Notes under the pieces: model-generated
Database searches by the model: none
What the model was told of the DNA's origin: nothing
What the model saw: the letters and a program-made list of their open reading frames with translations, nothing else
Shown here: piece after piece, positions 1 through 64,000 of the stretch
Layout: each line of letters opens with the position of its first letter
Position numbering within the stretch: position 1 is the first letter of the stretch
Position numbers and translations under genes: made by a program
Assembly (NCBI GenBank): GCA_905480195.1
Contig: CAJQPN010000003.1
Coordinates: 87,755 to 151,754, forward strand
Source: an uncultured Acidimicrobiales bacterium
Lineage (GTDB): Bacteria > Actinomycetota > Acidimicrobiia > Acidimicrobiales > Aldehydirespiratoraceae
Direction: 5' to 3'
Length of the DNA stretch: 64,000 nt

Positions 1-193
1 TCGGCGCCACCGCGACACCGGTGCCGATCTGCATCGAGGTCGTTCGCTCGGCGGCAAGCGCGAGCATGGCGTAGACGTCGGACCAGATCATCTGGCTGTC
101 GGCCATCCAGCAATGGGTGAACCCGAGCCGCTCGGCAGTGACGACGTGACCAAGATCGCGGGGACGAGATGCGAGACAGATACCGAACTCCAT
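1..193 (-). CDS. Luciferase-like (LLM) flavin/F420-dependent oxidoreductase, N-terminal fragment
   Basis: Only the first ~64 codons lie in the window; the gene runs off the left edge. Reading the minus strand from the ATG at 191-193 gives MEFGICLASRPRDLG, followed by a stretch ending in an IGTGVAVAP-like strand. This is the first beta-alpha units of a bacterial luciferase-type TIM barrel: a substrate/cofactor strand, then a G-T-G-V motif. Family members are flavin- or F420-dependent oxidoreductases; the substrate cannot be told from this fragment. An in-frame upstream ATG at 224-226 follows a GGGAG and would add 11 residues (MWAGWLWDAPE), so the start is uncertain. tRNA-Pro lies upstream on the same strand with a hairpin between them. 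Confidence 0.7.
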   Translation of the reverse strand, partial: MEFGICLASRPRDLGHVVTAERLGFTHCWMADSQMIWSDVYAMLALAAERTTSMQIGTGVAVAP

Positions 194-278
194 CTCAGGA
201 GCATCCCACAGCCAACCTGCCCACATCTCCCGTCGCGAAATGCACTGCGGCTCGGTCAAGCAGCGAGCCCGAAACGCA

Positions 279-306
279 GAGGATCCCTGCCGGAGCAGGG
301 ATCCTC
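279..306 (-). terminator. Hairpin terminator after tRNA-Pro
   Basis: A perfect 12-bp inverted repeat (GAGGATCCCTGC / GCAGGGATCCTC) with a 4-base loop lies directly downstream of tRNA-Pro on the minus strand. It separates the tRNA from the oxidoreductase gene. The T-run after it is short (TTT), so it is a strong hairpin but not a textbook intrinsic terminator. Confidence 0.7.
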
Positions 307-311
307 GGGGG

Positions 312-386
312 TCGGGCTGAGAGGATTTGAACCTCCGACCTTCGGTCCCCCAGACCGACGCGCTAACCAAGCTGCGCCACAGCCCG
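312..386 (-). tRNA. tRNA-Pro (anticodon GGG)
   Basis: The minus strand folds as a full cloverleaf. The acceptor stem is CGGGCTG paired with CAGCCCG and an A discriminator. The D arm is GCGC/GCGC and the anticodon stem is TCGGT/ACCGA around the loop CTGGGGG, so the anticodon is GGG. The T arm contains GGTTCAAAT. CCA is not encoded after the discriminator, so 3'-end addition would be needed. The 5' C base is typical of bacterial proline tRNAs. Confidence 0.95.
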
Positions 387-483
387 TGAGGGGCAGAGAC
401 TACCGGACCGCTCGGGTCGCTCACACCCCGCACTCGCCTGGCCGTGACAGACGACCGGAGCGGTTTGGCTCCCGCAGCCGCTC

Positions 484-3219
484 ATGGCGGGTACGGTCCC
501 CTGCGTGCGCGGCTCCTTTTCCCCCAACGGGACGTCCGCCGATCGCCCCCGCCTCATCACCCGCCCAGCGCTCGCCGCTGCGGGTCGGCCGCAGGTGACG
601 GTGATCGTCTGGCTTCTTCTTCTCGTAACCGGCGTCTACGCCTACACAACTGGCCTCGCTCGCGAGGGTTTCCCCCCGGTCAACCTTCCGATCGCAGTGG
701 TCAACGCTCCCTACTTCGTCGACGACGAACACATCGTCGACCAGACGCTCGCCGTTCCCGTGTACGAGGCGTATCGCAACCTCGAGGGAGTCGAGTCGAT
801 CTCAACATTCAGCCGGCCCGATGGCTTCGCAGCCGTTATTGAGTTCGACACATCGTATTCGTCGGCAGCAGGTGTCACAGCCCTCATGGCCGCCACTCCC
901 CCATTGCTGCCCGACGGCGTCGAACTGTCGATCGAAGCAGTCGATGCGACAAAATTCCTCGAGAGCTACGACCTTGTCGTCACGGTGATTGGCCCGCCCG
1001 CTGCAACACCCGAAGCGCTTGAGGCCCAGGCTGCGATCGTGGCGGAAGCGCTCGTACCGCTCGAAACCGTTGAGGCGACAGAGGTCGTCGAGTTATTGAC
1101 CGAGTCGATAGATCCGGTGATGGGTGCGCCGGTGATTCGCAGAACGGCGTACACCCGTTACGCCGAACAGGGCAATGCTGCCGGCACCGAATCGGTGCTG
1201 GTCGGCGTGATCCGCTACCTCGACGCCGATGCCGACGTCCTCGACTTCTCCGACGAGATCCAGAACCGTCTCGATGCCGGACTCGGTCTCGATCCCGACT
1301 ACCGCGCCGTGATCGGCGCCGACTTTGCGAGCGACGTCCGTGCGCAGCTCAGCAACCTCACGAGCAACCTACTCGTCGGCCTCATCGCCGTTGCGGTGGT
1401 GAGCTACCTGCTGATCGGTTGGCGTACTGCGCTCGTCACCGCCGTGTTCATGGCGACCGTGATGCTCGTCACGATGATCGGTCTGTGGGTCATCGGCTAC
1501 TCACTGAACACGATCACCTTCTTCGCGTTGGTCCTCACCTTGGGCTTGCTCGTCGACGATGCGATCGTGATCAGTGAGTCGATCGATGCCAACCGTGACG
1601 ATGGCGATATCGACAACGCTGCGAGCCTCGGTATTGTGCGCCGCGCGCTCGATCGGGTGGGGGCGGCCTCGTTCGCTGGCACGCTCTCGACGTTGACCGT
1701 CTTCGCTCCGATGGCGTTCGTTACCGGGATCCTCGGTGAGTTCATCCGACCGGTACCAATCACGGTGATGGTCACACTCGCACTCTCGTTCGTCCTCTCG
1801 ATCACGCTCATTCCGGCACTCGGGCGCCTGGTCATCCTCGGTGGCCGGTCCGAGGGCCCACTCGTCGGCGCTCAGCGTCTCATGAGTCGCTCACTGGCAC
1901 GCCTCGCCCGCTATCCGTCGGGCAACGGTTGGAAGGGTCGTGCGGCCGGTGCGGGAGTGTTCCTTGGCGCGATCCTGCTGATCCTGCTCGGTGTGGGGGC
2001 TGCCGGTCGCGTCGGTTTCAACATCTTCCCGCCAGCCAAGGACTCCAACCAACTGCAGGTAAGCGTCGAGTTCGACCCCGGAACTACCATCGACGACGCC
2101 AGGAAGATCCAAGCCGAAATCGACGAAGTCGTGATCGAAGCGCTCGGCAACGACCTCGAGCGCTACCAGGTGATCGAGGGCAACTTGCGCAGGGCGTTTG
2201 CGTTCGTTGAACTGACGCCGTTCAGTGACCGGTCAACCTCCTCCCCCATCTACGCCGAGCGAATTGAAGCGGCGACCGCAGACATCGAGGGCGTTCGGGT
2301 CGGTTCCAACCCGGTCAGTAATGGACCGCCCGCACTCGATTTTCCGTTCCGGGCGCAGATCGTGTTCGAGCCAGGCCAAGAGGCTGCGGCGCTCGATCTG
2401 GCCAACGAGATCGCAACAACCCTGCCGGGCATGATCGTCAACAAACCAACGGGTGATCTGACCACGGTCGGTACCACGTTCGTGGCATCTGCTGAGCAGG
2501 TATGGCGCGTCAACGGCGAATCGACGATCGAGGTGCGTTCTCAGTTCGACACGGACGACACCACCGGCAACCTGACCGCAGCCGAAACGCTCTTGAAGCA
2601 GCTCTACCCGGCCGATGCGCTTCGAGCCCGAGGACTCGATGCCGGCGCTCTCGAGTTCGACTTCGGCCTCGAGTCTGACAACCAAGATGATTTCGCCGCA
2701 CTCGGCGTGGCCCTCGTCGCTGCGATCATCCTCACGATCTTGTTCCTCACGCTGCAGTTCCGCTCGCTGATCCAACCGCTCTTGGTGTTTCTCGCTGTGC
2801 CGTTCAGCTTCTTCGGCGTCTTCACCCTGCTCGAACGTACGGACAACCCACTGAGCTTTTTCGTGATGGTTGGCTTCATTGCATTGATCGGTGTCGCCGT
2901 CAACAACACGATCCTGCTCGTCGACGCCGCGAACCAGGAGCGGCGAGCTGGAGCGACCCCTGCCGAGGCCATCGGGACGGCGATCGAACGCCGCTTCCGA
3001 CCGCTCCTCGTGACGACGGCGACGACCGTGGCGGGCCTCTTACCGTTGGCCCTCGCCGACCCCTTCTGGGAGTCATTGTGTTTCGTACTGATCGGCGGTC
3101 TCGTCAGCTCCACATTCTTGGTGCTGACGGCGTTCCCTGCGATGTACCTCGGCGTTGCTGCAGTGCGATCACGGATCCGAAGGCTTTTCGGCCGTCGCGA
3201 CGCCTTTGCGACGCACTGA
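484..3219 (+). CDS. RND-superfamily efflux permease (AcrB/HAE1-like), compact form
   Basis: This is a proton-driven RND transporter of the ACR_tran type, probably exporting lipophilic compounds or drugs. A first membrane helix lies near residues 38-57. The central six-helix bundle (about 293-450) carries GLLVDDAIV (residues 354-362), whose two Asp match the proton-relay pair Asp407/Asp408 of AcrB. A second bundle (about 735-890) carries GVAVNNTILLVDAAN. The two extracytoplasmic loops (about 59-292 and 513-733) are about 234 and 220 residues, against about 310 each in AcrB, so the protein is 911 rather than ~1040 residues. No membrane-fusion partner is adjacent. The first ~20 residues look unnatural; the real start is uncertain (GTG at 505 is the only nearby alternative). 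Confidence 0.88.
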   Translation: MAGTVPCVRGSFSPNGTSADRPRLITRPALAAAGRPQVTVIVWLLLLVTGVYAYTTGLAREGFPPVNLPIAVVNAPYFVDDEHIVDQTLAVPVYEAYRNLEGVESISTFSRPDGFAAVIEFDTSYSSAAGVTALMAATPPLLPDGVELSIEAVDATKFLESYDLVVTVIGPPAATPEALEAQAAIVAEALVPLETVEATEVVELLTESIDPVMGAPVIRRTAYTRYAEQGNAAGTESVLVGVIRYLDADADVLDFSDEIQNRLDAGLGLDPDYRAVIGADFASDVRAQLSNLTSNLLVGLIAVAVVSYLLIGWRTALVTAVFMATVMLVTMIGLWVIGYSLNTITFFALVLTLGLLVDDAIVISESIDANRDDGDIDNAASLGIVRRALDRVGAASFAGTLSTLTVFAPMAFVTGILGEFIRPVPITVMVTLALSFVLSITLIPALGRLVILGGRSEGPLVGAQRLMSRSLARLARYPSGNGWKGRAAGAGVFLGAILLILLGVGAAGRVGFNIFPPAKDSNQLQVSVEFDPGTTIDDARKIQAEIDEVVIEALGNDLERYQVIEGNLRRAFAFVELTPFSDRSTSSPIYAERIEAATADIEGVRVGSNPVSNGPPALDFPFRAQIVFEPGQEAAALDLANEIATTLPGMIVNKPTGDLTTVGTTFVASAEQVWRVNGESTIEVRSQFDTDDTTGNLTAAETLLKQLYPADALRARGLDAGALEFDFGLESDNQDDFAALGVALVAAIILTILFLTLQFRSLIQPLLVFLAVPFSFFGVFTLLERTDNPLSFFVMVGFIALIGVAVNNTILLVDAANQERRAGATPAEAIGTAIERRFRPLLVTTATTVAGLLPLALADPFWESLCFVLIGGLVSSTFLVLTAFPAMYLGVAAVRSRIRRLFGRRDAFATH

Positions 3220-3234
3220 AACGCCTCCGTTTCA
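3217..3234. terminator. Shared bidirectional hairpin between convergent genes
   Basis: TGAAACG-CCTC-CGTTTCA forms a 7-bp stem with a 4-base loop. The TGA of the RND gene begins the left arm and the complementary TGA of the small zinc-ribbon gene (tca at 3232-3234) ends the right arm. One symmetric hairpin therefore contains both stop codons. On the plus strand it is followed by AAAAC; on the minus strand by GTGCGTC. Confidence 0.6.
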
Positions 3235-3450
3235 AAACAGCAACAGCATGCCCTCCACCGCCCGCCACAGCAGGTAGGCGCCAGCTGCAACGACACCAAC
3301 CCAAAAATGCCATGGCGTGGCTGGGATCTCTTGGGTTTCGTGACGGACACCCGGCGTGCCCTCGAGCGGCACACCACAGTCGGGGCATGCGCCGTCTGTG
3401 CCAACGGAGGTGGGCGTCCAGTTCTTCTCGCACGGCTCGCACCAGGGCAC
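3232..3450 (-). CDS. Small zinc-ribbon membrane protein
   Basis: The 72-residue product starts MPWCEPCEKNW, followed by a second knuckle (ACPDCG), i.e. two CxxC pairs that would bind one zinc. A single C-terminal membrane helix (about residues 48-70, HFWVGVVAAGAYLLW) follows. This zinc-ribbon-plus-anchor layout recurs in small actinobacterial proteins of unknown function. The start is GTG at 3448-3450. Its stop codon lies inside the hairpin shared with the convergent RND gene. Function is not known. Confidence 0.72.
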   Translation of the reverse strand: MPWCEPCEKNWTPTSVGTDGACPDCGVPLEGTPGVRHETQEIPATPWHFWVGVVAAGAYLLWRAVEGMLLLF

Positions 3451-3493
3451 GGGATGAGGTTACGAGGAGCGAAGTCCGTTCTGCATCCCGAGT

Positions 3494-3516
3494 TGCCTCG
3501 CAGGTCCTGCGAGGCA
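3494..3516 (-). terminator. Hairpin after the SpoIIE-type phosphatase gene
   Basis: A perfect 10-bp stem (TGCCTCGCAG / CTGCGAGGCA) with a GTC loop sits 11 bases after the phosphatase stop codon on the minus strand. It lacks a T-run, so termination is inferred from the stem and its position between two genes. Confidence 0.5.
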
Positions 3517-3526
3517 GTGGGGAGTC

Positions 3527-4612
3527 TCAGTCGCGGCGGACGACCATGATTGCCGTGTCGTCATCAATGGCGCCACCCGCGTGGTCCTTGGCTGCGTCGA
3601 GCAGCGCCTTGCACAAAACGTCGGGTGGAGCGTTGAGTTCGCGCTCGGCGGTCTTGATGATTCGATCTTCACCGAACAACGAGCCCGCAGCCCGTGCCTC
3701 GGCCAAACCGTCGGTGTACATGACGACAAGATCACCCGACTCCATCGGGATCTCGCGAGAGAAGTAGTGGGCCTCCGGGTCGAGCATGAGCAGTGGGCCG
3801 GTGGACCGAAGCGGCAATACCCCCTCTTCCTGGAACAAGAAGACCGCTGGGTGGCCGGCAGACGCGTAGCGAAGCGTGCCTGCCTCGGTGTCGAAGACGA
3901 CCACTGCGCACGAGATGAACTCCTCGTTTCGGTCGCCGGACGAGAGCTGTTCGTTGAGCTCTTCGAACGCCTGCGCAGGGACACGGAACTGACGCAAGAA
4001 GACTCGCAGTAGATACTTGGCTTGAAACGCAGTGATCGACGACTCGATCCCATGCCCGGCCACATCACCGATCACGGCAGCGACGCGAGTAGGACCGACT
4101 CGGTGAACGTCGAAGAAGTCCCCGGCCATCAGACCCGAACCAGCCTGATAGACCCGGCCAATTTCGAAGCCTGCAAAGTCGGGGACTTCCTCAGGCGCAA
4201 GACGGGCAGCCCACGCCTTCGGTGCAAGTTGCTCCTGCTCAAGCGCTTCGCCGGCTCGTCGTTCCAAGTCCCAACGGTTTCGAGCCATTCGAGATTCGCG
4301 GACCGATAGGCGAGCCCACCAGAGTGAAACGAGTGCTGGGATCGCCATGACACTGAGAACCACGGTGACAGCGGACTCACCGAAGAAGCCCATCACGGCA
4401 GCTACGGGAGCGAGCAGGGCGTACACAATGGCCGAGTGAGCCTCCTTGCGGAACGCAGAGAAGGCGAGGGAGTGTGCTTCTACGTCGCGGTTGGCGTCGG
4501 CGTCGATCAAGCGCACGACGCGATGCCGTAGGCGGGCTGAGCGCACATAGACCAGTGACGCTGCGAGACAAACGACAGCGACGCCGGTGAGAACAGACTG
4601 GGTGATGGTCAC
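3527..4612 (-). CDS. SpoIIE/RsbU-type PP2C serine phosphatase, membrane-bound
   Basis: The 361-residue product has an N-terminal membrane region (helices near 5-23, 60-78 and 80-98), a short coiled linker (103-128), and a C-terminal SpoIIE phosphatase domain (about 148-359). The metal-binding motifs are all visible: GDFFDV (164-169), GDVAGHG (182-188), YTDGLAEAR (299-307) and DDDTAIMV (350-357). Enzymes of this class dephosphorylate anti-sigma-factor antagonists (STAS proteins), but no STAS or switch kinase lies nearby, so its partner is unknown. The start is GTG at 4610-4612, preceded by a good AAGGAGG. Confidence 0.9.
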   Translation of the reverse strand: MTITQSVLTGVAVVCLAASLVYVRSARLRHRVVRLIDADANRDVEAHSLAFSAFRKEAHSAIVYALLAPVAAVMGFFGESAVTVVLSVMAIPALVSLWWARLSVRESRMARNRWDLERRAGEALEQEQLAPKAWAARLAPEEVPDFAGFEIGRVYQAGSGLMAGDFFDVHRVGPTRVAAVIGDVAGHGIESSITAFQAKYLLRVFLRQFRVPAQAFEELNEQLSSGDRNEEFISCAVVVFDTEAGTLRYASAGHPAVFLFQEEGVLPLRSTGPLLMLDPEAHYFSREIPMESGDLVVMYTDGLAEARAAGSLFGEDRIIKTAERELNAPPDVLCKALLDAAKDHAGGAIDDDTAIMVVRRD

Positions 4613-4658
4613 AGGAGCCTCCTTCCGAGGAAGGTGACGTCATCGTAGCGGGTTGAAG

Positions 4659-5966
4659 TCAGTCGTTGCGGCGCCGTACCCGGAGCTTGATTGGCGTCGA
4701 ACCGAGATCGAAGTCTTCGCGGAGCTTGCGTTCAAGGTATCTGATGTAGGTCGGCGGCAACTCACGGTTTGCGAACAGTGTGAACGTCGGGGGGTCGGTC
4801 GCTCCCTGGGTGGCGTACAAGACACGAGCACCGTGCGGTGCAGGTTGGGCCGACTGGGCAGCCCGAATCGACTTGTTCACGTCGCGGGTCGGGATACGGG
4901 TGCGGTAATCACCGATCGCCTGCTGCAATTGGGGCCACAGACGGTTGACACCCTTGCCCGACAGGGCGGACATTCGAAGCACGGGTGGGCTGCCAAGGAA
5001 GCCCAGTTTGCGTTCGACATCGCTTCCGACCTTCTCCCGCTGCTCGGTGTTGAGGAGTTCCCATTTGTTGAGGATGATCACGATCGGGCAGCCAGCGCCA
5101 TCGACGCGCTCCGCGAGCCGCTGATCTTGATGGGTGACTCCGCTGGTCGCATCGATCACGAGGAGCGCAACGTCGGATTTGTCAACCGCCTTGAGTGCAC
5201 GCACCAAGGAGTAATACTCGGTGTCCTCGTCGATCCTGGCCTTGCGTCGCATCCCCGCCGTATCGACGAAGCGGATCGGCCCAGTCTCGGTCTCGACGAT
5301 CGTGTCGATCGCGTCGCGAGTGGTGCCCGGACGGTCGTGAACGACGGCCCGCTCCTCTCCAATCAAGCGGTTGAAGAGTGTGGACTTGCCGACGTTGGGT
5401 CGACCAACCAACGACACCGAGTAAAGCTCAGGATCGTCGAGAAGCGGGGTCTCCGGCTCTTGGTCGCTACCTTCAGGCAAGAGCGTGACCAGATGATCGA
5501 GAAGGTCACCGGTGCCTTTGCCGTGGAGCGCACTCACCGGGAACGGGTCACCGAGGCCTAGGCCCATGAACTCCCAGATCGCTGCCTCGTGACCGGCATC
5601 GTCGACCTTGTTGGCGACCACGATCACCGGTGTCTCGCTGCGACGAAGCAGCAAGGCGACCCGCTCGTCCTCAGGGGTCACGCCAACCGCTGCATCGACG
5701 ACGAGTACCACCACCTCAGCGGCCTGCATCGCCTGCTCGGATTGAGCGCTGACCTTGTCGTCGAGGGAGTCACCATCGGCAATCCAGCCCCCGGTGTCGA
5801 TCAGCGTGAAGTGGTGGCCTTGCCATTCCCCATCGACGGCCTTTCGATCTCGAGTGACGCCGGGGCGCTCCTCAACGATCGCTTCGCGACGCCCAATAAC
5901 CCGATTCACCAGCGTGGATTTGCCCACGTTTGGACGACCGACGATGGCGACGACAGGTGAGTTCAT
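4659..5966 (-). CDS. der: Ribosome-assembly GTPase Der (EngA)
   Basis: The 435-residue protein has the diagnostic tandem of two Era-like GTPase domains. Identical P-loops (GRPNVGKSTL) start at residues 10 and 188, and DTGG (58-61) and DTAG provide the two G3 motifs. A C-terminal KH-like domain ends in a basic tail (RVRRRND). Der acts late in 50S subunit maturation. Its ATG overlaps the stop of the upstream DUF512 gene by four bases (ATGA), so the two are translationally coupled. This pairing is seen in other actinobacteria and in clostridia. Confidence 0.97.
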   Translation of the reverse strand: MNSPVVAIVGRPNVGKSTLVNRVIGRREAIVEERPGVTRDRKAVDGEWQGHHFTLIDTGGWIADGDSLDDKVSAQSEQAMQAAEVVVLVVDAAVGVTPEDERVALLLRRSETPVIVVANKVDDAGHEAAIWEFMGLGLGDPFPVSALHGKGTGDLLDHLVTLLPEGSDQEPETPLLDDPELYSVSLVGRPNVGKSTLFNRLIGEERAVVHDRPGTTRDAIDTIVETETGPIRFVDTAGMRRKARIDEDTEYYSLVRALKAVDKSDVALLVIDATSGVTHQDQRLAERVDGAGCPIVIILNKWELLNTEQREKVGSDVERKLGFLGSPPVLRMSALSGKGVNRLWPQLQQAIGDYRTRIPTRDVNKSIRAAQSAQPAPHGARVLYATQGATDPPTFTLFANRELPPTYIRYLERKLREDFDLGSTPIKLRVRRRND

Positions 5967-7363
5967 ATTCGTTCCAATGCGGTGCGGAGGGCGGTGCCGT
6001 CGGTCGAAATCACATCGACCGGGCGCGGGAGGTCGGCCACGTTCATGCCGTCGAGGAAAACCCCACGACTCAAGCAGACATCCGGCAGAAGATAGCGGTG
6101 CCCTTCGGGTTCTTCCTCTAGGACACGGGCAACGTCCTCGCCGACCATCAGGCCAGTGACACCGATGTTGCCTCCGAAAAAATCGTTGGGCACCGGAATC
6201 ACCCGGACGTCAGACCGTCCGACCGAAGCGACCAACGGCGTGATGATCGGTGCCCCGAGTGTGCCGGTGAGGATCCCAATCGGCGCATCGCGGCGCACCG
6301 ACAGTGATACGGGCGTCGGTTCGACGGTGCCGCTGGAAACAGCAAGAGCCGGCGAGCCATCTCGCGGCGCCCGATAACCGTCGGCCGGGGCACCATCGAC
6401 CCACGCGAAGAAGCCGGCCCTGGGTCCCGTCGCCTCGGTGATGGTCGGATCGTGGAACTCGAGTTCAAGAGTGCGGGCCATGCCGATGCCGTCCTCGTGC
6501 ATCGCGAACCCCTCGTATGTGTCGGCCGCAGGAAAAGGCTGATCTGCCATCAGGTAGTACTCGTCGGCAGCAAACACCATTCGCCTGCCGAGCGCTGCGA
6601 GGAAACGCTCTTGCCACTCGACGACGAGATCGACGACCCGTTGCGCTTCTCCAAGCGTGTGCTCACGCATGCGAGGCTGGGTGGAGAACCTTGAGATGCC
6701 CAGCGGCACGACGGAGACCGACGAAAGCTCTGGAAATCGCTCGAGTACGCCGGCGAGCGTGTCGTCGAGCACGGCGCCGTCGTTGACGCCGGGGCACACG
6801 ACGATCTGTCCGTGGATCTCGATGCCGTGGTCGAGGAGCGCTCGCAACCAGCGCAGCGAGACGGCACCTCGTCGATTTTGCAGAATGTCAGCTCGTACGT
6901 CGGGATCAGTTGCGTGGATCGAGACATTGAGCGGCGAGAGTCGCTCGGTGAGGACCCGCTCGAGATCGAGTTCGGTGAACCGAGTGAGTGTCGTGAAGTT
7001 GCCGTACAGAAACGAGAGTCGGTAGTCGTCGTCCTTGAGGTAGAGCGATCGCCGCATGCCTTTCGGCAACTGATGGATGAAGCAGAATTCGCAATGATTG
7101 TCGCAGGTCTGAACCTTGTCGAAGATGGCGGCGTGCACCTCGGCACCCATCGGTTCACCGAACTGCTTCTGGACGATCACGTCGAAACGTCGCTCGTCGC
7201 GAACGACGACCAATGGCACCTCCGCGTCGTCGGTGAGGAGCTGCCAACGAATGACGTCGCGCGGTACCTCGCCGTTGACCGCAACGATTTCATCACCGGG
7301 TTCGAGACCTGCCCGAGCCGCAGGTGAGTCGGGCTCGATCGCCACCACGCGCGGACTGCTCAC
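5963..7363 (-). CDS. DUF512 protein: PDZ plus radical-SAM-like Fe-S domain
   Basis: The 466-residue product begins with a PDZ-like domain (about 5-62: ARAGLEPGDEIVAVNGE). It then has a cysteine motif CDNHCEFCFIHQ (Cys87, Cys91, Cys94), the CxxxCxxC pattern of radical-SAM enzymes. The C-terminal half matches the DUF512 family, including a late VTGLMVGEDV segment. The family is conserved next to der, but its reaction is unknown; the cysteines suggest a 4Fe-4S cluster. The start (5'-most ATG on the minus strand at 7361-7363) lies ~80 bases from the divergent pseudokinase gene. Confidence 0.9.
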   Translation of the reverse strand: MSSPRVVAIEPDSPAARAGLEPGDEIVAVNGEVPRDVIRWQLLTDDAEVPLVVVRDERRFDVIVQKQFGEPMGAEVHAAIFDKVQTCDNHCEFCFIHQLPKGMRRSLYLKDDDYRLSFLYGNFTTLTRFTELDLERVLTERLSPLNVSIHATDPDVRADILQNRRGAVSLRWLRALLDHGIEIHGQIVVCPGVNDGAVLDDTLAGVLERFPELSSVSVVPLGISRFSTQPRMREHTLGEAQRVVDLVVEWQERFLAALGRRMVFAADEYYLMADQPFPAADTYEGFAMHEDGIGMARTLELEFHDPTITEATGPRAGFFAWVDGAPADGYRAPRDGSPALAVSSGTVEPTPVSLSVRRDAPIGILTGTLGAPIITPLVASVGRSDVRVIPVPNDFFGGNIGVTGLMVGEDVARVLEEEPEGHRYLLPDVCLSRGVFLDGMNVADLPRPVDVISTDGTALRTALERI

Positions 7364-7443
7364 CTCAACAGGCTAGCCCTCCGACAGTGAACCATTGCGA
7401 AGATCTGATAGCTTTTCATGTGGTCTCATGTTATCGTGATCGA

Positions 7444-8550
7444 ATGCACGACCGGTTGAACTCCACTGCGATGACCGTAACCCTGCACAATGATCGGCTC
7501 ATTGCCGTTCGTTCGGCCTACGAATCCGCCGACTGCGCTCGAATGCGCCACGAGGCCGACATCCTGCGCCGACTGGATCATCCCGGACTCGTTCGCCTCG
7601 TCGATCACACCGAGGGACCACCGGCGCGTATCCGCACGGTCTTCGTTGGTCCCGACAGTTGGTCCAGCAAACCCCCCATCGACGAGCAAGTCGCTTCATC
7701 GCTCTCCGCCGCTCTTGCGACTGTCGCCGACATCCACGACTCGGGTCTCACCCACGGCGACATCCGAGCCGAACACGTCCTCGTCGACTCCGCCGGGAGA
7801 CCAGTCCTTTGCGGGCTCGCCCGGGCGAGGACCGCTGACCCAACCACGATCGCCGCCGACGTGGACGCCCTGATTTCGTTGGGCCGGGAGCTCGCTCAGA
7901 TGGCAGGCGTCGAGCGAGAGGCGATCGAGTCGATCCTCGCAACCCTTGAGGCAGGCCGAGAGGATCTGCGGGGAACGGTGCGCAGCCTCGACCGACGGCG
8001 GCTTCCACCAGCCGCACCCGCTACCCCGACCGATCGACGCGCCGTCGTCGCGGCCTGTGGCCTCCTCGCTGCGGTGAGCATCGTGGCAGTCGTCGCCATC
8101 GTGGTGCTGCGCTCCACGGGTGGCGCTGTCCCAGCGGCGACAGCATCCAGGCCGCTCCTGGACCCAAAGCCCACAGACGTCACCGTGCCAACCGCCACGG
8201 TGTCACCAGCTGTTGCGCCGGCCGATCGCCCGACAGCTCCAAAAACAGTGACGGATGCAGTCAACCTGTTCCGTGATGGCCGGCGCTACACCCTCGGCCG
8301 TTCGGGAGACATCATCGTGACGGGTGACTGGAGCTGCGACGGCACCCCGACACCCGCACTCCTTCGGCCAGAGACGGGGGAGGTAGCCGTGTTCGCCGAC
8401 TGGCCAGCCGTGAACGCGACCGTCCCACCAGCCGTCTCCACTGTCGTCGATGGAGCGATCGACCTCGTCGCAACCGATCAGGAATGCCCGCTGCTGCGCG
8501 TTGCCACTGCGACCGGATCTCGCTTGATCACTCTCTCGGAGTCCTCATGA
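7444..8550 (+). CDS. Membrane-anchored protein-kinase-like protein (probable pseudokinase)
   Basis: Of 368 residues, about 1-180 resemble a bacterial Ser/Thr kinase fold. A helix-C-like HEADILRRLDHPGLV (about 37-51) and a catalytic-loop-like HGDIRAEHV (104-112) are visible. Key residues are changed: the P-loop glycines are absent, the VAIK Lys appears as Arg (IAVRSA), the catalytic-loop Asn is His, and DFG reads CGL (123-125). It is therefore unlikely to be an active kinase. A membrane helix (about 200-222) is followed by a Pro/Thr-rich linker and an extracytoplasmic domain (about 270-368) with an FG-GAP-like DIIVTGDWSCDG. The ATG lies 6 bases after TATCGT, suggesting a leaderless transcript. 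The gene ends in ATGA, overlapping the LysM gene. Confidence 0.75.
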   Translation: MHDRLNSTAMTVTLHNDRLIAVRSAYESADCARMRHEADILRRLDHPGLVRLVDHTEGPPARIRTVFVGPDSWSSKPPIDEQVASSLSAALATVADIHDSGLTHGDIRAEHVLVDSAGRPVLCGLARARTADPTTIAADVDALISLGRELAQMAGVEREAIESILATLEAGREDLRGTVRSLDRRRLPPAAPATPTDRRAVVAACGLLAAVSIVAVVAIVVLRSTGGAVPAATASRPLLDPKPTDVTVPTATVSPAVAPADRPTAPKTVTDAVNLFRDGRRYTLGRSGDIIVTGDWSCDGTPTPALLRPETGEVAVFADWPAVNATVPPAVSTVVDGAIDLVATDQECPLLRVATATGSRLITLSESS

Positions 8551-9308
8551 AACACTCAGAGCCACTCAGAATCGTGCTCGTAGCCCTCGTCGGTATGGTC
8601 GCACTCGCGGCCATCCCTACCCCAGCGCTACCGAGAACAGTCACCTCACCCGCCACCGTGATCGACTGGTGGCGTCTCACCGGACCGGGCGCAGCCACGG
8701 CGGTCATCCGCCTCGCTGCGATGCTGGGCCTCATCTATCTGGGCGCCATCGCTGCGCTCTTCACCATCGGCGGATCGTTTCGACTGGCCTGGCTTCGCCG
8801 GCTGGCCTTATTCGCCGCCTCACCGGGTCTTCGCCATCGACTGTCGGCCGGCGCGCTCACGCTCGCAATCGTGGCAACACCGGCGACGGCGCACTCTCAG
8901 ACGTCCAACGGCGGCACCTTCGCCGAACGCTCCGACGCCGGTGCCGAGTCGCACGGACCACCAACCAGGTTTGACCGAGAGCCGATCCTGCTCACCGACA
9001 TCGGACCAGTGATCGTCGGGCCGATGACCGGCCCCGGCCGCCAAGACTCACCACCCGAGCGACACGCCGCTCGGCTTACCCACAACGACGTCGAGAGCAA
9101 CTCCGGAGAATGGGTCGTCGAGTCCGGTGACCACCTCTGGGCCGTCGCAGAGCAGACGCTGAAGAGTGCCGGCAACGCAACCGACGTCGACGCCATCGCC
9201 TCCTACTGGCGCCGCATGATCGCGGCAAACGAGACGGTTCTCAACGGCAACCCGGATCTCATTCATGCAGGGCAAATCATCACCCTGCCGCCGGTCAGTC
9301 AGGGCTGA
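8547..9308 (+). CDS. LysM-domain membrane protein
   Basis: The 253-residue product has an N-terminal hydrophobic helix (8-25), a membrane helix (about 48-73), another hydrophobic stretch (95-115), a low-complexity linker, and a C-terminal LysM module (about 188-249). The module runs from WVVESGDHLWAVAEQ to NPDLIHAGQIITLP. LysM binds N-acetylglucosamine-containing polymers, so the C-terminus should lie outside the membrane on peptidoglycan. The start ATG overlaps the pseudokinase stop (ATGA), so the two are co-translated and probably act together at the envelope. The 3' end overlaps the convergent bldD by 10 bases. Confidence 0.82.
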   Translation: MKHSEPLRIVLVALVGMVALAAIPTPALPRTVTSPATVIDWWRLTGPGAATAVIRLAAMLGLIYLGAIAALFTIGGSFRLAWLRRLALFAASPGLRHRLSAGALTLAIVATPATAHSQTSNGGTFAERSDAGAESHGPPTRFDREPILLTDIGPVIVGPMTGPGRQDSPPERHAARLTHNDVESNSGEWVVESGDHLWAVAEQTLKSAGNATDVDAIASYWRRMIAANETVLNGNPDLIHAGQIITLPPVSQG

Positions 9309-9835
9309 TATGCCAGACCAAGCGCATCGATCCGCAGAGCCGCTTCGTCGACAGGAGTGCCAAGGATCGCAGCAAGCGCCTGCAGGTCTTGCGAACGGAC
9401 GGTGAGAACCCGACCATTGAAGTCCTGGCGCTGGACCTGGATCATCTCGAGATAGCGGTTGAGCATGTCCGCCTCAGGGCCAGAAAGCGCTTCAAGGCGA
9501 CTGAGATCGATCATGATGGGACCAGACGCGCGAGACGCAGCACTCTCGGACAGATCGATCACTTCGGAGTCCTCGGCCAACACGCCAAAGCTCGGTCCTA
9601 TGTCAGGGGGCAAGAGTTGATCGACTGGCACGTTGTAGAAGCGGGCGAGACGCTGCAGTCGCGGCACCGAGATAGAGCGCTCGCCGCGCTCGTAGGCTCC
9701 CAAAACTGACGCCTTGAATTCGTGAACCGAGACCGCCTCAACCTCCTGAAGTGACAGCCGCTTTTGGCGACGGATCGCTCGAAGTCGCTCGCCGACCCGC
9801 TTGCTGTACCCCTGAGTCGTGTTGAGTTCCGTCAT
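9299..9835 (-). CDS. bldD: BldD-family c-di-GMP-responsive transcriptional regulator
   Basis: The 178-residue product has an N-terminal HTH_3 DNA-binding domain (about 10-75: RLRAIRRQKRLSLQEVE and VLGAYERGERSISVP). Its C-terminal domain carries RQD (136-138), exactly eight residues, then RSQD (147-150). That fits the RXD-X8-RXXD signature by which Streptomyces BldD binds tetrameric c-di-GMP. BldD represses developmental genes when loaded with c-di-GMP. What it controls here is unknown. The start is ATG at 9833-9835, with GGAGGAG seven bases upstream. A candidate promoter (9940-9968) and an overlapping palindrome (9931-9941) lie upstream. Confidence 0.9.
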   Translation of the reverse strand: MTELNTTQGYSKRVGERLRAIRRQKRLSLQEVEAVSVHEFKASVLGAYERGERSISVPRLQRLARFYNVPVDQLLPPDIGPSFGVLAEDSEVIDLSESAASRASGPIMIDLSRLEALSGPEADMLNRYLEMIQVQRQDFNGRVLTVRSQDLQALAAILGTPVDEAALRIDALGLAYQP

Positions 9836-9930
9836 GAATCCACTCCTCCGGCGAGCCGACTCCGGCACACTCTCGTTTGCGCTCTGGAGCAGCGGTGTCT
9901 TCACAAAAAGCGAGGAGACCGCTACGCACC

Positions 9931-9941
9931 GTGGTCACCAC
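9931..9941. promoter_or_regulatory. Palindrome overlapping the bldD promoter (candidate operator)
   Basis: GTGGTCACCAC is a 5-bp inverted repeat around one base. It touches the -10 hexamer and covers the expected transcription start of bldD. Position suits a repressor site, possibly autoregulatory. It is not a good match to the published Streptomyces BldD box, so the binding factor is a guess. Confidence 0.35.
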
Positions 9942-9968
9942 CGTAGGCGGATACACAACGAAATTCAA
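9940..9968 (-). promoter_or_regulatory. Candidate sigma-70 promoter of bldD
   Basis: On the minus strand TTGAAT (9968-9963) and TACGGT (9945-9940) are separated by exactly 17 bases. This predicts transcription from about 9933 and a leader of roughly 100 bases before the bldD ATG. Confidence 0.5.
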
Positions 9969-9994
9969 CGCTTTCCCACGAAGCGTGGTCGCAG

Positions 9995-10678
9995 CTAGGC
10001 GCTAAGGTCACGTATCGTGGCCAACAAGGCCGCCGCAGCGATCGCAGCAGTCTCCGCCCGCAGCACGGCCGTCGACAGACCCACCACCGGCAGGTCGACA
10101 GCGCGCTCAGCGTCACTCCAGCCGCCCTCCGGCCCCACAAGGACAGTTGGATTCGACAACGAGACCGCAGCACCGCCCCTGTCGGCGCGGGCCGCCGCCG
10201 GGAGCGCGGCAACCGTTCCAAAGTCCACCACAGGATGGACCGTTGGCAACCAGACGCGACGACACTGCATCACCGCCTCGCGAGCGACCCGCTCGAGCCG
10301 GGCTTGGTTCTTGTCTGCCTTTTCCGCATTCCAGTGCACCACCGACCGTTCCGATCGAAACGGACGGATGTCGTCGATACCTAATTCGACGAGCTTCTGA
10401 ACGACCAGCTCGGGGCGTCCACCCTTGATCAAAGCGAACCCAACCGAAAGGCGAGGCGCCGGTGCCGGAACCGACTCGGTGTCGGCCACCGGCTCGATCA
10501 TTCGCCCGAAGCGGCATGGCCGCCATCGTCCCCGGCCGTCACCAACTGTCAGTGGGTCACCGTTGCGCAGTCGTAAGACTCGGTCGAGATGATGCCGATC
10601 CTCGGCAGACAAGGCAGGGAGCTCAACATCACCGACAAGCACGTGAGGCCCGTGATGTCCGTCGGGCACCTGGCTCAT
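9995..10678 (-). CDS. rsmE: 16S rRNA m3U1498 methyltransferase RsmE
   Basis: The 227-residue product has an N-terminal PUA-like part with HHLDRVLRLRNGDPL. Its C-terminal SPOUT domain carries KGGRPELVVQKLVELG, then the knot motifs VLVGPEGGWSDAE and LRAETAAIAA. RsmE methylates N3 of U1498 in the decoding region of 16S rRNA. It follows dnaJ by 13 bases on the same strand, the usual hrcA-dnaJ-rsmE order. The ATG at 10676-10678 was chosen because it places the PUA domain at the N-terminus; further upstream the frame only overlaps dnaJ. Confidence 0.93.
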   Translation of the reverse strand: MSQVPDGHHGPHVLVGDVELPALSAEDRHHLDRVLRLRNGDPLTVGDGRGRWRPCRFGRMIEPVADTESVPAPAPRLSVGFALIKGGRPELVVQKLVELGIDDIRPFRSERSVVHWNAEKADKNQARLERVAREAVMQCRRVWLPTVHPVVDFGTVAALPAAARADRGGAAVSLSNPTVLVGPEGGWSDAERAVDLPVVGLSTAVLRAETAAIAAAALLATIRDLSA

Positions 10679-10691
10679 CGGACGGGCAAGC

Positions 10692-11795
10692 TCACGAGAA
10701 GGCCGACTTGATTCGACCCAACAGGCTTTGGTCCGGTTCGGCAACCGCCTCGCTGCGTTGCTCGGCGAACTCACGCAACAGCGCCTCCTCCTCGTCGCTG
10801 AGTTGGTCGGGGACGTCGATGAAGACACGAACTCGCAGATCGCCGCGACCACGGCCGCGCACATGTGGCACACCTCTGCCCCGCATTCGGAACTCGGTAC
10901 CCGACTCGGTCGACCGTGGAACCACCAGATCCTCCACACCGTCGAGCGTTTCGTACTCGATGTGAGCGCCGAGCGCAGCCTGCGTGAACGGGATGTAGAA
11001 GTCGTGGACGAGATCGTTACCCTCGCGCCGAAATCGCGGGTGGGGCCGAACGTGTACCTGTACGTAGAGGTCGCCATGGGCACCACCACGGGGCCCGGCG
11101 GCGCCACGACCCGAGAGCCGGAGGGTTGTGCCGTTGTCGACTCCAGGTGGCACCTCGACGGCATAGGTGCGATCTTCAATCGTGCGCCCGTTGGCGTCGC
11201 AGGCTGGACACGGGTCGTTGATGACATGGCCCTGTCCCCCACAGCGCCCGCATGCGCTGGCCGTCACCATCTGCCCAAGCACCGACTGCCGAACGCGGCG
11301 GACCTGCCCGGCTCCACCGCACTCGCTGCACTGCTCAGGGGCGGAACCAGCTTTTGCGCCAGAGCCATCGCAGTCGTCGCAGCGCACTGCGGTCCGGACC
11401 GTGACTTCACGGTCACCGCCGAAAACCACTTCCTCGAGGTCGAGATCTACGTGTGCTTCGAGATCTTCCCCGCGCGGAGGACCCGAGTGACCTCGACCCG
11501 CACCCCCGAAGGGCGATCCGCCCCCGAAGAACGCTTCGAAGATGTCGCCGAAGCCACCGCCGAACGAGTCTGCAGGCGGGCCGTCATCGCCGTACCGGTC
11601 GTACATCGCTCGACGCTGCGAATCGCGCAACACCTCATAGGCAGCCCCGATCTGCTTGAACGTCGCCTCAGCCTCCGCATCGCCGGGATTGAGGTCGGGG
11701 TGGTGGGTCCGCGCCAACTTCTTGTAGGCACGCTTGATCTCGTCGTCGGTCGCATCGCGCGAGACCCCCAACGTCTCGTAATGATCGGTCGCCAT
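10692..11795 (-). CDS. dnaJ: Chaperone DnaJ (type I Hsp40)
   Basis: The 367-residue protein has the full type I layout. The J domain (1-68) carries HPD at 32-34. A Gly/Phe-rich region (about 75-105) follows. The zinc domain has four CxxCxGxG-type repeats (CDDCDGSG, CSECGGAG, CGRCGGQG, CPACDANG; the last is degenerate). Two C-terminal peptide-binding domains complete it. It stimulates DnaK ATPase and delivers substrates. Its ATG shares one base with the hrcA stop (TGATG), so translation is coupled. This is probably the HrcA-linked DnaJ copy; dnaK is not in the window. Confidence 0.97.
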   Translation of the reverse strand: MATDHYETLGVSRDATDDEIKRAYKKLARTHHPDLNPGDAEAEATFKQIGAAYEVLRDSQRRAMYDRYGDDGPPADSFGGGFGDIFEAFFGGGSPFGGAGRGHSGPPRGEDLEAHVDLDLEEVVFGGDREVTVRTAVRCDDCDGSGAKAGSAPEQCSECGGAGQVRRVRQSVLGQMVTASACGRCGGQGHVINDPCPACDANGRTIEDRTYAVEVPPGVDNGTTLRLSGRGAAGPRGGAHGDLYVQVHVRPHPRFRREGNDLVHDFYIPFTQAALGAHIEYETLDGVEDLVVPRSTESGTEFRMRGRGVPHVRGRGRGDLRVRVFIDVPDQLSDEEEALLREFAEQRSEAVAEPDQSLLGRIKSAFS

Positions 11796-12793
11796 CAGCC
11801 TTCGTTCAATTCACGTTCGAGTCGTTTGCTCACCACGGCCACGGCCGATAGAGCCTGTGAGTAGTCCATTCTGGTGGGACCGAGCACACCGATGGTGCCA
11901 GCGACGTCGCCCTCGACCACGAACGGGGCAATGACGAGAGAACAATCGGTGAGTGGTTCGACACCCGTCTCGTTGCCGATCGCGACCCGCATGCCCCGGT
12001 CGAGCACATCGCGAATGAGCGACACGACCACGATCTGTTCCTCGAGGATGGTGAGCACGTCGCGGACCTGATCGACGGCCTCGAAGGCCCCGGCAAGCCG
12101 CGAAGCGCCACCGACGTAGAGCTCAGCGCGACGACCCGCCGCGCTCAGCGCTGCAATCGCTGCATCGAGCAGTGGGTCGGAATGAGCGGACGGCCCGATG
12201 TTGGTGCCGCCAAGGTTGAGCAGTGTCTTGCCCTCGACCGCTCGGGTGAGTCGGCGTCCAGCGTCGTCGACGATCGCCGCCGTAAGTTCGGTCTGTACCT
12301 CCACCGTGCGCTTCTCGATCACACCGTTGGACAGGACTGCAACGACCATCGCGATGTGACTCGACAGATCGACGAGCTGCACGCTGCGAACCGTCGCCTG
12401 CTCGGCAGATGGCCCGACGACGACAGCGGTCCAGTCGGTCAAACGGGTGAGGAGTTCGCTGGTGCGCTCCATCATCGCTTCGATCTGGCCGTGGGCTCCG
12501 TTGAAGAAGTCACGAACAGCTTGTGGTTCGCTCGGCGCTGTTCCCAGGCCGTCGTTACGGATACGATCGACAAAGAACCGATAGCCCTTGTCGGTTGGGA
12601 TACGACCAGCAGACGTGTGGGGCTGAGTGAGGTATCCGGCGTCCTCGAGTGCTGCCATCTCGTTACGCACCGTGGCGGACGAAACCTCGACGCCAGGCGC
12701 AGCAGCGATCCGACCAGAACCCACAGGTTGAGCGGTCTCGATGTACTCCTGGACGACCGCCGACAAGATCGCGGCCTTGCGCTCGTCGAGCAT
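11795..12793 (-). CDS. hrcA: Heat-shock repressor HrcA
   Basis: The 332-residue product starts MLDERKAAILSAVVQEYI. Its winged-helix DNA-binding domain (about 1-75) contains VSSATVRNEMAALEDAGYL and PHTSAGRIPTDKGYR, both family hallmarks. GAF-like and dimerisation domains follow. HrcA represses heat-shock genes by binding CIRCE (TTAGCACTC-N9-GAGTGCTAA). I see no CIRCE copy upstream of hrcA here, so its targets would be elsewhere. The start is ATG at 12791-12793; the frame stays open further upstream but without family similarity. Confidence 0.95.
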   Translation of the reverse strand: MLDERKAAILSAVVQEYIETAQPVGSGRIAAAPGVEVSSATVRNEMAALEDAGYLTQPHTSAGRIPTDKGYRFFVDRIRNDGLGTAPSEPQAVRDFFNGAHGQIEAMMERTSELLTRLTDWTAVVVGPSAEQATVRSVQLVDLSSHIAMVVAVLSNGVIEKRTVEVQTELTAAIVDDAGRRLTRAVEGKTLLNLGGTNIGPSAHSDPLLDAAIAALSAAGRRAELYVGGASRLAGAFEAVDQVRDVLTILEEQIVVVSLIRDVLDRGMRVAIGNETGVEPLTDCSLVIAPFVVEGDVAGTIGVLGPTRMDYSQALSAVAVVSKRLERELNEG

Positions 12794-12980
12794 CGGACCA
12801 TTATCGCCGCAGGCGGTCCGCTTTGCGATCCGAGTCGCGATCGATTTCCCAACCGGCAACAATTCCGGCCGCCATGACGAGGTCGAGCGGACCGCCGACG
12901 GCGGTGAGCTGCGCAACTCGTCCGACGGCGACAAGTTGCGCTGCAAGCGGTGACGCGCTCTGCTCGGGTACGGTCGCAGC

Positions 12981-13133
12981 ATGGCCACTACGAAAAAGCC
13001 AGGCCGCTGGAAGCGATTCACGTGGTTCTTAGAACGGGCCTTCCGCGCTGCAGATGATCCAGGCTCGGCCGGTTACCAGAGCGAGCGGTTCCGGGCCGAC
13101 ATGTACAACGGCACCGACGGGGGCGCGCCCTGA
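12981..13133 (+). CDS. Small basic/aromatic hypothetical protein (50 aa)
   Basis: The frame encodes MATTKKPGRWKRFTWFLERA, then a polar tail ending in NGTDGGAP. It fills the space between the divergent hrcA start and the convergent lepA end. A symmetric hairpin (13150-13173) follows its stop codon. The Trp/Phe/Lys/Arg-rich N-terminus followed by an acidic/Gly tail does not look random, but no Shine-Dalgarno sequence is visible and I recognise no family. Confidence 0.4.
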   Translation: MATTKKPGRWKRFTWFLERAFRAADDPGSAGYQSERFRADMYNGTDGGAP

Positions 13134-13149
13134 CCGACCCGGGACCAAC

Positions 13150-13173
13150 CGTTGGCCGTGCCCGAGGCCAACG
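13150..13173. terminator. Hairpin between the small ORF and lepA
   Basis: CGTTGGCC / GGCCAACG forms an 8-bp stem with an 8-base loop. It lies between two converging 3' ends and could serve both. There is no T-run on either side. Confidence 0.4.
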
Positions 13174-13196
13174 CGCCGCTCGAGTCGTTCGAACGA

Positions 13197-15008
13197 TCAG
13201 TCGTCGAGTTGAAGCGCAGAGATGAAGGCTTCTTGCGGGATGTCGACCCGACCGATCGACTTCATCCGCTTCTTGCCCTCTTTCTGCTTGTTGAGCAGCT
13301 TGTTCTTGCGGGTGATGTCACCGCCGTAGAGCTTGGCGGTGACATCTTTGCGGTAGGCCTTGACGTTGGTCCGGGCGATAATCTTGCCGCCGATGGCGGC
13401 CTGGATGGGGACCTCGAAGTTCTGGCGCGGGATCAGTTCTTTGAGCTTGTCGGCCATCTTCTTGCCGTAGTCATACGCCTTGTCGTGATGCACGATCGTG
13501 CTGAACGCATCGACCGGATCGCCGTGAAGGAGGATGTCGACCTTGACGAGCTTGTCGACGGTGTACCCGTCTTGCTCGTAATCGAGGGAGGCGTAACCCT
13601 GCGTGCGGCTTTTGAGCTGGTCAAAAAAGTCGATGACGACCTCGGCGAGCGGGAGTCGGTAGTGAAGCTCGACCCGCTCCGGAGAGAGGTACTCCATCTT
13701 GACCATTTCGCCTCGTCGAGTCTGGCAGAGGTCCATAACCGTCCCTGTGTAATCAGAGGGCGTCAGGATGTTTGCTCTGAGGTACGGCTCGGCAATGGCG
13801 ATGATCTCGGCCGCTGGCGGCATCTCGGACGGGTTCGAAACCTTGATGGTGGTGCCGTCGCCCTTGGTGATGTGGTACTCGACCGATGGCGCAGTAGAGA
13901 TGAGCGAGAGACCGAACTCTCGCTCGATGCGTTCGCGAACGATCTCCATGTGCAGGAGACCGAGGAAGCCGCAGCGGAAACCGAAGCCGAGCGCACCCGA
14001 CGTCTCGGGCTCGAACGTGAACGAGCTGTCGTTGAGTCGAAGCTTCTCGAGCGCTTCGCGCAAGTCGGTGAACTCATCGCCATCGATCGGATACAAGCCC
14101 GAGAACACCATCGGCTTGGGTTCCTTGTAACCATCGAGTGGTTCGGTAGCGCCGCGCTTGTCGGTAGTGACGGTTTCACCGGACTTGGCTTCACCCACGT
14201 CTTTGATTCCGGCGATGAGGTAGCCGGTCTCTCCCGGACCAAGCTCGTCGACTGGGACGTTGTTGGGAGCGCGCACACCGATCTCGTCGGGCTGGTGCGA
14301 CGTTCCTGCCTGCATGAACCGGAGCTTGTCTTTGGTTCGCATCACACCGTTGACCACTCGGATCGATGAGACGACGCCGCGGTACTGGTCAAAGTGCGAG
14401 TCAAAGATGAGCGCTTGGAGCGGCTCATCGGCATCACCTTTGGGTGGTGGTGTGAAGTCGACGACCGCGTTGAGGAGTTCGACGACGCCGTCACCAGTCT
14501 TGGCCGAGATGCGCAGGATGTCGTCGGCAGCGATGCCGAGCACATTCTCAATCTCGGCTGCGTATCGGTCGGGTTCGGCAGCCGGCAGGTCGATCTTGTT
14601 GAGACAGGCAACGATCTCCAGATCATTCTCCATCGCCAGATAACAATTCGCGAGGGTCTGGGCCTCGATGCCCTGTGCTGCATCGACGACGAGTATGACG
14701 CTCTCGCATGCAGCGAGCGATCGGCTCACTTCGTACCCGAAGTCGACATGACCCGGTGTATCGATCAGGTTGATTACGTGGCCGTTCCAGTCGAGCCGAA
14801 CCGACTGGAGCTTGATCGTGATACCGCGCTCACGTTCGAGGTCCATCGAGTCGAGATACTGGGCGCGCATGTCGCGCGCATCGACGGCCCCGGTCAGCTC
14901 GAGCATGCGATCGGCGAGGGTGGACTTGCCATGATCGATGTGAGCGATGATCGATGTGTTGCGAATGCGTTCGAGTTCCATGGGCTCCATTGCGCCATCG
15001 GCGCACAT
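13197..15008 (-). CDS. lepA: Elongation factor 4 (LepA) GTPase
   Basis: The 603-residue product is a translational GTPase. G1 is [11 protein letters not shown]3 is DTPGH and G4 is NKID. Domain II, the EF-G-like domains and the LepA-specific C-terminal domain follow ([20 protein letters not shown] and a basic end [18 protein letters not shown]). LepA binds ribosomes and affects initiation and back-translocation. In-frame ATGs at 15008, 14990 and 14981 all precede the conserved [14 protein letters not shown], and none has a clear ribosome-binding site. The longest is given. Confidence 0.97.
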
Positions 15009-15152
15009 GCTCTGCGTTGCGCCATCGACGCTCAGGGGGGACAGCTACCAAAGCTACCGATGTTCGGGTGCGATCAGTGGGCGTCGCCCGATAGCCTTTG
15101 CAGTCGGCTCGCGGACCCATTTTTCCGCACCATCGTTCTCAGGTAGGTACTC

Positions 15153-15407
15153 GTGGCCAACATCAAGTCGCAGATCAAGCGCAACCGTCAGACGGTGAAG
15201 CGCAACCTCGCCAACCGCAAGGTCCGGAGCGAAATTCACACGCGCACCCGGGCTGCCACTGCAGCGGTGGCCGAGGGTGCTGACAACGCCGAAGAACTCG
15301 TACGCACTGCGATCTCGCGAATTGACAAGGCCGCGGCCAATGGCGTCATGCACAAGAACAAGGCCGCTCGCAAAAAGAGCCAACTGGCCAAGCAGCTCAA
15401 CAGCTGA
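15153..15407 (+). CDS. rpsT: 30S ribosomal protein S20
   Basis: The 84-residue, strongly basic protein begins MANIKSQIKRNRQ and ends KNKAARKKSQLAKQLNS, both typical of S20. It binds 16S rRNA at the bottom of the 30S body. It starts with GTG at 15153, with AGGTAGG about eight bases upstream. It is divergent from lepA and convergent with holA, a common arrangement. A short hairpin (GCAGCC/GGCTGC, 15428-15444) follows but has no T-run. Confidence 0.97.
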   Translation: MANIKSQIKRNRQTVKRNLANRKVRSEIHTRTRAATAAVAEGADNAEELVRTAISRIDKAAANGVMHKNKAARKKSQLAKQLNS

Positions 15408-15483
15408 GTAACCGCCGACAACAGATCGCAGCCCTGTTGGCTGCTGCGCTCAACGTGTCGCTTCGGGGTCGACTCGTAAGGGT

Positions 15484-16518
15484 CTAGCGTCGACTGAGGT
15501 TCGCTAGCCGGGCAACGAGTACTTCCACCACCAACTCGGGGGGCCAGTCTTTGGTGCCGCGCAGGTCGAGGTCGGCCTCGGCCAGGAGTCCGATCGCTCG
15601 CGAAAGCTTTTCGGCACCAAGCTTGCGGCCCTGCTGCATTGCCTTCTTGGCCGGGAAGGTCGATCCCTTCATCCCGAGGAGTTGCGCAGCCGCCTTTTCG
15701 TCGCGGACATCAGCCCCGTCGAGACGCAGCATGTTGCTGTAGCGCTTGTGCAGCACAGCCATGAGCCTGAAGGCAGCGCCATTGCGATCAGTTGGTGAGC
15801 CGGCGTACGGAATCAACCGAGGAAGCAGTTGTAGTGCTGTAGCGACGTCTCCTTTGTCGATCGCGTCGTCGAGGGCCCATGGAACCGTCGAACCAGCATC
15901 GCCACCAAAGGTGGCCACGTCGTCTGCGTTGATGGTGGCGTCAGCGCCGAGCGCCCCTTCGAGCGTCCGCACGAGGCCGACGACCCGGCTCCGGTCCTCG
16001 CCCAGAAGGTCTTCGATTGCTGCGACTGCGTCTCGTTCGAACTGCAACGAACTCGCTCCCAGTTGGTCACGCAACCAGTCCCCCGCTGCCTTGCCCTTCG
16101 GAGCGGCGGTCTGCTGCACGAGGGCGCCAGCGACCTCAGCTGCCTCCTTGAGTGCTTTTGGTAGCGCAGGCATCCGGTCAACCTTCGGATCGACACCTTT
16201 CTCCCACACCAGAACGAGGTCGGTCGTCTCGAGCGGTTCGGCGAGGAGCTCGAGAATCGGGGTGTAGTCGTCCTTTTTCGAAAAACGGCTGAGATGACGT
16301 CCGACCACCACCCGACGTTCGGTCAGAAATGGAGGGGTCCGGGCCGCGTCGAGCACCTTGGACGCCTCGTAGACGCCATCGTCGTTTCGGTAATCGGCCT
16401 CGGTGAGCGTCTCAAGCATCAGGCTGCGGTCGCCGGTTCCCACCAGTTCATCGACGGCCGCCGTGACAGCCTCGCCGGTCAGAATGGGGTCGTCGCCGAT
16501 GATCAGTCGCAGGGCCAC
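15484..16518 (-). CDS. holA: DNA polymerase III subunit delta
   Basis: The 344-residue product matches HolA, the clamp-loader subunit that opens the beta clamp. It opens with LRLIIGDDPILTGEAV and carries ASKVLDAARTPPFLTERRVVVGRH in the first third. The C-terminal helical collar contains KGSTFPAKKAMQQGRKLG and AEADLDLRGTKDWPPELVVE. It is the last gene of the minus-strand comEA-comEC-AhpD-like-folP-holA run and starts four bases after the folP stop. holA beside comEC is common; folP and the AhpD-like gene are additions here. Confidence 0.93.
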   Translation of the reverse strand: MALRLIIGDDPILTGEAVTAAVDELVGTGDRSLMLETLTEADYRNDDGVYEASKVLDAARTPPFLTERRVVVGRHLSRFSKKDDYTPILELLAEPLETTDLVLVWEKGVDPKVDRMPALPKALKEAAEVAGALVQQTAAPKGKAAGDWLRDQLGASSLQFERDAVAAIEDLLGEDRSRVVGLVRTLEGALGADATINADDVATFGGDAGSTVPWALDDAIDKGDVATALQLLPRLIPYAGSPTDRNGAAFRLMAVLHKRYSNMLRLDGADVRDEKAAAQLLGMKGSTFPAKKAMQQGRKLGAEKLSRAIGLLAEADLDLRGTKDWPPELVVEVLVARLANLSRR

Positions 16519-16522
16519 GGGC

Positions 16523-17359
16523 TCAGTGTCGCCGATAGTGGAGAATGGTGCTCATCGTGTCCGCCAGGCGTCGGTTGCCCTTCACGTCGTGCGCTCGCAG
16601 TATCCGACAGCCGAGCGCAATTCCCAGCGCGTGGGCACCGAACGTCACTTCGCGCCGATCATTGACCTCAGTGCTCGCAAGCTCACCGAGAAAACCTTTG
16701 TTGGACGCAGAGAGAAAGACTGGGAAACCAAGGGCGACCAGGTCATCGCTGTGGTGAAGCAGCTCGGTCGACATCGCCGGGGTCTTTCCGAGGTCAAGGC
16801 CGGCGTCCACCATGATCCGCTCAGGCGCAACGCCAGCCGCGAGTGCTTGGTCGGCCCGCACCCGGAGAAAGTCGGTGACCTCGCGACGAACATTGTCGTA
16901 GATCGGATTCGGATCGGGTATTCGGGGGCCGATACGCACGTGCGTCGCAACGACTGATGCGCTGTGGCGCACAGCCACAGGCAAGAAGTCAGGGTCAGCA
17001 AACCCGCTGATGTCGTTCCCGATGCAAGCACCGGCCCGGCATGACTCGTCGAAGACCGAAGCGCGAAAGGTATCGACCGAGATCGGCAGGTCGAATCTCG
17101 TTCGGAGTGCCTCGACTGCAGGAACGACTCGGTCCAACTCCTCTTGCACGGTGACTTCGGGGCCCGGCCCGGCCTTGGAACCTCCGACGTCGAGAAAGTC
17201 CGCACCTTCGTCTACGAGTTGCTCAGCCTTGGCGAGAAAGTCGTCGAAAGCCCAATACTGGCCCCCGTCGTAGAAGGAGTCCGGCGTGCGGTTGAGGATG
17301 CCCATCACGAGCGCCCGCGTCGTGATGTCGAACCGGGTGCTACCGAGATCCACGAACAT
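16523..17359 (-). CDS. folP: Dihydropteroate synthase
   Basis: The 278-residue TIM-barrel enzyme joins p-aminobenzoate to 6-hydroxymethyl-dihydropterin diphosphate in folate synthesis. Signatures include MGILNRTPDSFYDGG (19-33), DVGGSKAGPGPE (the phosphate/pABA loop; Gly-Gly-Ser replaces the usual GGES/GGxS variants), PISVDTF, and GNDISG. The late GFPVFLSASNKGFLGEL matches the Ser/Lys active-site strand. It starts 27 bases after the putative selenoprotein gene. Confidence 0.93.
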   Translation of the reverse strand: MFVDLGSTRFDITTRALVMGILNRTPDSFYDGGQYWAFDDFLAKAEQLVDEGADFLDVGGSKAGPGPEVTVQEELDRVVPAVEALRTRFDLPISVDTFRASVFDESCRAGACIGNDISGFADPDFLPVAVRHSASVVATHVRIGPRIPDPNPIYDNVRREVTDFLRVRADQALAAGVAPERIMVDAGLDLGKTPAMSTELLHHSDDLVALGFPVFLSASNKGFLGELASTEVNDRREVTFGAHALGIALGCRILRAHDVKGNRRLADTMSTILHYRRH

Positions 17360-17386
17360 CGGCTTCGACCCTAGCGGTTGGTCGGG

Positions 17387-18469
17387 TCAGCTGGAGGCTC
17401 CGCCGAACAACGAAATCGGGTCGTTGGCCCCGCCAGCGACGACTGCCCGTAGATCGGAGTTGCCTGCCCCTGCGAACGAGTCAAGATCGAGCTGACCGCG
17501 GATCTCGGTGGAGGCCGAAGCAAGGCCGTCGTCGATCGGGATTCCCGTGCCGTCCGCCACTCGGACCAAGCCAGAAAAGGCGGCAACGGTGGCTGCGGCT
17601 TGCGCTGCGCCATCCATTCCAACAGCGGCAATCAGTGCCCTACGCAACCCACCAAGCGACGCACCCTTCACTGCGGCCTCGGCGAAGGCGAGAAGTTCGG
17701 CTCCGCCAGCCATTCCCGTCGCTGCCGGGTCACCCGAACCGACAGCGGTGTCGAGATCGACCTCAATCCCCATCGCATCACTGCTCGCACGGAGCAGCGT
17801 CGTGTGAGCCGTTGTTCAATAAAAGCACTCGTTCATCGCTGCCACCCTCGCCGCCACGAGCTCGACCTGAGGGCGCGACAATGGGGTCTTCCAGACGAGC
17901 TCGTCAAAGCCTGCCGCCGAGTACATCGGACGCACGAGGGTGTAGAAGGTCGCATTCGCCGTCGGGACCTGGCTGAGCGCACGCGCGACGTTTGCGAACG
18001 GAAACGGTTCGAGCATCTTCACGTGGGCGCCGATATCACCGAGCCCATCCGGGGTGTCTCGTGACGGTTCGCCGGGTTCGGCCGCTGTTACGACGGGTAC
18101 GACGCCGACACCGACCGCATCAGCAAAGAGGCGCAACGCAACGGCCACAGCGGTCGTGCCGACGAGCTCGACGTAGGGCCCCTCGCCTAGGTCGCCGATC
18201 TGCTCCGCGGCCCACCCGGCGTCAACCGATCCCGGGTCACTGGCGATCCGATCGATGACCGCACGCGCAGAAAGCCCGAGGATCTCGGTGGAATCGGGCA
18301 GCTCGTGGTGCCAGGGCGCGGAGCTGCGCTGTCGGCTCCGTGCATCAGCCCGAGCGACAATTGCGCGCACCTCATCGGCGTCGAACCAGGTACCACTCAC
18401 ACCAAGCCGAGCCCGAGTCGCCTCGACCGCAGCTGCGTACTCGTGGCCGATCGAGATCATGGCCATCAC
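17387..18469 (-). CDS. AhpD-like (carboxymuconolactone decarboxylase-fold) protein; putative selenoprotein with in-frame UGA at 17816-17818
   Basis: One reading frame runs from ATG 18469 to the stop at 17387, interrupted by a single TGA (17816-17818). Ignoring the UGA gives two fragments, 217 residues (17816-18469) and a later one beginning MGIEVDL (17387-17773). Reading it as Sec gives 360 residues with NECFYUTTAH. Glu203, Cys215, Sec218 and His222 have the exact spacing of the AhpD catalytic residues (E-x11-C-x2-C-x3-H; Mtb Glu118/Cys130/Cys133/His137). The downstream part (RVADGTGIPIDDG) continues the fold. An upstream segment near residue 95-120 (PYVELVGTTAVAVALRLFADA) looks like a degenerate first repeat. 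A SECIS-like hairpin follows the UGA. Probable role: thiol/selenol peroxidase or redox enzyme, substrate unknown. The start overlaps the comEC stop by four bases. Alternative: a nonsense mutation or sequencing error. Confidence 0.8.
17779..17799 (-). promoter_or_regulatory. SECIS-like mRNA hairpin downstream of the in-frame UGA
   Basis: Beginning 16 nt after the UGA, the mRNA reads CG-CUGCUC-CGUGC-GAGCAG-UG. It forms an 8-bp stem (six Watson-Crick pairs, one G-U, one C-G) closed by a 5-nt loop containing GU. Bacterial SECIS elements are short stem-loops just after UGA with an apical GU that SelB contacts. The loop here is ~25 nt from the UGA, within the usual range. It lies inside the coding sequence, as bacterial SECIS must. 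Confidence 0.6.
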
Positions 18470-20247
18470 ACCTCCTCGGATTCATCGTTACACGGGAAGG
18501 TGTCAGCGGGACAGACGACCAATTGCGACTCGTCGTGATCGGCCAACCGCACGACCAACCCAGCGACCTGACGAGCAACACCCGCATGCACCGATGAGGC
18601 TCCAGGCACACGGTGCAAAGGCGGCGCAAGGATCGTCTCGGTGCCATAGCGATCGACAAGGGAGACAACGGCAAACGCATCAGAGGCATCTCCGTCGGTG
18701 GCAATGATCGCGTCGACTCGCCGCACCCCCGCTTCCCGCACCCGCTTGACGACGTCGCCGGGTCGCTGTGGATCGTTCAGCACCAAGACGATGCGATCAC
18801 CCGACGCAACCACTGTCACGCCCGCTCCGACCGTCGACTGACCTTGGCGCAACTGCGGAACTGCTCCGATCGCCGAAGCAACGACGACGGCGATCGTGAC
18901 CATGGCGCACAGGCGACTCGATCGGCGACCGCGAACGATGACCCCCAATGCTGCGGCGGTCACAAGCAGCGGCACTGGTCCGAGCATGGCTGACGGGGCA
19001 AGTGCAGCATGGCGGGCCACCCAACGAACCCAGGTGACGAGGACCTCAGTCGGCCAGTGAACGACTTCTGCCACCGGCCCACCAACTGCGCCGGCGAAGA
19101 GCCCAGCCGTGCAGCCCCACATCATGATCGGGCCCGAAGCGGGCCCGGCCAAGAGGTTGGCGGGAAGGCTTGCAAGTGGCAGCGGTCCGAAGGTGAAAAC
19201 CAGGAGCGGGGATACCGCCAGTTGAGCCGCAATCGTGGTCGCCACCGCAGTTCGGAAGAACAACGGGCCCGGCACTCGATCGATGAACGGCTGCGAAAAC
19301 CAGACAATCCCTGCCGTCGCGGCGACCGAAAGCCGAAATGCAAGCACGTGCACGAGGAATGGATCAGCAAGGACAAGGCAAGCAACAGCGATCGAAAGTG
19401 CGCGGCGTCCGTCGACCGGCGTGCCAAAAGCTGATGCTCCAAGACCGACCCCGGCCATCCCGACAGCGCGCAACACCGATGGTTCGAAGCGGGTCAGCAG
19501 CGCGAAGAATGCGAGAACGCTGAGCAGGACGAGCAGCCGAGGTCCGGGACGAAACCGGCCAACAAGCGGCATCAAAACAGCAATGACGAAGGCGACGTTT
19601 TGGCCTGAAACCACGAGCAGATGACCAAGACCGGCAGCCCGGAAGTCGTCAGCAGTGACCGCCGACTGTGCCCGATCGTCGCCGATGACCATGCCGAGGA
19701 AAATCGCACGGTCATCGCGGCCGAGCGCTGCGACACCACCGCTGAGTAATCGTCGCACGCTGTTGGCCAGCCGGGCGACGGGAGATCCGAAATGGGTGAC
19801 GGGAATGGCCTCAACGCTGATCGTCCCAACCTCGTGACGCCACCGGGCCCACGCATCCCGGCTTCCGATGGGCCGGAATCGGCCCTCGATCCGAAGTTGT
19901 TCGCCGGCCAGAGAATCGTCGAGTCGACCTGCCAGCGGGCCGTGAGCAACGACGGAAACGCGATGCCCTTCCCAGCGCGCGCTGACTCGCATCCCCGCAG
20001 GACCAAACGGCCTCGGATCCGATGTCAGTGTCACCCAGGCATCGATGGGACCAGCGGCTGGCGGATCGAGACCCACGAGCGCAAGGCTTCCGAAAAAAGA
20101 GGAGAGCGAGGCGGCCGCCAGTGCGAGTGTGAGCCATGTGCGTCGGGTGAGCGCCGCCACGACGGCGATGCCAACGACGGCGACGGGCAACGGCCACATC
20201 ACCAGCGCGCCGACCGTCGCTCCGATCGCTGCGGCGTGGGCCCTCAA
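18466..20247 (-). CDS. comEC: ComEC/Rec2-type DNA-uptake channel
   Basis: The 593-residue polytopic membrane protein has an N-terminal DUF4131-like region with an OB-like soluble segment (about 65-150). The competence core begins with GLGHLLVVSGQNVAFVIAV (about 225-245), the family signature. The C-terminal extracytoplasmic domain is short and lacks the HxHxDH zinc motif of the metallo-beta-lactamase domain, so any nuclease activity is probably lost. The protein is shorter than the ~750 residues of Bacillus ComEC. ComEC moves single-stranded DNA across the membrane in transformation. It overlaps comEA and the AhpD-like gene by four bases each. Confidence 0.9.
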   Translation of the reverse strand: MRAHAAAIGATVGALVMWPLPVAVVGIAVVAALTRRTWLTLALAAASLSSFFGSLALVGLDPPAAGPIDAWVTLTSDPRPFGPAGMRVSARWEGHRVSVVAHGPLAGRLDDSLAGEQLRIEGRFRPIGSRDAWARWRHEVGTISVEAIPVTHFGSPVARLANSVRRLLSGGVAALGRDDRAIFLGMVIGDDRAQSAVTADDFRAAGLGHLLVVSGQNVAFVIAVLMPLVGRFRPGPRLLVLLSVLAFFALLTRFEPSVLRAVGMAGVGLGASAFGTPVDGRRALSIAVACLVLADPFLVHVLAFRLSVAATAGIVWFSQPFIDRVPGPLFFRTAVATTIAAQLAVSPLLVFTFGPLPLASLPANLLAGPASGPIMMWGCTAGLFAGAVGGPVAEVVHWPTEVLVTWVRWVARHAALAPSAMLGPVPLLVTAAALGVIVRGRRSSRLCAMVTIAVVVASAIGAVPQLRQGQSTVGAGVTVVASGDRIVLVLNDPQRPGDVVKRVREAGVRRVDAIIATDGDASDAFAVVSLVDRYGTETILAPPLHRVPGASSVHAGVARQVAGLVVRLADHDESQLVVCPADTFPCNDESEEV

Positions 20248-20927
20248 GGGTGCACAAGGTCGCGAAGCGCCTCGAGCTTCGCCGGACCGATTCCCGTTAC
20301 CCCGAGGAGGTCGTCGACATTGCGGAACGAGCCTTCTCGGTCACGATGCTCGACGATCGCTGCAGCAAGGCTCGGGCCGATGCCCGGAAGCGTCTCAAGT
20401 TGGGCAGCGCTTGCTCGAGAGAGATCGATCAGACCAGCGGTTTCCCACTCTGCGACCCCTCCGGCGGTCGCCGCCGCACCGATCACTACCTCGGGCGCCA
20501 CTTCCCCGATCGCCGGGATCCAGATCCGCTGACCGTCGGCGACCTGCTGGGCCAGGTTGACCCGACTCCGATCGGCGTTATCGGCCAGCCCGCCTGCGGC
20601 TTCGACCGCATCGATAACTCTGCTCCCGGATACGACATCATGGACGCCGGGCCGAGCAACTGCTCCGTCAACGTGAACGATCAAAACCTGTGGCCCGGCG
20701 GTGGTCGTTGAGGAAAGCGCCGAAATGTCGGCGATCACCGGCAGTGTCTCGTCAGGCGGTGGAGGCGGCGGCCGAAGCGCCCACCACGCCCCGAAGCCGG
20801 CAGCAAGCACGCTGATCGCACCTACGACCACACTGACGGGACGTACTCCGAGGCGGTCGGCGAACAGCACCGGCATGCGCCGCCAGGAATAGTCGTCGAA
20901 TTCGAAGTGGTCGTCGGCGTTCAACAC
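20244..20927 (-). CDS. comEA: ComEA-type DNA receptor
   Basis: The 227-residue product has a cytoplasmic N-terminus, a membrane helix (about 30-50, VSVVVGAISVLAAGFGAWWAL), a SLBB domain (about 82-150: VLIVHVDGAVARPGVHDV), and a C-terminal helix-hairpin-helix domain. The latter carries LETLPGIGPSLAAAIVEHR and LLGVTGIGPAKLEALRDLV. It binds double-stranded DNA outside the membrane and hands it to ComEC. It is the first gene of the minus-strand competence operon. Confidence 0.93.
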   Translation of the reverse strand: MLNADDHFEFDDYSWRRMPVLFADRLGVRPVSVVVGAISVLAAGFGAWWALRPPPPPPDETLPVIADISALSSTTTAGPQVLIVHVDGAVARPGVHDVVSGSRVIDAVEAAGGLADNADRSRVNLAQQVADGQRIWIPAIGEVAPEVVIGAAATAGGVAEWETAGLIDLSRASAAQLETLPGIGPSLAAAIVEHRDREGSFRNVDDLLGVTGIGPAKLEALRDLVHP

Positions 20928-21001
20928 GACCTCCGCTCAGCCAGGACTGTCGGGGGAAGTGCAGCAGTAGGGCCGCCCGGCGGTCCCAGACCGTCAGACG
21001 A

Positions 21002-21703
21002 TCAGAACAGCGCAGTGCTCAACTTGCGCCGCCACTCGGGAGTGCGCGGATCGTCAGGCCCGAGGACCTCGAGCAGGTCAACGAACTTCTGACGGTCATC
21101 GTCGTTGAGCTTCACGGTCGGGAGAAGTGACGTAAGGGTGGCATCGATGTCAGTGACGGTGTCGCCATTGGTTCGAGCCAAGGCCCGCAGACGCCGCGTC
21201 TCGGGCGTCTCAGGGATTTTGTCGAGCAGAGCGATCCCTTGGTCGACCTGCCCTTCATCGATGAGTGCGGCGGCGAGCGCCGTGAGGACGTCAGGGTTGT
21301 CGGGCTCGAGCGCGAACGCCGCGTTGAGCGATTCGACGTCGCCGATCTCGAGCAGACGCTCAATCTCGTTTTGTTCCTCGGTCGGCAAGAGCTTCGCAAC
21401 GAACTCGCGAACTTGGGCTTCACCTTGAGCCCCCATGAAGCCATCAACCACCTGGCCGTCCTTCATTGCGTACACGGCGGGGATCGACTGGACCTGGAAC
21501 GCCTGTGCGACACTCGTATTGGCATCGACATCGACCTTCGCGAGTTCAACCTTGCCGTTCGTATCGCCGATGACCTTGTCGAGGATCGGGCCGAGCTGCT
21601 TGCACGGACCGCACCACTCGGCCCACAGATCGATCACGACAGGGACCTGGTGCGACCGCTCGATCACGGCGGTCTCGAACGTTGCGTCGGTTACGTCGGC
21701 CAT
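21002..21703 (-). CDS. Thioredoxin-domain protein with TPR tail (CnoX/YbbN-like)
   Basis: The 233-residue product starts MADVTDATFETAV and has a thioredoxin fold (1-105) with WCGPCK (Cys31, Cys34) and a cis-Pro in QSIPAVYA. A C-terminal helical region (about 110-233) has TPR-like repeats (EIERLLEIGDVESLNAAFAL, VLTALAAALIDEGQVDQGIAL). This matches the YbbN/CnoX family of redox-active holdase chaperones, though the intact CxxC means ordinary thiol-disulfide activity is also possible. The ATG is at 21701-21703, divergent from the PAC2 gene. Confidence 0.9.
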   Translation of the reverse strand: MADVTDATFETAVIERSHQVPVVIDLWAEWCGPCKQLGPILDKVIGDTNGKVELAKVDVDANTSVAQAFQVQSIPAVYAMKDGQVVDGFMGAQGEAQVREFVAKLLPTEEQNEIERLLEIGDVESLNAAFALEPDNPDVLTALAAALIDEGQVDQGIALLDKIPETPETRRLRALARTNGDTVTDIDATLTSLLPTVKLNDDDRQKFVDLLEVLGPDDPRTPEWRRKLSTALF

Positions 21704-21750
21704 GGTGCCGACCAACGTATCGGATACCGGCCAGTTCCCGGCGGGCGCGT

Positions 21751-21763
21751 CCCAACGATTGGG
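21751..21763. promoter_or_regulatory. Inverted repeat in the thioredoxin/PAC2 divergent promoter region
   Basis: CCCAA-CGA-TTGGG is a perfect 5-bp inverted repeat around three bases. It lies between two divergent starts (21703 and 21782) and three bases before a TACTCT hexamer (21766-21771) that could be the -10 of the PAC2 gene. It is short, so chance is possible. Confidence 0.3.
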
Positions 21764-21781
21764 CGTACTCTCAGCGTCACG

Positions 21782-22660
21782 ATGTCTCGCCCTGTCGACC
21801 CCGCCGAGTTGTACACATTGTTGGCGACGCCGTCGCTCGATGATCCGGTCCTCCTGATCCACCTCGCCGGATGGATCGATGCCAGCGGCTGCGCAGCAGA
21901 TGCCCGCAAAACGATTCTCGAGCAAATCAACCCGACACCGGTCGCACGTTTCGAGACCGAGTGGCTCCTCGATCACCGGGCTCGCCGACCGATGATGCAC
22001 ATTGTCGAAGGGGTTACCACGGCGCTCGACTGGCCCGAGATCAAACTCGTCTGCGGCAGCGACAGCACCGGGAACGATGTGCTGTTCTTGCACGGTGTCG
22101 AGCCCGACCACAACTGGCGCACGTTCTGTGAGGCCGTCGTCGAGCTCGCCCAACGCTTCGGTGTACGCCGCGTCATCGGCCTCGGTGCCTACCCGGCTTC
22201 GTCGCCTCACACCCGACCATCTCGCCTTTCCGCTACTGCGTCTTCGCCGGAGCTCGCCGTGCTCGGGTTCACTCCTGCGACCCTCGACGTGCCGGCCGGC
22301 ATGCAAGCAGCGGTTGAGTTTGCGGCCCATGAGGCGGGAATCCCCGCCGTTGGGCTCTGGGCACAAGTCCCGCACTACCTCTCGGGGGCGAACTATGCGC
22401 CGGCGACGCAAGCATTGATCGAGGGTCTGGTGGTCGCCGGAGGCCTCGTCTTCGACAGCAGCGACCTTGCTGCGGAAGCATTGGCCACGCGGAGCCGTCT
22501 CAACGGCCTCGTGGCCGACGATGATTCGCACCGCAGCATGCTCCACGTACTCGAGCGCCAATACGACAACGCCATGGAGGTCGAAGCGTCGATCAGTGGT
22601 ACTGACGTCGCGGCCGAGATCGCCGAGTTCTTGCGTAACCAGACCGACGACGACCGCTGA
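21782..22660 (+). CDS. PAC2-family protein (proteasome-assembly-chaperone-like)
   Basis: The 292-residue product has the actinobacterial PAC2 layout: VLLIHLAGWIDASGCAADA near the N-terminus, then LVCGSDSTGNDVLFLHGVEPDHNWRTF-like and VIGLGAYPASSPHTRPSRLSATAS-like strands, and the final ATP-grasp-adjacent motif GIPAVGLWAQVPHYLSG. A C-terminal acidic helix follows. Homologues are often near proteasome genes in actinobacteria, but their role is not settled; no proteasome gene lies here. The start is ATG at 21782; TACTCT ten bases upstream suggests a very short leader. Confidence 0.88.
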   Translation: MSRPVDPAELYTLLATPSLDDPVLLIHLAGWIDASGCAADARKTILEQINPTPVARFETEWLLDHRARRPMMHIVEGVTTALDWPEIKLVCGSDSTGNDVLFLHGVEPDHNWRTFCEAVVELAQRFGVRRVIGLGAYPASSPHTRPSRLSATASSPELAVLGFTPATLDVPAGMQAAVEFAAHEAGIPAVGLWAQVPHYLSGANYAPATQALIEGLVVAGGLVFDSSDLAAEALATRSRLNGLVADDDSHRSMLHVLERQYDNAMEVEASISGTDVAAEIAEFLRNQTDDDR

Positions 22661-22661
22661 C

Positions 22662-24236
22662 CTAACGGTCCAGTTCCCAGAGCGTCCCCTGGCTGAACCG
22701 GGCCACGAGTCTCGACCCCTCCGGCGGGCTCGTATCCAACCCGAGCAGCGCATGGGTGGTCTTTGGTGTGCGCGTGATCACGCTGCGGTCAAACCCCACG
22801 TTCCAAACCAGCGCATTCGTGAGACTCGAAGACACACGACCCGTGTCGACAAAGAGTTCCCCGATGTTGAGGCTCGGGTTGAGGCGCTCGTTGACTTCAC
22901 CCGACGCAGTGGATTCATGCAGTTGATCGAGGGTCTCCAGTCCGCTGTGGGCTCCCCACAAACAAGCGAGAACGAGGAGCAACCCCGCTGCCTCGATCCG
23001 CCAACGACAAAGCCCCCACGCCGCCAGACCGACGACGACGGCAACCGCGGCTGCAGCTCCAGGCTCGAAGATGTCGTTCCCGTACGGTGCACCGCCGACC
23101 TCGACCCCGAGCATCATCACGGGGGACCGGGCCGACGCCCAGGTGTCACCGGGTCCGTTCCATGCGGCGACGATCCCGCCGAGCGCAGGCGCGCCGACAA
23201 GCAAAAGCGCTGCACCCCTCCCGCGCAATTGGTGCAAGGAGGCGACACCGACCGCAACAAAGACCGGAGCCATCACTTCGATGTATCGACCATGAAGCCA
23301 CTTGTCGGCCCGTGGAATGCCGGTCAGGAACCAGGCGGCGACGACCAGCACTCCGAAACCAACGGCGAGAACTGACCATCCATTCGTCCTCGATCGGGCT
23401 AACACGACGATGCCCCACATTGCGAGCCCGGTACCGGCCAAGACCACATAGGTGAGCGCGCCCAGACCGTGTTGGAGCATCTGCATCGCTTCCCCGAGAC
23501 CACGCCGAGACGCCAGGTCGACTGCGTCATAGGTGCCGGGGTCGTCGAATGTCGCAGTGGAGAGTGATCGACGGAGCCACTCGACGAACGACAGCCCGAC
23601 AACGCCGGACACCACCACTGCCGCAGTCGCACCCTTCCCCCGCGACCTCACCGACCATCCACTCGCCACGATGACGACCGCCGCCGAAACGCCGAGTCGC
23701 GGATGCCCTGCGAACAGCAGCACTGCGGCGGCGACCGCTCCCCACGCCGACCGCGTTGTCGCCGCCTCGAGGGCGTGAAACAACGCCAACAACGCCAACA
23801 CGACCAAGAGCGCAAGGAGCCGTTCCGTCCACACAATCGACGAGGTGAGCAGCGCCGCCGGCAGGACAGCGCCAACGATCGCGGCGACAAGCACCCGGCG
23901 ATGATCGATCTCGGGGAACAGTCGCCGCAGCAGCGAGGTGAGCGCCGGAACGGTCGCTGCGCCGGCCAGCGCGTTCACCATTCGTGCGTAGGTGATCATC
24001 CCGTCACCTTCGAGCCCCAAGAGCCACCCCGGTGCAAGAAGCATGGGATATAGCGGGCCATACGGGGACTGTGCAGGCATCGGCGCACCACCCTCGCCTC
24101 CGATGGTGCGGCCCATGGCGAGATAGGCGATGTCGTCGATGGTCAGGAGCGGCCCCGGCGGAGCGAGAGCGAATGCGAAACCCACCAGGAACACCGCACT
24201 CGTCGTGCCCACCAGCCAACGGGTCCAGGCCGACAT
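22662..24236 (-). CDS. Polytopic membrane protein, probably GT-C-type glycosyltransferase
   Basis: The 524-residue product begins MSAWTRWLVGTTSAVFLVGF and has about 11-12 hydrophobic segments over residues 8-440. The large extracytoplasmic loop after helix 1 contains TIDDIAYLAMGR and MPAQSPYGPLYPML. The acidic IDD in the first loop, the YGPLYP motif and the repeated helices resemble lipid-linked-sugar glycosyltransferases of the GT-C class (PMT/ArnT-like). I cannot assign a substrate. A soluble C-terminal tail (about 445-524) follows. The start ATG at 24236 has GAGGCG upstream. Its stop lies one base from the convergent PAC2 stop. Confidence 0.65.
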   Translation of the reverse strand: MSAWTRWLVGTTSAVFLVGFAFALAPPGPLLTIDDIAYLAMGRTIGGEGGAPMPAQSPYGPLYPMLLAPGWLLGLEGDGMITYARMVNALAGAATVPALTSLLRRLFPEIDHRRVLVAAIVGAVLPAALLTSSIVWTERLLALLVVLALLALFHALEAATTRSAWGAVAAAVLLFAGHPRLGVSAAVVIVASGWSVRSRGKGATAAVVVSGVVGLSFVEWLRRSLSTATFDDPGTYDAVDLASRRGLGEAMQMLQHGLGALTYVVLAGTGLAMWGIVVLARSRTNGWSVLAVGFGVLVVAAWFLTGIPRADKWLHGRYIEVMAPVFVAVGVASLHQLRGRGAALLLVGAPALGGIVAAWNGPGDTWASARSPVMMLGVEVGGAPYGNDIFEPGAAAAVAVVVGLAAWGLCRWRIEAAGLLLVLACLWGAHSGLETLDQLHESTASGEVNERLNPSLNIGELFVDTGRVSSSLTNALVWNVGFDRSVITRTPKTTHALLGLDTSPPEGSRLVARFSQGTLWELDR

Positions 24237-24263
24237 CGCCTCGACGTTAGGCCCAAATCGTGG

Positions 24264-24292
24264 GTGGATGCGAGAAGCGCCGGTGCTACCAT
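24264..24292 (+). promoter_or_regulatory. Candidate promoter of tRNA-Ala
   Basis: TACCAT (24287-24292) ends 15 bases before the tRNA 5' end, a normal -10 position for a short tRNA leader. The -35 region 17 bases upstream (GTGGAT) is poor. The same TACCAT hexamer precedes the ATG at 44185. Confidence 0.35.
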
Positions 24293-24307
24293 CGTGGGCC
24301 TCAACCC

Positions 24308-24380
24308 GGGGCATTAGCTCAGTTGGTAGAGCGCATCCATGGCATGGATGAGGTCAGGAGTTCAATTCTCCTATGCTCCA
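24308..24380 (+). tRNA. tRNA-Ala (anticodon GGC)
   Basis: The 73-nt sequence folds as a cloverleaf. The acceptor stem is GGGGCAT/ATGCTCC with one G-U pair and an A discriminator. The D loop contains AGTTGGTA. The anticodon stem CATCC/GGATG surrounds ATGGCAT, giving anticodon GGC. The T loop is TTCAATT. CCA is not encoded. Confidence 0.95.
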
Positions 24381-24388
24381 CCCCGATC

Positions 24389-24418
24389 GAAACGGGGCCT
24401 CGTCGGAGGTCCCGTTTC
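24389..24418 (+). terminator. Intrinsic terminator after tRNA-Ala
   Basis: GAAACGGGGCCTC-GTCG-GAGGTCCCGTTTC forms a 13-bp stem (one G-U pair) nine bases after the tRNA. CTCGTTTCG follows. It sits immediately before the dioxygenase gene and should insulate it from tRNA transcription. Confidence 0.75.
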
Positions 24419-24441
24419 TCGTTTCGTGGCACGCTGGGACG

Positions 24442-25296
24442 ATGGGTTCTCCTCCGACGATCACGCCACTTGCTGATGCGACCTTCGGGGCGACCGTGAC
24501 CCAGATCGACGTCCGTTCCCTCGACCACGCCTCGTTCGCCGAACTGTACGCCAGCTGGCTTGAGGTCGGTCTCCTCGTCTTTCCCGGCCAGTTCCTCGAC
24601 CAAGCCGCACAGAACCGGTTCGCCCGGCGTTTCGGTGATCTCGAGTTCGAGGCCTCGCCGCTAAGCAATGTCCGCCGGGACGGGACGCTGCGACCGACCG
24701 ACGGCTCCGACGACATGATGCAGATCCTCATCGGCAACATGGGTTGGCACCAGGACTCGACGTACATGCCGGTCCAAGCCAAGGGAGCGGTGTTCTCCGC
24801 CGAGATCGTGCCGCTCGATGGTGGGGCCACCGGGTTCGCCGACACTGCTTCGGCCTACGACGCACTCGACCGGTCAGTCAAGGACCGAATCGCCGGCCTC
24901 CGGGCCCGGCACTCGCTGTACCACTCGCAGGCCCGTGTCGGCCATGACGCCACGTCGACCCACTACAGCGGCTACGGCTTCCACGACGGGCCTGTCTCAA
25001 TCCGGCCGATCGTGAAGCGCCATCCCGAGACCGGAAGGCGATCGTTGACAATCGGCCGTCATGCGTTCGGTATCGAGGGGCTCGACACCACCGAATCGGA
25101 AGAGCTGCTGGCGAGCCTCGTCAACATCGCAACCGAACCGAGGTATACGTACCATCACCAATGGTCGGCGGGCGACGTCGTTGTCTGGGACAACCGTCGC
25201 CTCCTTCACTGCGCAACACCGTGGGACGTTGATCAACCGCGCGTCATGTGGCACACCCGCATTGCCGGCGACCCCGCCAGCGAGTCCGCAGCATGA
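24442..25296 (+). CDS. TauD/TfdA-family Fe(II)/2-oxoglutarate dioxygenase
   Basis: The 284-residue enzyme has the double-stranded beta-helix iron site: H103-x-D105 in GWHQDSTYMP, distal His256 in NRRLLHCATPWD, and Arg273 (RVMWHTRIAG) to hold 2-oxoglutarate. Family members oxidise taurine, aryloxyalkanoates and similar small acids. The substrate is not apparent, and no transporter is adjacent to hint at it. The ATG at 24442 was preferred over upstream in-frame codons that would run into the tRNA terminator. Confidence 0.9.
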   Translation: MGSPPTITPLADATFGATVTQIDVRSLDHASFAELYASWLEVGLLVFPGQFLDQAAQNRFARRFGDLEFEASPLSNVRRDGTLRPTDGSDDMMQILIGNMGWHQDSTYMPVQAKGAVFSAEIVPLDGGATGFADTASAYDALDRSVKDRIAGLRARHSLYHSQARVGHDATSTHYSGYGFHDGPVSIRPIVKRHPETGRRSLTIGRHAFGIEGLDTTESEELLASLVNIATEPRYTYHHQWSAGDVVVWDNRRLLHCATPWDVDQPRVMWHTRIAGDPASESAA

Positions 25297-25354
25297 CGAC
25301 GCCCGACCAACACGGGGGGCGCTCACGCCCACTCGTCACAGCAACAGGACGGTT

Positions 25355-25738
25355 CTAAGCGGTTTCGGGCTGTGGCGTGAGGGGGTGCCAGGCAACGCGG
25401 GGTCGATCGCCCCACAGCCGCTCGAGTTGGTAGAAATTGCGCTGTTCTTGATGGAACACGTGCACGACAAATGGGCCATAGTCCATGAGGACCCACTCGC
25501 GGGACTCGGCACCCTCGACCCGTATCGGCGACGGTCCACCGACCTTCCTGATCTCCACCTCCACCGCATCGACGATGGCTGCGACCTGACGCGCATTCGA
25601 TCCGCTCACCACGACGAAGTAGTCGGAGACCGAGAAGACATCGCCCACGTCGATGATCACCGGGTCAGTGGCCTTCTTGTCATCAGCGACAGCCGCAGCG
25701 TGTCGAACGAGATCGAGCAGGTCGTCGGGATTCGTCAC
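25355..25738 (-). CDS. rsfS: Ribosomal silencing factor RsfS
   Basis: The 127-residue product matches RsfS: VIIDVGDVFSVSDYFVVVSGSN (about 28-50), then VLMDYGPFVVHVFHQEQRNFYQLERLW. It binds uL14 and blocks 30S/50S joining when nutrients are short. GTG at 25736-25738 was chosen as start because GTGA overlaps the stop of the upstream LytR_C gene and GGGAGG lies just before it; a TTG at 25750 would add four residues. The order nadD-LytR_C-rsfS is typical of actinobacteria. Confidence 0.95.
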   Translation of the reverse strand: MTNPDDLLDLVRHAAAVADDKKATDPVIIDVGDVFSVSDYFVVVSGSNARQVAAIVDAVEVEIRKVGGPSPIRVEGAESREWVLMDYGPFVVHVFHQEQRNFYQLERLWGDRPRVAWHPLTPQPETA

Positions 25739-26955
25739 GGGGCCTCCCAATCGGTGCCGATCACCACGGTGAGATCCACAGGCTGATCGGGTTCGTCGGA
25801 GAACACAACCTGCGCACCCAGTTCCTTTGCGATGACCGAAGCCGCGGCTGCGGCTTCGGCTCGGTGGTGCGTGACGACCGTGGCTACAGCGCCAAATTCC
25901 GCCGTATTTCCGAGCACCCGGATCTCGCTGAGATCAGCCAGCGCCTCGAGGGCAGAGTCGCGAACGGCCGGGTCGCCAGTCCCGTCGAGAAGGCGGAGCG
26001 TCGGTATGGGGAATCCGATCGGGGAAATCCGAAGTGGCACCATGCGATCGGACATGTCGGCAAGCCATTCGCGGCCCCGATCATCCAGCGAGTAGACAGC
26101 GGCCTCGGCCTCGCCGCTATCAGGCACGACCGGCAGAATCTGGAGATCGGCCCGACCGGCAGCAAACGCCCGGAGAAAGGGTGACAGCCCAAAGTCGTGC
26201 GGCAGCGTGACCGACAAGGGGTCAGCAGCAGACCCAACCATCGCAAGCCAGCTTTTCCAGAGATCGAGCTGCCGTTCGGTGCGGTTGGCCTCGAACTCGG
26301 AAGGGTTCCGCCAGCGATAGAGCTCGGCTCCGGCATCGCCATCCAGCTGCTGACCACCAGCCCGGAGGAACACCATGGTGCGACCATCCTCATTGACCTC
26401 GACGAGCGGATCGAGAAGGTTGATCGGGAATGGTTCACTGAGCGACAAGAGTTGGGCGAGCTCCGGGGTTTCGATGGCGTCAGTCTCGACGAAACCGAAG
26501 CCGAACATCGCGCCGAGATCGCGCTCGACGGCATCCATCCCCCCGGTTCGCCACCGTTGTGCAAACGTCGGTCCGTCGATGCCATCGGACGCAACGTCGG
26601 CACCTACCAAAACAGCGTGCCCGCCGTTGTCGAGCAATGTCGCGGCGAACACCGTCAGCCCCACGAGCTCGCCGTCGTCGAGGTGGACGAGGAGCATGGT
26701 GGGCGTCGGGTCGACAAAAACCTCGTACCCCGGCTGGCCCGGATCGGTGACGATCTCTAAGACGGTGCCGTCGGTGCTGTCGAGCACGGCTTTGGTGCCC
26801 TCTCGCCACAGCAGGAAAACGGCTAGTCCGGAAGCAATGATCACCACAGGAAAAACGAACCGGAAGAACGGGTTCGCCTTGGGTGCCGGCCGCCGACCGT
26901 TCGGTGGATTCGGCTCCTCGTACTCGTCGAGCGTGACGTGGTCGACGGTGCTCAC
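25735..26955 (-). CDS. Membrane-anchored LytR_C-domain protein
   Basis: The 406-residue product has a short cytoplasmic N-terminus rich in Pro and acidic residues and one membrane helix (about 33-51). A long extracytoplasmic part (about 55-320) resembles the LytR/CpsA-associated regions seen between nadD and rsfS in related bacteria. The C-terminal LytR_C domain (about 325-402) carries IRVLGNTAEFGAVATVVTHH and DLTVVIGTDW. No LCP catalytic arginines are visible, so it is probably not itself a cell-wall ligase. It overlaps both neighbours by four bases. Confidence 0.75.
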   Translation of the reverse strand: MSTVDHVTLDEYEEPNPPNGRRPAPKANPFFRFVFPVVIIASGLAVFLLWREGTKAVLDSTDGTVLEIVTDPGQPGYEVFVDPTPTMLLVHLDDGELVGLTVFAATLLDNGGHAVLVGADVASDGIDGPTFAQRWRTGGMDAVERDLGAMFGFGFVETDAIETPELAQLLSLSEPFPINLLDPLVEVNEDGRTMVFLRAGGQQLDGDAGAELYRWRNPSEFEANRTERQLDLWKSWLAMVGSAADPLSVTLPHDFGLSPFLRAFAAGRADLQILPVVPDSGEAEAAVYSLDDRGREWLADMSDRMVPLRISPIGFPIPTLRLLDGTGDPAVRDSALEALADLSEIRVLGNTAEFGAVATVVTHHRAEAAAAASVIAKELGAQVVFSDEPDQPVDLTVVIGTDWEAP

Positions 26956-27584
26956 GAGACAACCGTTGCGTACAGACCCCGAGCCTCGATGATGTCAGCG
27001 ACCGCTCTGGGCACGAGCCCGCGAATCGGTTCACCTGCAGCAACTCGCCGTCGAAGATCACTTGATGACACGTCGATCACGGGAACTTCGACGACCAGAT
27101 GCGGCCAACCGACTGGAGGACGACCTCCCTCTCTGCCTCCTCGATCGACTACCACGGTCACCGCTCGATCACGCACTTCTTCAGGACGGCTCCACGTGTC
27201 AAGGCCCTCGGCGGTGTCGGAGCCAACGATCAGAAAGAGCTCGTCGCCGGGGCTGACCGCAGTGAGGCACGCGAGGGTGTCGGCCATGAAGGAAGGACCG
27301 CTGCGCCGAACCTCAAGGTCGGAGACCTCAACTCCATCCAGGCCCTCAGCGGCAGCTTCGGCCATGACGAGCCGGTCGGCGGCGGGTGTGACCGAACGGT
27401 GTGCGGTCTTCTGCCAGGGATCACCGGCAACCACCAGCAGCACCCGATCGAGTGCCAGCGCATGCCCGACTTCCAAGGCGATCGCAAGGTGGCCCATATG
27501 TGGAGGATCGAAGGTGCCCCCTACTACACCGACTCGCTCACCCAATCCCTCAGCCACGGCGGTGAGTGTATGCGCAGGCGGCAT
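26952..27584 (-). CDS. nadD: Nicotinate-mononucleotide adenylyltransferase
   Basis: The 210-residue enzyme forms nicotinate adenine dinucleotide from NaMN and ATP in NAD synthesis. The nucleotide-binding motif is GVVGGTFDPPHMGHL, and the C-terminal ISSSxxR-type motif appears as VSSSDLRRRVAAG. The ATG at 27582-27584 gives a normal length. The frame stays open to a GTG at 27653, but that would include the inverted repeat at 27640-27653, more likely regulatory. Its stop overlaps the LytR_C start by four bases. Confidence 0.93.
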   Translation of the reverse strand: MPPAHTLTAVAEGLGERVGVVGGTFDPPHMGHLAIALEVGHALALDRVLLVVAGDPWQKTAHRSVTPAADRLVMAEAAAEGLDGVEVSDLEVRRSGPSFMADTLACLTAVSPGDELFLIVGSDTAEGLDTWSRPEEVRDRAVTVVVDRGGREGGRPPVGWPHLVVEVPVIDVSSSDLRRRVAAGEPIRGLVPRAVADIIEARGLYATVVS

Positions 27585-27639
27585 CCCAACGGAGCCGACA
27601 CCGCTCACTACCGCTTGGCCGGCGGCTTCAGACCCCGGA

Positions 27640-27653
27640 GTGACACATGTCAC
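27640..27653. promoter_or_regulatory. Inverted repeat upstream of the sigma factor and nadD (candidate operator)
   Basis: GTGACA-CA-TGTCAC is a perfect 6-bp inverted repeat with a 2-base spacer. It lies in the divergent interval between nadD (start 27584) and the sigma factor gene (start 27806). It resembles sites of dimeric HTH repressors; no regulator can be named from sequence. Confidence 0.4.
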
Positions 27654-27805
27654 GCTTTTGGTTCTTTACCTATTGGCCACGATGTGCGCATGATGGATCG
27701 GTCGGACCGCAGAATGGCGCGCAACGGGTGCGCTCACGGTACTGACTCCCCCCTCTGAGACAAAAGCTGGGCAAACGTTGACGTGTGCCCTTGGTAAGGA
27801 ATGCC

Positions 27806-28648
27806 ATGAGTGATTCTGTTGGACAGTATCTGAACGAGATCGGCGCAGTTGCGCTGCTCAACGCTCAAGAAGAGCGTGAACTCTCCCAGATCATCGAGAA
27901 GGGCTTCGAGGCCCGTGCTCGCAAAGACGCCGGCGAAAAGGGCCGCGACATCGAAAAGGCCCTTCGTGAATCCGCCGCTGCAAAGGACCGCTTTATTCGA
28001 GCGAATCTTCGTCTCGTGGTGAGCGTCGCCCGCCGCTATCCCCTTCCCCCGGGTATGGAACTCCTCGACCTGATCCAGGAGGGCAATCTCGGACTCGAGC
28101 ATGCAGTCGACAAGTTCGACTGGCGCAAGGGATTCAAGTTTTCGACGTACGCAACCTTCTGGATTCGTCAGGCGATCGGTCGTGCCCTTGACCAGAAGGC
28201 CTCACTCGTTCGCCTCCCAGGCGACCGCTCGGCGAGCCTGCGCGCAGCGCTCCGGGCCGTGTCAGGCGACGGCGACGAACTCGACGATGAACACGCTCGC
28301 CTGCACCGGTTGACTACTCCCACCAGCCTCGATCGCACCATCGGCGACGACGATTCGAACGAACTCGTCGACCTCCTTCCCGACTCGAATCCCGGACCTG
28401 AGGTCGAAGTCATGGCGAACGCCGAGATGGAGATGGTCACCGGCCTTCTCGACATTCTCGACCATCGCGCCAAGTACGCAGTGGAGCAGCGCTTCGGCCT
28501 CGGTGATGGCCGCAAGCGCTCCTACCGTGAAGTCGGCGAAGATCTCGGCGTCACTGCCGAAGCTGCCCGTCGTTTGGTCAAGCGAGCCATTCACTCGGTT
28601 CGCGAGCATGCATCCGCAATGTCGGACTCGGTCGACGCCGTCGCCTGA
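27806..28648 (+). CDS. RNA polymerase sigma-70 factor (group 2/3, RpoD-like)
   Basis: The 280-residue product has a region 1.2-like start (DSVGQYLNEIGAVALLNAQEERELS) and region 2 with LRLVVSVARRY, LIQEGNLGLEHAVDKFDWRKGFKFSTYATFWIRQAI-type core and -10 recognition. Region 3 is shortened. Region 4 (about 215-265) contains RSYREVGEDLGVTAEAARRLVKRAI. It lacks region 1.1 and is far shorter than a primary sigma factor, so it is an alternative or SigB/HrdB-paralogue type. ATG 27806 was chosen because AAGGA lies five bases upstream. A strong terminator follows. Confidence 0.9.
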   Translation: MSDSVGQYLNEIGAVALLNAQEERELSQIIEKGFEARARKDAGEKGRDIEKALRESAAAKDRFIRANLRLVVSVARRYPLPPGMELLDLIQEGNLGLEHAVDKFDWRKGFKFSTYATFWIRQAIGRALDQKASLVRLPGDRSASLRAALRAVSGDGDELDDEHARLHRLTTPTSLDRTIGDDDSNELVDLLPDSNPGPEVEVMANAEMEMVTGLLDILDHRAKYAVEQRFGLGDGRKRSYREVGEDLGVTAEAARRLVKRAIHSVREHASAMSDSVDAVA

Positions 28649-28666
28649 CCGCCGTAGCACGCTGAA

Positions 28667-28698
28667 CCGAAGCCCTCGCCTCTGAGCGAGGGCTTCGG
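28667..28698 (+). terminator. Intrinsic terminator of the sigma factor gene
   Basis: A perfect 13-bp stem (CCGAAGCCCTCGC / GCGAGGGCTTCGG) with a 6-base loop is followed by CCGTTTTCTC. It begins 18 bases after the sigma factor stop codon. Confidence 0.88.
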
Positions 28699-28814
28699 CC
28701 GTTTTCTCGGCTGCTGTCGAAGGTCCCAACGGGCCTTACGGGCCGAATCCGAACGGGAGGTTTCTCGCACACCGGTTGGCGAAGCTGTCTACAGGCCCCA
28801 CACTTGTAGTCGTG

Positions 28815-30158
28815 ATGACGACCTGGACTCCCAGCACCTGGCGCGATCGAGAGGCCAAGCATCAGCCCGAGTGGCCCGATGACGGCGAACTCGATCAGGC
28901 CGAAAAGATGCTCGGGCAGATGCCACCACTGGTGTTCGCCGGCGAAGCCCGCAACCTCACCTCGCAACTGGCGAGGGTTGCGGCCGGTCAGGCGTTCCTG
29001 CTGCAGGCCGGTGATTGCGCCGAATCCTTCGACAGTTCAGCCGACTCCATCCGCGACAAGCTTCGAGTGATTCTGCAGATGGCCGTCGTTTTGACCTATT
29101 CGGGCGGACTCCCCGTCGTCAAGGTTGGCCGTATCGCCGGCCAGTTTGCCAAACCGCGCTCTTCGGCAACCGAGACCCAGGGCGACACCGAACTCCCGTC
29201 GTTCCTCGGCCAGATCGTGAATGACACTGGTTTCACCGAATCGGAGCGCCGACCGGACGCACAACGCCTACTCACCGCGTACAACCGCGCCGCTTCGACG
29301 CTGAACCTCCTCCGAGCATTCACCCGCGGTGGTTACGCCGACCTGAGCCAAATCAACACCTGGAACCGCGAGTTTGTCGCCTCCTCCCCCGCTGGCGAGC
29401 GGTATGCCCAGATGGCCGACGAGATCGATCGAGCACTCCGCTTCATGCATGCTTGCGGCATAGATGGCGAGAGAGTGCCTGCGATTCGCGAGGTCGACTT
29501 CTTCACAAGCCACGAAGCGCTACTGCTCAACTACGAGCAAGCCCTTACTCGCCAGGATTCGCTGACGGGCGACTGGTACGACTGCTCGGCCCACATGCTC
29601 TGGGTCGGCGAGCGAACCCGACAGGTAGGCGGCGCGCACGTCGAGTTCTTGCGGGGCGTCGAGAACCCACTCGGATGCAAGGTCGGTCCGACCGTCACAC
29701 CAGCCGACGTCATCGATATCTGTGAATCGCTCAATCCCAATCGTGTCCCAGGTCGACTCACGCTGATCACCCGCCAGGGATCCGAGAACGTGCGCACGAA
29801 CCTGCCGCCCCTGCTCGCAGCGGTTCGCGACTCGGGGCACCCTGTCGTATGGGCCTGCGACCCGATGCACGGCAACACGTACACCGCGCCGAACGGCCGC
29901 AAGACCCGCCATTTCGACAGTGTGCTCGAGGAGATCTCAGGGTTCTTTGCAGCCCACCGCGAAGAAGGCACCTGGCCGGGCGGTATCCACGTCGAACTCA
30001 CCGGTGACAGTGTCACCGAATGTGTGGGAGGGGGCGATGGGATCGACGAGGACGCTCTCGACGAGGCGTACGAGACGATGTGCGACCCACGCCTAAACGG
30101 TCGTCAGAGCGTCGACCTCGCGTTCATGGTCGCCGACATGCTCCACAGCCGGGGCTGA
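28815..30158 (+). CDS. aroG: 3-deoxy-D-arabino-heptulosonate 7-phosphate synthase, class II
   Basis: The 447-residue enzyme condenses phosphoenolpyruvate with erythrose 4-phosphate, the first shikimate step. It is the class II (plant/AroAII) type: QAGDCAESF near residues 70-78, VVKVGRIAGQFAKPRSS, WYDCSAHMLWVGERTRQ, VGPTVTPADV, TLITRQGSENVRTNLPP, DPMHGNTYTAPNGRKTR and HVELTGDSVTECVGG are all present. Class II enzymes are the usual form in actinobacteria. The ATG at 28815 starts TTWTPSTWRDREAKHQPEWPD-like sequence normal for the family; the SD is weak. Confidence 0.96.
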   Translation: MTTWTPSTWRDREAKHQPEWPDDGELDQAEKMLGQMPPLVFAGEARNLTSQLARVAAGQAFLLQAGDCAESFDSSADSIRDKLRVILQMAVVLTYSGGLPVVKVGRIAGQFAKPRSSATETQGDTELPSFLGQIVNDTGFTESERRPDAQRLLTAYNRAASTLNLLRAFTRGGYADLSQINTWNREFVASSPAGERYAQMADEIDRALRFMHACGIDGERVPAIREVDFFTSHEALLLNYEQALTRQDSLTGDWYDCSAHMLWVGERTRQVGGAHVEFLRGVENPLGCKVGPTVTPADVIDICESLNPNRVPGRLTLITRQGSENVRTNLPPLLAAVRDSGHPVVWACDPMHGNTYTAPNGRKTRHFDSVLEEISGFFAAHREEGTWPGGIHVELTGDSVTECVGGGDGIDEDALDEAYETMCDPRLNGRQSVDLAFMVADMLHSRG

Positions 30159-30402
30159 CCACCAAAGACCCGGGCACTGCATCCAGCAAATAGGTTCATT
30201 CCGTTGCGTGGGGAGACACTCCCTACGTCAGCGAAAGAAACACCTTGTGCAAGTCCTACTGCTGTTCTTGAGCGTCGTTCTGTTCCGGACTCCTTCACCA
30301 CGGCTCCGACAATGAGCATGTTCTCGCCCGATGGCGTCGCAGCCACCGGCCCCTCTATGGATGGTTCGCAGTCCGGCGGGCGGCGAATCGGAGGAGTTAC
30401 GC

Positions 30403-31005
30403 ATGACGCTCACTGAAATCCGCCCGCCCATACAGAGAGCGACTGACTACAGTCGACGTGTGACTTCAGCCAAAGCTCCTGTGTTCAACGAGGTTGAGGC
30501 TGCGTTTTCTCGGGGTGATGACAACGCTCTGCGCTTGGCTTATGAGGCGCATGGCCGCATGGTGTACGGCTTCTGTGCTCGTTCACTCGACCCCGAACGA
30601 GCCAAGGATGTCACGCAGGAAGTTTTCGTGAGCGCTTGGAGGGCCCGGCATCGTTACGACCCTGCAAAGGGGCGCCTCGGGGCCTGGATCATGGCAATCA
30701 CTCGTAATCGAATCATCGACAACGTGCGCTCCGAGAAGCGACACAGCGATCGTCGGGCCGACGAAGACTCAGTCGAACTCTTCACGGACGCAGAGGTCGA
30801 TGCCACGAGCGACAAAATGCTCGTGGCCGACGCTCTCCTCGAGCTGTCGGAGCGCGCACGAGAGGTCATCACGCTCGCGTACTTCCATGATCTCACCCAT
30901 CCACAAATCGCCGAGCGCACCAACATTCCGCTCGGCACCGTAAAAAGCGACATCCGGCGGGGGCTTGCCCGGATTCGTCAACATCTGGAGACCCAGCATG
31001 ACTGA
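30403..31005 (+). CDS. ECF-type RNA polymerase sigma factor
   Basis: The 200-residue product has region 2 (about 28-95: ERAKDVTQEVFVSAWRARHRYDP and AWIMAITRNRIIDNVRSEKR) and region 4 (about 135-190: LSERAREVITLAYFHDLTHPQIAERTNIPLGTVKSDIRRG). No region 3 is present, which defines ECF sigma factors. ATG 30403 follows GGAGGAG by six bases. The end overlaps the anti-sigma gene by eight bases (ATGACTGA), so the pair is coupled. The ~240-base leader has a GGGAG-ACA-CTCCC hairpin and no promoter I can fix. Confidence 0.92.
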   Translation: MTLTEIRPPIQRATDYSRRVTSAKAPVFNEVEAAFSRGDDNALRLAYEAHGRMVYGFCARSLDPERAKDVTQEVFVSAWRARHRYDPAKGRLGAWIMAITRNRIIDNVRSEKRHSDRRADEDSVELFTDAEVDATSDKMLVADALLELSERAREVITLAYFHDLTHPQIAERTNIPLGTVKSDIRRGLARIRQHLETQHD

Positions 31006-31672
31006 CGACATACTGCACCTGACAGACGACGAAACCCGCGTTGAAGCAATCTTGCGAACAATGTCTGCCGATGACCTCGAGCGGGAGGCTCCACCCGACG
31101 ACCTTTGGACAGAAATTGAAGCGGCGGTGGCTGCCGAACATGCGGTGACTGCCACAGAGTACGAATTCGACGACAACGTCGTGGACATGACATCCCGGTT
31201 TCGTTCTCGGCCATCCATACTCGTTGCGGCCGCCGCCGCACTGCTCGTTTTGGTGGGCATCTTTGTGACCACGTCCGGCTCCGGCGGGTCGAACTATGAG
31301 GTCGTCGGCGGCGCAGACCTGAGTTGGGCCAACGGCTTCGTTGAGGGCGGTATGAATGCGACCGCTCGTGCGTCGGTGCTTGCCGACGGCGAGGCCGAGG
31401 CTGTTCGGCTCGACGAGACGGCGCTACCGCCTGCTCCTGAAGGGGCCGACCTTGAGCTCTGGCTGATCGGCGTAGACAGCAAAGGTGAGCTGACGATCCA
31501 AAGCATCGGCGTGATCGCCGATCCAACGGAGGGACGGGTTTACGAGGTTCCGGCCGAGTTTGACCCCGCGTCCTTCGACACCGTGTTGGTCGACATCAGC
31601 GTTGAACCTCGCGACGGCAACGCCGCCCACTCCGGGGCGTCGATCGTGCGAGGGCCAGTTGTCGAGGCCTAG
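30998..31672 (+). CDS. RskA-like membrane anti-sigma factor
   Basis: The 224-residue product has a short acidic N-terminal segment (about 1-68), one membrane helix (about 73-92, SILVAAAAALLVLVGIFVTT), and a C-terminal extracytoplasmic RskA domain (about 105-222: LPPAPEGADLELWLIGVDSKG and FDTVLVDISVEPRDG). RskA-type proteins hold their ECF sigma factor at the membrane until proteolysis releases it. The N-terminus lacks the HxxxCxxC zinc motif of the ZAS class. It is translationally coupled to the sigma gene. Confidence 0.87.
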   Translation: MTDDILHLTDDETRVEAILRTMSADDLEREAPPDDLWTEIEAAVAAEHAVTATEYEFDDNVVDMTSRFRSRPSILVAAAAALLVLVGIFVTTSGSGGSNYEVVGGADLSWANGFVEGGMNATARASVLADGEAEAVRLDETALPPAPEGADLELWLIGVDSKGELTIQSIGVIADPTEGRVYEVPAEFDPASFDTVLVDISVEPRDGNAAHSGASIVRGPVVEA

Positions 31673-31686
31673 CCGTCGGGCCAGCG

Positions 31687-31827
31687 CTAGATCTCGACTG
31701 CCGTAAACCCGAGCCTGCCGAGATTTCGTTCCGAAGCGTCGCAGTTGCGGGTCATCAAATGCTCGTAGTCGAAGGTGTGATCTGCGAGGCCCGGAGCCGC
31801 CGGTTCGACAGTGTCGAGGCCCACCAC
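31687..31827 (-). pseudogene. Possible remnant of a GNAT-like acetyltransferase (C-terminal end)
   Basis: A 46-codon minus-strand frame from GTG 31827 ends CDASERNLGRLGFTAVEI. This resembles the closing acetyl-CoA-binding helix and RLGF strand of GNAT N-acetyltransferases. There is no room for the rest of the domain: a TAG lies just upstream in frame, and the interval up to 31949 has only short broken frames. It may be a decayed gene end; chance is not excluded. This accounts for part of the 31673-31949 gap; the rest holds nothing I can name. Confidence 0.3.
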
Positions 31828-31949
31828 GCCGGCCTAATCGTCAACGCATTCCGTTTCGTTGGGTGTTACCGGCCCAATCACGCGTGACGAGTCAGCACGG
31901 CACCTTGGCACCCGGGTGCTCGACTTCGATGACGCGCTCGGGATTCTCG

Positions 31950-33287
31950 TCAGAGGGTGAACGTCATCTCCGATACGAGCGCGCCGGGGAGTCGCAGGCT
32001 CTCCATCGAGCGGTGCTCATAGGTCGAGGAGTCCAAGATCGTCTCAGCCGTCTCGGTGAGACCCTCGAGCCGATCACCGAGGAGGTTGAAGGCGGAATCA
32101 TCGAACCGCAAAACCTCAATTGGCGCCACGATCTCGCCACCCTCAACCCAGAAGGTTCCAAATCGGGTCATGCCAGTCGTTCGACACGCCGTGCGATCCG
32201 AGAAGTTCAGATACCACAGGTTGCCGATGTAGAGGCCCGTATCGAGTGCGTCAAGTAGGCCAGCAGCAGGGAGAGACCCGGGGCTCATCGCGAGAGCGAG
32301 CGGATACTCGTAGTCCTCAGCACCGTTTGTTGCGACGCCGTACTCCTGGGCCGAGCGTGGCGATACGAGATGGCTGTCGAACGCGCCGTTGGTGATCAGC
32401 TGGACCGCGTTGGGCCGCTGAAAACCAGCTCGTTGGAAGTCGGGCGCAACGCCCCCAGCAATGTCCTCGACGATCGATACGGCCGGAGCGAAAGAGGCGC
32501 CCTCGGTCACCATCCGCAGCAAGGGTGTCTGGCGGGTCTCGTGAGCCCGGAGCCCGAAGCCACCCCACGACAGCATCCCCATGATCTCCTGCATCGCCGC
32601 TGGCGCAAGGTACGAGCGGTAGCCGCCGGGCGGCAGATTCTTTGGTGGGCGACCGAGTGCTACAAGCTCGCGAACCGACCAGTCGATCTTCGACCGAAAT
32701 GCCTGTTCGTCCCAGCTGGTGCCGGCGTATGCGTTCTTGGTGGCCTTATCGCCTCGCAGATGCAGCGACCAATCAAGATTGAACGTCGTCGCATCGAACC
32801 AGTTGCGCTGGCCCATCGACGACCCGAACGCTTCGAAGGTGGAACCGGCCGCGTAGATCCCCACGAAGTCGTTGCCAGTAGCCCCCGTCGATACCGCGTC
32901 GACGGCATCAGCTGCGGCGGGAAGCTCTCCGAGGACGGAACGCTCGGAGTCGCTGCCATCGGTAGCGAAGAGAAGGTACGGATCCTCGGGTAAGACAGCG
33001 CGCTGAGCCCGCAGATCGTCGAGCAACACCGCGACGCGTACCTGATCGGTCGCTGGGTGGCCGGTGAGGGTCACGCTTCCTTCGGCATGGTTGCGGCCGC
33101 TGATCAAATCGATCGCCAGCGACTGCTGTTGCACGCTGCCGGCTTGGCGCACAGCCCCATGGTTGAAACGAACGAAGTCACTGTTCTCACCACGGAGCGA
33201 GGCCAGCAATACTTCGTCACCTCGAAGGGTCCCCGTTGCCCACGTGACGAGATCGTCGAACCGTTCGCGAGCATCATCGACGCTCAC
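31950..33287 (-). CDS. TldE/PmbA-like partner of the TldD protease
   Basis: The 445-residue product is of the TldD/PmbA family, lacks the HExxxH zinc motif, and is paired with the TldD gene, so it is the TldE-type subunit. Visible family features are the N-terminal REN/REGxxxFVRFNHGAVRQ-like segment and the middle LPPGGYRSYLAPAAMQEIMGML. The late motif NLWYLNFSDRTACRTTGMTRFGTFWVEGGEI also fits. TldD/E heterodimers cleave unfolded peptides and mature some RiPPs and toxins; no such precursor is visible next to it. It starts four bases inside the TldD 3' end. Confidence 0.88.
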   Translation of the reverse strand: MSVDDARERFDDLVTWATGTLRGDEVLLASLRGENSDFVRFNHGAVRQAGSVQQQSLAIDLISGRNHAEGSVTLTGHPATDQVRVAVLLDDLRAQRAVLPEDPYLLFATDGSDSERSVLGELPAAADAVDAVSTGATGNDFVGIYAAGSTFEAFGSSMGQRNWFDATTFNLDWSLHLRGDKATKNAYAGTSWDEQAFRSKIDWSVRELVALGRPPKNLPPGGYRSYLAPAAMQEIMGMLSWGGFGLRAHETRQTPLLRMVTEGASFAPAVSIVEDIAGGVAPDFQRAGFQRPNAVQLITNGAFDSHLVSPRSAQEYGVATNGAEDYEYPLALAMSPGSLPAAGLLDALDTGLYIGNLWYLNFSDRTACRTTGMTRFGTFWVEGGEIVAPIEVLRFDDSAFNLLGDRLEGLTETAETILDSSTYEHRSMESLRLPGALVSEMTFTL

Positions 33288-34720
33288 GCTTCACCTCCGA
33301 ACACCTGCACAGCGCTGAAACGACAATGTGGTGACGCATGCCCCACCCGGATCACCTGGTTCGGTTCGCCTTTCCCACAGTTGGGTGTGCCCATCGTGGT
33401 GAAGTCGTCAGCAACCCCGGTGAGGTTCCGCCAGAAGGTCGACGAGATCCCCCGATAGTTCGGGTTTCGGACGATGCCGGTGATCTCGCCGTTCTCGATC
33501 ATCCGCCCGAGTTCGCACCCGAATTGGAACTTGTTGCGACTGTCGTCGATCGACCACGAGACATTCGTCTCCATGAGAACGCCGTGCTCTATGCCAGCGA
33601 TCAGCTCGTCGACCGTGGCTTCACCGGCCTCGACATTGAGGTTCGCCATGCGATCGATGGGCGGTCGGTTCCAGCTCGACGCCCTGCTGTTCGCCACGCC
33701 GTTGAGCCCGGCCCTCGCTTGGGAGATCGTGCCTCCCATGGGGCGCTGCAGGATGCCACTCTTGATGAGGTAGGTCCGTTGGGCCGGCGTTCCATCGTCG
33801 TCGTAGCCGTAGCTCGCCACCTCACCGGCAACGGTCGGGTCGAACGTGACGTTGAGCAACTCGGATCCGTACTGGTACGTGCCGAACATGTCAGGCGTTA
33901 CAAAGCTCGTGCCGGCGTAGTTTCGCTCGTCACCCAGAATGCGATCGAGTTCGAGCGGATGCCCGATCGACTCGTGGATCTGGAGAACCATCTGATCGGG
34001 AGCGAGAAGCAGGTCCATGACGCCGGTCGGACAGTTCGGGGCGTCGAGGAGGGCCACCGCCTCCTCACCGATTCGAACGGGCGCATCGGCGAACCCATGC
34101 TCGGCCATCACCTCGAGACCCCCTTGGCCGCCGAAGGCAGCCCGGCCATAGGTGCGCGTCTGTGTGTTCGACCCCACGTTCGCCGTGGCATGAAGGTCGG
34201 GGAAGACCTGCCGGATCCGTTGCGCAACCCGGCCTCCACCGTTGGTGATGAGGAGCGTCTCGACGTCGTAACGAAGCATCGCCGCACCCCGGTCGACGAT
34301 GCGGTCATCGACGTTCATCGCCGAATCGGCGCGCACGAGGATTGCAATCTGATCCACCAGATCCATCGAGTCGAACGATTCCGCCACCGGTGTCTCGTAG
34401 TCGCCCACGGTGTGAAGCAGCGGCGTCTGGTCGACGACACTCCGGCCTGCGGTCGCTTGGGCCCAATCCGACGCACGCTCAACAGCTGCGGCAAGGCCGG
34501 CGTCGGTCAGGTCGCTCGTCGCCCCGTAGCCGATACCCCCGTCACGCCACACCGTGAACATGACGCCTTCGTCGTGGGATGCGGCAGGAGGTTCGACTAC
34601 CCCGTTCCGGACACTGAGATTCGTGCCCCTCTCGACGACGTGTCGGGCACTTGCGTAGTCGGCGTCAGCCGGCAGCATCCCGCGCAGCCTGTCTTCGAGC
34701 CTGGTTTCCAGATCGGTCAT
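33284..34720 (-). CDS. TldD-like zinc metalloprotease
   Basis: The 478-residue product carries the catalytic motif HESIGH (in QIHESIGHPLELDRILGDE) and the C-terminal conserved Cys (GTPNCGKGEP) that completes the TldD zinc site. TldD and the non-catalytic TldE form a barrel with an internal active site that trims unfolded chains. The genes share a 4-base overlap. Together with the adjacent MoxR/VWA pair, this is the order seen in several actinobacteria, though a functional link is unproven. Confidence 0.93.
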   Translation of the reverse strand: MTDLETRLEDRLRGMLPADADYASARHVVERGTNLSVRNGVVEPPAASHDEGVMFTVWRDGGIGYGATSDLTDAGLAAAVERASDWAQATAGRSVVDQTPLLHTVGDYETPVAESFDSMDLVDQIAILVRADSAMNVDDRIVDRGAAMLRYDVETLLITNGGGRVAQRIRQVFPDLHATANVGSNTQTRTYGRAAFGGQGGLEVMAEHGFADAPVRIGEEAVALLDAPNCPTGVMDLLLAPDQMVLQIHESIGHPLELDRILGDERNYAGTSFVTPDMFGTYQYGSELLNVTFDPTVAGEVASYGYDDDGTPAQRTYLIKSGILQRPMGGTISQARAGLNGVANSRASSWNRPPIDRMANLNVEAGEATVDELIAGIEHGVLMETNVSWSIDDSRNKFQFGCELGRMIENGEITGIVRNPNYRGISSTFWRNLTGVADDFTTMGTPNCGKGEPNQVIRVGHASPHCRFSAVQVFGGEA

Positions 34721-34803
34721 TCGCAGAGACTAGGCGGTGAACGATCGGGGGCTACCAGTCGCCTCGTTGACCTCCGTGGCACTGCATTCGGCGGTGACGC
34801 ATG

Positions 34804-36306
34804 TCATGCCAGGTGTTCAACGAACCCTTCGAGTTGACGCAAATTGCGAACCTCGAACGTTCCATCACAGTGCTGGGCGTACTCCCCGACGATGGAGTCA
34901 CCCGTGTCCCAGTAGCTATTCGGTTCTGGATTGAGCCAATGCACGGCGCGAGCTTTCTCACTCATAGCCTTGATGATCCAGCTCTCCGACGCGTGATAGT
35001 TGTTCCGTGCGTCGCCGAGAATCATGATCGACGTCCGCGGCCCGATGTCGTTGCCGTACTTCTCCCAGAACACCTGAAGGGCGTGTCCGTAGTCGGAGTG
35101 ACCGTCGACCCAAACGACATCCGCTTCGGTGTTGACCCGGTGAACGGCTTCGTTGATGTCCTCGACGCCCTCGAACATGTGGGTGACTTCATCAAGCCCG
35201 TCGATGAACACGAACGATCGCACCTTCGAGAACTGGCCGGAGATGGCGTAGACGAGGTGCAGAGTGAAGCGCGCGAACGCAGCGACCGAGCCGGAAATGT
35301 CAGCGATGACAAAGATCTCAGGTTTGTGGGGTCGCGGGTTTCGAAACTTCGGTTCGGCAGGCACGCCGCCATAGCTGAGGCTGGCACGCACCGTCCGTCG
35401 GAAATCGAGCGGACCCTTCCGGCCATGACGTCGCTTGCGTTGCAGGCGAGCGGCGAGCTTACGGGTCAGTGGGTAGATCGCCTTGCGAAGCGATGCCATC
35501 TCTTCACGAGACGCATGCATGAAGTCGACATCTTCGGGGAGGGGCTTGCGTAGCGTCTTGGCCATCGCTTCAACACCACGGTCGGCGACAAGGCGGCGAC
35601 GGATTTCAGCCTCGATCTCTTTTTGAAGACTGTCGATGCGTGACTGGTATTCGTCGCGCTGAAGCCGTTGCTCGAAGTCGGACGGTGCGTCGCCTTCCTC
35701 ATTCTGCTCCTGTTCGAGCAGGCGTTCGAGTACTCCGTCAAGGTCCAGATTGCGGAGCGTTCGGTACAGGTAATAGGTGCCACCGACAGGCCGGCCCGGC
35801 TCCATACCGGCATAGCGTTTGACCGCCTGACGAGCGACCCCTCGCATCATCTGTTGATCACCACGCATGAGCGATCGATAGAGCATCTCGGCAAGTTCTT
35901 CGGGCGAGAGGTTGTCGCCTCCACCGCCCTGCTGATCACCGCTGGATTGTTCGCCCGGCTGCTCTTCGTCGTCCATCTCGGGCAGCTCAACCGTGTCGTC
36001 GCCGATAGAGAACTCGTCACCGCGCAGCGAGAAATAGACCTCGAAGACGGTTTCGAATGCCTTCCAGTGGTTGTGGTGCTTGACCAGCGTCGCGGCCAGG
36101 GCGTACTTGAACGTCTGCCGATCTTCGAGCGGAACGTGCTTGATCGCCTGCATGGCATCGAGGTTCTCGGTGAGGCTCACCGGGAGTCCAGCTGCACGCA
36201 GCTGCACGATGAATCCGTTCAGCAGGTCGAGGATCGGGTCACCAATCCCCTCCGGTGTCGCTACAGCATCGTCGAACGCAGCACCTTCGGTGACAGACAT
36301 GGCCAA
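34804..36306 (-). CDS. CoxE-like von Willebrand factor A domain protein
   Basis: The 500-residue product has an N-terminal helical region (about 25-95: PILDLLNGFIVQLRAAGLPVSLTENLDAMQ, typical of the CoxE/DUF444-like class), an acidic Gln-rich linker (about 115-150), a helical basic middle, and a C-terminal VWA domain (about 330-500). The metal-ion (MIDAS) motif is D-I-S-G-S in FVIADISGSVAAFARF. Such proteins act with MoxR-type AAA ATPases as protein-complex maturation machines. It starts eight bases after the MoxR gene. Confidence 0.88.
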   Translation of the reverse strand: MAMSVTEGAAFDDAVATPEGIGDPILDLLNGFIVQLRAAGLPVSLTENLDAMQAIKHVPLEDRQTFKYALAATLVKHHNHWKAFETVFEVYFSLRGDEFSIGDDTVELPEMDDEEQPGEQSSGDQQGGGGDNLSPEELAEMLYRSLMRGDQQMMRGVARQAVKRYAGMEPGRPVGGTYYLYRTLRNLDLDGVLERLLEQEQNEEGDAPSDFEQRLQRDEYQSRIDSLQKEIEAEIRRRLVADRGVEAMAKTLRKPLPEDVDFMHASREEMASLRKAIYPLTRKLAARLQRKRRHGRKGPLDFRRTVRASLSYGGVPAEPKFRNPRPHKPEIFVIADISGSVAAFARFTLHLVYAISGQFSKVRSFVFIDGLDEVTHMFEGVEDINEAVHRVNTEADVVWVDGHSDYGHALQVFWEKYGNDIGPRTSIMILGDARNNYHASESWIIKAMSEKARAVHWLNPEPNSYWDTGDSIVGEYAQHCDGTFEVRNLRQLEGFVEHLA

Positions 36307-36313
36307 CGACAGA

Positions 36314-37192
36314 TCAGGGTGAAACGCCGTCGGCGGTGGCGAGTTCCTTGAGCGCCTTGTTGATGTCGCTCTGATACTTCAAGAGGATATTGATCGTCTG
36401 CGTAGCGGTCTGCTCATCGATCTTCTCGACTCCCAGAAGCACGAGCGTCTTTGCCCAATCGAGCGTCTCGGAGACACTCGGGTGCTTCTTGAGTTCGATC
36501 TGACGAATCGACCGCACCACTCGGGCGACCTGGTCGGCGAGGTTCTCGGTGATGTCGGGCACCTTGGTAAGCACGATCTCCTTCTCCCGCTCGATATCGG
36601 GGTAGTCGACGTGCAGGTAGAGGCAACGCCGCTTGAGCGCTTCGGAGAGCTCACGGGTGTTGTTGGAGGTGAGGAACACCAACGGGATCTGCTTTGCTTT
36701 GATCGTTCCGAGCTCGGGGATCGAGACCTGATAGTCAGAGAGGATCTCGAGCAAGAGCGCCTCGGTCTCGAGCTCGACACGGTCGACCTCGTCGATGAGG
36801 AGCACGACCGGCTCATCGGCGCTGATCGCCTCGAGAAGGGGACGGGTCAGGAGGAACTCATCGCTGAAGATGTCTTCGCTGATGTCGTCCCACTCTTCGC
36901 TACCGGACTCAGCCTGGATCCGCAGGAGCTGTTTCTTGTAGTTCCATTCGTACAGCGCCTTTGCCTCGTCCAGGCCCTCGTAGCACTGGAGGCGGATCAG
37001 ACGGGAACCGGTAATCTCCGAGACGCTCTTCGCGAGCTGGGTTTTCCCGGTCCCGGCGGGACCCTCGACGAGGATCGGCTTCTCGAGCCGGTCGGCGAGA
37101 TACACCACGCCAGCGATGCCATCGTCAGACAAATAGTCGACGCCAGCGAGTTCATCTTTCAGAGACGCGACATCGGAGAAACGGTTCGACAT
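36314..37192 (-). CDS. MoxR-family AAA+ ATPase
   Basis: The 292-residue ATPase has Walker A GPAGTGKTQLAKS (about 41-53), Walker B VVLLIDEVDR, sensor 1 LTSNNTRELSEALKRR and the MoxR helix insert. With the following VWA protein it forms the usual MoxR-VWA chaperone pair. The client is unknown. MoxR-CoxE pairs can activate carbon monoxide dehydrogenase-type molybdenum enzymes, but no cox structural genes are in this window. Confidence 0.93.
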   Translation of the reverse strand: MSNRFSDVASLKDELAGVDYLSDDGIAGVVYLADRLEKPILVEGPAGTGKTQLAKSVSEITGSRLIRLQCYEGLDEAKALYEWNYKKQLLRIQAESGSEEWDDISEDIFSDEFLLTRPLLEAISADEPVVLLIDEVDRVELETEALLLEILSDYQVSIPELGTIKAKQIPLVFLTSNNTRELSEALKRRCLYLHVDYPDIEREKEIVLTKVPDITENLADQVARVVRSIRQIELKKHPSVSETLDWAKTLVLLGVEKIDEQTATQTINILLKYQSDINKALKELATADGVSP

Positions 37193-37269
37193 GACCGGTA
37201 GGTTAGCGGGCGTTAACCACGGCCCCTAAGTCGGTACAGCTCCGATCCGTCAGCGGGCTGCCATCGATT

Positions 37270-38529
37270 TCAGGGCCGAACCTGTCCGGTGCCCCGGACG
37301 ACAAACTTCTCGGTTGTCAGTTGCTCCAGACCCATCGGTCCGCGGGCATGAAGCTTCTGGGTGGAAATGCCGATCTCGGCACCGAACCCAAACTCCTCAC
37401 CATCGACGAAACGAGTCGACGCGTTGATGAGCACAGCCGCTGCGTCGACCTCTCGGGCAAAGCGGTCAGCCGCCCCGATGTCATTGGTCACGATCGCTTC
37501 GGAGTGGCCTGTAGACGTCTCGTTCACGTGGGAGATGGCTGCGTCGAGATCATCTACCACCTTCACGCTCATCTTCATGGCGAGGTACTCCGTGAAGAAG
37601 TCCTCTTCCGTTGCCTCTCCCATCGCGACGATCGCCCGAGCACGCTCGTCGCCGACCAGCTCGACATCGCTCAACGCATCGGTGACCATCGGGAGAAATT
37701 CTGCAGCGATCGCTTGATGGACGACGAGCGACTCGGCGGCGTTACACACTCCGATTCGCTGGGTCTTCGCATTGATCGTGATCTCGAGCGCCATGTCAAG
37801 GTCGGCCGAAGCATCGACGTAGACATGACAATTTCCTGCTCCGTCGATGACATAGGGAACCGTTGCGTTGTCGAGGATCGACTGGATAAGTGACGGACCA
37901 CCACGCGGGATGAGGCAGTCGACGTAGCCCCGCTGTTGCATGAACTCGGTGGCCGCCTCGCGCCTCGTGTCGTCGACAACCACGAGCGCGTCGGGCGGAA
38001 GGCCCGCCGTCGTCAACGCCTCGCGCAGCACTGCAGCCAAGGCGAGATTGGAGTTGATGGCCGAGGAAGACCCTCGCAGGAAGGCGACGTTGCCAGATTT
38101 CAGACAAAGACCGAACGCGTCGCTGGTGACGTTGGGCCGCGACTCGTAGATGATCGCAACCACGCCGAGCGGCACGCGTGTCTTCTCAATCTTGATGCCG
38201 TTCGGACGTACCCAGCCCTCGGTGATCTCGCCGACGGGATCACGCAGGGCAGCGACTTGGCGCAGACCACCGGCCATCGATTCGATGCGGCCGACATCAA
38301 GACGGAGCCGATCCACGAGACCCGGATCCATACCGTCGGCAACGGCCGCTTCTACGTCGAAGGTGTTGGCCTCGAGGACCACGTCGACATTCGACTCGAG
38401 CAGTGCGGCCGCCGCTTCGAGTGCTTGGTCTTTCTTGGCTGTCGAGGCGACTGCGAGAGCACCCGTCGCAGCCTTGGCGCGGCGGGCCAGATCTGGGATC
38501 GGCGTCGGTGTCGTCCTCACGCTGCACAA
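37270..38529 (-). CDS. proA: Gamma-glutamyl phosphate reductase
   Basis: The 419-residue enzyme reduces gamma-glutamyl phosphate to glutamate semialdehyde in proline synthesis. It is an aldehyde-dehydrogenase fold: VPLGVVAIIYESRPNVTSDAFGLCLKSGN, LIPRGGPSLIQSI, and catalytic Cys in TQRIGVCNAAESLVVH are visible. The C-terminal end (GLEQLTTEKFVVRGTGQVRP) is standard. proB lies about 3.2 kb away on the same strand (41704-42801), separated by the plus-strand murJ-pspA group. Confidence 0.96.
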   Translation of the reverse strand: MCSVRTTPTPIPDLARRAKAATGALAVASTAKKDQALEAAAALLESNVDVVLEANTFDVEAAVADGMDPGLVDRLRLDVGRIESMAGGLRQVAALRDPVGEITEGWVRPNGIKIEKTRVPLGVVAIIYESRPNVTSDAFGLCLKSGNVAFLRGSSSAINSNLALAAVLREALTTAGLPPDALVVVDDTRREAATEFMQQRGYVDCLIPRGGPSLIQSILDNATVPYVIDGAGNCHVYVDASADLDMALEITINAKTQRIGVCNAAESLVVHQAIAAEFLPMVTDALSDVELVGDERARAIVAMGEATEEDFFTEYLAMKMSVKVVDDLDAAISHVNETSTGHSEAIVTNDIGAADRFAREVDAAAVLINASTRFVDGEEFGFGAEIGISTQKLHARGPMGLEQLTTEKFVVRGTGQVRP

Positions 38530-38562
38530 GCGTACTCGGAGCGATTGCTAGCCTCCCCAGGA

Positions 38563-39273
38563 ATGGCGCGTCGTCTCGAACCCACGGTGTTTCTCGCCAT
38601 GGTCTCCCCCTTCACCGTCGCAATGGTTGCCGGTGGTGTCGCTGTGGTACTCCTCGCAGGCGGCTCCTTGTACCTTGCTGTTGCTGGGGCCGTTGCCGTA
38701 TGGGTCGTCCGGGTCTTCGTCGCTCGAAAGGTCGCCGATCGTATTGCTGCGCTCCCTCCCCGGGTCGACCCGTTCGCTCTGGGGGAACCCTGGCGTTTCT
38801 TCGTGCGAGACGCCCTTCGCGCCCAAACCCGCTTCGCCGAGGCACGAGAGAAAACTCCTGACGGTCCGTTGCGTACCCGCCTTCTTGAGATCGGTGATGC
38901 GTTGAACGCTGGTGTCGAACAGTGCTGGGAAGCGGCCCGCTACGGCCAACAACTCAGCGACGCTCGCCGAAACATCGACGCGAGACAACTCGAGCGCGAA
39001 CTCGATTCGCTCCCTGGCGGCGATGTCCGTATCGGCTCGATCGACGCCCAGCTCGCAAGCCATGATCGCCTCGCTGCGCGCGAGGAGGCGATACGGGCCC
39101 AATTGGAGCGCACCGAGATCCGACTCGAGGAGGCCGTGGTGCGAGCCGAGGAACTCGTTACCCGAACCGGAACCGTCGACGATGTCGAGCCGGTCGGTTC
39201 TGCGATCAGCGACATCGTTCAATCACTCGAGGCGCTTCGCCTCGGCCTTGACGACGTCGAGGGAATCTCGTGA
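38563..39273 (+). CDS. Hypothetical membrane protein with coiled coil
   Basis: The 236-residue product has two N-terminal hydrophobic helices (about 10-30 and 32-50) and then a soluble, Arg/Glu-rich helical region. Residues about 128-210 look like a coiled coil (DARQLERELDSL, AREEAIRAQLERTEIRLEEAV). It starts with ATG 38563 and ends in a GTGA overlap with murJ, so the two are co-translated. A role near peptidoglycan-precursor flipping is possible from position only; I recognise no family. Confidence 0.72.
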   Translation: MARRLEPTVFLAMVSPFTVAMVAGGVAVVLLAGGSLYLAVAGAVAVWVVRVFVARKVADRIAALPPRVDPFALGEPWRFFVRDALRAQTRFAEAREKTPDGPLRTRLLEIGDALNAGVEQCWEAARYGQQLSDARRNIDARQLERELDSLPGGDVRIGSIDAQLASHDRLAAREEAIRAQLERTEIRLEEAVVRAEELVTRTGTVDDVEPVGSAISDIVQSLEALRLGLDDVEGIS

Positions 39274-40907
39274 ACACCGCCAGGCGAGGCGCCACGCTCA
39301 TCTCCATCGGCATCTTTTTGTCTCGGATCGCAGGCCTCGTCCGCGAGATGGTCGCCGGCCGCGTGATCGGAATCAACGGCGCAGCAGATGCACTCGCTGC
39401 TGCGATGCGGATCCCAAACCTCCTCCAGAACCTTCTCGGCGAAGGCGTCCTCTCGGCTTCGTTCGTCCCCGTCTACAGCGAACTCCTCGATGCCAACGAC
39501 GAACGAGCGGCGAGCCGGGTCGCCGGTGCCGTCGGAGCCATGCTCATGCTCATCACCGGCCTCAGTGTGCTGGTGATCGTTCTCGCAGCCCGACCGCTGA
39601 CCCGACTAATCGCTTGGGGCCTCACCGACACCAGCTTCGATCTTGCCGTCGACCTCACGCGGGTCACGGCGGTTGGCATCGGGTTCATGGTGATGTCGGC
39701 GTGGTGCCTCGGCATCCTCAACAGCCACCGGAACTTCTTTCTTCCCTATGTCGCCCCCGTCGTTTGGAACCTTGCCCAGATCGCCGCGTTGTTAATGGCC
39801 TGGCAGGGTGGCTGGAATGTCGCCGATGCCACGCGAGCGATGGCGGTTGGTGTCGCCGTGGGCGGCGCGCTCCAACTCCTCGTTCAGTACCCCACCACGA
39901 AAGTCCTCGCTCGCGGACTGCGGTTGGCGTTCGACACCGACAACCCCCACGTACGCGACGTCCGCCGTCGCTTCGGCCCGGCCGTTCTGGGTCGCGGCGC
40001 CGTCCAGATCTCGGCCTACGTCGATCTCCTGCTCGCATCGTTCCTCGCTGCCGGAGCCCTGTCCGCACTGTTCAAAGCACAGATTCTCTATACCCTGCCC
40101 GTCAGTCTGTTTGCGATGAGCGTGGCGGCAGCAGAACTGCCCGAACTGTCCCGGCTGAACCACGACCCAGCACAAGTCGCCCACAAAACCGAGGATGCCC
40201 TGCATCGGATCGCGTTCTGGATGCTCGCATCCTCCCTGCTGCTCATCGCTGCAGGCGAGCCGATCGTCGCTCTCCTGTTCGAGGGTGGAGCATTCACGAG
40301 CGCTGACACATCGCTCGTGTGGTTGATCCTCATTTTCTACGGCCTTGGTCTCCCGGCGATCGGCCTGTCGCGAATGCTCCAGAACGCGGCGTACGCCATG
40401 GGTGACACGGCGGGCCCAGCCCGGCTTGCCGCGTTGCGAGTGGGTTTGGCAGCCATTCTGGGAGCGTTGTTCATGTTCCCGCTCGATCGGGCGTTCATCG
40501 GTATCGACGGGATCGAACAACTGGGCGATGCGCTCGGAGTGGCGGGGCCGCTCGAGGCCACCGTTCGTGCCAACGATTCCGTCGTTCGCCTCGGAGCAAT
40601 CGGTCTCGCCCTCGGGTCGGCTATCGGAGCTTGGGTCGAACTCTTCCTGCTCTCACGACTACTCGATCGACATCTACCGTCGCTTCGATCCCCTGCCGCA
40701 GCCCTGATAGCCCCAGGTGGGGCCGCAGCCGTCGCATTCGTCGTCACTGCCGCACTCAAACTGGCGACCGGTGATCTCCCTGCCTTCCTCGCCGTCCTCG
40801 TCACTGTCGGCGTCGGTGGTGCCACCTATGTGATCATCGCGTTCCGTGCCGGAGTGCGCGAAGCGGACATTGTTCTCAGGCCAATACGCCGCGTCATGTG
40901 GCGCTGA
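39270..40907 (+). CDS. murJ: Lipid II flippase MurJ (MviN)
   Basis: The 545-residue MOP-superfamily transporter has 14-or-so hydrophobic helices. MurJ features include an N-terminal ATLISIGIFLSRIAGLVREM (with the conserved Arg), AAMRIPNLLQNLLGEGVLSASFVPVYSEL-type loop, and LPVSLFAMSVAAAELPELSR. It moves lipid II to the outer face for cell-wall synthesis. It starts with GTG at 39270, overlapping the upstream gene. The extended C-terminus (about 490-545) includes two further helices. Confidence 0.93.
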   Translation: MNTARRGATLISIGIFLSRIAGLVREMVAGRVIGINGAADALAAAMRIPNLLQNLLGEGVLSASFVPVYSELLDANDERAASRVAGAVGAMLMLITGLSVLVIVLAARPLTRLIAWGLTDTSFDLAVDLTRVTAVGIGFMVMSAWCLGILNSHRNFFLPYVAPVVWNLAQIAALLMAWQGGWNVADATRAMAVGVAVGGALQLLVQYPTTKVLARGLRLAFDTDNPHVRDVRRRFGPAVLGRGAVQISAYVDLLLASFLAAGALSALFKAQILYTLPVSLFAMSVAAAELPELSRLNHDPAQVAHKTEDALHRIAFWMLASSLLLIAAGEPIVALLFEGGAFTSADTSLVWLILIFYGLGLPAIGLSRMLQNAAYAMGDTAGPARLAALRVGLAAILGALFMFPLDRAFIGIDGIEQLGDALGVAGPLEATVRANDSVVRLGAIGLALGSAIGAWVELFLLSRLLDRHLPSLRSPAAALIAPGGAAAVAFVVTAALKLATGDLPAFLAVLVTVGVGGATYVIIAFRAGVREADIVLRPIRRVMWR

Positions 40908-40943
40908 TCGCGCGGGGGACAGACTGCGGTCTACGATTAATGG

Positions 40944-41702
40944 ATGTTCAGCTATCTCAAGAAGCGGTGGAATTACCTCCTGGCGGCGCTCAACTTGCGT
41001 CACGAGGAGAGCGCTGATCCGAAAGTTCAGCTCGAACAGGCTATCGGCGACGCCAAACAGCAGCACAAACAGCTCCGCGAGCAGGCCGCCAACGTCGTTG
41101 CGAACCAGAAGCAGACCGAGATGCGTATCAATGAGGCGCTCGAGAAGCTCGAGAGGGTGAACGCCAACGCCCGCCAGGCCGTGCTGATGGCGGAGGACGC
41201 ACAAGCCGACGGCGACGCCGAGAAGGTCGATCAGTACACCTCGGCAGCACAACAGTTTGCTGATCGGCTCCTCTCCCTCGAAGAGGAGATCGAGGGGCTC
41301 AAGCAGATGCACTTCCAGGCCACCGAGGCAGCTAATCAGGCCAAGTCGGCAATGAAGCAGAACGCCACGTTGTTGCAAAAGCGTCTCAGTGAGAAGTCCG
41401 CACTGCTCTCCAAGCTCGACCAGGCCAAGATGCAAGAGACCGTCAACGCCGCGATGTCGACGCTCAACGAATCCATCGGCGATGATGTCCCAACCTTCGA
41501 CGAGGTACGCCAAAAGATCGAAGCCCGTTACGCCAAAGCCAGCGCCGTGGCCGAACTCAACGAGACCAACGTCGAATCCCGCATGCTTGAGATCGAGGAA
41601 GCGGCCCGAGGGGTAGAAGCAAAGACCCGTCTCGCCCAGATCAAAGTCGACCTCGGACTCGCCCCTGCACCAGAGCCTGACGCGCTCACCGAAGGCGACT
41701 GA
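40944..41702 (+). CDS. pspA: PspA/IM30-family membrane-stress protein
   Basis: The 252-residue, almost entirely helical protein begins MFSYLKKRWNYLLAALNLRHE, an amphipathic start typical of actinobacterial PspA. Long coiled coils follow (KVQLEQAIGDAKQQHKQLRE to about 200). PspA forms ESCRT-III-like oligomers that protect the membrane. It follows murJ by 36 bases on the plus strand and its stop lies one base from the convergent proB stop. Confidence 0.92.
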   Translation: MFSYLKKRWNYLLAALNLRHEESADPKVQLEQAIGDAKQQHKQLREQAANVVANQKQTEMRINEALEKLERVNANARQAVLMAEDAQADGDAEKVDQYTSAAQQFADRLLSLEEEIEGLKQMHFQATEAANQAKSAMKQNATLLQKRLSEKSALLSKLDQAKMQETVNAAMSTLNESIGDDVPTFDEVRQKIEARYAKASAVAELNETNVESRMLEIEEAARGVEAKTRLAQIKVDLGLAPAPEPDALTEGD

Positions 41703-41703
41703 G

Positions 41704-42801
41704 CTACCGAGGAAGCGCCACCAAATCGTCGGCGTGTACCACTACCGCCGGCACACCCAGCGGTAGTTGGTCGCTGCGATGACCTGCAGCGCGCTTGATC
41801 TCGTCGGCACTGTGACGAACCAGACCCTTCGCGAACGCCTCGCCATTCGTGTCAACGATCTCGATCGGGGCACCGGGGTCGAACGAGCCGTTCACCTCCT
41901 GCACCCCGGCAGCAAGCAGTGATTTTCCCGCTTCCAATGCCTGACGCGCGCCCCTATCGACGACAAGCTGGCCCTGCGCCACCACAGCGAACGCAATCCA
42001 CGCCTTTCGCGCTGGCAGCCGATTCGAACGGGCACGCACGGTCGTGCCGACCCCCGCAACGCCTGCAACCGCATCGGCGACAACGCCCTCTCGACGAGCT
42101 GCAGCGATAACCGTGTCGACACCGGACCACGCCGCGATTTTGGCAGCAGCGAGCTTTGAGGCCATGCCCCCACTCCCTCGCACCGAGCCTGCGCCGCCCG
42201 CGAGAGCCTCGTGCTGATGGTCGATCTCATGGATCTCCTCGATGAGCGAAGCTGACTGGTCGATCCGGGGATCCGCAGTCAACAGGCCTTCGGTGTCGGT
42301 GAGCAGCACCAGCCGTTCGGCATCGATGAGATTGGCAACAAGCGCAGCAAGTCGATCGTTGTCTCCCCACCGGATCTCGTCATCGGCGATCGCATCATTT
42401 TCGTTGACGATCGGCACGACGCCGAGCTCGAGCAATCTGCCAAGCGTCTGACGAGCGTGCAGGTACTGGGCGCGGACGATGAAGTCATGCGGTACGAGCA
42501 GTACCTGCCCTGCGACTACGCCGTGCCTGGCGAACTCGCGCCGGTAGACCTCCATGAGGGCCGACTGTCCGACCGTGGCGACTGCCTGCAAGGTGATCGA
42601 ATCGGACGGGCGCAGTGCGCCACCGAGTCCCAATTCAGGGAGGCCCGCTGCGATCGCCGCCGACGTCACTACGACAATCCTGTGCCCGCCGGCTCGGAGT
42701 TCGACCACTTGACGGGCCAGAAGCGAAACCATCGACGCGTCGATCACACCTTCGTCATCGGTCAACGACGACGTGCCGATCTTCACCACGATCGAACTCA
42801 T
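41704..42801 (-). CDS. proB: Glutamate 5-kinase
   Basis: The 365-residue enzyme phosphorylates glutamate, the committed step of proline synthesis. It starts IVVKIGTSSLTDDEG and has an amino-acid-kinase domain with VTSAAIAAGLPELGL, NENDAIADDEIRWGDNDRLAALVANL and GSGGMASKLAAAKIA. A C-terminal PUA domain (about 275-350) follows. The start is ATG at 42799-42801, 28 bases after obg; the obg-proB order is common. It is separated from proA by the murJ group. Confidence 0.96.
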   Translation of the reverse strand: MSSIVVKIGTSSLTDDEGVIDASMVSLLARQVVELRAGGHRIVVVTSAAIAAGLPELGLGGALRPSDSITLQAVATVGQSALMEVYRREFARHGVVAGQVLLVPHDFIVRAQYLHARQTLGRLLELGVVPIVNENDAIADDEIRWGDNDRLAALVANLIDAERLVLLTDTEGLLTADPRIDQSASLIEEIHEIDHQHEALAGGAGSVRGSGGMASKLAAAKIAAWSGVDTVIAAARREGVVADAVAGVAGVGTTVRARSNRLPARKAWIAFAVVAQGQLVVDRGARQALEAGKSLLAAGVQEVNGSFDPGAPIEIVDTNGEAFAKGLVRHSADEIKRAAGHRSDQLPLGVPAVVVHADDLVALPR

Positions 42802-42829
42802 GCGCGCACCTGAAGACCTACTGACGAGC

Positions 42830-44071
42830 TCACTCATCTTCCTCGTAGTCGAAGCTGAAACCCCCGATATGAACGGTGTCGCCAGTCGTGACCCCAGCCC
42901 GCCGGAGGGCGGTAAGCACGCCGACCTGCTTGAGTCGGGCCTGGGCAAATTCGAGCGCCTCGTCGTTCGTGAGATCGCTGAGCGCAACGGCTCGAACCGC
43001 CGACCGACCAACAACGTTCCATGAACCATCATCGAAACGCTCAACCGAGATCTCCGTGCCGAGTGGACGATGCAGCGTGGTGGCCCCGATCGACGGTGTC
43101 GACTCGCGCGCCTCGCGGACGAGTGCGGAGAGATCACCGAGCACCGATTGGAGGCCAGAACGGGTCACCGACGAGATCACTGGGCCGTCGAAGTCGTCGT
43201 TGGTGGCCAGGTCGCTCTTCGATCCGACGACGAGACGGGGCCGCTCGAGCAGATCGGGGCGATAGCTGCCGATTTCGTTGAGCAGAACATCAAGCTGCGC
43301 TTGCGGCGAAACGTCATCCCATGGTGCGAGATCGAGGAGCACTAGGAGTACCCGAGCCCGTTCGACGTGACGGAGGAACTGATGACCCAGACCCTTCCCC
43401 ACGCTGGCCCCCTCGATCAGACCGGGGATATCGGCAAGCACCATCTCGAACCCATCATCCATCCGCACCACACCGAGGTTCGGTTCAAGGGTTGTGAACG
43501 GGTAGTTGGCGATCTTCGGCTTGGCCGCCGAGACGCTGCTGATGAACGTCGACTTGCCGACGTTCGGGAAGCCAATGATGGCGACGTCGGCCATCAGCTT
43601 CAGCTCAAGACGGAGCCAACGCTCCTCCCCATGCTCGCCCTGTTCGGCAAATGACGGCGCGCGCCGCTTGTTGCTCAAAAACCTTGCATTGCCTCGGCCG
43701 CCCTCCCCCGACTGGGCGGCAAGCCAGCGGTCACCGTGGTGGAGGAGGTCGGCCAACGGCGCTCGGCTTGCGTGGTCGAGCACAACGGTGCCTTCCGGTA
43801 CCTTGACCTCGAGGTCGCTGCCACGTGCGCCGTGACGATTGCCACCGCTGCCATGACTTCCACTCTCACCCTTGCGATGGGGGTGATCGCGAAAGGCGAG
43901 CAGCGACGCCACGTTGCGATCGGCAACAAGCCAAATAGAACCCCCGTCCCCCCCGTCGCCACCATCGGGGCCTCCCTTCGCAACGTGGGCCTCACGTCGA
44001 AACGCGACGCAACCAGCACCACCATCACCGCCCTTGAGGTTGATGCTGCACTCGTCGACGAAGTTGGACAC
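42830..44071 (-). CDS. obg: Obg GTPase (CgtA)
   Basis: The 413-residue product has the glycine-rich Obg fold (1-155: INLKGGDGGAGCVAFRREAHVAKGGPDGGDGGDGG-like), a GTPase domain with P-loop GFPNVGKST, DIPGLIEGAS and VGSKSD motifs, and a C-terminal OCT domain (about 330-395, FDDGSWNVVGRSAVRAVAL). Obg acts in 50S assembly and stress signalling. It is divergent from the HD-domain gene. Confidence 0.96.
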   Translation of the reverse strand: MSNFVDECSINLKGGDGGAGCVAFRREAHVAKGGPDGGDGGDGGSIWLVADRNVASLLAFRDHPHRKGESGSHGSGGNRHGARGSDLEVKVPEGTVVLDHASRAPLADLLHHGDRWLAAQSGEGGRGNARFLSNKRRAPSFAEQGEHGEERWLRLELKLMADVAIIGFPNVGKSTFISSVSAAKPKIANYPFTTLEPNLGVVRMDDGFEMVLADIPGLIEGASVGKGLGHQFLRHVERARVLLVLLDLAPWDDVSPQAQLDVLLNEIGSYRPDLLERPRLVVGSKSDLATNDDFDGPVISSVTRSGLQSVLGDLSALVREARESTPSIGATTLHRPLGTEISVERFDDGSWNVVGRSAVRAVALSDLTNDEALEFAQARLKQVGVLTALRRAGVTTGDTVHIGGFSFDYEEDE

Positions 44072-44157
44072 GCCTGCAAGGCTACGCAGTCTCCCGTCGC
44101 GCCACGCTGACTTTCGGTGCAGTCGACGCGCTGCCGTGCAAACGGGTCAACCGAACG

Positions 44158-45315
44158 ATGCGACTCCCGCTCTACCATGCGGCCATGCGCGTCGACCGCG
44201 AACTCACCGAACGCGAAGCACTTTGGGGTACCACCATGCGCGGGCACGGCACCGATGGAGTCGAGGTCGCTCATGGCGATTCGGCCGCTGCCGTGGCACC
44301 AGGAACAGCACTCGACCGCGAAGCACGAGAAGCCATCGAGGAAGCGTCACTTCGTGGCGGTGCGACGTTGAGCGTCGGTGCCGGCAAGCGACTGGTCGAG
44401 GAAGCGCCAGACCGGACCCGAACTTGCTTCGAACGCGACCGTGATCGGATCCTCCACGCCTCGGCGTTTCGTCGGCTCGCAGGCAAAACCCAGGTCTTCG
44501 TCTTCCCCGACGATCATCAACGCACGCGGATGACGCACGCTCTCGAGGTTGCACAAGTCGCCCGCTCAGTCAGCTGGGCACTCGGGCTGAACGTACCGCT
44601 CACTGAGGCGATCGCTCTCGGCCACGACTGCGGCCACGGCCCCGGCGGCCACGCCAGCGAGGACGCGTTGTCACCCTATGTCGAGGGAGGCTTCAATCAT
44701 GCCGAATGGGGTGCCGACGTCACGCTACGGTCCCTCAACCTGTGTGAAGAGACCCTCGACGGCATCCGCAATCATTCGTGGTCGCGGCCCGCCCCTGCCA
44801 CCCCGGAGGGGGAAGTCGTGAGCTGGGCCGACCGGATCGCCTACGTCTGTCACGATTTCGAGGACGCAGCGACCGCAGGGATCGTCCGAGCCGAGGACCT
44901 TCCGGACCACGTGCGCGAGTTCTGCGGAACGACTCGGCGAATGCAGCTCGCCGGCTTCATCGGCGCCATGATCGCAGCGACGGAACGGACCGGTCGGATC
45001 GCCATGACCGTCGAAGGCGCTGCAGCACTTGCTGCGTTCCGTGCCTTCAACTACGAGAAGATCTATCTTCGGCCTGCGTCTCGTGACCAAGCCGCTCGGG
45101 TGATTGCAGTCCTGCAGTCGCTCGTCGAGCACCTCAGCGCCGATCCCACGCGCCTCCCTCCAAGGCTACTCGTCGACGATTCTGAGGCTGGCGTGCGTCA
45201 TGCTGCTGTGGCATGGGTCGCTGGCATGACGGACCGCTACGCGATCAAAGCGGCCCGCGAATGGCTCGATTTCGACCTCGATGCCCTACCGCAAGGTGTC
45301 GACGACCCCCGCTAG
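44158..45315 (+). CDS. dGTPase-like HD-domain phosphohydrolase
   Basis: The 385-residue product matches the deoxyguanosinetriphosphate triphosphohydrolase-like family: RDRILHASAFRRLAGKTQVFV, RTRMTHALEVAQVARS, AIALGHDCGHGPGGHAS (HD pair), and VVSWADRIAYVCHDFEDA. It would hydrolyse dNTPs to deoxynucleoside and triphosphate. The N-terminal ~85 residues are poorly conserved. A second in-frame ATG at 44185 lies six bases after TACCAT and would give a leaderless message, so the true start may be there. It is not linked to dnaG in this window. Confidence 0.88.
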   Translation: MRLPLYHAAMRVDRELTEREALWGTTMRGHGTDGVEVAHGDSAAAVAPGTALDREAREAIEEASLRGGATLSVGAGKRLVEEAPDRTRTCFERDRDRILHASAFRRLAGKTQVFVFPDDHQRTRMTHALEVAQVARSVSWALGLNVPLTEAIALGHDCGHGPGGHASEDALSPYVEGGFNHAEWGADVTLRSLNLCEETLDGIRNHSWSRPAPATPEGEVVSWADRIAYVCHDFEDAATAGIVRAEDLPDHVREFCGTTRRMQLAGFIGAMIAATERTGRIAMTVEGAAALAAFRAFNYEKIYLRPASRDQAARVIAVLQSLVEHLSADPTRLPPRLLVDDSEAGVRHAAVAWVAGMTDRYAIKAAREWLDFDLDALPQGVDDPR

Positions 45316-45356
45316 GCTTGCTAAACCCAGTCGACGGGGTCATCCGACCTAAGGAA

Positions 45357-45375
45357 CATCGGCAATACGCCGATG
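45357..45375 (+). promoter_or_regulatory. Leader hairpin upstream of the TadE-like gene
   Basis: CATCGGC-AATAC-GCCGATG forms a 7-bp stem with a 5-base loop. It separates an AAGGAA (45351-45356) from the ATG at 45384, with only eight bases between hairpin and start. Folding would bring the Shine-Dalgarno-like sequence close to the start, so it may govern initiation. Confidence 0.35.
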
Positions 45376-45383
45376 AAAAGAGC

Positions 45384-45890
45384 ATGCGTATGCGGCTACC
45401 AGCGAACACCCGGAGATGGGGGCTCGACCGTGGCGCCGCCGTAGCCGAGTTCGCGCTGGTCCTGCCATTCTTGGTCATGATCATGCTTGGAACCATTACT
45501 GCAGGTATTGCGTTGAACAATGATCTACAACTCCACCATTCCGCCAGGGACGCAGCCCGCTACGGCGCAACCGTTCCTGAAGGCCAAACGTTTGTGAGCG
45601 GCAACTGGGCAGCCAATGTCCGCTCTGTCGCCTTGTCACGGTTCGGCAGTGGTCTCAACGAAAGTGACGTGTGCGTTGCCCTCGTCAGCGGGATCGATCC
45701 CACGCCTGTTTCCTCCAACCACACGACCGAGACCAACGACGCAGCCTGTTACGACGACTCTGCGGCCGGAATATCTGACACGAGGGTTCAGGTCTCGGTC
45801 AGCATGCCAGCGAAGCTCGAAACCGGTCTCTTCACAGCCGACATCACGTTGTCGGCCGATGCGGTTTCCATGCACGAGAGCAATGCCTGA
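45384..45890 (+). CDS. TadE-like pilus-assembly pseudopilin
   Basis: The 168-residue product has a short basic N-terminus, then GAAVAEFALVLPFLVMIMLGTITAGI (about residues 16-41), the TadE prepilin-like helix with a conserved Glu. The remainder is an extracytoplasmic domain with two Cys (CVALVSG and ACYDDS) that may pair. TadE-like proteins assist Flp/tight-adherence pili. Two ATGs (45384, 45390) are close; the first is given. It overlaps the TadG-like gene by eight bases (ATGCCTGA). No tad ATPase or secretin genes are in view. Confidence 0.75.
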   Translation: MRMRLPANTRRWGLDRGAAVAEFALVLPFLVMIMLGTITAGIALNNDLQLHHSARDAARYGATVPEGQTFVSGNWAANVRSVALSRFGSGLNESDVCVALVSGIDPTPVSSNHTTETNDAACYDDSAAGISDTRVQVSVSMPAKLETGLFTADITLSADAVSMHESNA

Positions 45891-47631
45891 GCTGCGGTCC
45901 CGGGGCGAGTCCGGTGCCGTCGTTGTGCTGGTGGCAACCTCCTTACTCACTCTCCTCGTGCTGGTCGCCATCGTCGTCGATCTCGGTTTCATTCGAGACG
46001 AGCGACGATCCCACCAGTCCGCCGTCGACTTTGCTGCGCTCGCCGCCGGCAAAGCACTCGGCGCGGATTCGGGTCCCGACGGCCAGGCCGCCTGTGCTGC
46101 CGCCGTGCAGTACCTGCGAGCAAACGTTGACGACCTCCCAGGGGCTGCAACGGTTTCGTGCGCTGGCCTCCCGGCGAACTGCACCGGAGGATCTTCGCCA
46201 GTGACCATCTCTGACGACGGTACGGCGGGCAAGTACCAGATCGAGGTCACCTACCCGGTATCGAACGCAGCGATCGAAGACACCAGAACGGGGCCTCGAA
46301 GCTACGACGGGGACCCTTGCGAGCGGATCATGGTTCGACTCATGTCCTCGGTCAACGCCTTCTTTGGAACCATTCTCGGCAAGGACACGCTGGAAGTCGA
46401 CACGCAAGCCGTCGTCCGACAGGTCGAGGCTGCCAAACGACGACTGCCGAGCTTCTGGCTCTTGGAGCCCTTCGAGTGCGGTGCACTCGAGGTGGCGGGC
46501 GGCGCAGTCGTCCAGTCGGGTAGTGATAACCGGGCCGGGGTGATTCTGCTTGACAGTGATGGAAGCGCATGCCAGGGACAGGCATCTACCATTGAAGTGA
46601 GCGGCAACGGCTCCACGATCTACGCAAAGAGCGAATCGCCGACGGGCGACGCAGGAGCGATCAATCTTGTCGCCCTGGGTGAGGGGCAGACATGCCTTAC
46701 CGTGCCGAACGCCTGCAATGACGCTGATCTTGCAGCAGACGAAGACGAGGTCTTGGTCGACGGGGGGATCTGGCCCATTCCCGAGTCGCGAGTGAGCCGA
46801 GCGACGAGAGCGCCGGTTGACCACAAGTACAACTGCAAGGCGGTTTACCCGAATTATCTCAACACCCTTCCCATCACGGGGTGTTCGGCGGGTTCGCAAC
46901 CACACATCGACAACCTGCGGCTTGCAGTCGGGTCCTCGGGCACTCCGACCGGATGGCAGACGTGGACGGATCTCTACGACTGCGACGAGAAGAACGTCTC
47001 ACTAACACTCACAGGGAACTGGCACATCGACTGCTCGGGCCGCAAAGACACCTTCACCGTCGCTAACGGCACCTCCATAACTTTCGAAGACGGCAACATC
47101 ATTTTCGACGGCGACATCAAGCTCACCGGTGGGTCGCTCCAGTTCAATCAGAACAACTCGGGAACCGTGGACCCCACCTGCCAACTCACCGTGGTCGCCT
47201 GCATCGATCAGTCGTCAGCGGGTGCCGCCTGGGTGTACCAACGCGACGGAAACCTCACGCTGACGGGTGGAGCGCTCCTCGCCAACCACACGGCGATCTA
47301 CCAGCACACCGGCTACTTCGAGATGGCTGGTGGTTCACCACCGAATTGGACCGCTCCGACCGAGGGACCGCTCAAGGGATTGGCGGTTTGGTCAGAGGCC
47401 GACTCCGGTAAGTACAAGATCACTGGCGGCGCGGAAATGATTCTCGAAGGCACCTTTTTCACGCCAGGTGCAGACCCCATGACGATCTCCGGTGGATCCC
47501 CCGTCACCCCGATTAAAGCCCAATTCATCTCGCGAAAGCTCACCGTTAACGGCGGGGCGAATCTCGATCTGACCCCGGACCCGACCAGCGGACTCTTCCT
47601 GCCACCGGAGCCACCGCTCTTAATCCGTTGA
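45883..47631 (+). CDS. TadG-like envelope protein with glycine-glycine repeat region
   Basis: The 582-residue product starts MPELRSRGESGAVVVLVATSLLTLLVLVAIVVDLG-like, i.e. the TadG/PilX N-terminal helix with the QSAVDFAALAAGKALG motif (about 45-60). Residues about 200-575 are Gly/Ser/Thr-rich with recurring xGGx turns (VAGGAVVQSG, LTGGSLQF, LTGGALLA, MAGGSPPN, ITGGAEMI, ISGGSPVT, VNGGANLD), consistent with a beta-solenoid. Many Cys occur. It is presumably an exported surface component acting with the TadE-like protein. Confidence 0.7.
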   Translation: MPELRSRGESGAVVVLVATSLLTLLVLVAIVVDLGFIRDERRSHQSAVDFAALAAGKALGADSGPDGQAACAAAVQYLRANVDDLPGAATVSCAGLPANCTGGSSPVTISDDGTAGKYQIEVTYPVSNAAIEDTRTGPRSYDGDPCERIMVRLMSSVNAFFGTILGKDTLEVDTQAVVRQVEAAKRRLPSFWLLEPFECGALEVAGGAVVQSGSDNRAGVILLDSDGSACQGQASTIEVSGNGSTIYAKSESPTGDAGAINLVALGEGQTCLTVPNACNDADLAADEDEVLVDGGIWPIPESRVSRATRAPVDHKYNCKAVYPNYLNTLPITGCSAGSQPHIDNLRLAVGSSGTPTGWQTWTDLYDCDEKNVSLTLTGNWHIDCSGRKDTFTVANGTSITFEDGNIIFDGDIKLTGGSLQFNQNNSGTVDPTCQLTVVACIDQSSAGAAWVYQRDGNLTLTGGALLANHTAIYQHTGYFEMAGGSPPNWTAPTEGPLKGLAVWSEADSGKYKITGGAEMILEGTFFTPGADPMTISGGSPVTPIKAQFISRKLTVNGGANLDLTPDPTSGLFLPPEPPLLIR

Positions 47632-47669
47632 CCATCCGGGGGCGGTCAACGGCTCCGAAAACGACGAAA

Positions 47670-47687
47670 CCTCCGCCGAAGCGGAGG
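47670..47687 (-). terminator. Intrinsic terminator of rplU-rpmA
   Basis: On the minus strand CCTCCGC-TTCG-GCGGAGG (7-bp stem, tetraloop of the stable UUCG type) is followed by TTTCGTCGTTTT. It lies 23 bases beyond the rpmA stop. Confidence 0.78.
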
Positions 47688-47709
47688 CTCGTGTAGACAG
47701 CACCGACGG

Positions 47710-47961
47710 TCAGTTTGGCAGAACGTCCACGAGCTTCCGTCCCTTGCGGGAGCCGAACTTCACGACGCCATTGGCCGTCGCAAACAAGGTGTCATCGCCT
47801 CCACGCATGACGTTCTCACCCGGGTGAAACTTCGTTCCGCGCTGGCGAACAAGAATTGCGCCGGCATTGACCCTGCCCCCGTCGTAGACCTTCACACCTA
47901 GGCGCTGGGCGTTGGAATCACGCCCGTTCTTGGTGGAACCGCCACCCTTCGTCTTCGACAT
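47710..47961 (-). CDS. rpmA: 50S ribosomal protein L27
   Basis: The 83-residue basic protein begins [22 protein letters not shown] and contains [23 protein letters not shown], the canonical L27 sequence near the peptidyl-transferase centre. It follows rplU by six bases. No N-terminal pre-sequence (as in Firmicutes) is present. Confidence 0.98.
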
Positions 47962-47967
47962 TGAGAA

Positions 47968-48276
47968 TCAGCCCTTCGTGATGCCGGTGATCTCGATGCG
48001 GCTCAACGCACTGCGATGGCCCCAACGCTTCCGGATATTCGACTTGTTTTTATAGACGAACCCGTTGATCTTCGGGCCCTTCGTCTCCTCAACTACCCGT
48101 GCAGTGACCGAAGCCTTGGCCAGCTGATCGGGGGTCGCGAGTACGGTGTCGCCGTCGACGACGAGCGCCACGGGAAGTGAGATCTCGACGCCCGGCTCAC
48201 CGGTACGATCGACCTCGAGAGTCTGCCCCTCTTCCACGCGGTATTGCTTGCCGCCGGTCTTCACTACTGCGTACAT
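47968..48276 (-). CDS. rplU: 50S ribosomal protein L21
   Basis: The 102-residue protein has MYAVVKTGGKQYRVEEGQTLEVD at the N-terminus and ends with the KRWGHRSALSRIEITGI signature. It binds 23S rRNA. It sits between the RNase G/E gene and rpmA, a standard order. Confidence 0.98.
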   Translation of the reverse strand: MYAVVKTGGKQYRVEEGQTLEVDRTGEPGVEISLPVALVVDGDTVLATPDQLAKASVTARVVEETKGPKINGFVYKNKSNIRKRWGHRSALSRIEITGITKG

Positions 48277-48322
48277 AGACCCGCAATGTTAGCGGGCTGG
48301 ACGGTGAATCCAGCCTTGCCGA

Positions 48323-49987
48323 TCAATCGAGAATTCCCTCAACCATGACATGGCCCTTGCCCCCGCACTCCTGGCAGTGCTCGGTGACCGACTCGAGGAG
48401 GCCCTCCCCTATCCGTTTCCGCGTCATCTCAATGAGGCCGAGTTCAGAGATGTCGAACACTTGGGTCCGAGTCTTATCTCGGGCGAGTGCCGCCCGGAAA
48501 GTCTTCACGACTTCGTCTCGGTTCTTGGCGATCTCCATATCGACGAAATCGATCACGATGATGCCACCGATGTCGCGTAGGCGGAGCTGGTTGGCGACCT
48601 CTTCGGCTGCCTCGAGGTTGTTGCGGAAAACGGTTTCCTCGAGCGATGACTTACCGACGTTCTTGCCAGTATTGACATCGATGACGGTGAGGGCTTCGGT
48701 GCCTTCGATGATGAGCGATCCACCCCCGGGTAGCCAGACCTTGCGATCGAGTGCCTTGCGGAGCTGTTCATCGATGTGCTGTCGCTCGAAGAGTGGGATT
48801 CCCTCGGCTTCTTCGTCGTAGTACTCGATTCGATCGGCAAGTGCAGGGGTGATCGACTCGACATACCCTTTGATTTCTTCGTAGAGGGCCTCGTCATCGA
48901 TGATGACACCTCGGAAATCCTTGGTGAACTCTTCACGGATGATCCGGACAGCAGCTTCAGGCTCTCGGTACAACAACGCCGGCGCCTTGGTCTTCGTTGA
49001 GAGTTTCTCGATCTCGTCCCACTGGGTCAGGAGGCGAGCCACATCGGCCTTAATCTCCTCGGCGGTCACGTTTTCGGCCGCGGTGCGAACGATCACTCCA
49101 TGCTGCTTCGGCTTCGCCTTGTCGAGAATGTTCCGAAGCCGCTTGCGTTCTCCATCCGGCAAACGCTTGGAAATCCCGTAGGTCGCGCTGTTCGGTACGA
49201 GCACTACGAAGCGGCCCGGGAGCGACACTTCCTGGGTAAGCCGAGCACCTTTGTGGGCGATCGGGTTCTTGGTCACCTGGGTGAGGATCGACTGCTTCGC
49301 CTTAAGGACGTCTTCGATTCGGGGCTGCTGCCCTTTCTTTTTCCCGCCTTCGATCTCGTCGGCGTCGTACTGAATGTCGCCGGCGTAGAGCACCGCGTTC
49401 TTCGGTGTCGCGATGTCGACGAACGCCGCCTCCATCCCGGGTAGAACGTTTTGAACCCGGCCGAGATAAATGTTGCCATGGATCTGAGTAATGTCGTCGG
49501 CGGGACGGGAAACCTGGTGCTCGACGAGTTTTCGCCCCTCGAGTGTGGCGATCTGCGTGGCCTTCGGACCCACATGGACACACATGAGGTAACGGCCGAC
49601 CGCTTTCCCTTTGCGAGTGCGGCCACGGCGCCGCTGCATGGTCATCTCGTCAAGTTCGACCGCCTCGCCCGACGTAATCGCCTCAACCGGTGCAGGTACC
49701 TGCCGGTCACCGCCTTGGCGCTGCTGACCACCCTGCTTCTGCTCATTGGTTTCGGCGCTGCGCTGCCCGCCACCACGACCACGACCACCGCGGCGACGCC
49801 GCCGCTTGCGCTGCTGACCCTCCCCACTCGGCTTCTGATTGCTCTGGTTGCGACCGTCACCACTGATGGGAACGGGTCGGCTGTCGCCGACCGTTGGCGC
49901 CGGTCGACTATCGCCGATCTTCGGCTTGCTGTTTGAAGCCTTGGCTTCTGCTGAGGGCTTCGGGGTCTGGGCCTGTTCGTCGGCCAT
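48323..49987 (-). CDS. rne: Ribonuclease E/G
   Basis: The 554-residue endoribonuclease has a disordered basic N-terminal extension (1-~130: Lys/Arg/Gly/Gln-rich). An S1 RNA-binding region (GNIYLGRVQNVLPGMEAAFVDIATPKNAVLYAGD) and the 5'-sensor/RNase H-like catalytic core (about 230-530) follow. The core contains VIDVNTGKNVGKSSLEETVFRNNLEAAEEVANQLRLRDIGGIIVIDFVDM, whose Asp pair binds catalytic Mg. A Zn-link-type CQECGGKGH lies near the end. It processes rRNA and mRNA. Unlike E. coli RNase E, the extension is N-terminal, as in other actinobacteria. Confidence 0.94.
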   Translation of the reverse strand: MADEQAQTPKPSAEAKASNSKPKIGDSRPAPTVGDSRPVPISGDGRNQSNQKPSGEGQQRKRRRRRGGRGRGGGQRSAETNEQKQGGQQRQGGDRQVPAPVEAITSGEAVELDEMTMQRRRGRTRKGKAVGRYLMCVHVGPKATQIATLEGRKLVEHQVSRPADDITQIHGNIYLGRVQNVLPGMEAAFVDIATPKNAVLYAGDIQYDADEIEGGKKKGQQPRIEDVLKAKQSILTQVTKNPIAHKGARLTQEVSLPGRFVVLVPNSATYGISKRLPDGERKRLRNILDKAKPKQHGVIVRTAAENVTAEEIKADVARLLTQWDEIEKLSTKTKAPALLYREPEAAVRIIREEFTKDFRGVIIDDEALYEEIKGYVESITPALADRIEYYDEEAEGIPLFERQHIDEQLRKALDRKVWLPGGGSLIIEGTEALTVIDVNTGKNVGKSSLEETVFRNNLEAAEEVANQLRLRDIGGIIVIDFVDMEIAKNRDEVVKTFRAALARDKTRTQVFDISELGLIEMTRKRIGEGLLESVTEHCQECGGKGHVMVEGILD

Positions 49988-50023
49988 GGTACGTATCTTT
50001 CGTTCGGGGCACGGCTTGGAGGG

Positions 50024-50740
50024 TCATGCAGACACCTCCAGCGGCGCAGACGAGGCTGCACTGACCGTCATTGGGTCTGCGCGTTGGCCATCGTCGGTTT
50101 GAATCCATTGGTGAAGTCGGAGGACCTTGTCCTCAGCGAGCGGTGGGTCGAGGGCTGAGAGCACTTCAGAAACTCGAGCAGCGCGCGGCTGGGTCCCGAG
50201 TTCGGCAATCAACCGCACACCATTTTCGATCGGCGAGCCCACAGCCAAGCTGAGCACGGCGGGCCGGAGATCATCGGTGATCTCCTTGCCCTTGCGCTCG
50301 CGTGTGACCATGACCTCATCACGTTCAAGCAGTCGATCGATCGACTGCTGAATCATGATGGGATCAGCATCACGGACGTCGATCTGCCAGGTACAACTGG
50401 TGACTGCCTGCTGTAGCGACGGCATCCGGCGGTCGCCAACGACCACTCCGGTTGCGGTCAGCCCCACCGGAAGGTGAGTGGTGAGCAGAACAGCAAGACC
50501 GTCGACGTCGAGCCCATCAACCCGTGCGGGGTCGAGATCGACGTCAATGTACTCACCGTTCGACTCGTGGCCAGTGGAGAGCGCGAGCCCGAAGGACAGC
50601 TTCGGACGAGGGTTGAAGCCCTCGCTGTAGGCCACCGGCAGCTCGGATCGGCGCAGCGCACGTTCCCAGATCCGGGCGATGTCGCGATGCGAGGTAAACC
50701 GGACCTTTCCGTGCTTGCTGAACGAAATCCGAAGCCTCAT
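50024..50740 (-). CDS. DUF2344 (TIGR03936) radical-SAM-linked protein
   Basis: The 238-residue product starts MRLRISFSKHGKVRFTSHRDIARIWERALRRSELPVAYSEGFNPRPKLSFGLAL-like, the DUF2344 signature with conserved His/Arg. It is always found beside or fused to the TIGR03960 radical-SAM protein and shares a 4-base overlap with it here. Its function is unknown; association with tRNA/RNA modification is suspected. Confidence 0.93.
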   Translation of the reverse strand: MRLRISFSKHGKVRFTSHRDIARIWERALRRSELPVAYSEGFNPRPKLSFGLALSTGHESNGEYIDVDLDPARVDGLDVDGLAVLLTTHLPVGLTATGVVVGDRRMPSLQQAVTSCTWQIDVRDADPIMIQQSIDRLLERDEVMVTRERKGKEITDDLRPAVLSLAVGSPIENGVRLIAELGTQPRAARVSEVLSALDPPLAEDKVLRLHQWIQTDDGQRADPMTVSAASSAPLEVSA

Positions 50741-52746
50741 GAGCCCGCTCCGGGAGATGCCGTTGCCAGCTTCCCCTCCCCGACGGTTCGCTTCGGCTGC
50801 AACATGACCGGAACTGCGCCGCCAGCCGACAGGTCGACACCTGTCCCCTGGCTTCCACCTGCCGGCGGTGTAGCCGATGCCACTACGTGCTCAATTCCGT
50901 AGCCGGTGCACGCGCCGCAGTCGTAGCACGGTGTCCACCGGCAGTCCTCGAGGCCGAGTTCCTCGAGCGCATCACGCCAGTCCTGCCACAAGAAGTCCTT
51001 GTGGAGCCCGGCAGAGAGGTGATCCCACGGGAGCACCTCATCTTCGGTGCGATGCCGATACACGTACCACTCGACATCGAGGCTGCAAGCCGCAAGGGCT
51101 TCCAGCCAGAGATCAATGGAGAAGTGTTCGGACCACTCCTGGAATGTGCCACCGCGACGCCACACATACTCGATGACGGCCGACAGCCGCCGATCCCCTC
51201 GGCTGGTGATGCCTTCCGCGAGCGAAGCACGAGTGTCGTGCCATTTGAGCTGAACGCCCTTCGTGCCTCGGAGGTCTTCCTTGAGAAGTTCTACTTTGCG
51301 TTTGAGTTCCGGCTCGGTGTTCTGTCCGAACCATTGAAACGGCGTCTGTGGCTTCGGCACAAAGCCGCCAACCGACACGGTCACCGACGGCGACTTGTGA
51401 TGCTTGCGGCCGAGTTCGACACAGTTGCGGCCAAGTTCAGCGATCCCGAGTGTGTCTTCGTCGGTCTCGGTGGGCAGGCCGGTCAGAAAGTAGAGCTTCA
51501 TCCGCCGCCAACCCTGGCTGTAGGCAGACTCGACAGCGCCGTAGAGATCTTCCTCTCGAATGAGTTTGTTGATGACCTGACGCATTCGCCAGGTCCCAGC
51601 TTCGGGAGCAAAGGTAAGGCCGGTACGACGGGCGCGCTGCAGCTCGGCGGCAATACCAACGGTGAAGGCATCAACCCGCAGCGAGGGCAGTGCCACCGAG
51701 ACCTGCCCGACACCGGCATCACTGACCGTGTCACCAACGACCTTTTCGATACCGGAGAAATCAGCGGTCGACAGCGACGTGAGACTGACCTCGTCGTATC
51801 CGGTGCGCTTGAGTCCCTCGGAGATCATGCGACTGACCTGCTCGGCCGGGCGCTCGCGGACAGGCCGAGTGATCATGCCTGCCTGGCAGAAACGGCAGCC
51901 ACGCGTGCAGCCCCGGAAGACCTCGACCGCAAGGCGGTCGTGCACTACCTCGGTAAGTGGCACGAGTTGTTGTTTCGGGTACGGCCAATCGGCGAGATCA
52001 GCAACCGTTCGTTTCTCGACCTTCTCGGGTACGTCGCCATAGCGGGGCGTCACCGCAGCGATGAACTCGCCGTCGTATTCCACGTCATACATGGAGGGCA
52101 CGTAGACGCCAGGGATCTTGGAGAGCTCGCGTAGAACGCCTTCGCGGGTACCGCTGTTCTTTCCCGACCGCTTCCATTCACGCAGCAGCTCGGTGATCTC
52201 ACCGACTACCTCCTCCCCGTCACCAAGGACCACCAAATCGACGAACTCGGCGATGGGTTCAGGGTTGTAGGTGCAGTGACCACCCACGGCGATGAGTGGG
52301 TCGCTGTCGCTTCGACGGATCGAATGGATCGGCACGCCGGCGAGGTCGATGCAGTTGATGAGGTTCGTGTAGGTGAGCTCAGCACTCAGGTTGAAGGCAA
52401 TGACATCGAATTCGCCGGCTGGCTTGTGCGTGTCGACCGAAAACAACGGAATGCCGTCTCGACGCATGAGTGCCTCAAGGTCGACCCATGGGGCATAGGA
52501 ACGTTCCGCAGCGCCATCAGGCCGTTCGTTGACGATCTCGTACAGGATCTGCAGGCCTGCATTCGGCAACCCGATCTCGTACGTGTCGGGGTAGGTCATC
52601 AGCCACGAGACGATGCCGGGGCCGTGCTCCGGCGTCTGCATCCCGTCCTCGCATCCGATGTAACGGGCGGGTTTCTGCACCTGCGGGAGAAGCGGCTCGA
52701 GGCGGGTCCACAGTGGCCCGTCGAAAGAGGCACGCGCCGTCGACAT
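50737..52746 (-). CDS. TIGR03960-family B12-binding/radical-SAM protein
   Basis: The 669-residue product has an N-terminal B12-binding-like domain (about 40-215) and a radical-SAM core with RGCTRGCRFCQAG (Cys-x3-Cys-x2-Cys), followed by TRPVRERPAEQV and ACSLDVEWYV-type C-terminal segments. A C-terminal C-x2-C-x-C-type cluster (CYDCGACTGYG) suggests an extra Fe-S site. It forms a conserved pair with DUF2344 near rne-rplU-rpmA. The reaction is unknown. Confidence 0.93.
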   Translation of the reverse strand: MSTARASFDGPLWTRLEPLLPQVQKPARYIGCEDGMQTPEHGPGIVSWLMTYPDTYEIGLPNAGLQILYEIVNERPDGAAERSYAPWVDLEALMRRDGIPLFSVDTHKPAGEFDVIAFNLSAELTYTNLINCIDLAGVPIHSIRRSDSDPLIAVGGHCTYNPEPIAEFVDLVVLGDGEEVVGEITELLREWKRSGKNSGTREGVLRELSKIPGVYVPSMYDVEYDGEFIAAVTPRYGDVPEKVEKRTVADLADWPYPKQQLVPLTEVVHDRLAVEVFRGCTRGCRFCQAGMITRPVRERPAEQVSRMISEGLKRTGYDEVSLTSLSTADFSGIEKVVGDTVSDAGVGQVSVALPSLRVDAFTVGIAAELQRARRTGLTFAPEAGTWRMRQVINKLIREEDLYGAVESAYSQGWRRMKLYFLTGLPTETDEDTLGIAELGRNCVELGRKHHKSPSVTVSVGGFVPKPQTPFQWFGQNTEPELKRKVELLKEDLRGTKGVQLKWHDTRASLAEGITSRGDRRLSAVIEYVWRRGGTFQEWSEHFSIDLWLEALAACSLDVEWYVYRHRTEDEVLPWDHLSAGLHKDFLWQDWRDALEELGLEDCRWTPCYDCGACTGYGIEHVVASATPPAGGSQGTGVDLSAGGAVPVMLQPKRTVGEGKLATASPGAGS

Positions 52747-52793
52747 GGTGCAGTCAGGCTACCGGCGCACCTGCGCGGTTGGGTGATTGTCGC

Positions 52794-53963
52794 TCAGGTG
52801 CGGGAGTAGTCGTAGCGGCGCTTGTGAACCCCAAGGACGAGGCCGAGCGCAATCATCGACGTCAACATCGACGAACCACCGTAGGAAACCAACGGCATCG
52901 GGATGCCGGTAACAGGCATGATCCCCATCGTCATCCCAGCCGATTGAAACACCTGAAACACGAACATCGCCATCACCCCGGTGGCGAGCAACCGGTCGAA
53001 CTCGTCCGTAGCCCGCGCCGATGCCCGCCAGATCCGGAAAACGACCACACCGAACAGGGCGAGCAGCGTCGCTGCCCCGACAAAACCGAGTTCCTCCCCC
53101 GCCACCGAGAAGATGAAGTCGGTCTGCTGCTCGGGAACGAGGTTCGAACTTGTCTGCGAGCCGTTGAACAGGCCTTGACCGGTAATGCCCCCGTTCCCGA
53201 TCGCGATCTGGGACTGCTCGGCGTTATACGCGACGCGAAGCGCATCTTCACCCAGTTCTTCGACCGCCTCGTCGTCGAGCACAAAAACAGTGAGGCGATC
53301 CTTCTGGAAGTCGGCCAAGAGATCAGACGTGAGGATCAAGGAGATCACGCTGATCGCTGCCAGGAAGAGCAGAACGATCAGCCGTATCGAGATATTGCTC
53401 ATCATGACCATCACTGACGTGATCACTACGTAGACGAGAACAGTCCCGAGATCGGGCTGAACCAAGATCGGCACGATTAACAGCACAGCTGGCAGCAGCC
53501 CTGCAATCAAACGTCCGAACCCGACCCGCTCGACGCTGAAGATCGACGCAAGGGTGAAGATCAAAACGATTTTTCCAGGCTCTGACGGCTGGAACGTGAA
53601 CCCGCCAAGTCGGTACCAAGCCTGCGAACCGTTGACGGTCACCCCGAACTGCAAAACACCGAGCAGCAGCACGACTGCACCGACATACCCCAGACCCGCA
53701 AGACTCCGGAGCCGGTTGATGTGAATCATCGCAATACCAACCGCCAGACCCACCCCCATGACAGCAAAGAACGCCTGCTTCTCGAGAAACGACGTGTTAG
53801 CTGGCGTCACGTCGGTCACGGGACCGCGAGTCGCCGAGTAAACGAGCAACACACCCATGACCATGATGGCGATGGTGGACAGGATCAGCAGTGGATCGAT
53901 GACGAACCACCACGGATCATCTGGGTCCTCTCGAAACCGACCCGGAGCGAAGTTGGTGGTCAT
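52794..53963 (-). CDS. rodA: Peptidoglycan glycosyltransferase RodA (SEDS family)
   Basis: The 389-residue polytopic protein has the SEDS fold: FGVTVNGSQAWYRLGGFTFQPSEPGKIVLI-like stretch (about 113-140) with the conserved Trp/Arg/Glu, LVQPDLGTVLVY, and GGITGQGLFNG. It ends GVHKRRYDYSRT. RodA polymerises lipid II with PBP2 in lateral-wall elongation. Its start overlaps the PBP2 stop by four bases. Confidence 0.94.
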   Translation of the reverse strand: MTTNFAPGRFREDPDDPWWFVIDPLLILSTIAIMVMGVLLVYSATRGPVTDVTPANTSFLEKQAFFAVMGVGLAVGIAMIHINRLRSLAGLGYVGAVVLLLGVLQFGVTVNGSQAWYRLGGFTFQPSEPGKIVLIFTLASIFSVERVGFGRLIAGLLPAVLLIVPILVQPDLGTVLVYVVITSVMVMMSNISIRLIVLLFLAAISVISLILTSDLLADFQKDRLTVFVLDDEAVEELGEDALRVAYNAEQSQIAIGNGGITGQGLFNGSQTSSNLVPEQQTDFIFSVAGEELGFVGAATLLALFGVVVFRIWRASARATDEFDRLLATGVMAMFVFQVFQSAGMTMGIMPVTGIPMPLVSYGGSSMLTSMIALGLVLGVHKRRYDYSRT

Positions 53964-56080
53964 GGACTCGCCACCTCGACCGACCCGTCGACGAGGCCGA
54001 GCGCGTACCGAGCCGTCTCGTCGAGTGAGCGCGCCACTGGCACCGAGTCGGTCGCAATCGCTTCGAGAATCGCAGCGGTGACAGGCGCCGCCGATGCGCT
54101 ACCGAAACCCGATTCCTCCATCACGACCGCAATCGCGAACTCGGGCTCGACATCGGGAGCCACACCGGAACCAGGCCAATACACGGGCGCGTAAGCAGCG
54201 AAAAGTGATGTGTCCGCTTTCTGGGCGATGCTTGACTTGACCTCCGCTGTGCCGGTTTTCCCAGCCACCGGCCACCGCCCGAACACCGGGTTGGCGTCGA
54301 TGAACGACCGCGTTGCGGTGCCGCCCTGGCGAAGCGTCACCCCGATCAGGCCATTCTCGATCGGTTCGATGTACTCAGCGGGAAGGTCGAGATCACGAAG
54401 AACACGAGGCGAGAACTGCCGTACGAGCTCACCTTCGTAATTGGTGATCTGGACCGCGACGTTCGGCTGATGGAGGCGCCCACCATTCCCGAACGTTGCG
54501 TAGGTGTTCGCAAGCTGCAGGGGCGTGACCAAGAGCTCACCCTGGCCGATCGAGAGGTTGACGGTCGCACCAGCGAACCACTGGCTGCCGTCAACTGCAA
54601 AGACGCCTGCGTCGTACTGCCGGTCGTAGTAGGCGCGGTCGGGTACAGCACCCGACCGCTCGTACGGCAGCTGTATCCCGCTGTCGACTCCCAGCCCAAT
54701 CGCTCGCGCCCACTTCTGTATTCCCTCGTCCTGGAGATAACCGTCAGCGTCGGGCTCTTGCGGACGAAGCCAGAATCCCTCGCCACCGACTTCGTAGAAG
54801 TACGTGTCGCTCGAGACCCGGAGCGCACCTCGCAGGTCGACCCACCTGCTGCCGTTGAAGGGGCTCGAGAACCGACAGGTCGAGGACTCCTCGAAACAGC
54901 GACTGTAGATGTAGGAACCCTGATCGTTGTAGAGGGCATCGGGTGAACGAAGCGCGTCTGTGCCATCTCCAAGCACCCCTTCTTGGAGTGCAGCCAAAGC
55001 CGTGACCAGCTTGAACGTCGAACCTGGGGCGTAGGTACCCTGAATTGCCCGGTTCAGAATGGGAGAGAAGTTCTCCTCACTGATCAGCTCGCTGAACTTT
55101 GTGGCCGTGATGCCCTGCACGAAGTCGGCCGGTTCGTACGTCGGGAACGATGCCATGGCCAAGAGATCCCCGTTGCGCGGATCGATCATCACCACACTGC
55201 CGGCCGGAGCGACGATCGGAGGATCACCCTCGTCGGCGCCTCGGAGTCGAGCGCTGCGTAGCCCATTGGCCAACTCCCGCTCGGCAAGCATCTGGAGATC
55301 AAGATCGATCGAGAGCCACACATCATTGCCGGGTATCGGCGCCTCGTAACGCTCCTTGACCTCACCGACGACCCGAAGGCTTGCGTTGATCTCCAGCCAG
55401 CGTGTCCCTGGGACGCCCCGAAGCTCGCTCTCGAAGATCCGTTCGATACCTGTCTTCCCGATCTCGTGGTTGAGCTGATACGTCTTCGCACGATCGGCCT
55501 CGGGATCAACCTGTGCCTGTTTTTGCTCCCATTCGGACCGGTTAATCGGGCCGACATACCCCAACAGATGGGCAGCCAGTGAGCCATACGGGTAAGAACG
55601 AACCGTGCGTTTGACGATCTCGACGCCCGGGAACTCGTCAGGCCGTTCACCGAGAAAGACGAGCAACTCCGGGTTCACGTCAATCGCCACAGGAATTCGT
55701 TCGTAGGGCCCGAAGGACTGGTCGTCGAATTCATCGACAATTGCTTCGACCTTGACCAGCCGACCACTGCGGCTGACTGCGATGGCGAGGCGGAGGAACA
55801 TTGCGTCACGTTCGACAGGCTCGAGGTCCTCCATCACAGTCCGGTCGATCGTGACAACCTGAACAACTTTGTTGTCGACGATGACGCGCCCGTTGCGGTC
55901 GAGGATCCGGCCACGCGGTGCTTCTTCATAGACAGGTTCGAGCACGTTGGTGAGGGCCTGCTCCTGGAACTCCGCTCGCATCGACTCGACACCTTGCAGG
56001 TACCAGAGCCGGGCCCCAAGTGCACAGAACAGCATCAACGACGCAAAGGCGAACATTCGCATACGGACAAGTGCATCCAT
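53960..56080 (-). CDS. mrdA: Penicillin-binding protein 2 (transpeptidase)
   Basis: The 706-residue bitopic membrane protein has one N-terminal helix (MRMFAFASLMLFCALGARLWYL), a pedestal domain, and a transpeptidase domain. The motifs are STFK (in GTYAPGSTFKLVTA), SIGQG (the SxN-like motif) and KTGT (VAGKTGTAEV). PBP2 crosslinks side-wall peptidoglycan with RodA. The start used is ATG 56080, which shares its A with the mreD stop (TGATG); an upstream in-frame ATG at 56113 would add 11 residues inside mreD. Confidence 0.95.
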   Translation of the reverse strand: MDALVRMRMFAFASLMLFCALGARLWYLQGVESMRAEFQEQALTNVLEPVYEEAPRGRILDRNGRVIVDNKVVQVVTIDRTVMEDLEPVERDAMFLRLAIAVSRSGRLVKVEAIVDEFDDQSFGPYERIPVAIDVNPELLVFLGERPDEFPGVEIVKRTVRSYPYGSLAAHLLGYVGPINRSEWEQKQAQVDPEADRAKTYQLNHEIGKTGIERIFESELRGVPGTRWLEINASLRVVGEVKERYEAPIPGNDVWLSIDLDLQMLAERELANGLRSARLRGADEGDPPIVAPAGSVVMIDPRNGDLLAMASFPTYEPADFVQGITATKFSELISEENFSPILNRAIQGTYAPGSTFKLVTALAALQEGVLGDGTDALRSPDALYNDQGSYIYSRCFEESSTCRFSSPFNGSRWVDLRGALRVSSDTYFYEVGGEGFWLRPQEPDADGYLQDEGIQKWARAIGLGVDSGIQLPYERSGAVPDRAYYDRQYDAGVFAVDGSQWFAGATVNLSIGQGELLVTPLQLANTYATFGNGGRLHQPNVAVQITNYEGELVRQFSPRVLRDLDLPAEYIEPIENGLIGVTLRQGGTATRSFIDANPVFGRWPVAGKTGTAEVKSSIAQKADTSLFAAYAPVYWPGSGVAPDVEPEFAIAVVMEESGFGSASAAPVTAAILEAIATDSVPVARSLDETARYALGLVDGSVEVASP

Positions 56081-56574
56081 CAGCGCATCGTCCCTTCCCC
56101 ACCGAGTGCCCACACCATGATCGGCGACGCCAATGGAGTCAGCACCGCATTGACACTCCCGACGATCAACGCGATCCGAAACATGTCGATGCGCAACAGC
56201 TCAGCCGACCCCATGATCCCTCCGATGAGGGCATACCCGAGCACAGCCGTTCCGCTCGCCACGAAGACCACCATGACCAGATGCATGCGGCTGTCTTGGA
56301 AAAGACCCTCATTGAACTTGGCGACTGCATACGCGACGATCGCAAGCGTGAGCGCCGTTACACCGAGCGGCGTCGGGAGGTAGACGTCCCATATCAAACC
56401 GGCGATGAACGCCACCAGCGGTCCTCGTTCCGAGCCGATGAGAAAGGCAGCGAAGACAGCGAGCAGCGAGAGCAGTTCCGGTGCCACCCCAAAGAAACGG
56501 ACGTCGACGAACACGGTGAGTTGCACGAGTAAGGCAGCAAGCATCACTGCTCCGAGGCGGAACGGCACACTCAC
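56080..56574 (-). CDS. mreD: Rod-shape-determining protein MreD
   Basis: The 164-residue hydrophobic protein has about five membrane helices and typical MreD features (FFGVAPELLSLLAVFAAFLIGSERGPLVAFIAGLIWD). It links MreC to the elongation machinery. The ends overlap mreC by four bases and PBP2 by one. Confidence 0.93.
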   Translation of the reverse strand: MSVPFRLGAVMLAALLVQLTVFVDVRFFGVAPELLSLLAVFAAFLIGSERGPLVAFIAGLIWDVYLPTPLGVTALTLAIVAYAVAKFNEGLFQDSRMHLVMVVFVASGTAVLGYALIGGIMGSAELLRIDMFRIALIVGSVNAVLTPLASPIMVWALGGEGTMR

Positions 56575-57509
56575 TGGCCGGCCTCCGGTTCCTGCGGGAC
56601 CTCGATGTTGAGAGGAATGCTGGTGCTCGGCGTGGGGACCATTGGTACCTGGTCCACCCCCAAAGCGAGTAGCACGGTCACGTAGCTGAGGTCGCGGACA
56701 TCATTTGCCAATTCGACCTCGACAATCATTGCGATGTCATTCTCCGGGTCGAGGTAGACGTCCGTTATCCGGCCAAGCGGAATCTCGGCCGGATAGCGAC
56801 TGCTCGCCGCCGTGACGACCACCGAACCGATAGCGGGAAAGAGGGTCTGATCGTCACCCTCAGGCCACTCAAGCCCCCGATCGATCACGAAGGTGAGCGG
56901 GTCGTCAGGAATGGTGCGGCCAAGGCCGACCTCGTCGGTCGATGCGAGGCGCACACCGATCACGAGATTCGGATCGCTCAGGAGCTGAACGTTGGCGGTG
57001 ATGGCATCCACGCGGTCGACACGCCCGACCAGGCCCGCGCCAGTCACCACCGCCATGCCAGGCCGGATTCCGTGGTTCGAGCCCTTGTCGATCGTGATGA
57101 CGTGATCGTCGAAGTTGCCGACGGCGGTCCGAACCACGCTTGCCGTCTCGGTAGGGATCGTTGGGAGGTACGTGATCTCAGTCGCCTCAAGCAAGCGCCG
57201 GAACGCCTCTCGTTCGGCCTCGGCGGCGAGTTGCGCCCCCAGCGCGTCGTCAAGGTCTTCGCGGAGCTGGTCACGTTCGGCGGCAAGGTCGCCGTAATCA
57301 AAGATGGCGTTCCACGCGTTTGCGAACGGAGACACAACAGCACCGGTAACTTCCGCAACCGGGTGAAGCAGGTCACGCATCCAGCGCTGAGCGGTTCCGA
57401 TCGGGCCGAAACCGCTGAGGTCGAGGCTCAGCAGGGTGATCGCCGTGAGGGCCAAGAGCACCAGCCGGTGCCGACCACGGTCCCGTCCACCTCCCTGCGG
57501 GAGCACCAT
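56571..57509 (-). CDS. mreC: Rod-shape-determining protein MreC
   Basis: The 312-residue product has one membrane helix (about 17-38), a coiled coil (about 80-110: AAERDQLREDLDDALGAQLAAEAEREAFRRLLE-like), and the extracytoplasmic beta domain (about 115-295: VVTGAGLVGRVDRVDAITANVQLLSDPN). A short proline-rich tail ends it. MreC scaffolds PBP2 and MreD outside the membrane. It starts ten bases after mreB. Confidence 0.94.
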   Translation of the reverse strand: MVLPQGGGRDRGRHRLVLLALTAITLLSLDLSGFGPIGTAQRWMRDLLHPVAEVTGAVVSPFANAWNAIFDYGDLAAERDQLREDLDDALGAQLAAEAEREAFRRLLEATEITYLPTIPTETASVVRTAVGNFDDHVITIDKGSNHGIRPGMAVVTGAGLVGRVDRVDAITANVQLLSDPNLVIGVRLASTDEVGLGRTIPDDPLTFVIDRGLEWPEGDDQTLFPAIGSVVVTAASSRYPAEIPLGRITDVYLDPENDIAMIVEVELANDVRDLSYVTVLLALGVDQVPMVPTPSTSIPLNIEVPQEPEAGQ

Positions 57510-57519
57510 GGGGCTGCGT

Positions 57520-58569
<1,050 letters not shown>

Positions 58570-58658
58570 GATTGGCCACGGCCTTTGTCGTCGACCTCAA
58601 AGCGAGGGTGCGCTCGATGCACACAAGGCCGCATCCTTACGAGATTTGGCCGAACCTA

Positions 58659-58689
58659 AGTGTAAGCGCGCCCAGTCACCGAATTGCAA
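58659..58689 (-). promoter_or_regulatory. Candidate promoter of the mreB operon
   Basis: On the minus strand a TACACT hexamer (58664-58659) has a TTGCAA 19 bases upstream (58689-58684). The -10 is good; the spacing is longer than the ideal 17, so the -35 is uncertain. The predicted leader is ~85 bases. Confidence 0.35.
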
Positions 58690-58761
58690 CACTTCTCGAC
58701 TGGGTACCCGGTTGAGCACGCAGGGTGAGGAGAGCGGCGAACGGGGCCGATGCCCTTGGCT

Positions 58762-59169
58762 CTACAGATCAGGGAAGAAGATACTGATCTCGCGCGCAGC
58801 CGATTCGGCGGAGTCAGAGCCGTGAATCAGATTCTCGGTGAAGATGGTCCCGAGATCACCCCGAATCGTGCCCGGGGCGGCCAGCATGGGGTTCGTAGCG
58901 CCCATCATCTCTCGAACGGTCGCCCAAGTCCCCTCAGGGCCCTCCAGCACGGCAACGAGGGCCGGGCCGCGACTCATGAACGCAACCAGATCGTCGTAGA
59001 AGCCCTTGCCAACGTGCTCCTCGTAGTGTTGGCCCAGCGTGTCGGCATCAAGGGTCCGCAGCTCGGCAGCGACGATCACGAATCCCTTCGTTTCGAAGCG
59101 GCTCAGAATCTGGCCCACGAGGCCGCGCTCGACCGAGTCGGGCTTACAGATGATGAAAGTGCGTTCCAT
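58762..59169 (-). CDS. ndk: Nucleoside-diphosphate kinase
   Basis: The 135-residue enzyme begins MERTFIICKPDSVERG and has the active-site His motif appearing as GDLGTIFTENLIHGSDS (the His after NLI). It transfers the terminal phosphate among nucleoside triphosphates. ATG 59169 was chosen because the family begins MxRTFxxxKPDxVxRG; an upstream GTG-type start would add ten unconserved residues. Confidence 0.96.
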   Translation of the reverse strand: MERTFIICKPDSVERGLVGQILSRFETKGFVIVAAELRTLDADTLGQHYEEHVGKGFYDDLVAFMSRGPALVAVLEGPEGTWATVREMMGATNPMLAAPGTIRGDLGTIFTENLIHGSDSAESAAREISIFFPDL

Positions 59170-59340
59170 GGCGGTGAGGCTAGCGGTGACCCTCGCCAAT
59201 CAACCCGAGTCGGCTCCGTCGCAGACCGACGAGAACAGTCATCGCCTTGCGCCAACTTTTCACCCATACCGATGAACACGTCGCCATGGCCATGACGTTC
59301 GGCGCTCCCACATCTTGCGAAGAGTTACGCTCCAGCCAAC

Positions 59341-60639
59341 TCAGAGTTCGTCAGCGATAGAGCGGATCCGGCCCACGACCGGATTGGTGCCGGCAACCAC
59401 GATCAGATCATCGTCTTCGGCTTGGCCAAGGAGGTGCTCAATGGCCGCATCGACGTCGACAACTGCGTCGGCGGTGCCCCCTGCGCTGCGAACCGCTGCG
59501 GCGAGAGCGTCGGCGTGAATCCCTCGGGCCGTTGGAGCTGTGCAGGTGACAACGAGTTGGTATTCGTGAACTCGTAGGGCACGGCAGATGTCGATGGGAA
59601 CACGTCCGTCCTGCATGCCGAGAAGCAGGAACCGGCGACCACCGTGTGAGAAGTCATCGGTAAGAGTTTCGGCGAGTGCGACAGCACCCGGGACGTTGTG
59701 AGCAGTGTCGAGCAGGATCATCGGCGATCGACGCACGAATTCGAGTCGACCGGGCACGACCACACCACCAAGTGCCTCTTCGACGACGTCGCCCGGCAGC
59801 GCCGCACCGAAGAACTCTTCGACCGCTGTGATGGCGAGCGATGCATTTGTCGCCTGAAAGGTGCCATGGAGCCCGAGGAAAACATCGTCGTACACCGCCC
59901 GTGGCGTGCGCAGTGAGACCAACCGACCACCAACGGCCAGACGATCCTCCACCACATCGAAGTCGTGGCCGCGCACCACGGCTCGCTCCGGCCCCTCATC
60001 GAGAAAGATCGGGACGAGCCGCGGATCTTCCTCACCGAGAACCAGCGTGCTCGTAGCCTCAATGATTCCGGCCTTCTCGCCTGCGATCACTGACTGCCAG
60101 TCACCCTCACCAGTGCTGTGGTCGAGACCGACGTTGGTTACACAGGCGACCTGGGCCTCGACCACATTGGTTGCGTCGTACCGGCCAAGCATGCCGACCT
60201 CGATCACAGCCACATCGACTGCCTCGTTCGCAAAGTGAAGCAGCGCCGCAGCGGTGACTGTCTCAAACCAGGTGGCAGCCACGGTGTCGTGGGCTTCGAG
60301 CGCCAACACAACGTCACCGATTACTTCGCCGAATGCATCCTCGGAGATCGTCTCACCACCGGTGCGGATTCGCTCTGCAGTCGACTCGAGATGAGGGCTG
60401 AGGTACGCACCCGTGCGAAGACCCATGCCCTCGAGGAGTGCTTCCATCATCCGGACCGACGAGCCTTTGCCGTTGGTCCCGGTGACGTGAATGACCGGGT
60501 ATGACCGGTGTGGTTCACCGAGCATGGCCATGATCTCGACCATCGGATCGGTGCTCAGGCCAGCGACCGCTCCGGCCCTCGGGACGGCTTCATGATTGAT
60601 CAGCCCGTCGAGATGGGCGATCGCTTCCTCGTACTTCAC
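59341..60639 (-). CDS. folC: Folylpolyglutamate/dihydrofolate synthase
   Basis: The 432-residue Mur-ligase-family enzyme carries the ATP loop HVTGTNGKGSSVRMMEALL and the LSPHLES motif, then LDHSTGEGDW and LLDTAHNVPGA. It adds glutamate to dihydropteroate or folates. It is six bases upstream of... the next minus-strand gene is clpX at 60646-61899, which precedes it; folC is downstream of clpX. It shares the folate pathway with folP at 16523-17359. Confidence 0.94.
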   Translation of the reverse strand: MKYEEAIAHLDGLINHEAVPRAGAVAGLSTDPMVEIMAMLGEPHRSYPVIHVTGTNGKGSSVRMMEALLEGMGLRTGAYLSPHLESTAERIRTGGETISEDAFGEVIGDVVLALEAHDTVAATWFETVTAAALLHFANEAVDVAVIEVGMLGRYDATNVVEAQVACVTNVGLDHSTGEGDWQSVIAGEKAGIIEATSTLVLGEEDPRLVPIFLDEGPERAVVRGHDFDVVEDRLAVGGRLVSLRTPRAVYDDVFLGLHGTFQATNASLAITAVEEFFGAALPGDVVEEALGGVVVPGRLEFVRRSPMILLDTAHNVPGAVALAETLTDDFSHGGRRFLLLGMQDGRVPIDICRALRVHEYQLVVTCTAPTARGIHADALAAAVRSAGGTADAVVDVDAAIEHLLGQAEDDDLIVVAGTNPVVGRIRSIADEL

Positions 60640-60645
60640 CCGCAG

Positions 60646-61899
60646 CTAGCTGGCACGGCGGTCGGCACCGACCGTGATGATCTCAGGGATCGCATCGCCA
60701 AGCACCGAATCGCGGGTAACGACGACTTTCGTCACGTCGTCACGGCCGGGGATGTCGTACATCGTCTCGAGGAGGGTCTCTTCGAGGATGGCTCGCAGAC
60801 CGCGAGCACCGGTATTGCGCTTGATCGCCTCATCAGCGATTGCGTCGAGGGCGTCTGGGGTAAAGGCGAGTTCGACGTTTTCAAATTCGAACATTTTGCA
60901 GTACTGCTTGATCACGGCGTTGCGGGGCTCGGTGAGAATCTCGACGAGCGCCTCACGTTCAAGATGGTTGACCGCCCCGACAACCGGCATGCGGCCGATG
61001 AACTCCGGAATCAGACCGAACTTGGTGAGATCTTCGGGGAGCACGTCGTTGAAGATCGCTCCGAGATCCTTGTCTTCGGGGCGACGGATGTCTGCACCGA
61101 ATCCCACCCCCTTCGCTCCCACGCGGTTCTCAACGATCTTCTCAATGCCGGCGAATGCTCCACCACAGATGAACAAGATGTTCGTCGTGTCGATCTGCAA
61201 AAACTCCTGGTGTGGATGTTTTCGCCCGCCTTGGGGCGGCACCGCTGCCGAGGTGCCCTCGAGGATCTTGAGAAGCGCCTGTTGCACACCCTCACCGGAG
61301 ACATCGCGGGTGATCGACGGGTTCTCGCTCTTCCGTGCGACCTTGTCGATCTCGTCGATATAAATGATGCCGGTCTCAGCCTTCTTGATGTCGTAGTCCG
61401 CCGCCTGAATCAGTTTGAGGAGGATGTTCTCGACATCTTCACCGACGTAGCCGGCCTCGGTCAGCGCCGTGGCATCGGCGATCGCAAACGGGACGTTGAG
61501 CATCCGGGCCAACGTCTGCGCCATGTAGGTCTTGCCACAGCCGGTGGGGCCAATGAGCAAAATGTTGGACTTGGACAGTTCGACTTCGCCATCAAGATTG
61601 TTGTCGAGTTCGATGCGCTTGTAGTGGTTGTAGACCGCGACCGACAGGATCCGCTTCGCCTGATCCTGACCGACGATGTAGTCGTTCAGAAACGAGTAGA
61701 TCTCGCGCGGCGACGGGAGTTCACCGAGACTGACGTCGGTGGTCTCGGCCAGCTCTTCCTCGATGATCTCGTTGCAGAGATCAATGCACTCGTCGCAGAT
61801 GTACACGCCGGGGCCTGCGATCAGCTTCTTGACCTGCTTCTGCGACTTGCCGCAGAAGGAACACTTCAGGAGTTCCCCACCCTCACCGAACTTGGCCAC
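60646..61899 (-). CDS. clpX: ATP-dependent Clp protease ATPase subunit ClpX
   Basis: The 417-residue AAA+ unfoldase has an N-terminal zinc domain ([30 protein letters not shown]), Walker [16 protein letters not shown], Walker [15 protein letters not shown], and the pore loop GYVGEDVE. The [15 protein letters not shown] region and C-terminal [17 protein letters not shown] complete it. ClpX feeds substrates to ClpP, encoded just upstream. Confidence 0.97.
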
Positions 61900-61919
61900 G
61901 CAGTCGTCCCCTGACAGTC

Positions 61920-62567
61920 CTAGCTGACGGCCGTGATCGGCCCGCTGTTGTCGACCACATTACGCGTTTCGATCACCTCATCGATGATTCCATACGCTTT
62001 CGCCTCAGCCGCGGTCATCACGAAGTCGCGATCGGTGTCGGCGGCGATCTTCTCAACCGTCTGACCGGTGTGGTGTGCGAGTACCTCTTCAAGGCTTCTC
62101 TTCATGCGCTGGATCTCGGCGGCGATGAGTTCGATGTCGCTCGCCTGACCCTGGGCACCGGCGTACGGCTGGTGGATCAGGATGCGAGCGTGGGGCAGCG
62201 CAAGACGCTTTCCCTTGGCGCCTGCGGCGAGCAGCACCGCGGCCGCCGATGCAGCCTGGCCGAAACAGATCGTGGTGATGTCGGGCTTGATGTACGACAT
62301 CGTGTCGTAAATGGCGAACAGCGCGTTGATGTCGCCACCCGGGCTGTTGATGTAGAGGTTGATGTCCTTGTCGGGGTTCTCCGACTCGAGGTGAAGAAGC
62401 TGGGCGCAGATCAGGTTGGCGATCGTGTCGTCGATCGGTGTGCCCACGAAGATGATGTTTTCCTTCAGCAGCTTCGAGTAGAGGTCGTAGCCACGCTCAC
62501 CACGGTTGGTCTGCTCAACGACTGTTGGGACGAGGTAGTTGCGGGGGGAGATGTCCATTGCGCTCAC
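61920..62567 (-). CDS. clpP: ATP-dependent Clp protease proteolytic subunit ClpP
   Basis: The 215-residue serine protease has the catalytic Ser in [15 protein letters not shown], His in [11 protein letters not shown] and Asp in [15 protein letters not shown]. Its substrate loop [18 protein letters not shown] is standard. ClpP assembles into a two-ring barrel with ClpX. The usual MxAF after the Ser is replaced by AAAV, a small change near the active site. It lies six bases after tig. Confidence 0.96.
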
Positions 62568-62573
62568 TTTGCC

Positions 62574-63947
62574 TTATTCCTCTTCCTCATGGTCGTCACC
62601 GGATGTGACGTCTTGATCCGTGTCTGCCACCTCGGGGAATTCCAAGGAGGCTCGGTCAACCGAAACACCATCTTCGTCGACCAACTCGACATTTTCGGTG
62701 AGCCACTCCATCGCAGCCTGCTTCCCGAGGTCAGCGCGCAGGGCGGAAAGCTGCCCAACTGCGGCGAGTCGCTGGCGAAGATCAACAGCGTCCTGACCGG
62801 ACTGGGCCGCCATCTGGGCAAGGGTTTCGTCGATCTTTTCGTCGTCGGGGATCAGGCCTTCGAGTTCTGCAACACTCCGCAACGCAAGATCTACCTTCAC
62901 AGCCTGCTCAGCCGGTAGACGAAACTCGTCGGCGAGTGTCTCGGCAGTCTGACCGACCGCTTCGAGATACGCCCCGACGTCCATCCCCTGCTGCTGTAGG
63001 CGCCCAACGAGGTCTTGGATGCGGGCATTGATCTCGTTCTCGATCATCGATTCCGGGATCTCGTCGGTGACGAGAGCGGCGACGGCCTCAGCCGTGTTCT
63101 GCTGCAGTGCCATCCGTGCCTGGTTGATGCGCATCATGCTCATGCGGGCCACCATGTCGGCGCGTAGATCCTCGACCGTCTCGAACTCGGAGTTGGCCTT
63201 GGCGAAGTCGTCGTTGAGTTCCGGTAACACCGCTTCCTTGACCTCTTTGACAGAGATCTTGAACACGAGCGGAGCCTCCTCTTCGGGATCGGGGTGGGGG
63301 GCCTCAAACTCGACGTCGTCACCGGCGGATGCGCCGCGAAGGTTCTCGTCGATCTCGGCGACGACGGCGCCGCTACCGACCTCGTAGTCGTAGTCGGTGG
63401 TCGTCAGACCAGGTACCGCCTCGCCCTCGTGTTCGCATTCGATGTCGATCGTGACGTGGTCGCCGTCGGCGGCGGCCCTCTCAACAGACTCGAGTTCGGC
63501 GAAGTTCTTCCGGAGGTTGTCGATCTGCTCGTCGATCTCCTCACCGGAGGGGACCGGGTTGGGGATCTCGACACGAAGGCCGTCGTAACCGGCGGCGTTG
63601 ACATTCGGCCGAACCTCGACGACCGCCTCGAACACGACGGGGCCTTCTTCTTGGCCGCCGGTGATCTCTATTTCGGGCGGCGCAACGACATCGACGTCGT
63701 GTTCGATCACGGCCTGGGCGTAGTACTCAGGCATTGACTCGCGAAGGGCTTCTTCGCGACCGATCTGGTGGCCGAACTGGACCTCTAGGAGCCGACGGGG
63801 TGCCTTGCCGGGCCGGAAGCCCGGCATCCGGACCTCCTTCGCAATGCGCTTGAACGCAGCGTCGACAGCGGAATCGAATTCCGCCTCGTCGACCTCGACG
63901 TTCAGCTTCACCCGGTTGTCTTCGAGAGTCTCGACAGTGCTCTTCAC
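62574..63947 (-). CDS. tig: Trigger factor
   Basis: The 457-residue ribosome-bound chaperone has the N-terminal ribosome-binding signature (FKRIAKEVRMPGFRPGKAPRRLLE), a PPIase-like middle domain (about 150-245), and a C-terminal helical cradle. An acidic tail (DDHEEEE) ends it. It starts with GTG at 63947; TAGGCT lies eight bases upstream, suggesting a leaderless or very short leader. tig-clpP-clpX is a conserved order. Confidence 0.95.
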   Translation of the reverse strand: MKSTVETLEDNRVKLNVEVDEAEFDSAVDAAFKRIAKEVRMPGFRPGKAPRRLLEVQFGHQIGREEALRESMPEYYAQAVIEHDVDVVAPPEIEITGGQEEGPVVFEAVVEVRPNVNAAGYDGLRVEIPNPVPSGEEIDEQIDNLRKNFAELESVERAAADGDHVTIDIECEHEGEAVPGLTTTDYDYEVGSGAVVAEIDENLRGASAGDDVEFEAPHPDPEEEAPLVFKISVKEVKEAVLPELNDDFAKANSEFETVEDLRADMVARMSMMRINQARMALQQNTAEAVAALVTDEIPESMIENEINARIQDLVGRLQQQGMDVGAYLEAVGQTAETLADEFRLPAEQAVKVDLALRSVAELEGLIPDDEKIDETLAQMAAQSGQDAVDLRQRLAAVGQLSALRADLGKQAAMEWLTENVELVDEDGVSVDRASLEFPEVADTDQDVTSGDDHEEEE

Positions 63948-64000
63948 GACCGCAAAGCCTAACGGTGTCTGCCGCTCACTCCCCTAGGCCGCTGGAGGTG

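Follow-up and report, generated by a model that had tools for sequence, protein, structure and literature searches.

The minus-strand gene spanning positions 18466-17387 of the window, as the whole 64-kb stretch of DNA analysed is called here, is very probably read through an in-frame UGA as selenocysteine (Sec), yielding a selenoprotein of the family NF041238 whose predicted activity is the reduction of alkyl hydroperoxides or disulfides. The sequence evidence for this reading consists of the frame itself, the UGA and its conservation, a downstream hairpin whose silent sites are locked, the presence of the Sec machinery in the genome and the match to the family. The selenoprotein interpretation proposed in a preliminary description of this DNA is therefore supported, none of the tests run against it having contradicted it, and the result corrects a gene that callers have cut in two.

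The interrupted reading frame and its surroundings

The frame lies on the minus strand, begins with GTG 18469, closes with the TGA at 17389-17387 and comprises 361 codons, the last of which is the stop; its sole internal stop is the TGA 17818-17816, at codon 218. The preliminary description had correctly seen a single TGA within a frame of 361 codons and had left out the strand; a plus-strand reading of 17387..18469 is ruled out by two TAG stops besides a TGA. The start codon is likely ATG 18466, that overlaps by one base the stop codon of the comEC-like gene and has AGGAGG directly 5' of it; from this ATG the product has 359 residues, while the numbering of Sec218 takes GTG 18469 as 1 (Table 1).

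Codon 218 is found in the context ELVAARVAAMNECFYUTTAH, in which CFYUT represents residues 215-219 and Cys215 is the sole cysteine of the protein. The spacing Glu203-x11-Cys215-x2-UGA218-x3-His222, on which the original proposal relied, is exact in the translation, and Tyr217 is also in place. The arrangement at codon 218 is more than chance: in a scan of the window for in-frame TGA codons having at least 20 open codons before and at least 60 after (n=185), a Cys three residues from the TGA was present in ten cases, among which codon 218 alone has a long preceding frame (217 codons vs 28-70); a hairpin at SECIS distance has 8 bp at codon 218 and 5 bp in two of the ten, and does not occur in the other seven.

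The gene neighbours indicate no function in the 20 regions compared (from relatives, two named loci and the window itself). Those of the window gene recur only in the close relatives L125 and L126; in other clades, the repeatedly encountered neighbours with a Pfam match are an error-prone polymerase, a UvrD helicase, aminotransferases and a luciferase-like protein, and four more have no such match. At the gathering threshold Rfam returned two tRNAs and nothing else from the 64-kb window. Elsewhere in the window (21002-22753, minus strand), behind a comEA-like gene and oriented in the same direction, a thioredoxin-TPR protein is encoded, a possible candidate reductant.

Table 1. Positions, in window coordinates, of the gene, its neighbours and its observed or predicted elements
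Feature	Position	Strand	Remarks
Predicted selenoprotein gene, whole	17387..18466	-	ATG 18466 to final TGA; GTG 18469 is an alternative start
In-frame TGA, predicted selenocysteine (residue 218)	17816..17818	-	TGA at same codon in 48 family loci
AhpD-type active-site stretch, Glu203/Cys215/Tyr217/Sec218/His222	17804..17863	-	Five positions as in the PA0269 proton relay (PMC3141380, available part)
SECIS-like hairpin	17779..17799	-	nt 17-37 after UGA; loop CGUGC at 17791-17787 (nt 25-29)
Predicted cysteine-free N-terminal AhpD-like lobe (~residues 2-151)	18019..18466	-	Structure prediction; no Cys before residue 215
Predicted catalytic C-terminal AhpD-like lobe (~residues 145-320)	17510..18034	-	Structure prediction; PDB sequence matches to AhpD-like proteins
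Upstream neighbour, ComEC/Rec2-like	18466..20247	-	Stop codon overlaps likely start of the selenoprotein gene
Downstream neighbour folP (dihydropteroate synthase)	16523..17359	-	27 bp past the selenoprotein gene, same strand

Family identity and annotation

The translation matches NCBIfam NF041238.1 (AhpD_rel_CFYUT, "alkylhydroperoxidase-related (seleno)protein", equivalog level) over residues 9-333 with 248.4 bits (cut-off 175), and all 48 members collected in alignment A5 match this model at E <= 1e-10. A match to the CMD profile PF02627 (26 bits vs gathering 23) is accompanied by the presence of Glu-x11-Cys-x2-(Cys/Sec)-x3-His. Judged by its sequence, the gene is thus a member of NF041238, a family already known and not a new one. 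In fact, the available part of a 2026 review (PMC13188914) equates NF041238 with "hypothetical protein 1", a CxxU protein of the 2005 Sargasso Sea selenoproteome, for which the accessible text of the original report gives four sequences with a CXXU motif and a SECIS (PMC1088965).

The epithet "unannotated", given to the gene at first, is only partly right, the family being represented by an NCBIfam selenoprotein model and three of the listed relatives being named "(seleno)protein". That two routine gene calls would hide the gene proved correct: the protein database holds a 216-aa front piece (P0002) and a 128-aa rear piece (P0135), both with 99% identity, as gene callers would split it. Among the matches listed, at least five relatives have both halves annotated as hypothetical proteins with consecutive locus tags, and 119 of 120 front-half proteins end at CFY, the remaining one at FIY, the stop codon that follows not being visible in these entries.

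Conservation of the UGA codon

In the related-genome set, consisting of 100 genomes with the host's own included, the protein has a match in 34. In 30 of these, a family member has TGA at the codon; of the remaining four, G036 has Gly at this place (L038), G061 and G075 have short AhpD-like proteins, and G079 has a match of 53 residues. The family loci read from two whole-genome searches comprise 48 with TGA at the position of codon 218, distributed across many genera, one with Gly and none with Cys. The 48 readable TGA loci include three (L095, L096, L098) from the phylum search, most matches of which were below the cut-off and were treated as other AhpD-like families and left out, while one TGA match of that search over the cut-off (G253 contig 156) stands outside the 48. 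A local nonsense mutation or base error is unlikely because so many relatives share the TGA, which bears out the earlier judgement that a random nonsense mutation at this codon would be improbable.

Cys forms were sought by a scan of named genomes that used Cys-coding patterns and was able to find Cys forms only, so that its counts give no Sec:Cys ratio. Two of its 27 loci, L068 and L069, encode full-length relatives whose codon at this place is TGC, and score 238.7 and 143.5 bits, respectively, with NF041238, the latter under the cut-off of 175; the AhpD-like frames listed for the other 25 are all short (179-254 aa) and come almost without exception from Bacteroidota. Homologues with Cys at position 218, whose existence had been an issue for the initial proposal, are thus found in these two full-length proteins, far more having TGA. 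The genomes of both Cys forms give tRNA-Sec-like matches of 66-69 bits. Within the loci L070-L094, mostly of Bacteroidota, many have two to four distinct AhpD-like Cys genes inside 12 kb.

In the Gly form (L038:1498-2715, minus strand, genome G036) CRC replaces NEC, and the genome keeps tRNA-Sec and selB. Because a tree built from 50 members (47 Sec, 2 Cys, 1 Gly) pairs this form with a Sec form (support 98/90), Sec was likely lost in its lineage; the active site of L038 is lost with the Sec trait retained, and the residue at 218 can therefore be lost. The family being mostly Sec in the searched genomes, with Cys and Gly rare, it offers a natural test of the benefit of Sec in the AhpD site.

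Measured against each of the two closest relatives, dN/dS amounts to 0.118 and 0.123 past the UGA and to 0.161 and 0.138 ahead of it, values by which the region past the UGA is seen to evolve as protein, under purifying selection.

The hairpin following the UGA

According to the available part of PMC1088965, a bacterial SECIS is a hairpin that closely follows the UGA and whose small apical loop contains a G; a hairpin with such a G, kept in relatives, is located just past the UGA of this gene. Its conservation was followed in 46 distinct sequences, i.e., the 48 loci minus one with Ns and one duplicate, leaving out six TGA loci that belong to different AhpD-like families (L066, L099, L100, L101, L112, L114) and likewise the two Cys loci. 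Position 2 of the loop is G and the three inner pairs are invariant in all 46. Furthermore, the Leu codon within the hairpin is CTC and the Ser codon AGY in every sequence (background in the same genes 51% and 27%, respectively), and nt 30 of the stem is G in 46/46 although codon 10 varies among six amino acids. At pair 19-35, 18 sequences have C-G, 20 have A-U and 5 are mispaired, and the outermost pair is intact in 28. Overall, the eight pairs are 90% paired vs 82% in column shuffles, a level of 90% being reached by 0 of 2000 shuffles, a result that, the sequences being related, represents support and not a probability. The folding energy is not unusual vs shuffles (z -0.09 to -0.86).

In six loci the loop is GGUCU, which we take to be that of E. 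coli fdhF, although none of the papers listed in a literature search for the fdhF loop contained GGUCU. The hairpin is missing from the Cys form L069; the Cys form L068 retains most of it, so that the persistence of the hairpin cannot be credited to Sec alone.

Selenocysteine machinery of the genome

The host assembly (2.78 Mb, 66 contigs, 87% complete) contains all four components that the preliminary description had named for a search, namely tRNA-Sec, selA, selB and selD. Those relatives that bear a name belong to Actinomycetota or Acidimicrobiales, a group in which the host likely falls as well. Of these, selA and selB adjoin each other on contig 60, whereas selD (L016, contig 3:80795-81721) is located ~6.0 kb before the window start and, having its own in-frame TGA in HGAGUGC, likely encodes a further selenoprotein. 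The genome also holds a second NF041238 paralogue (L061, contig 48:24663-25562), CFFU with TGA, which sits in the other main clade of the family tree, and a third, short AhpD-like frame with TGA in CHYU (L145, contig 5:4366-4917), likely another selenoprotein as far as its sequence tells.

A tRNA-Sec match of at least 58 bits is present in 27 of the 30 relatives that carry the TGA form, and selB scores above its cut-off in the remaining three (G013, G031, G041), whose assemblies consist of 380 to 840 contigs. The association between the gene and tRNA-Sec is modest (p 0.009, the relatives not being independent), because tRNA-Sec is present in most relatives and occurs even in 46 of the 70 genomes that lack the gene.

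Predicted two-lobe structure

Structure prediction suggests a protein made of two AhpD-like lobes packed as in Sestrin2, with the sole Cys-Sec pair in the C-terminal lobe. The designation "AhpD-like" of the first description consequently holds for the C-terminal lobe and needs to be complemented by a second, cysteine-free AhpD-like lobe predicted in front of it. The predicted two-lobe shape is what is new in this analysis, the selenoprotein family itself having been known beforehand; no description of such a fold for NF041238 was found in the available part of PMC13188914. Four of the five AlphaFold models have pLDDT 67-73. Foldseek gave no match at E <= 0.001, its second-ranked match being a Sestrin2 chain with E 0.10, and the high Z stems from a second structural aligner. 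The PDB sequence matches up to E 10 include no Sestrin chain (alignments A1 and A3), a search of the host genome with the PA26 profile (PF04636) found nothing up to E 10, and the exact string DDYDY, representing the motif type for GATOR2, is absent from the translation. An 85-row alignment in which front and rear halves were mixed (A2) was dropped, its front halves being misplaced, and A3 and A4 were used instead.

Proposed mechanism and alternative readings

In the proposed mechanism, SelB and Sec-tRNA would read the UGA under the direction of the hairpin starting 16 nt further on, and the C-terminal lobe of the product would work like AhpD. The AhpD relay consists of Glu, Cys, Tyr or His, Cys and His, and the comparison with PA0269 finds all five positions present here, with Sec for the second Cys (PMC3141380, available part). 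By analogy, Sec218 would likely be the selenolate attacking the hydroperoxide and Cys215 would resolve it as a selenenylsulfide, with Glu203, Tyr217 and His222 presumably relaying protons and a thiol reductant reopening the selenenylsulfide so as to reset the site. The N-terminal lobe, modelled as a second, non-catalytic AhpD-like fold, might, as a guess, bind a substrate or a partner.

The chemistry is where an alternative deserves the most attention, namely that the protein is a selenoprotein of this family but not a peroxide reductase, and may instead oxidize or reduce disulfides, resemble a dehalogenase or serve as a redox switch. This is a serious possibility, albeit not the one we favor, for all five AhpD relay residues are present and the nearest relatives in sequence with a solved structure are AhpD-like.

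As to the decoding, many front and rear pieces are found as separate database predictions, five pairs of which have consecutive locus tags, as would be expected if two proteins were made by design, the UGA terminating the front one and a restart at an inner ATG (17773) giving the rear one. Such an arrangement is very improbable, since the split would part Cys215 from His222 in the AhpD active site, the inner ATG is 14 codons past the UGA and beyond His222, and the Cys forms are one unbroken chain. It is hardly credible, too, that a pseudogene or a sequencing error is at hand, a Cys codon having become, or having been miscalled, TGA so that only the front half is made; TGC -> TGA is indeed a single step and Cys forms do exist, but a TGA at the same codon in 48 loci of many genera, purifying selection past the UGA, a hairpin locked at silent sites and Sec machinery in the genome all speak against it. 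Finally, the frame staying open past the UGA might also reflect decoding as something other than Sec, e.g., Trp or near-cognate read-through, an idea that has next to nothing to recommend it given that the gene itself and its neighbour comEC end in TGA, which is thus a stop here, that the sense-codon relatives have Cys or Gly and not Trp, and that the Sec machinery is there.

Comparison with known systems

Compared with NF041238 as a whole, the selenoprotein inferred here has CFYU at the same place and a full-length match above cut-off, and nothing sets the gene apart. A CxxU in an AhpD-type site is shared with AhpD-like 1 and 2 of ocean metagenomes, of the TIGR01926 type (PMC2398784, available part), but TIGR01926, a model of 178 positions, matches the C-terminal part only, with 25.5 vs a cut-off of 81.8 bits. 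The single-domain AhpD proteins 6k40 of D. radiodurans and PA0269 of P. aeruginosa share the relay residues and the fold of the C-terminal lobe; unlike the present protein, they have a second Cys where Sec stands here, and their chain contains no N-terminal lobe.

Two AhpD-like lobes per chain, a trait of Sestrins, are found here in the predicted model only, and the other trait, a catalytic Cys in the N-terminal lobe, is not found, the sole Cys, 215, belonging to the C-terminal lobe. Indeed, in Sestrin2 the catalytic Cys is in the N-terminal lobe (PMC4674687, available part), whereas here the site is C-terminal and contains Sec. The bacterial two-lobe Sestrin analogues with cysteines described in 2024, e.g., from Corynebacterium ureicelerivorans and Comamonas aquatica, have, likened by description only, a cysteine-free N-terminal and a catalytic C-terminal lobe as predicted here (PMC11429811, available part). 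These analogues carry two cysteines, and in the accessible text of that paper "selen" occurs once, for selenomethionine. In the literature covered, from which most subscription papers are absent, no Sestrin-like selenoprotein or selenium version of the two-lobe proteins was found.

The predicted Sestrin-like lobe pair would connect a selenoprotein family that has received little study with the problem of Sestrin origin. It is conceivable, though we consider it rather unlikely, that NF041238 represents a selenium branch of a bacterial Sestrin-type fold, in which two AhpD units were joined into a single chain, one unit retaining the catalytic centre and converting it to Cys-Sec, the other shedding its cysteines and so becoming available for a sensing or binding role. 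Were this so, the family would be a living example of a proposed intermediate in the origin of an animal nutrient sensor, the free lobe tuning a selenoenzyme, and the roles of its lobes would be the mirror image of those in Sestrin2, whose N-terminal lobe is the catalytic one.
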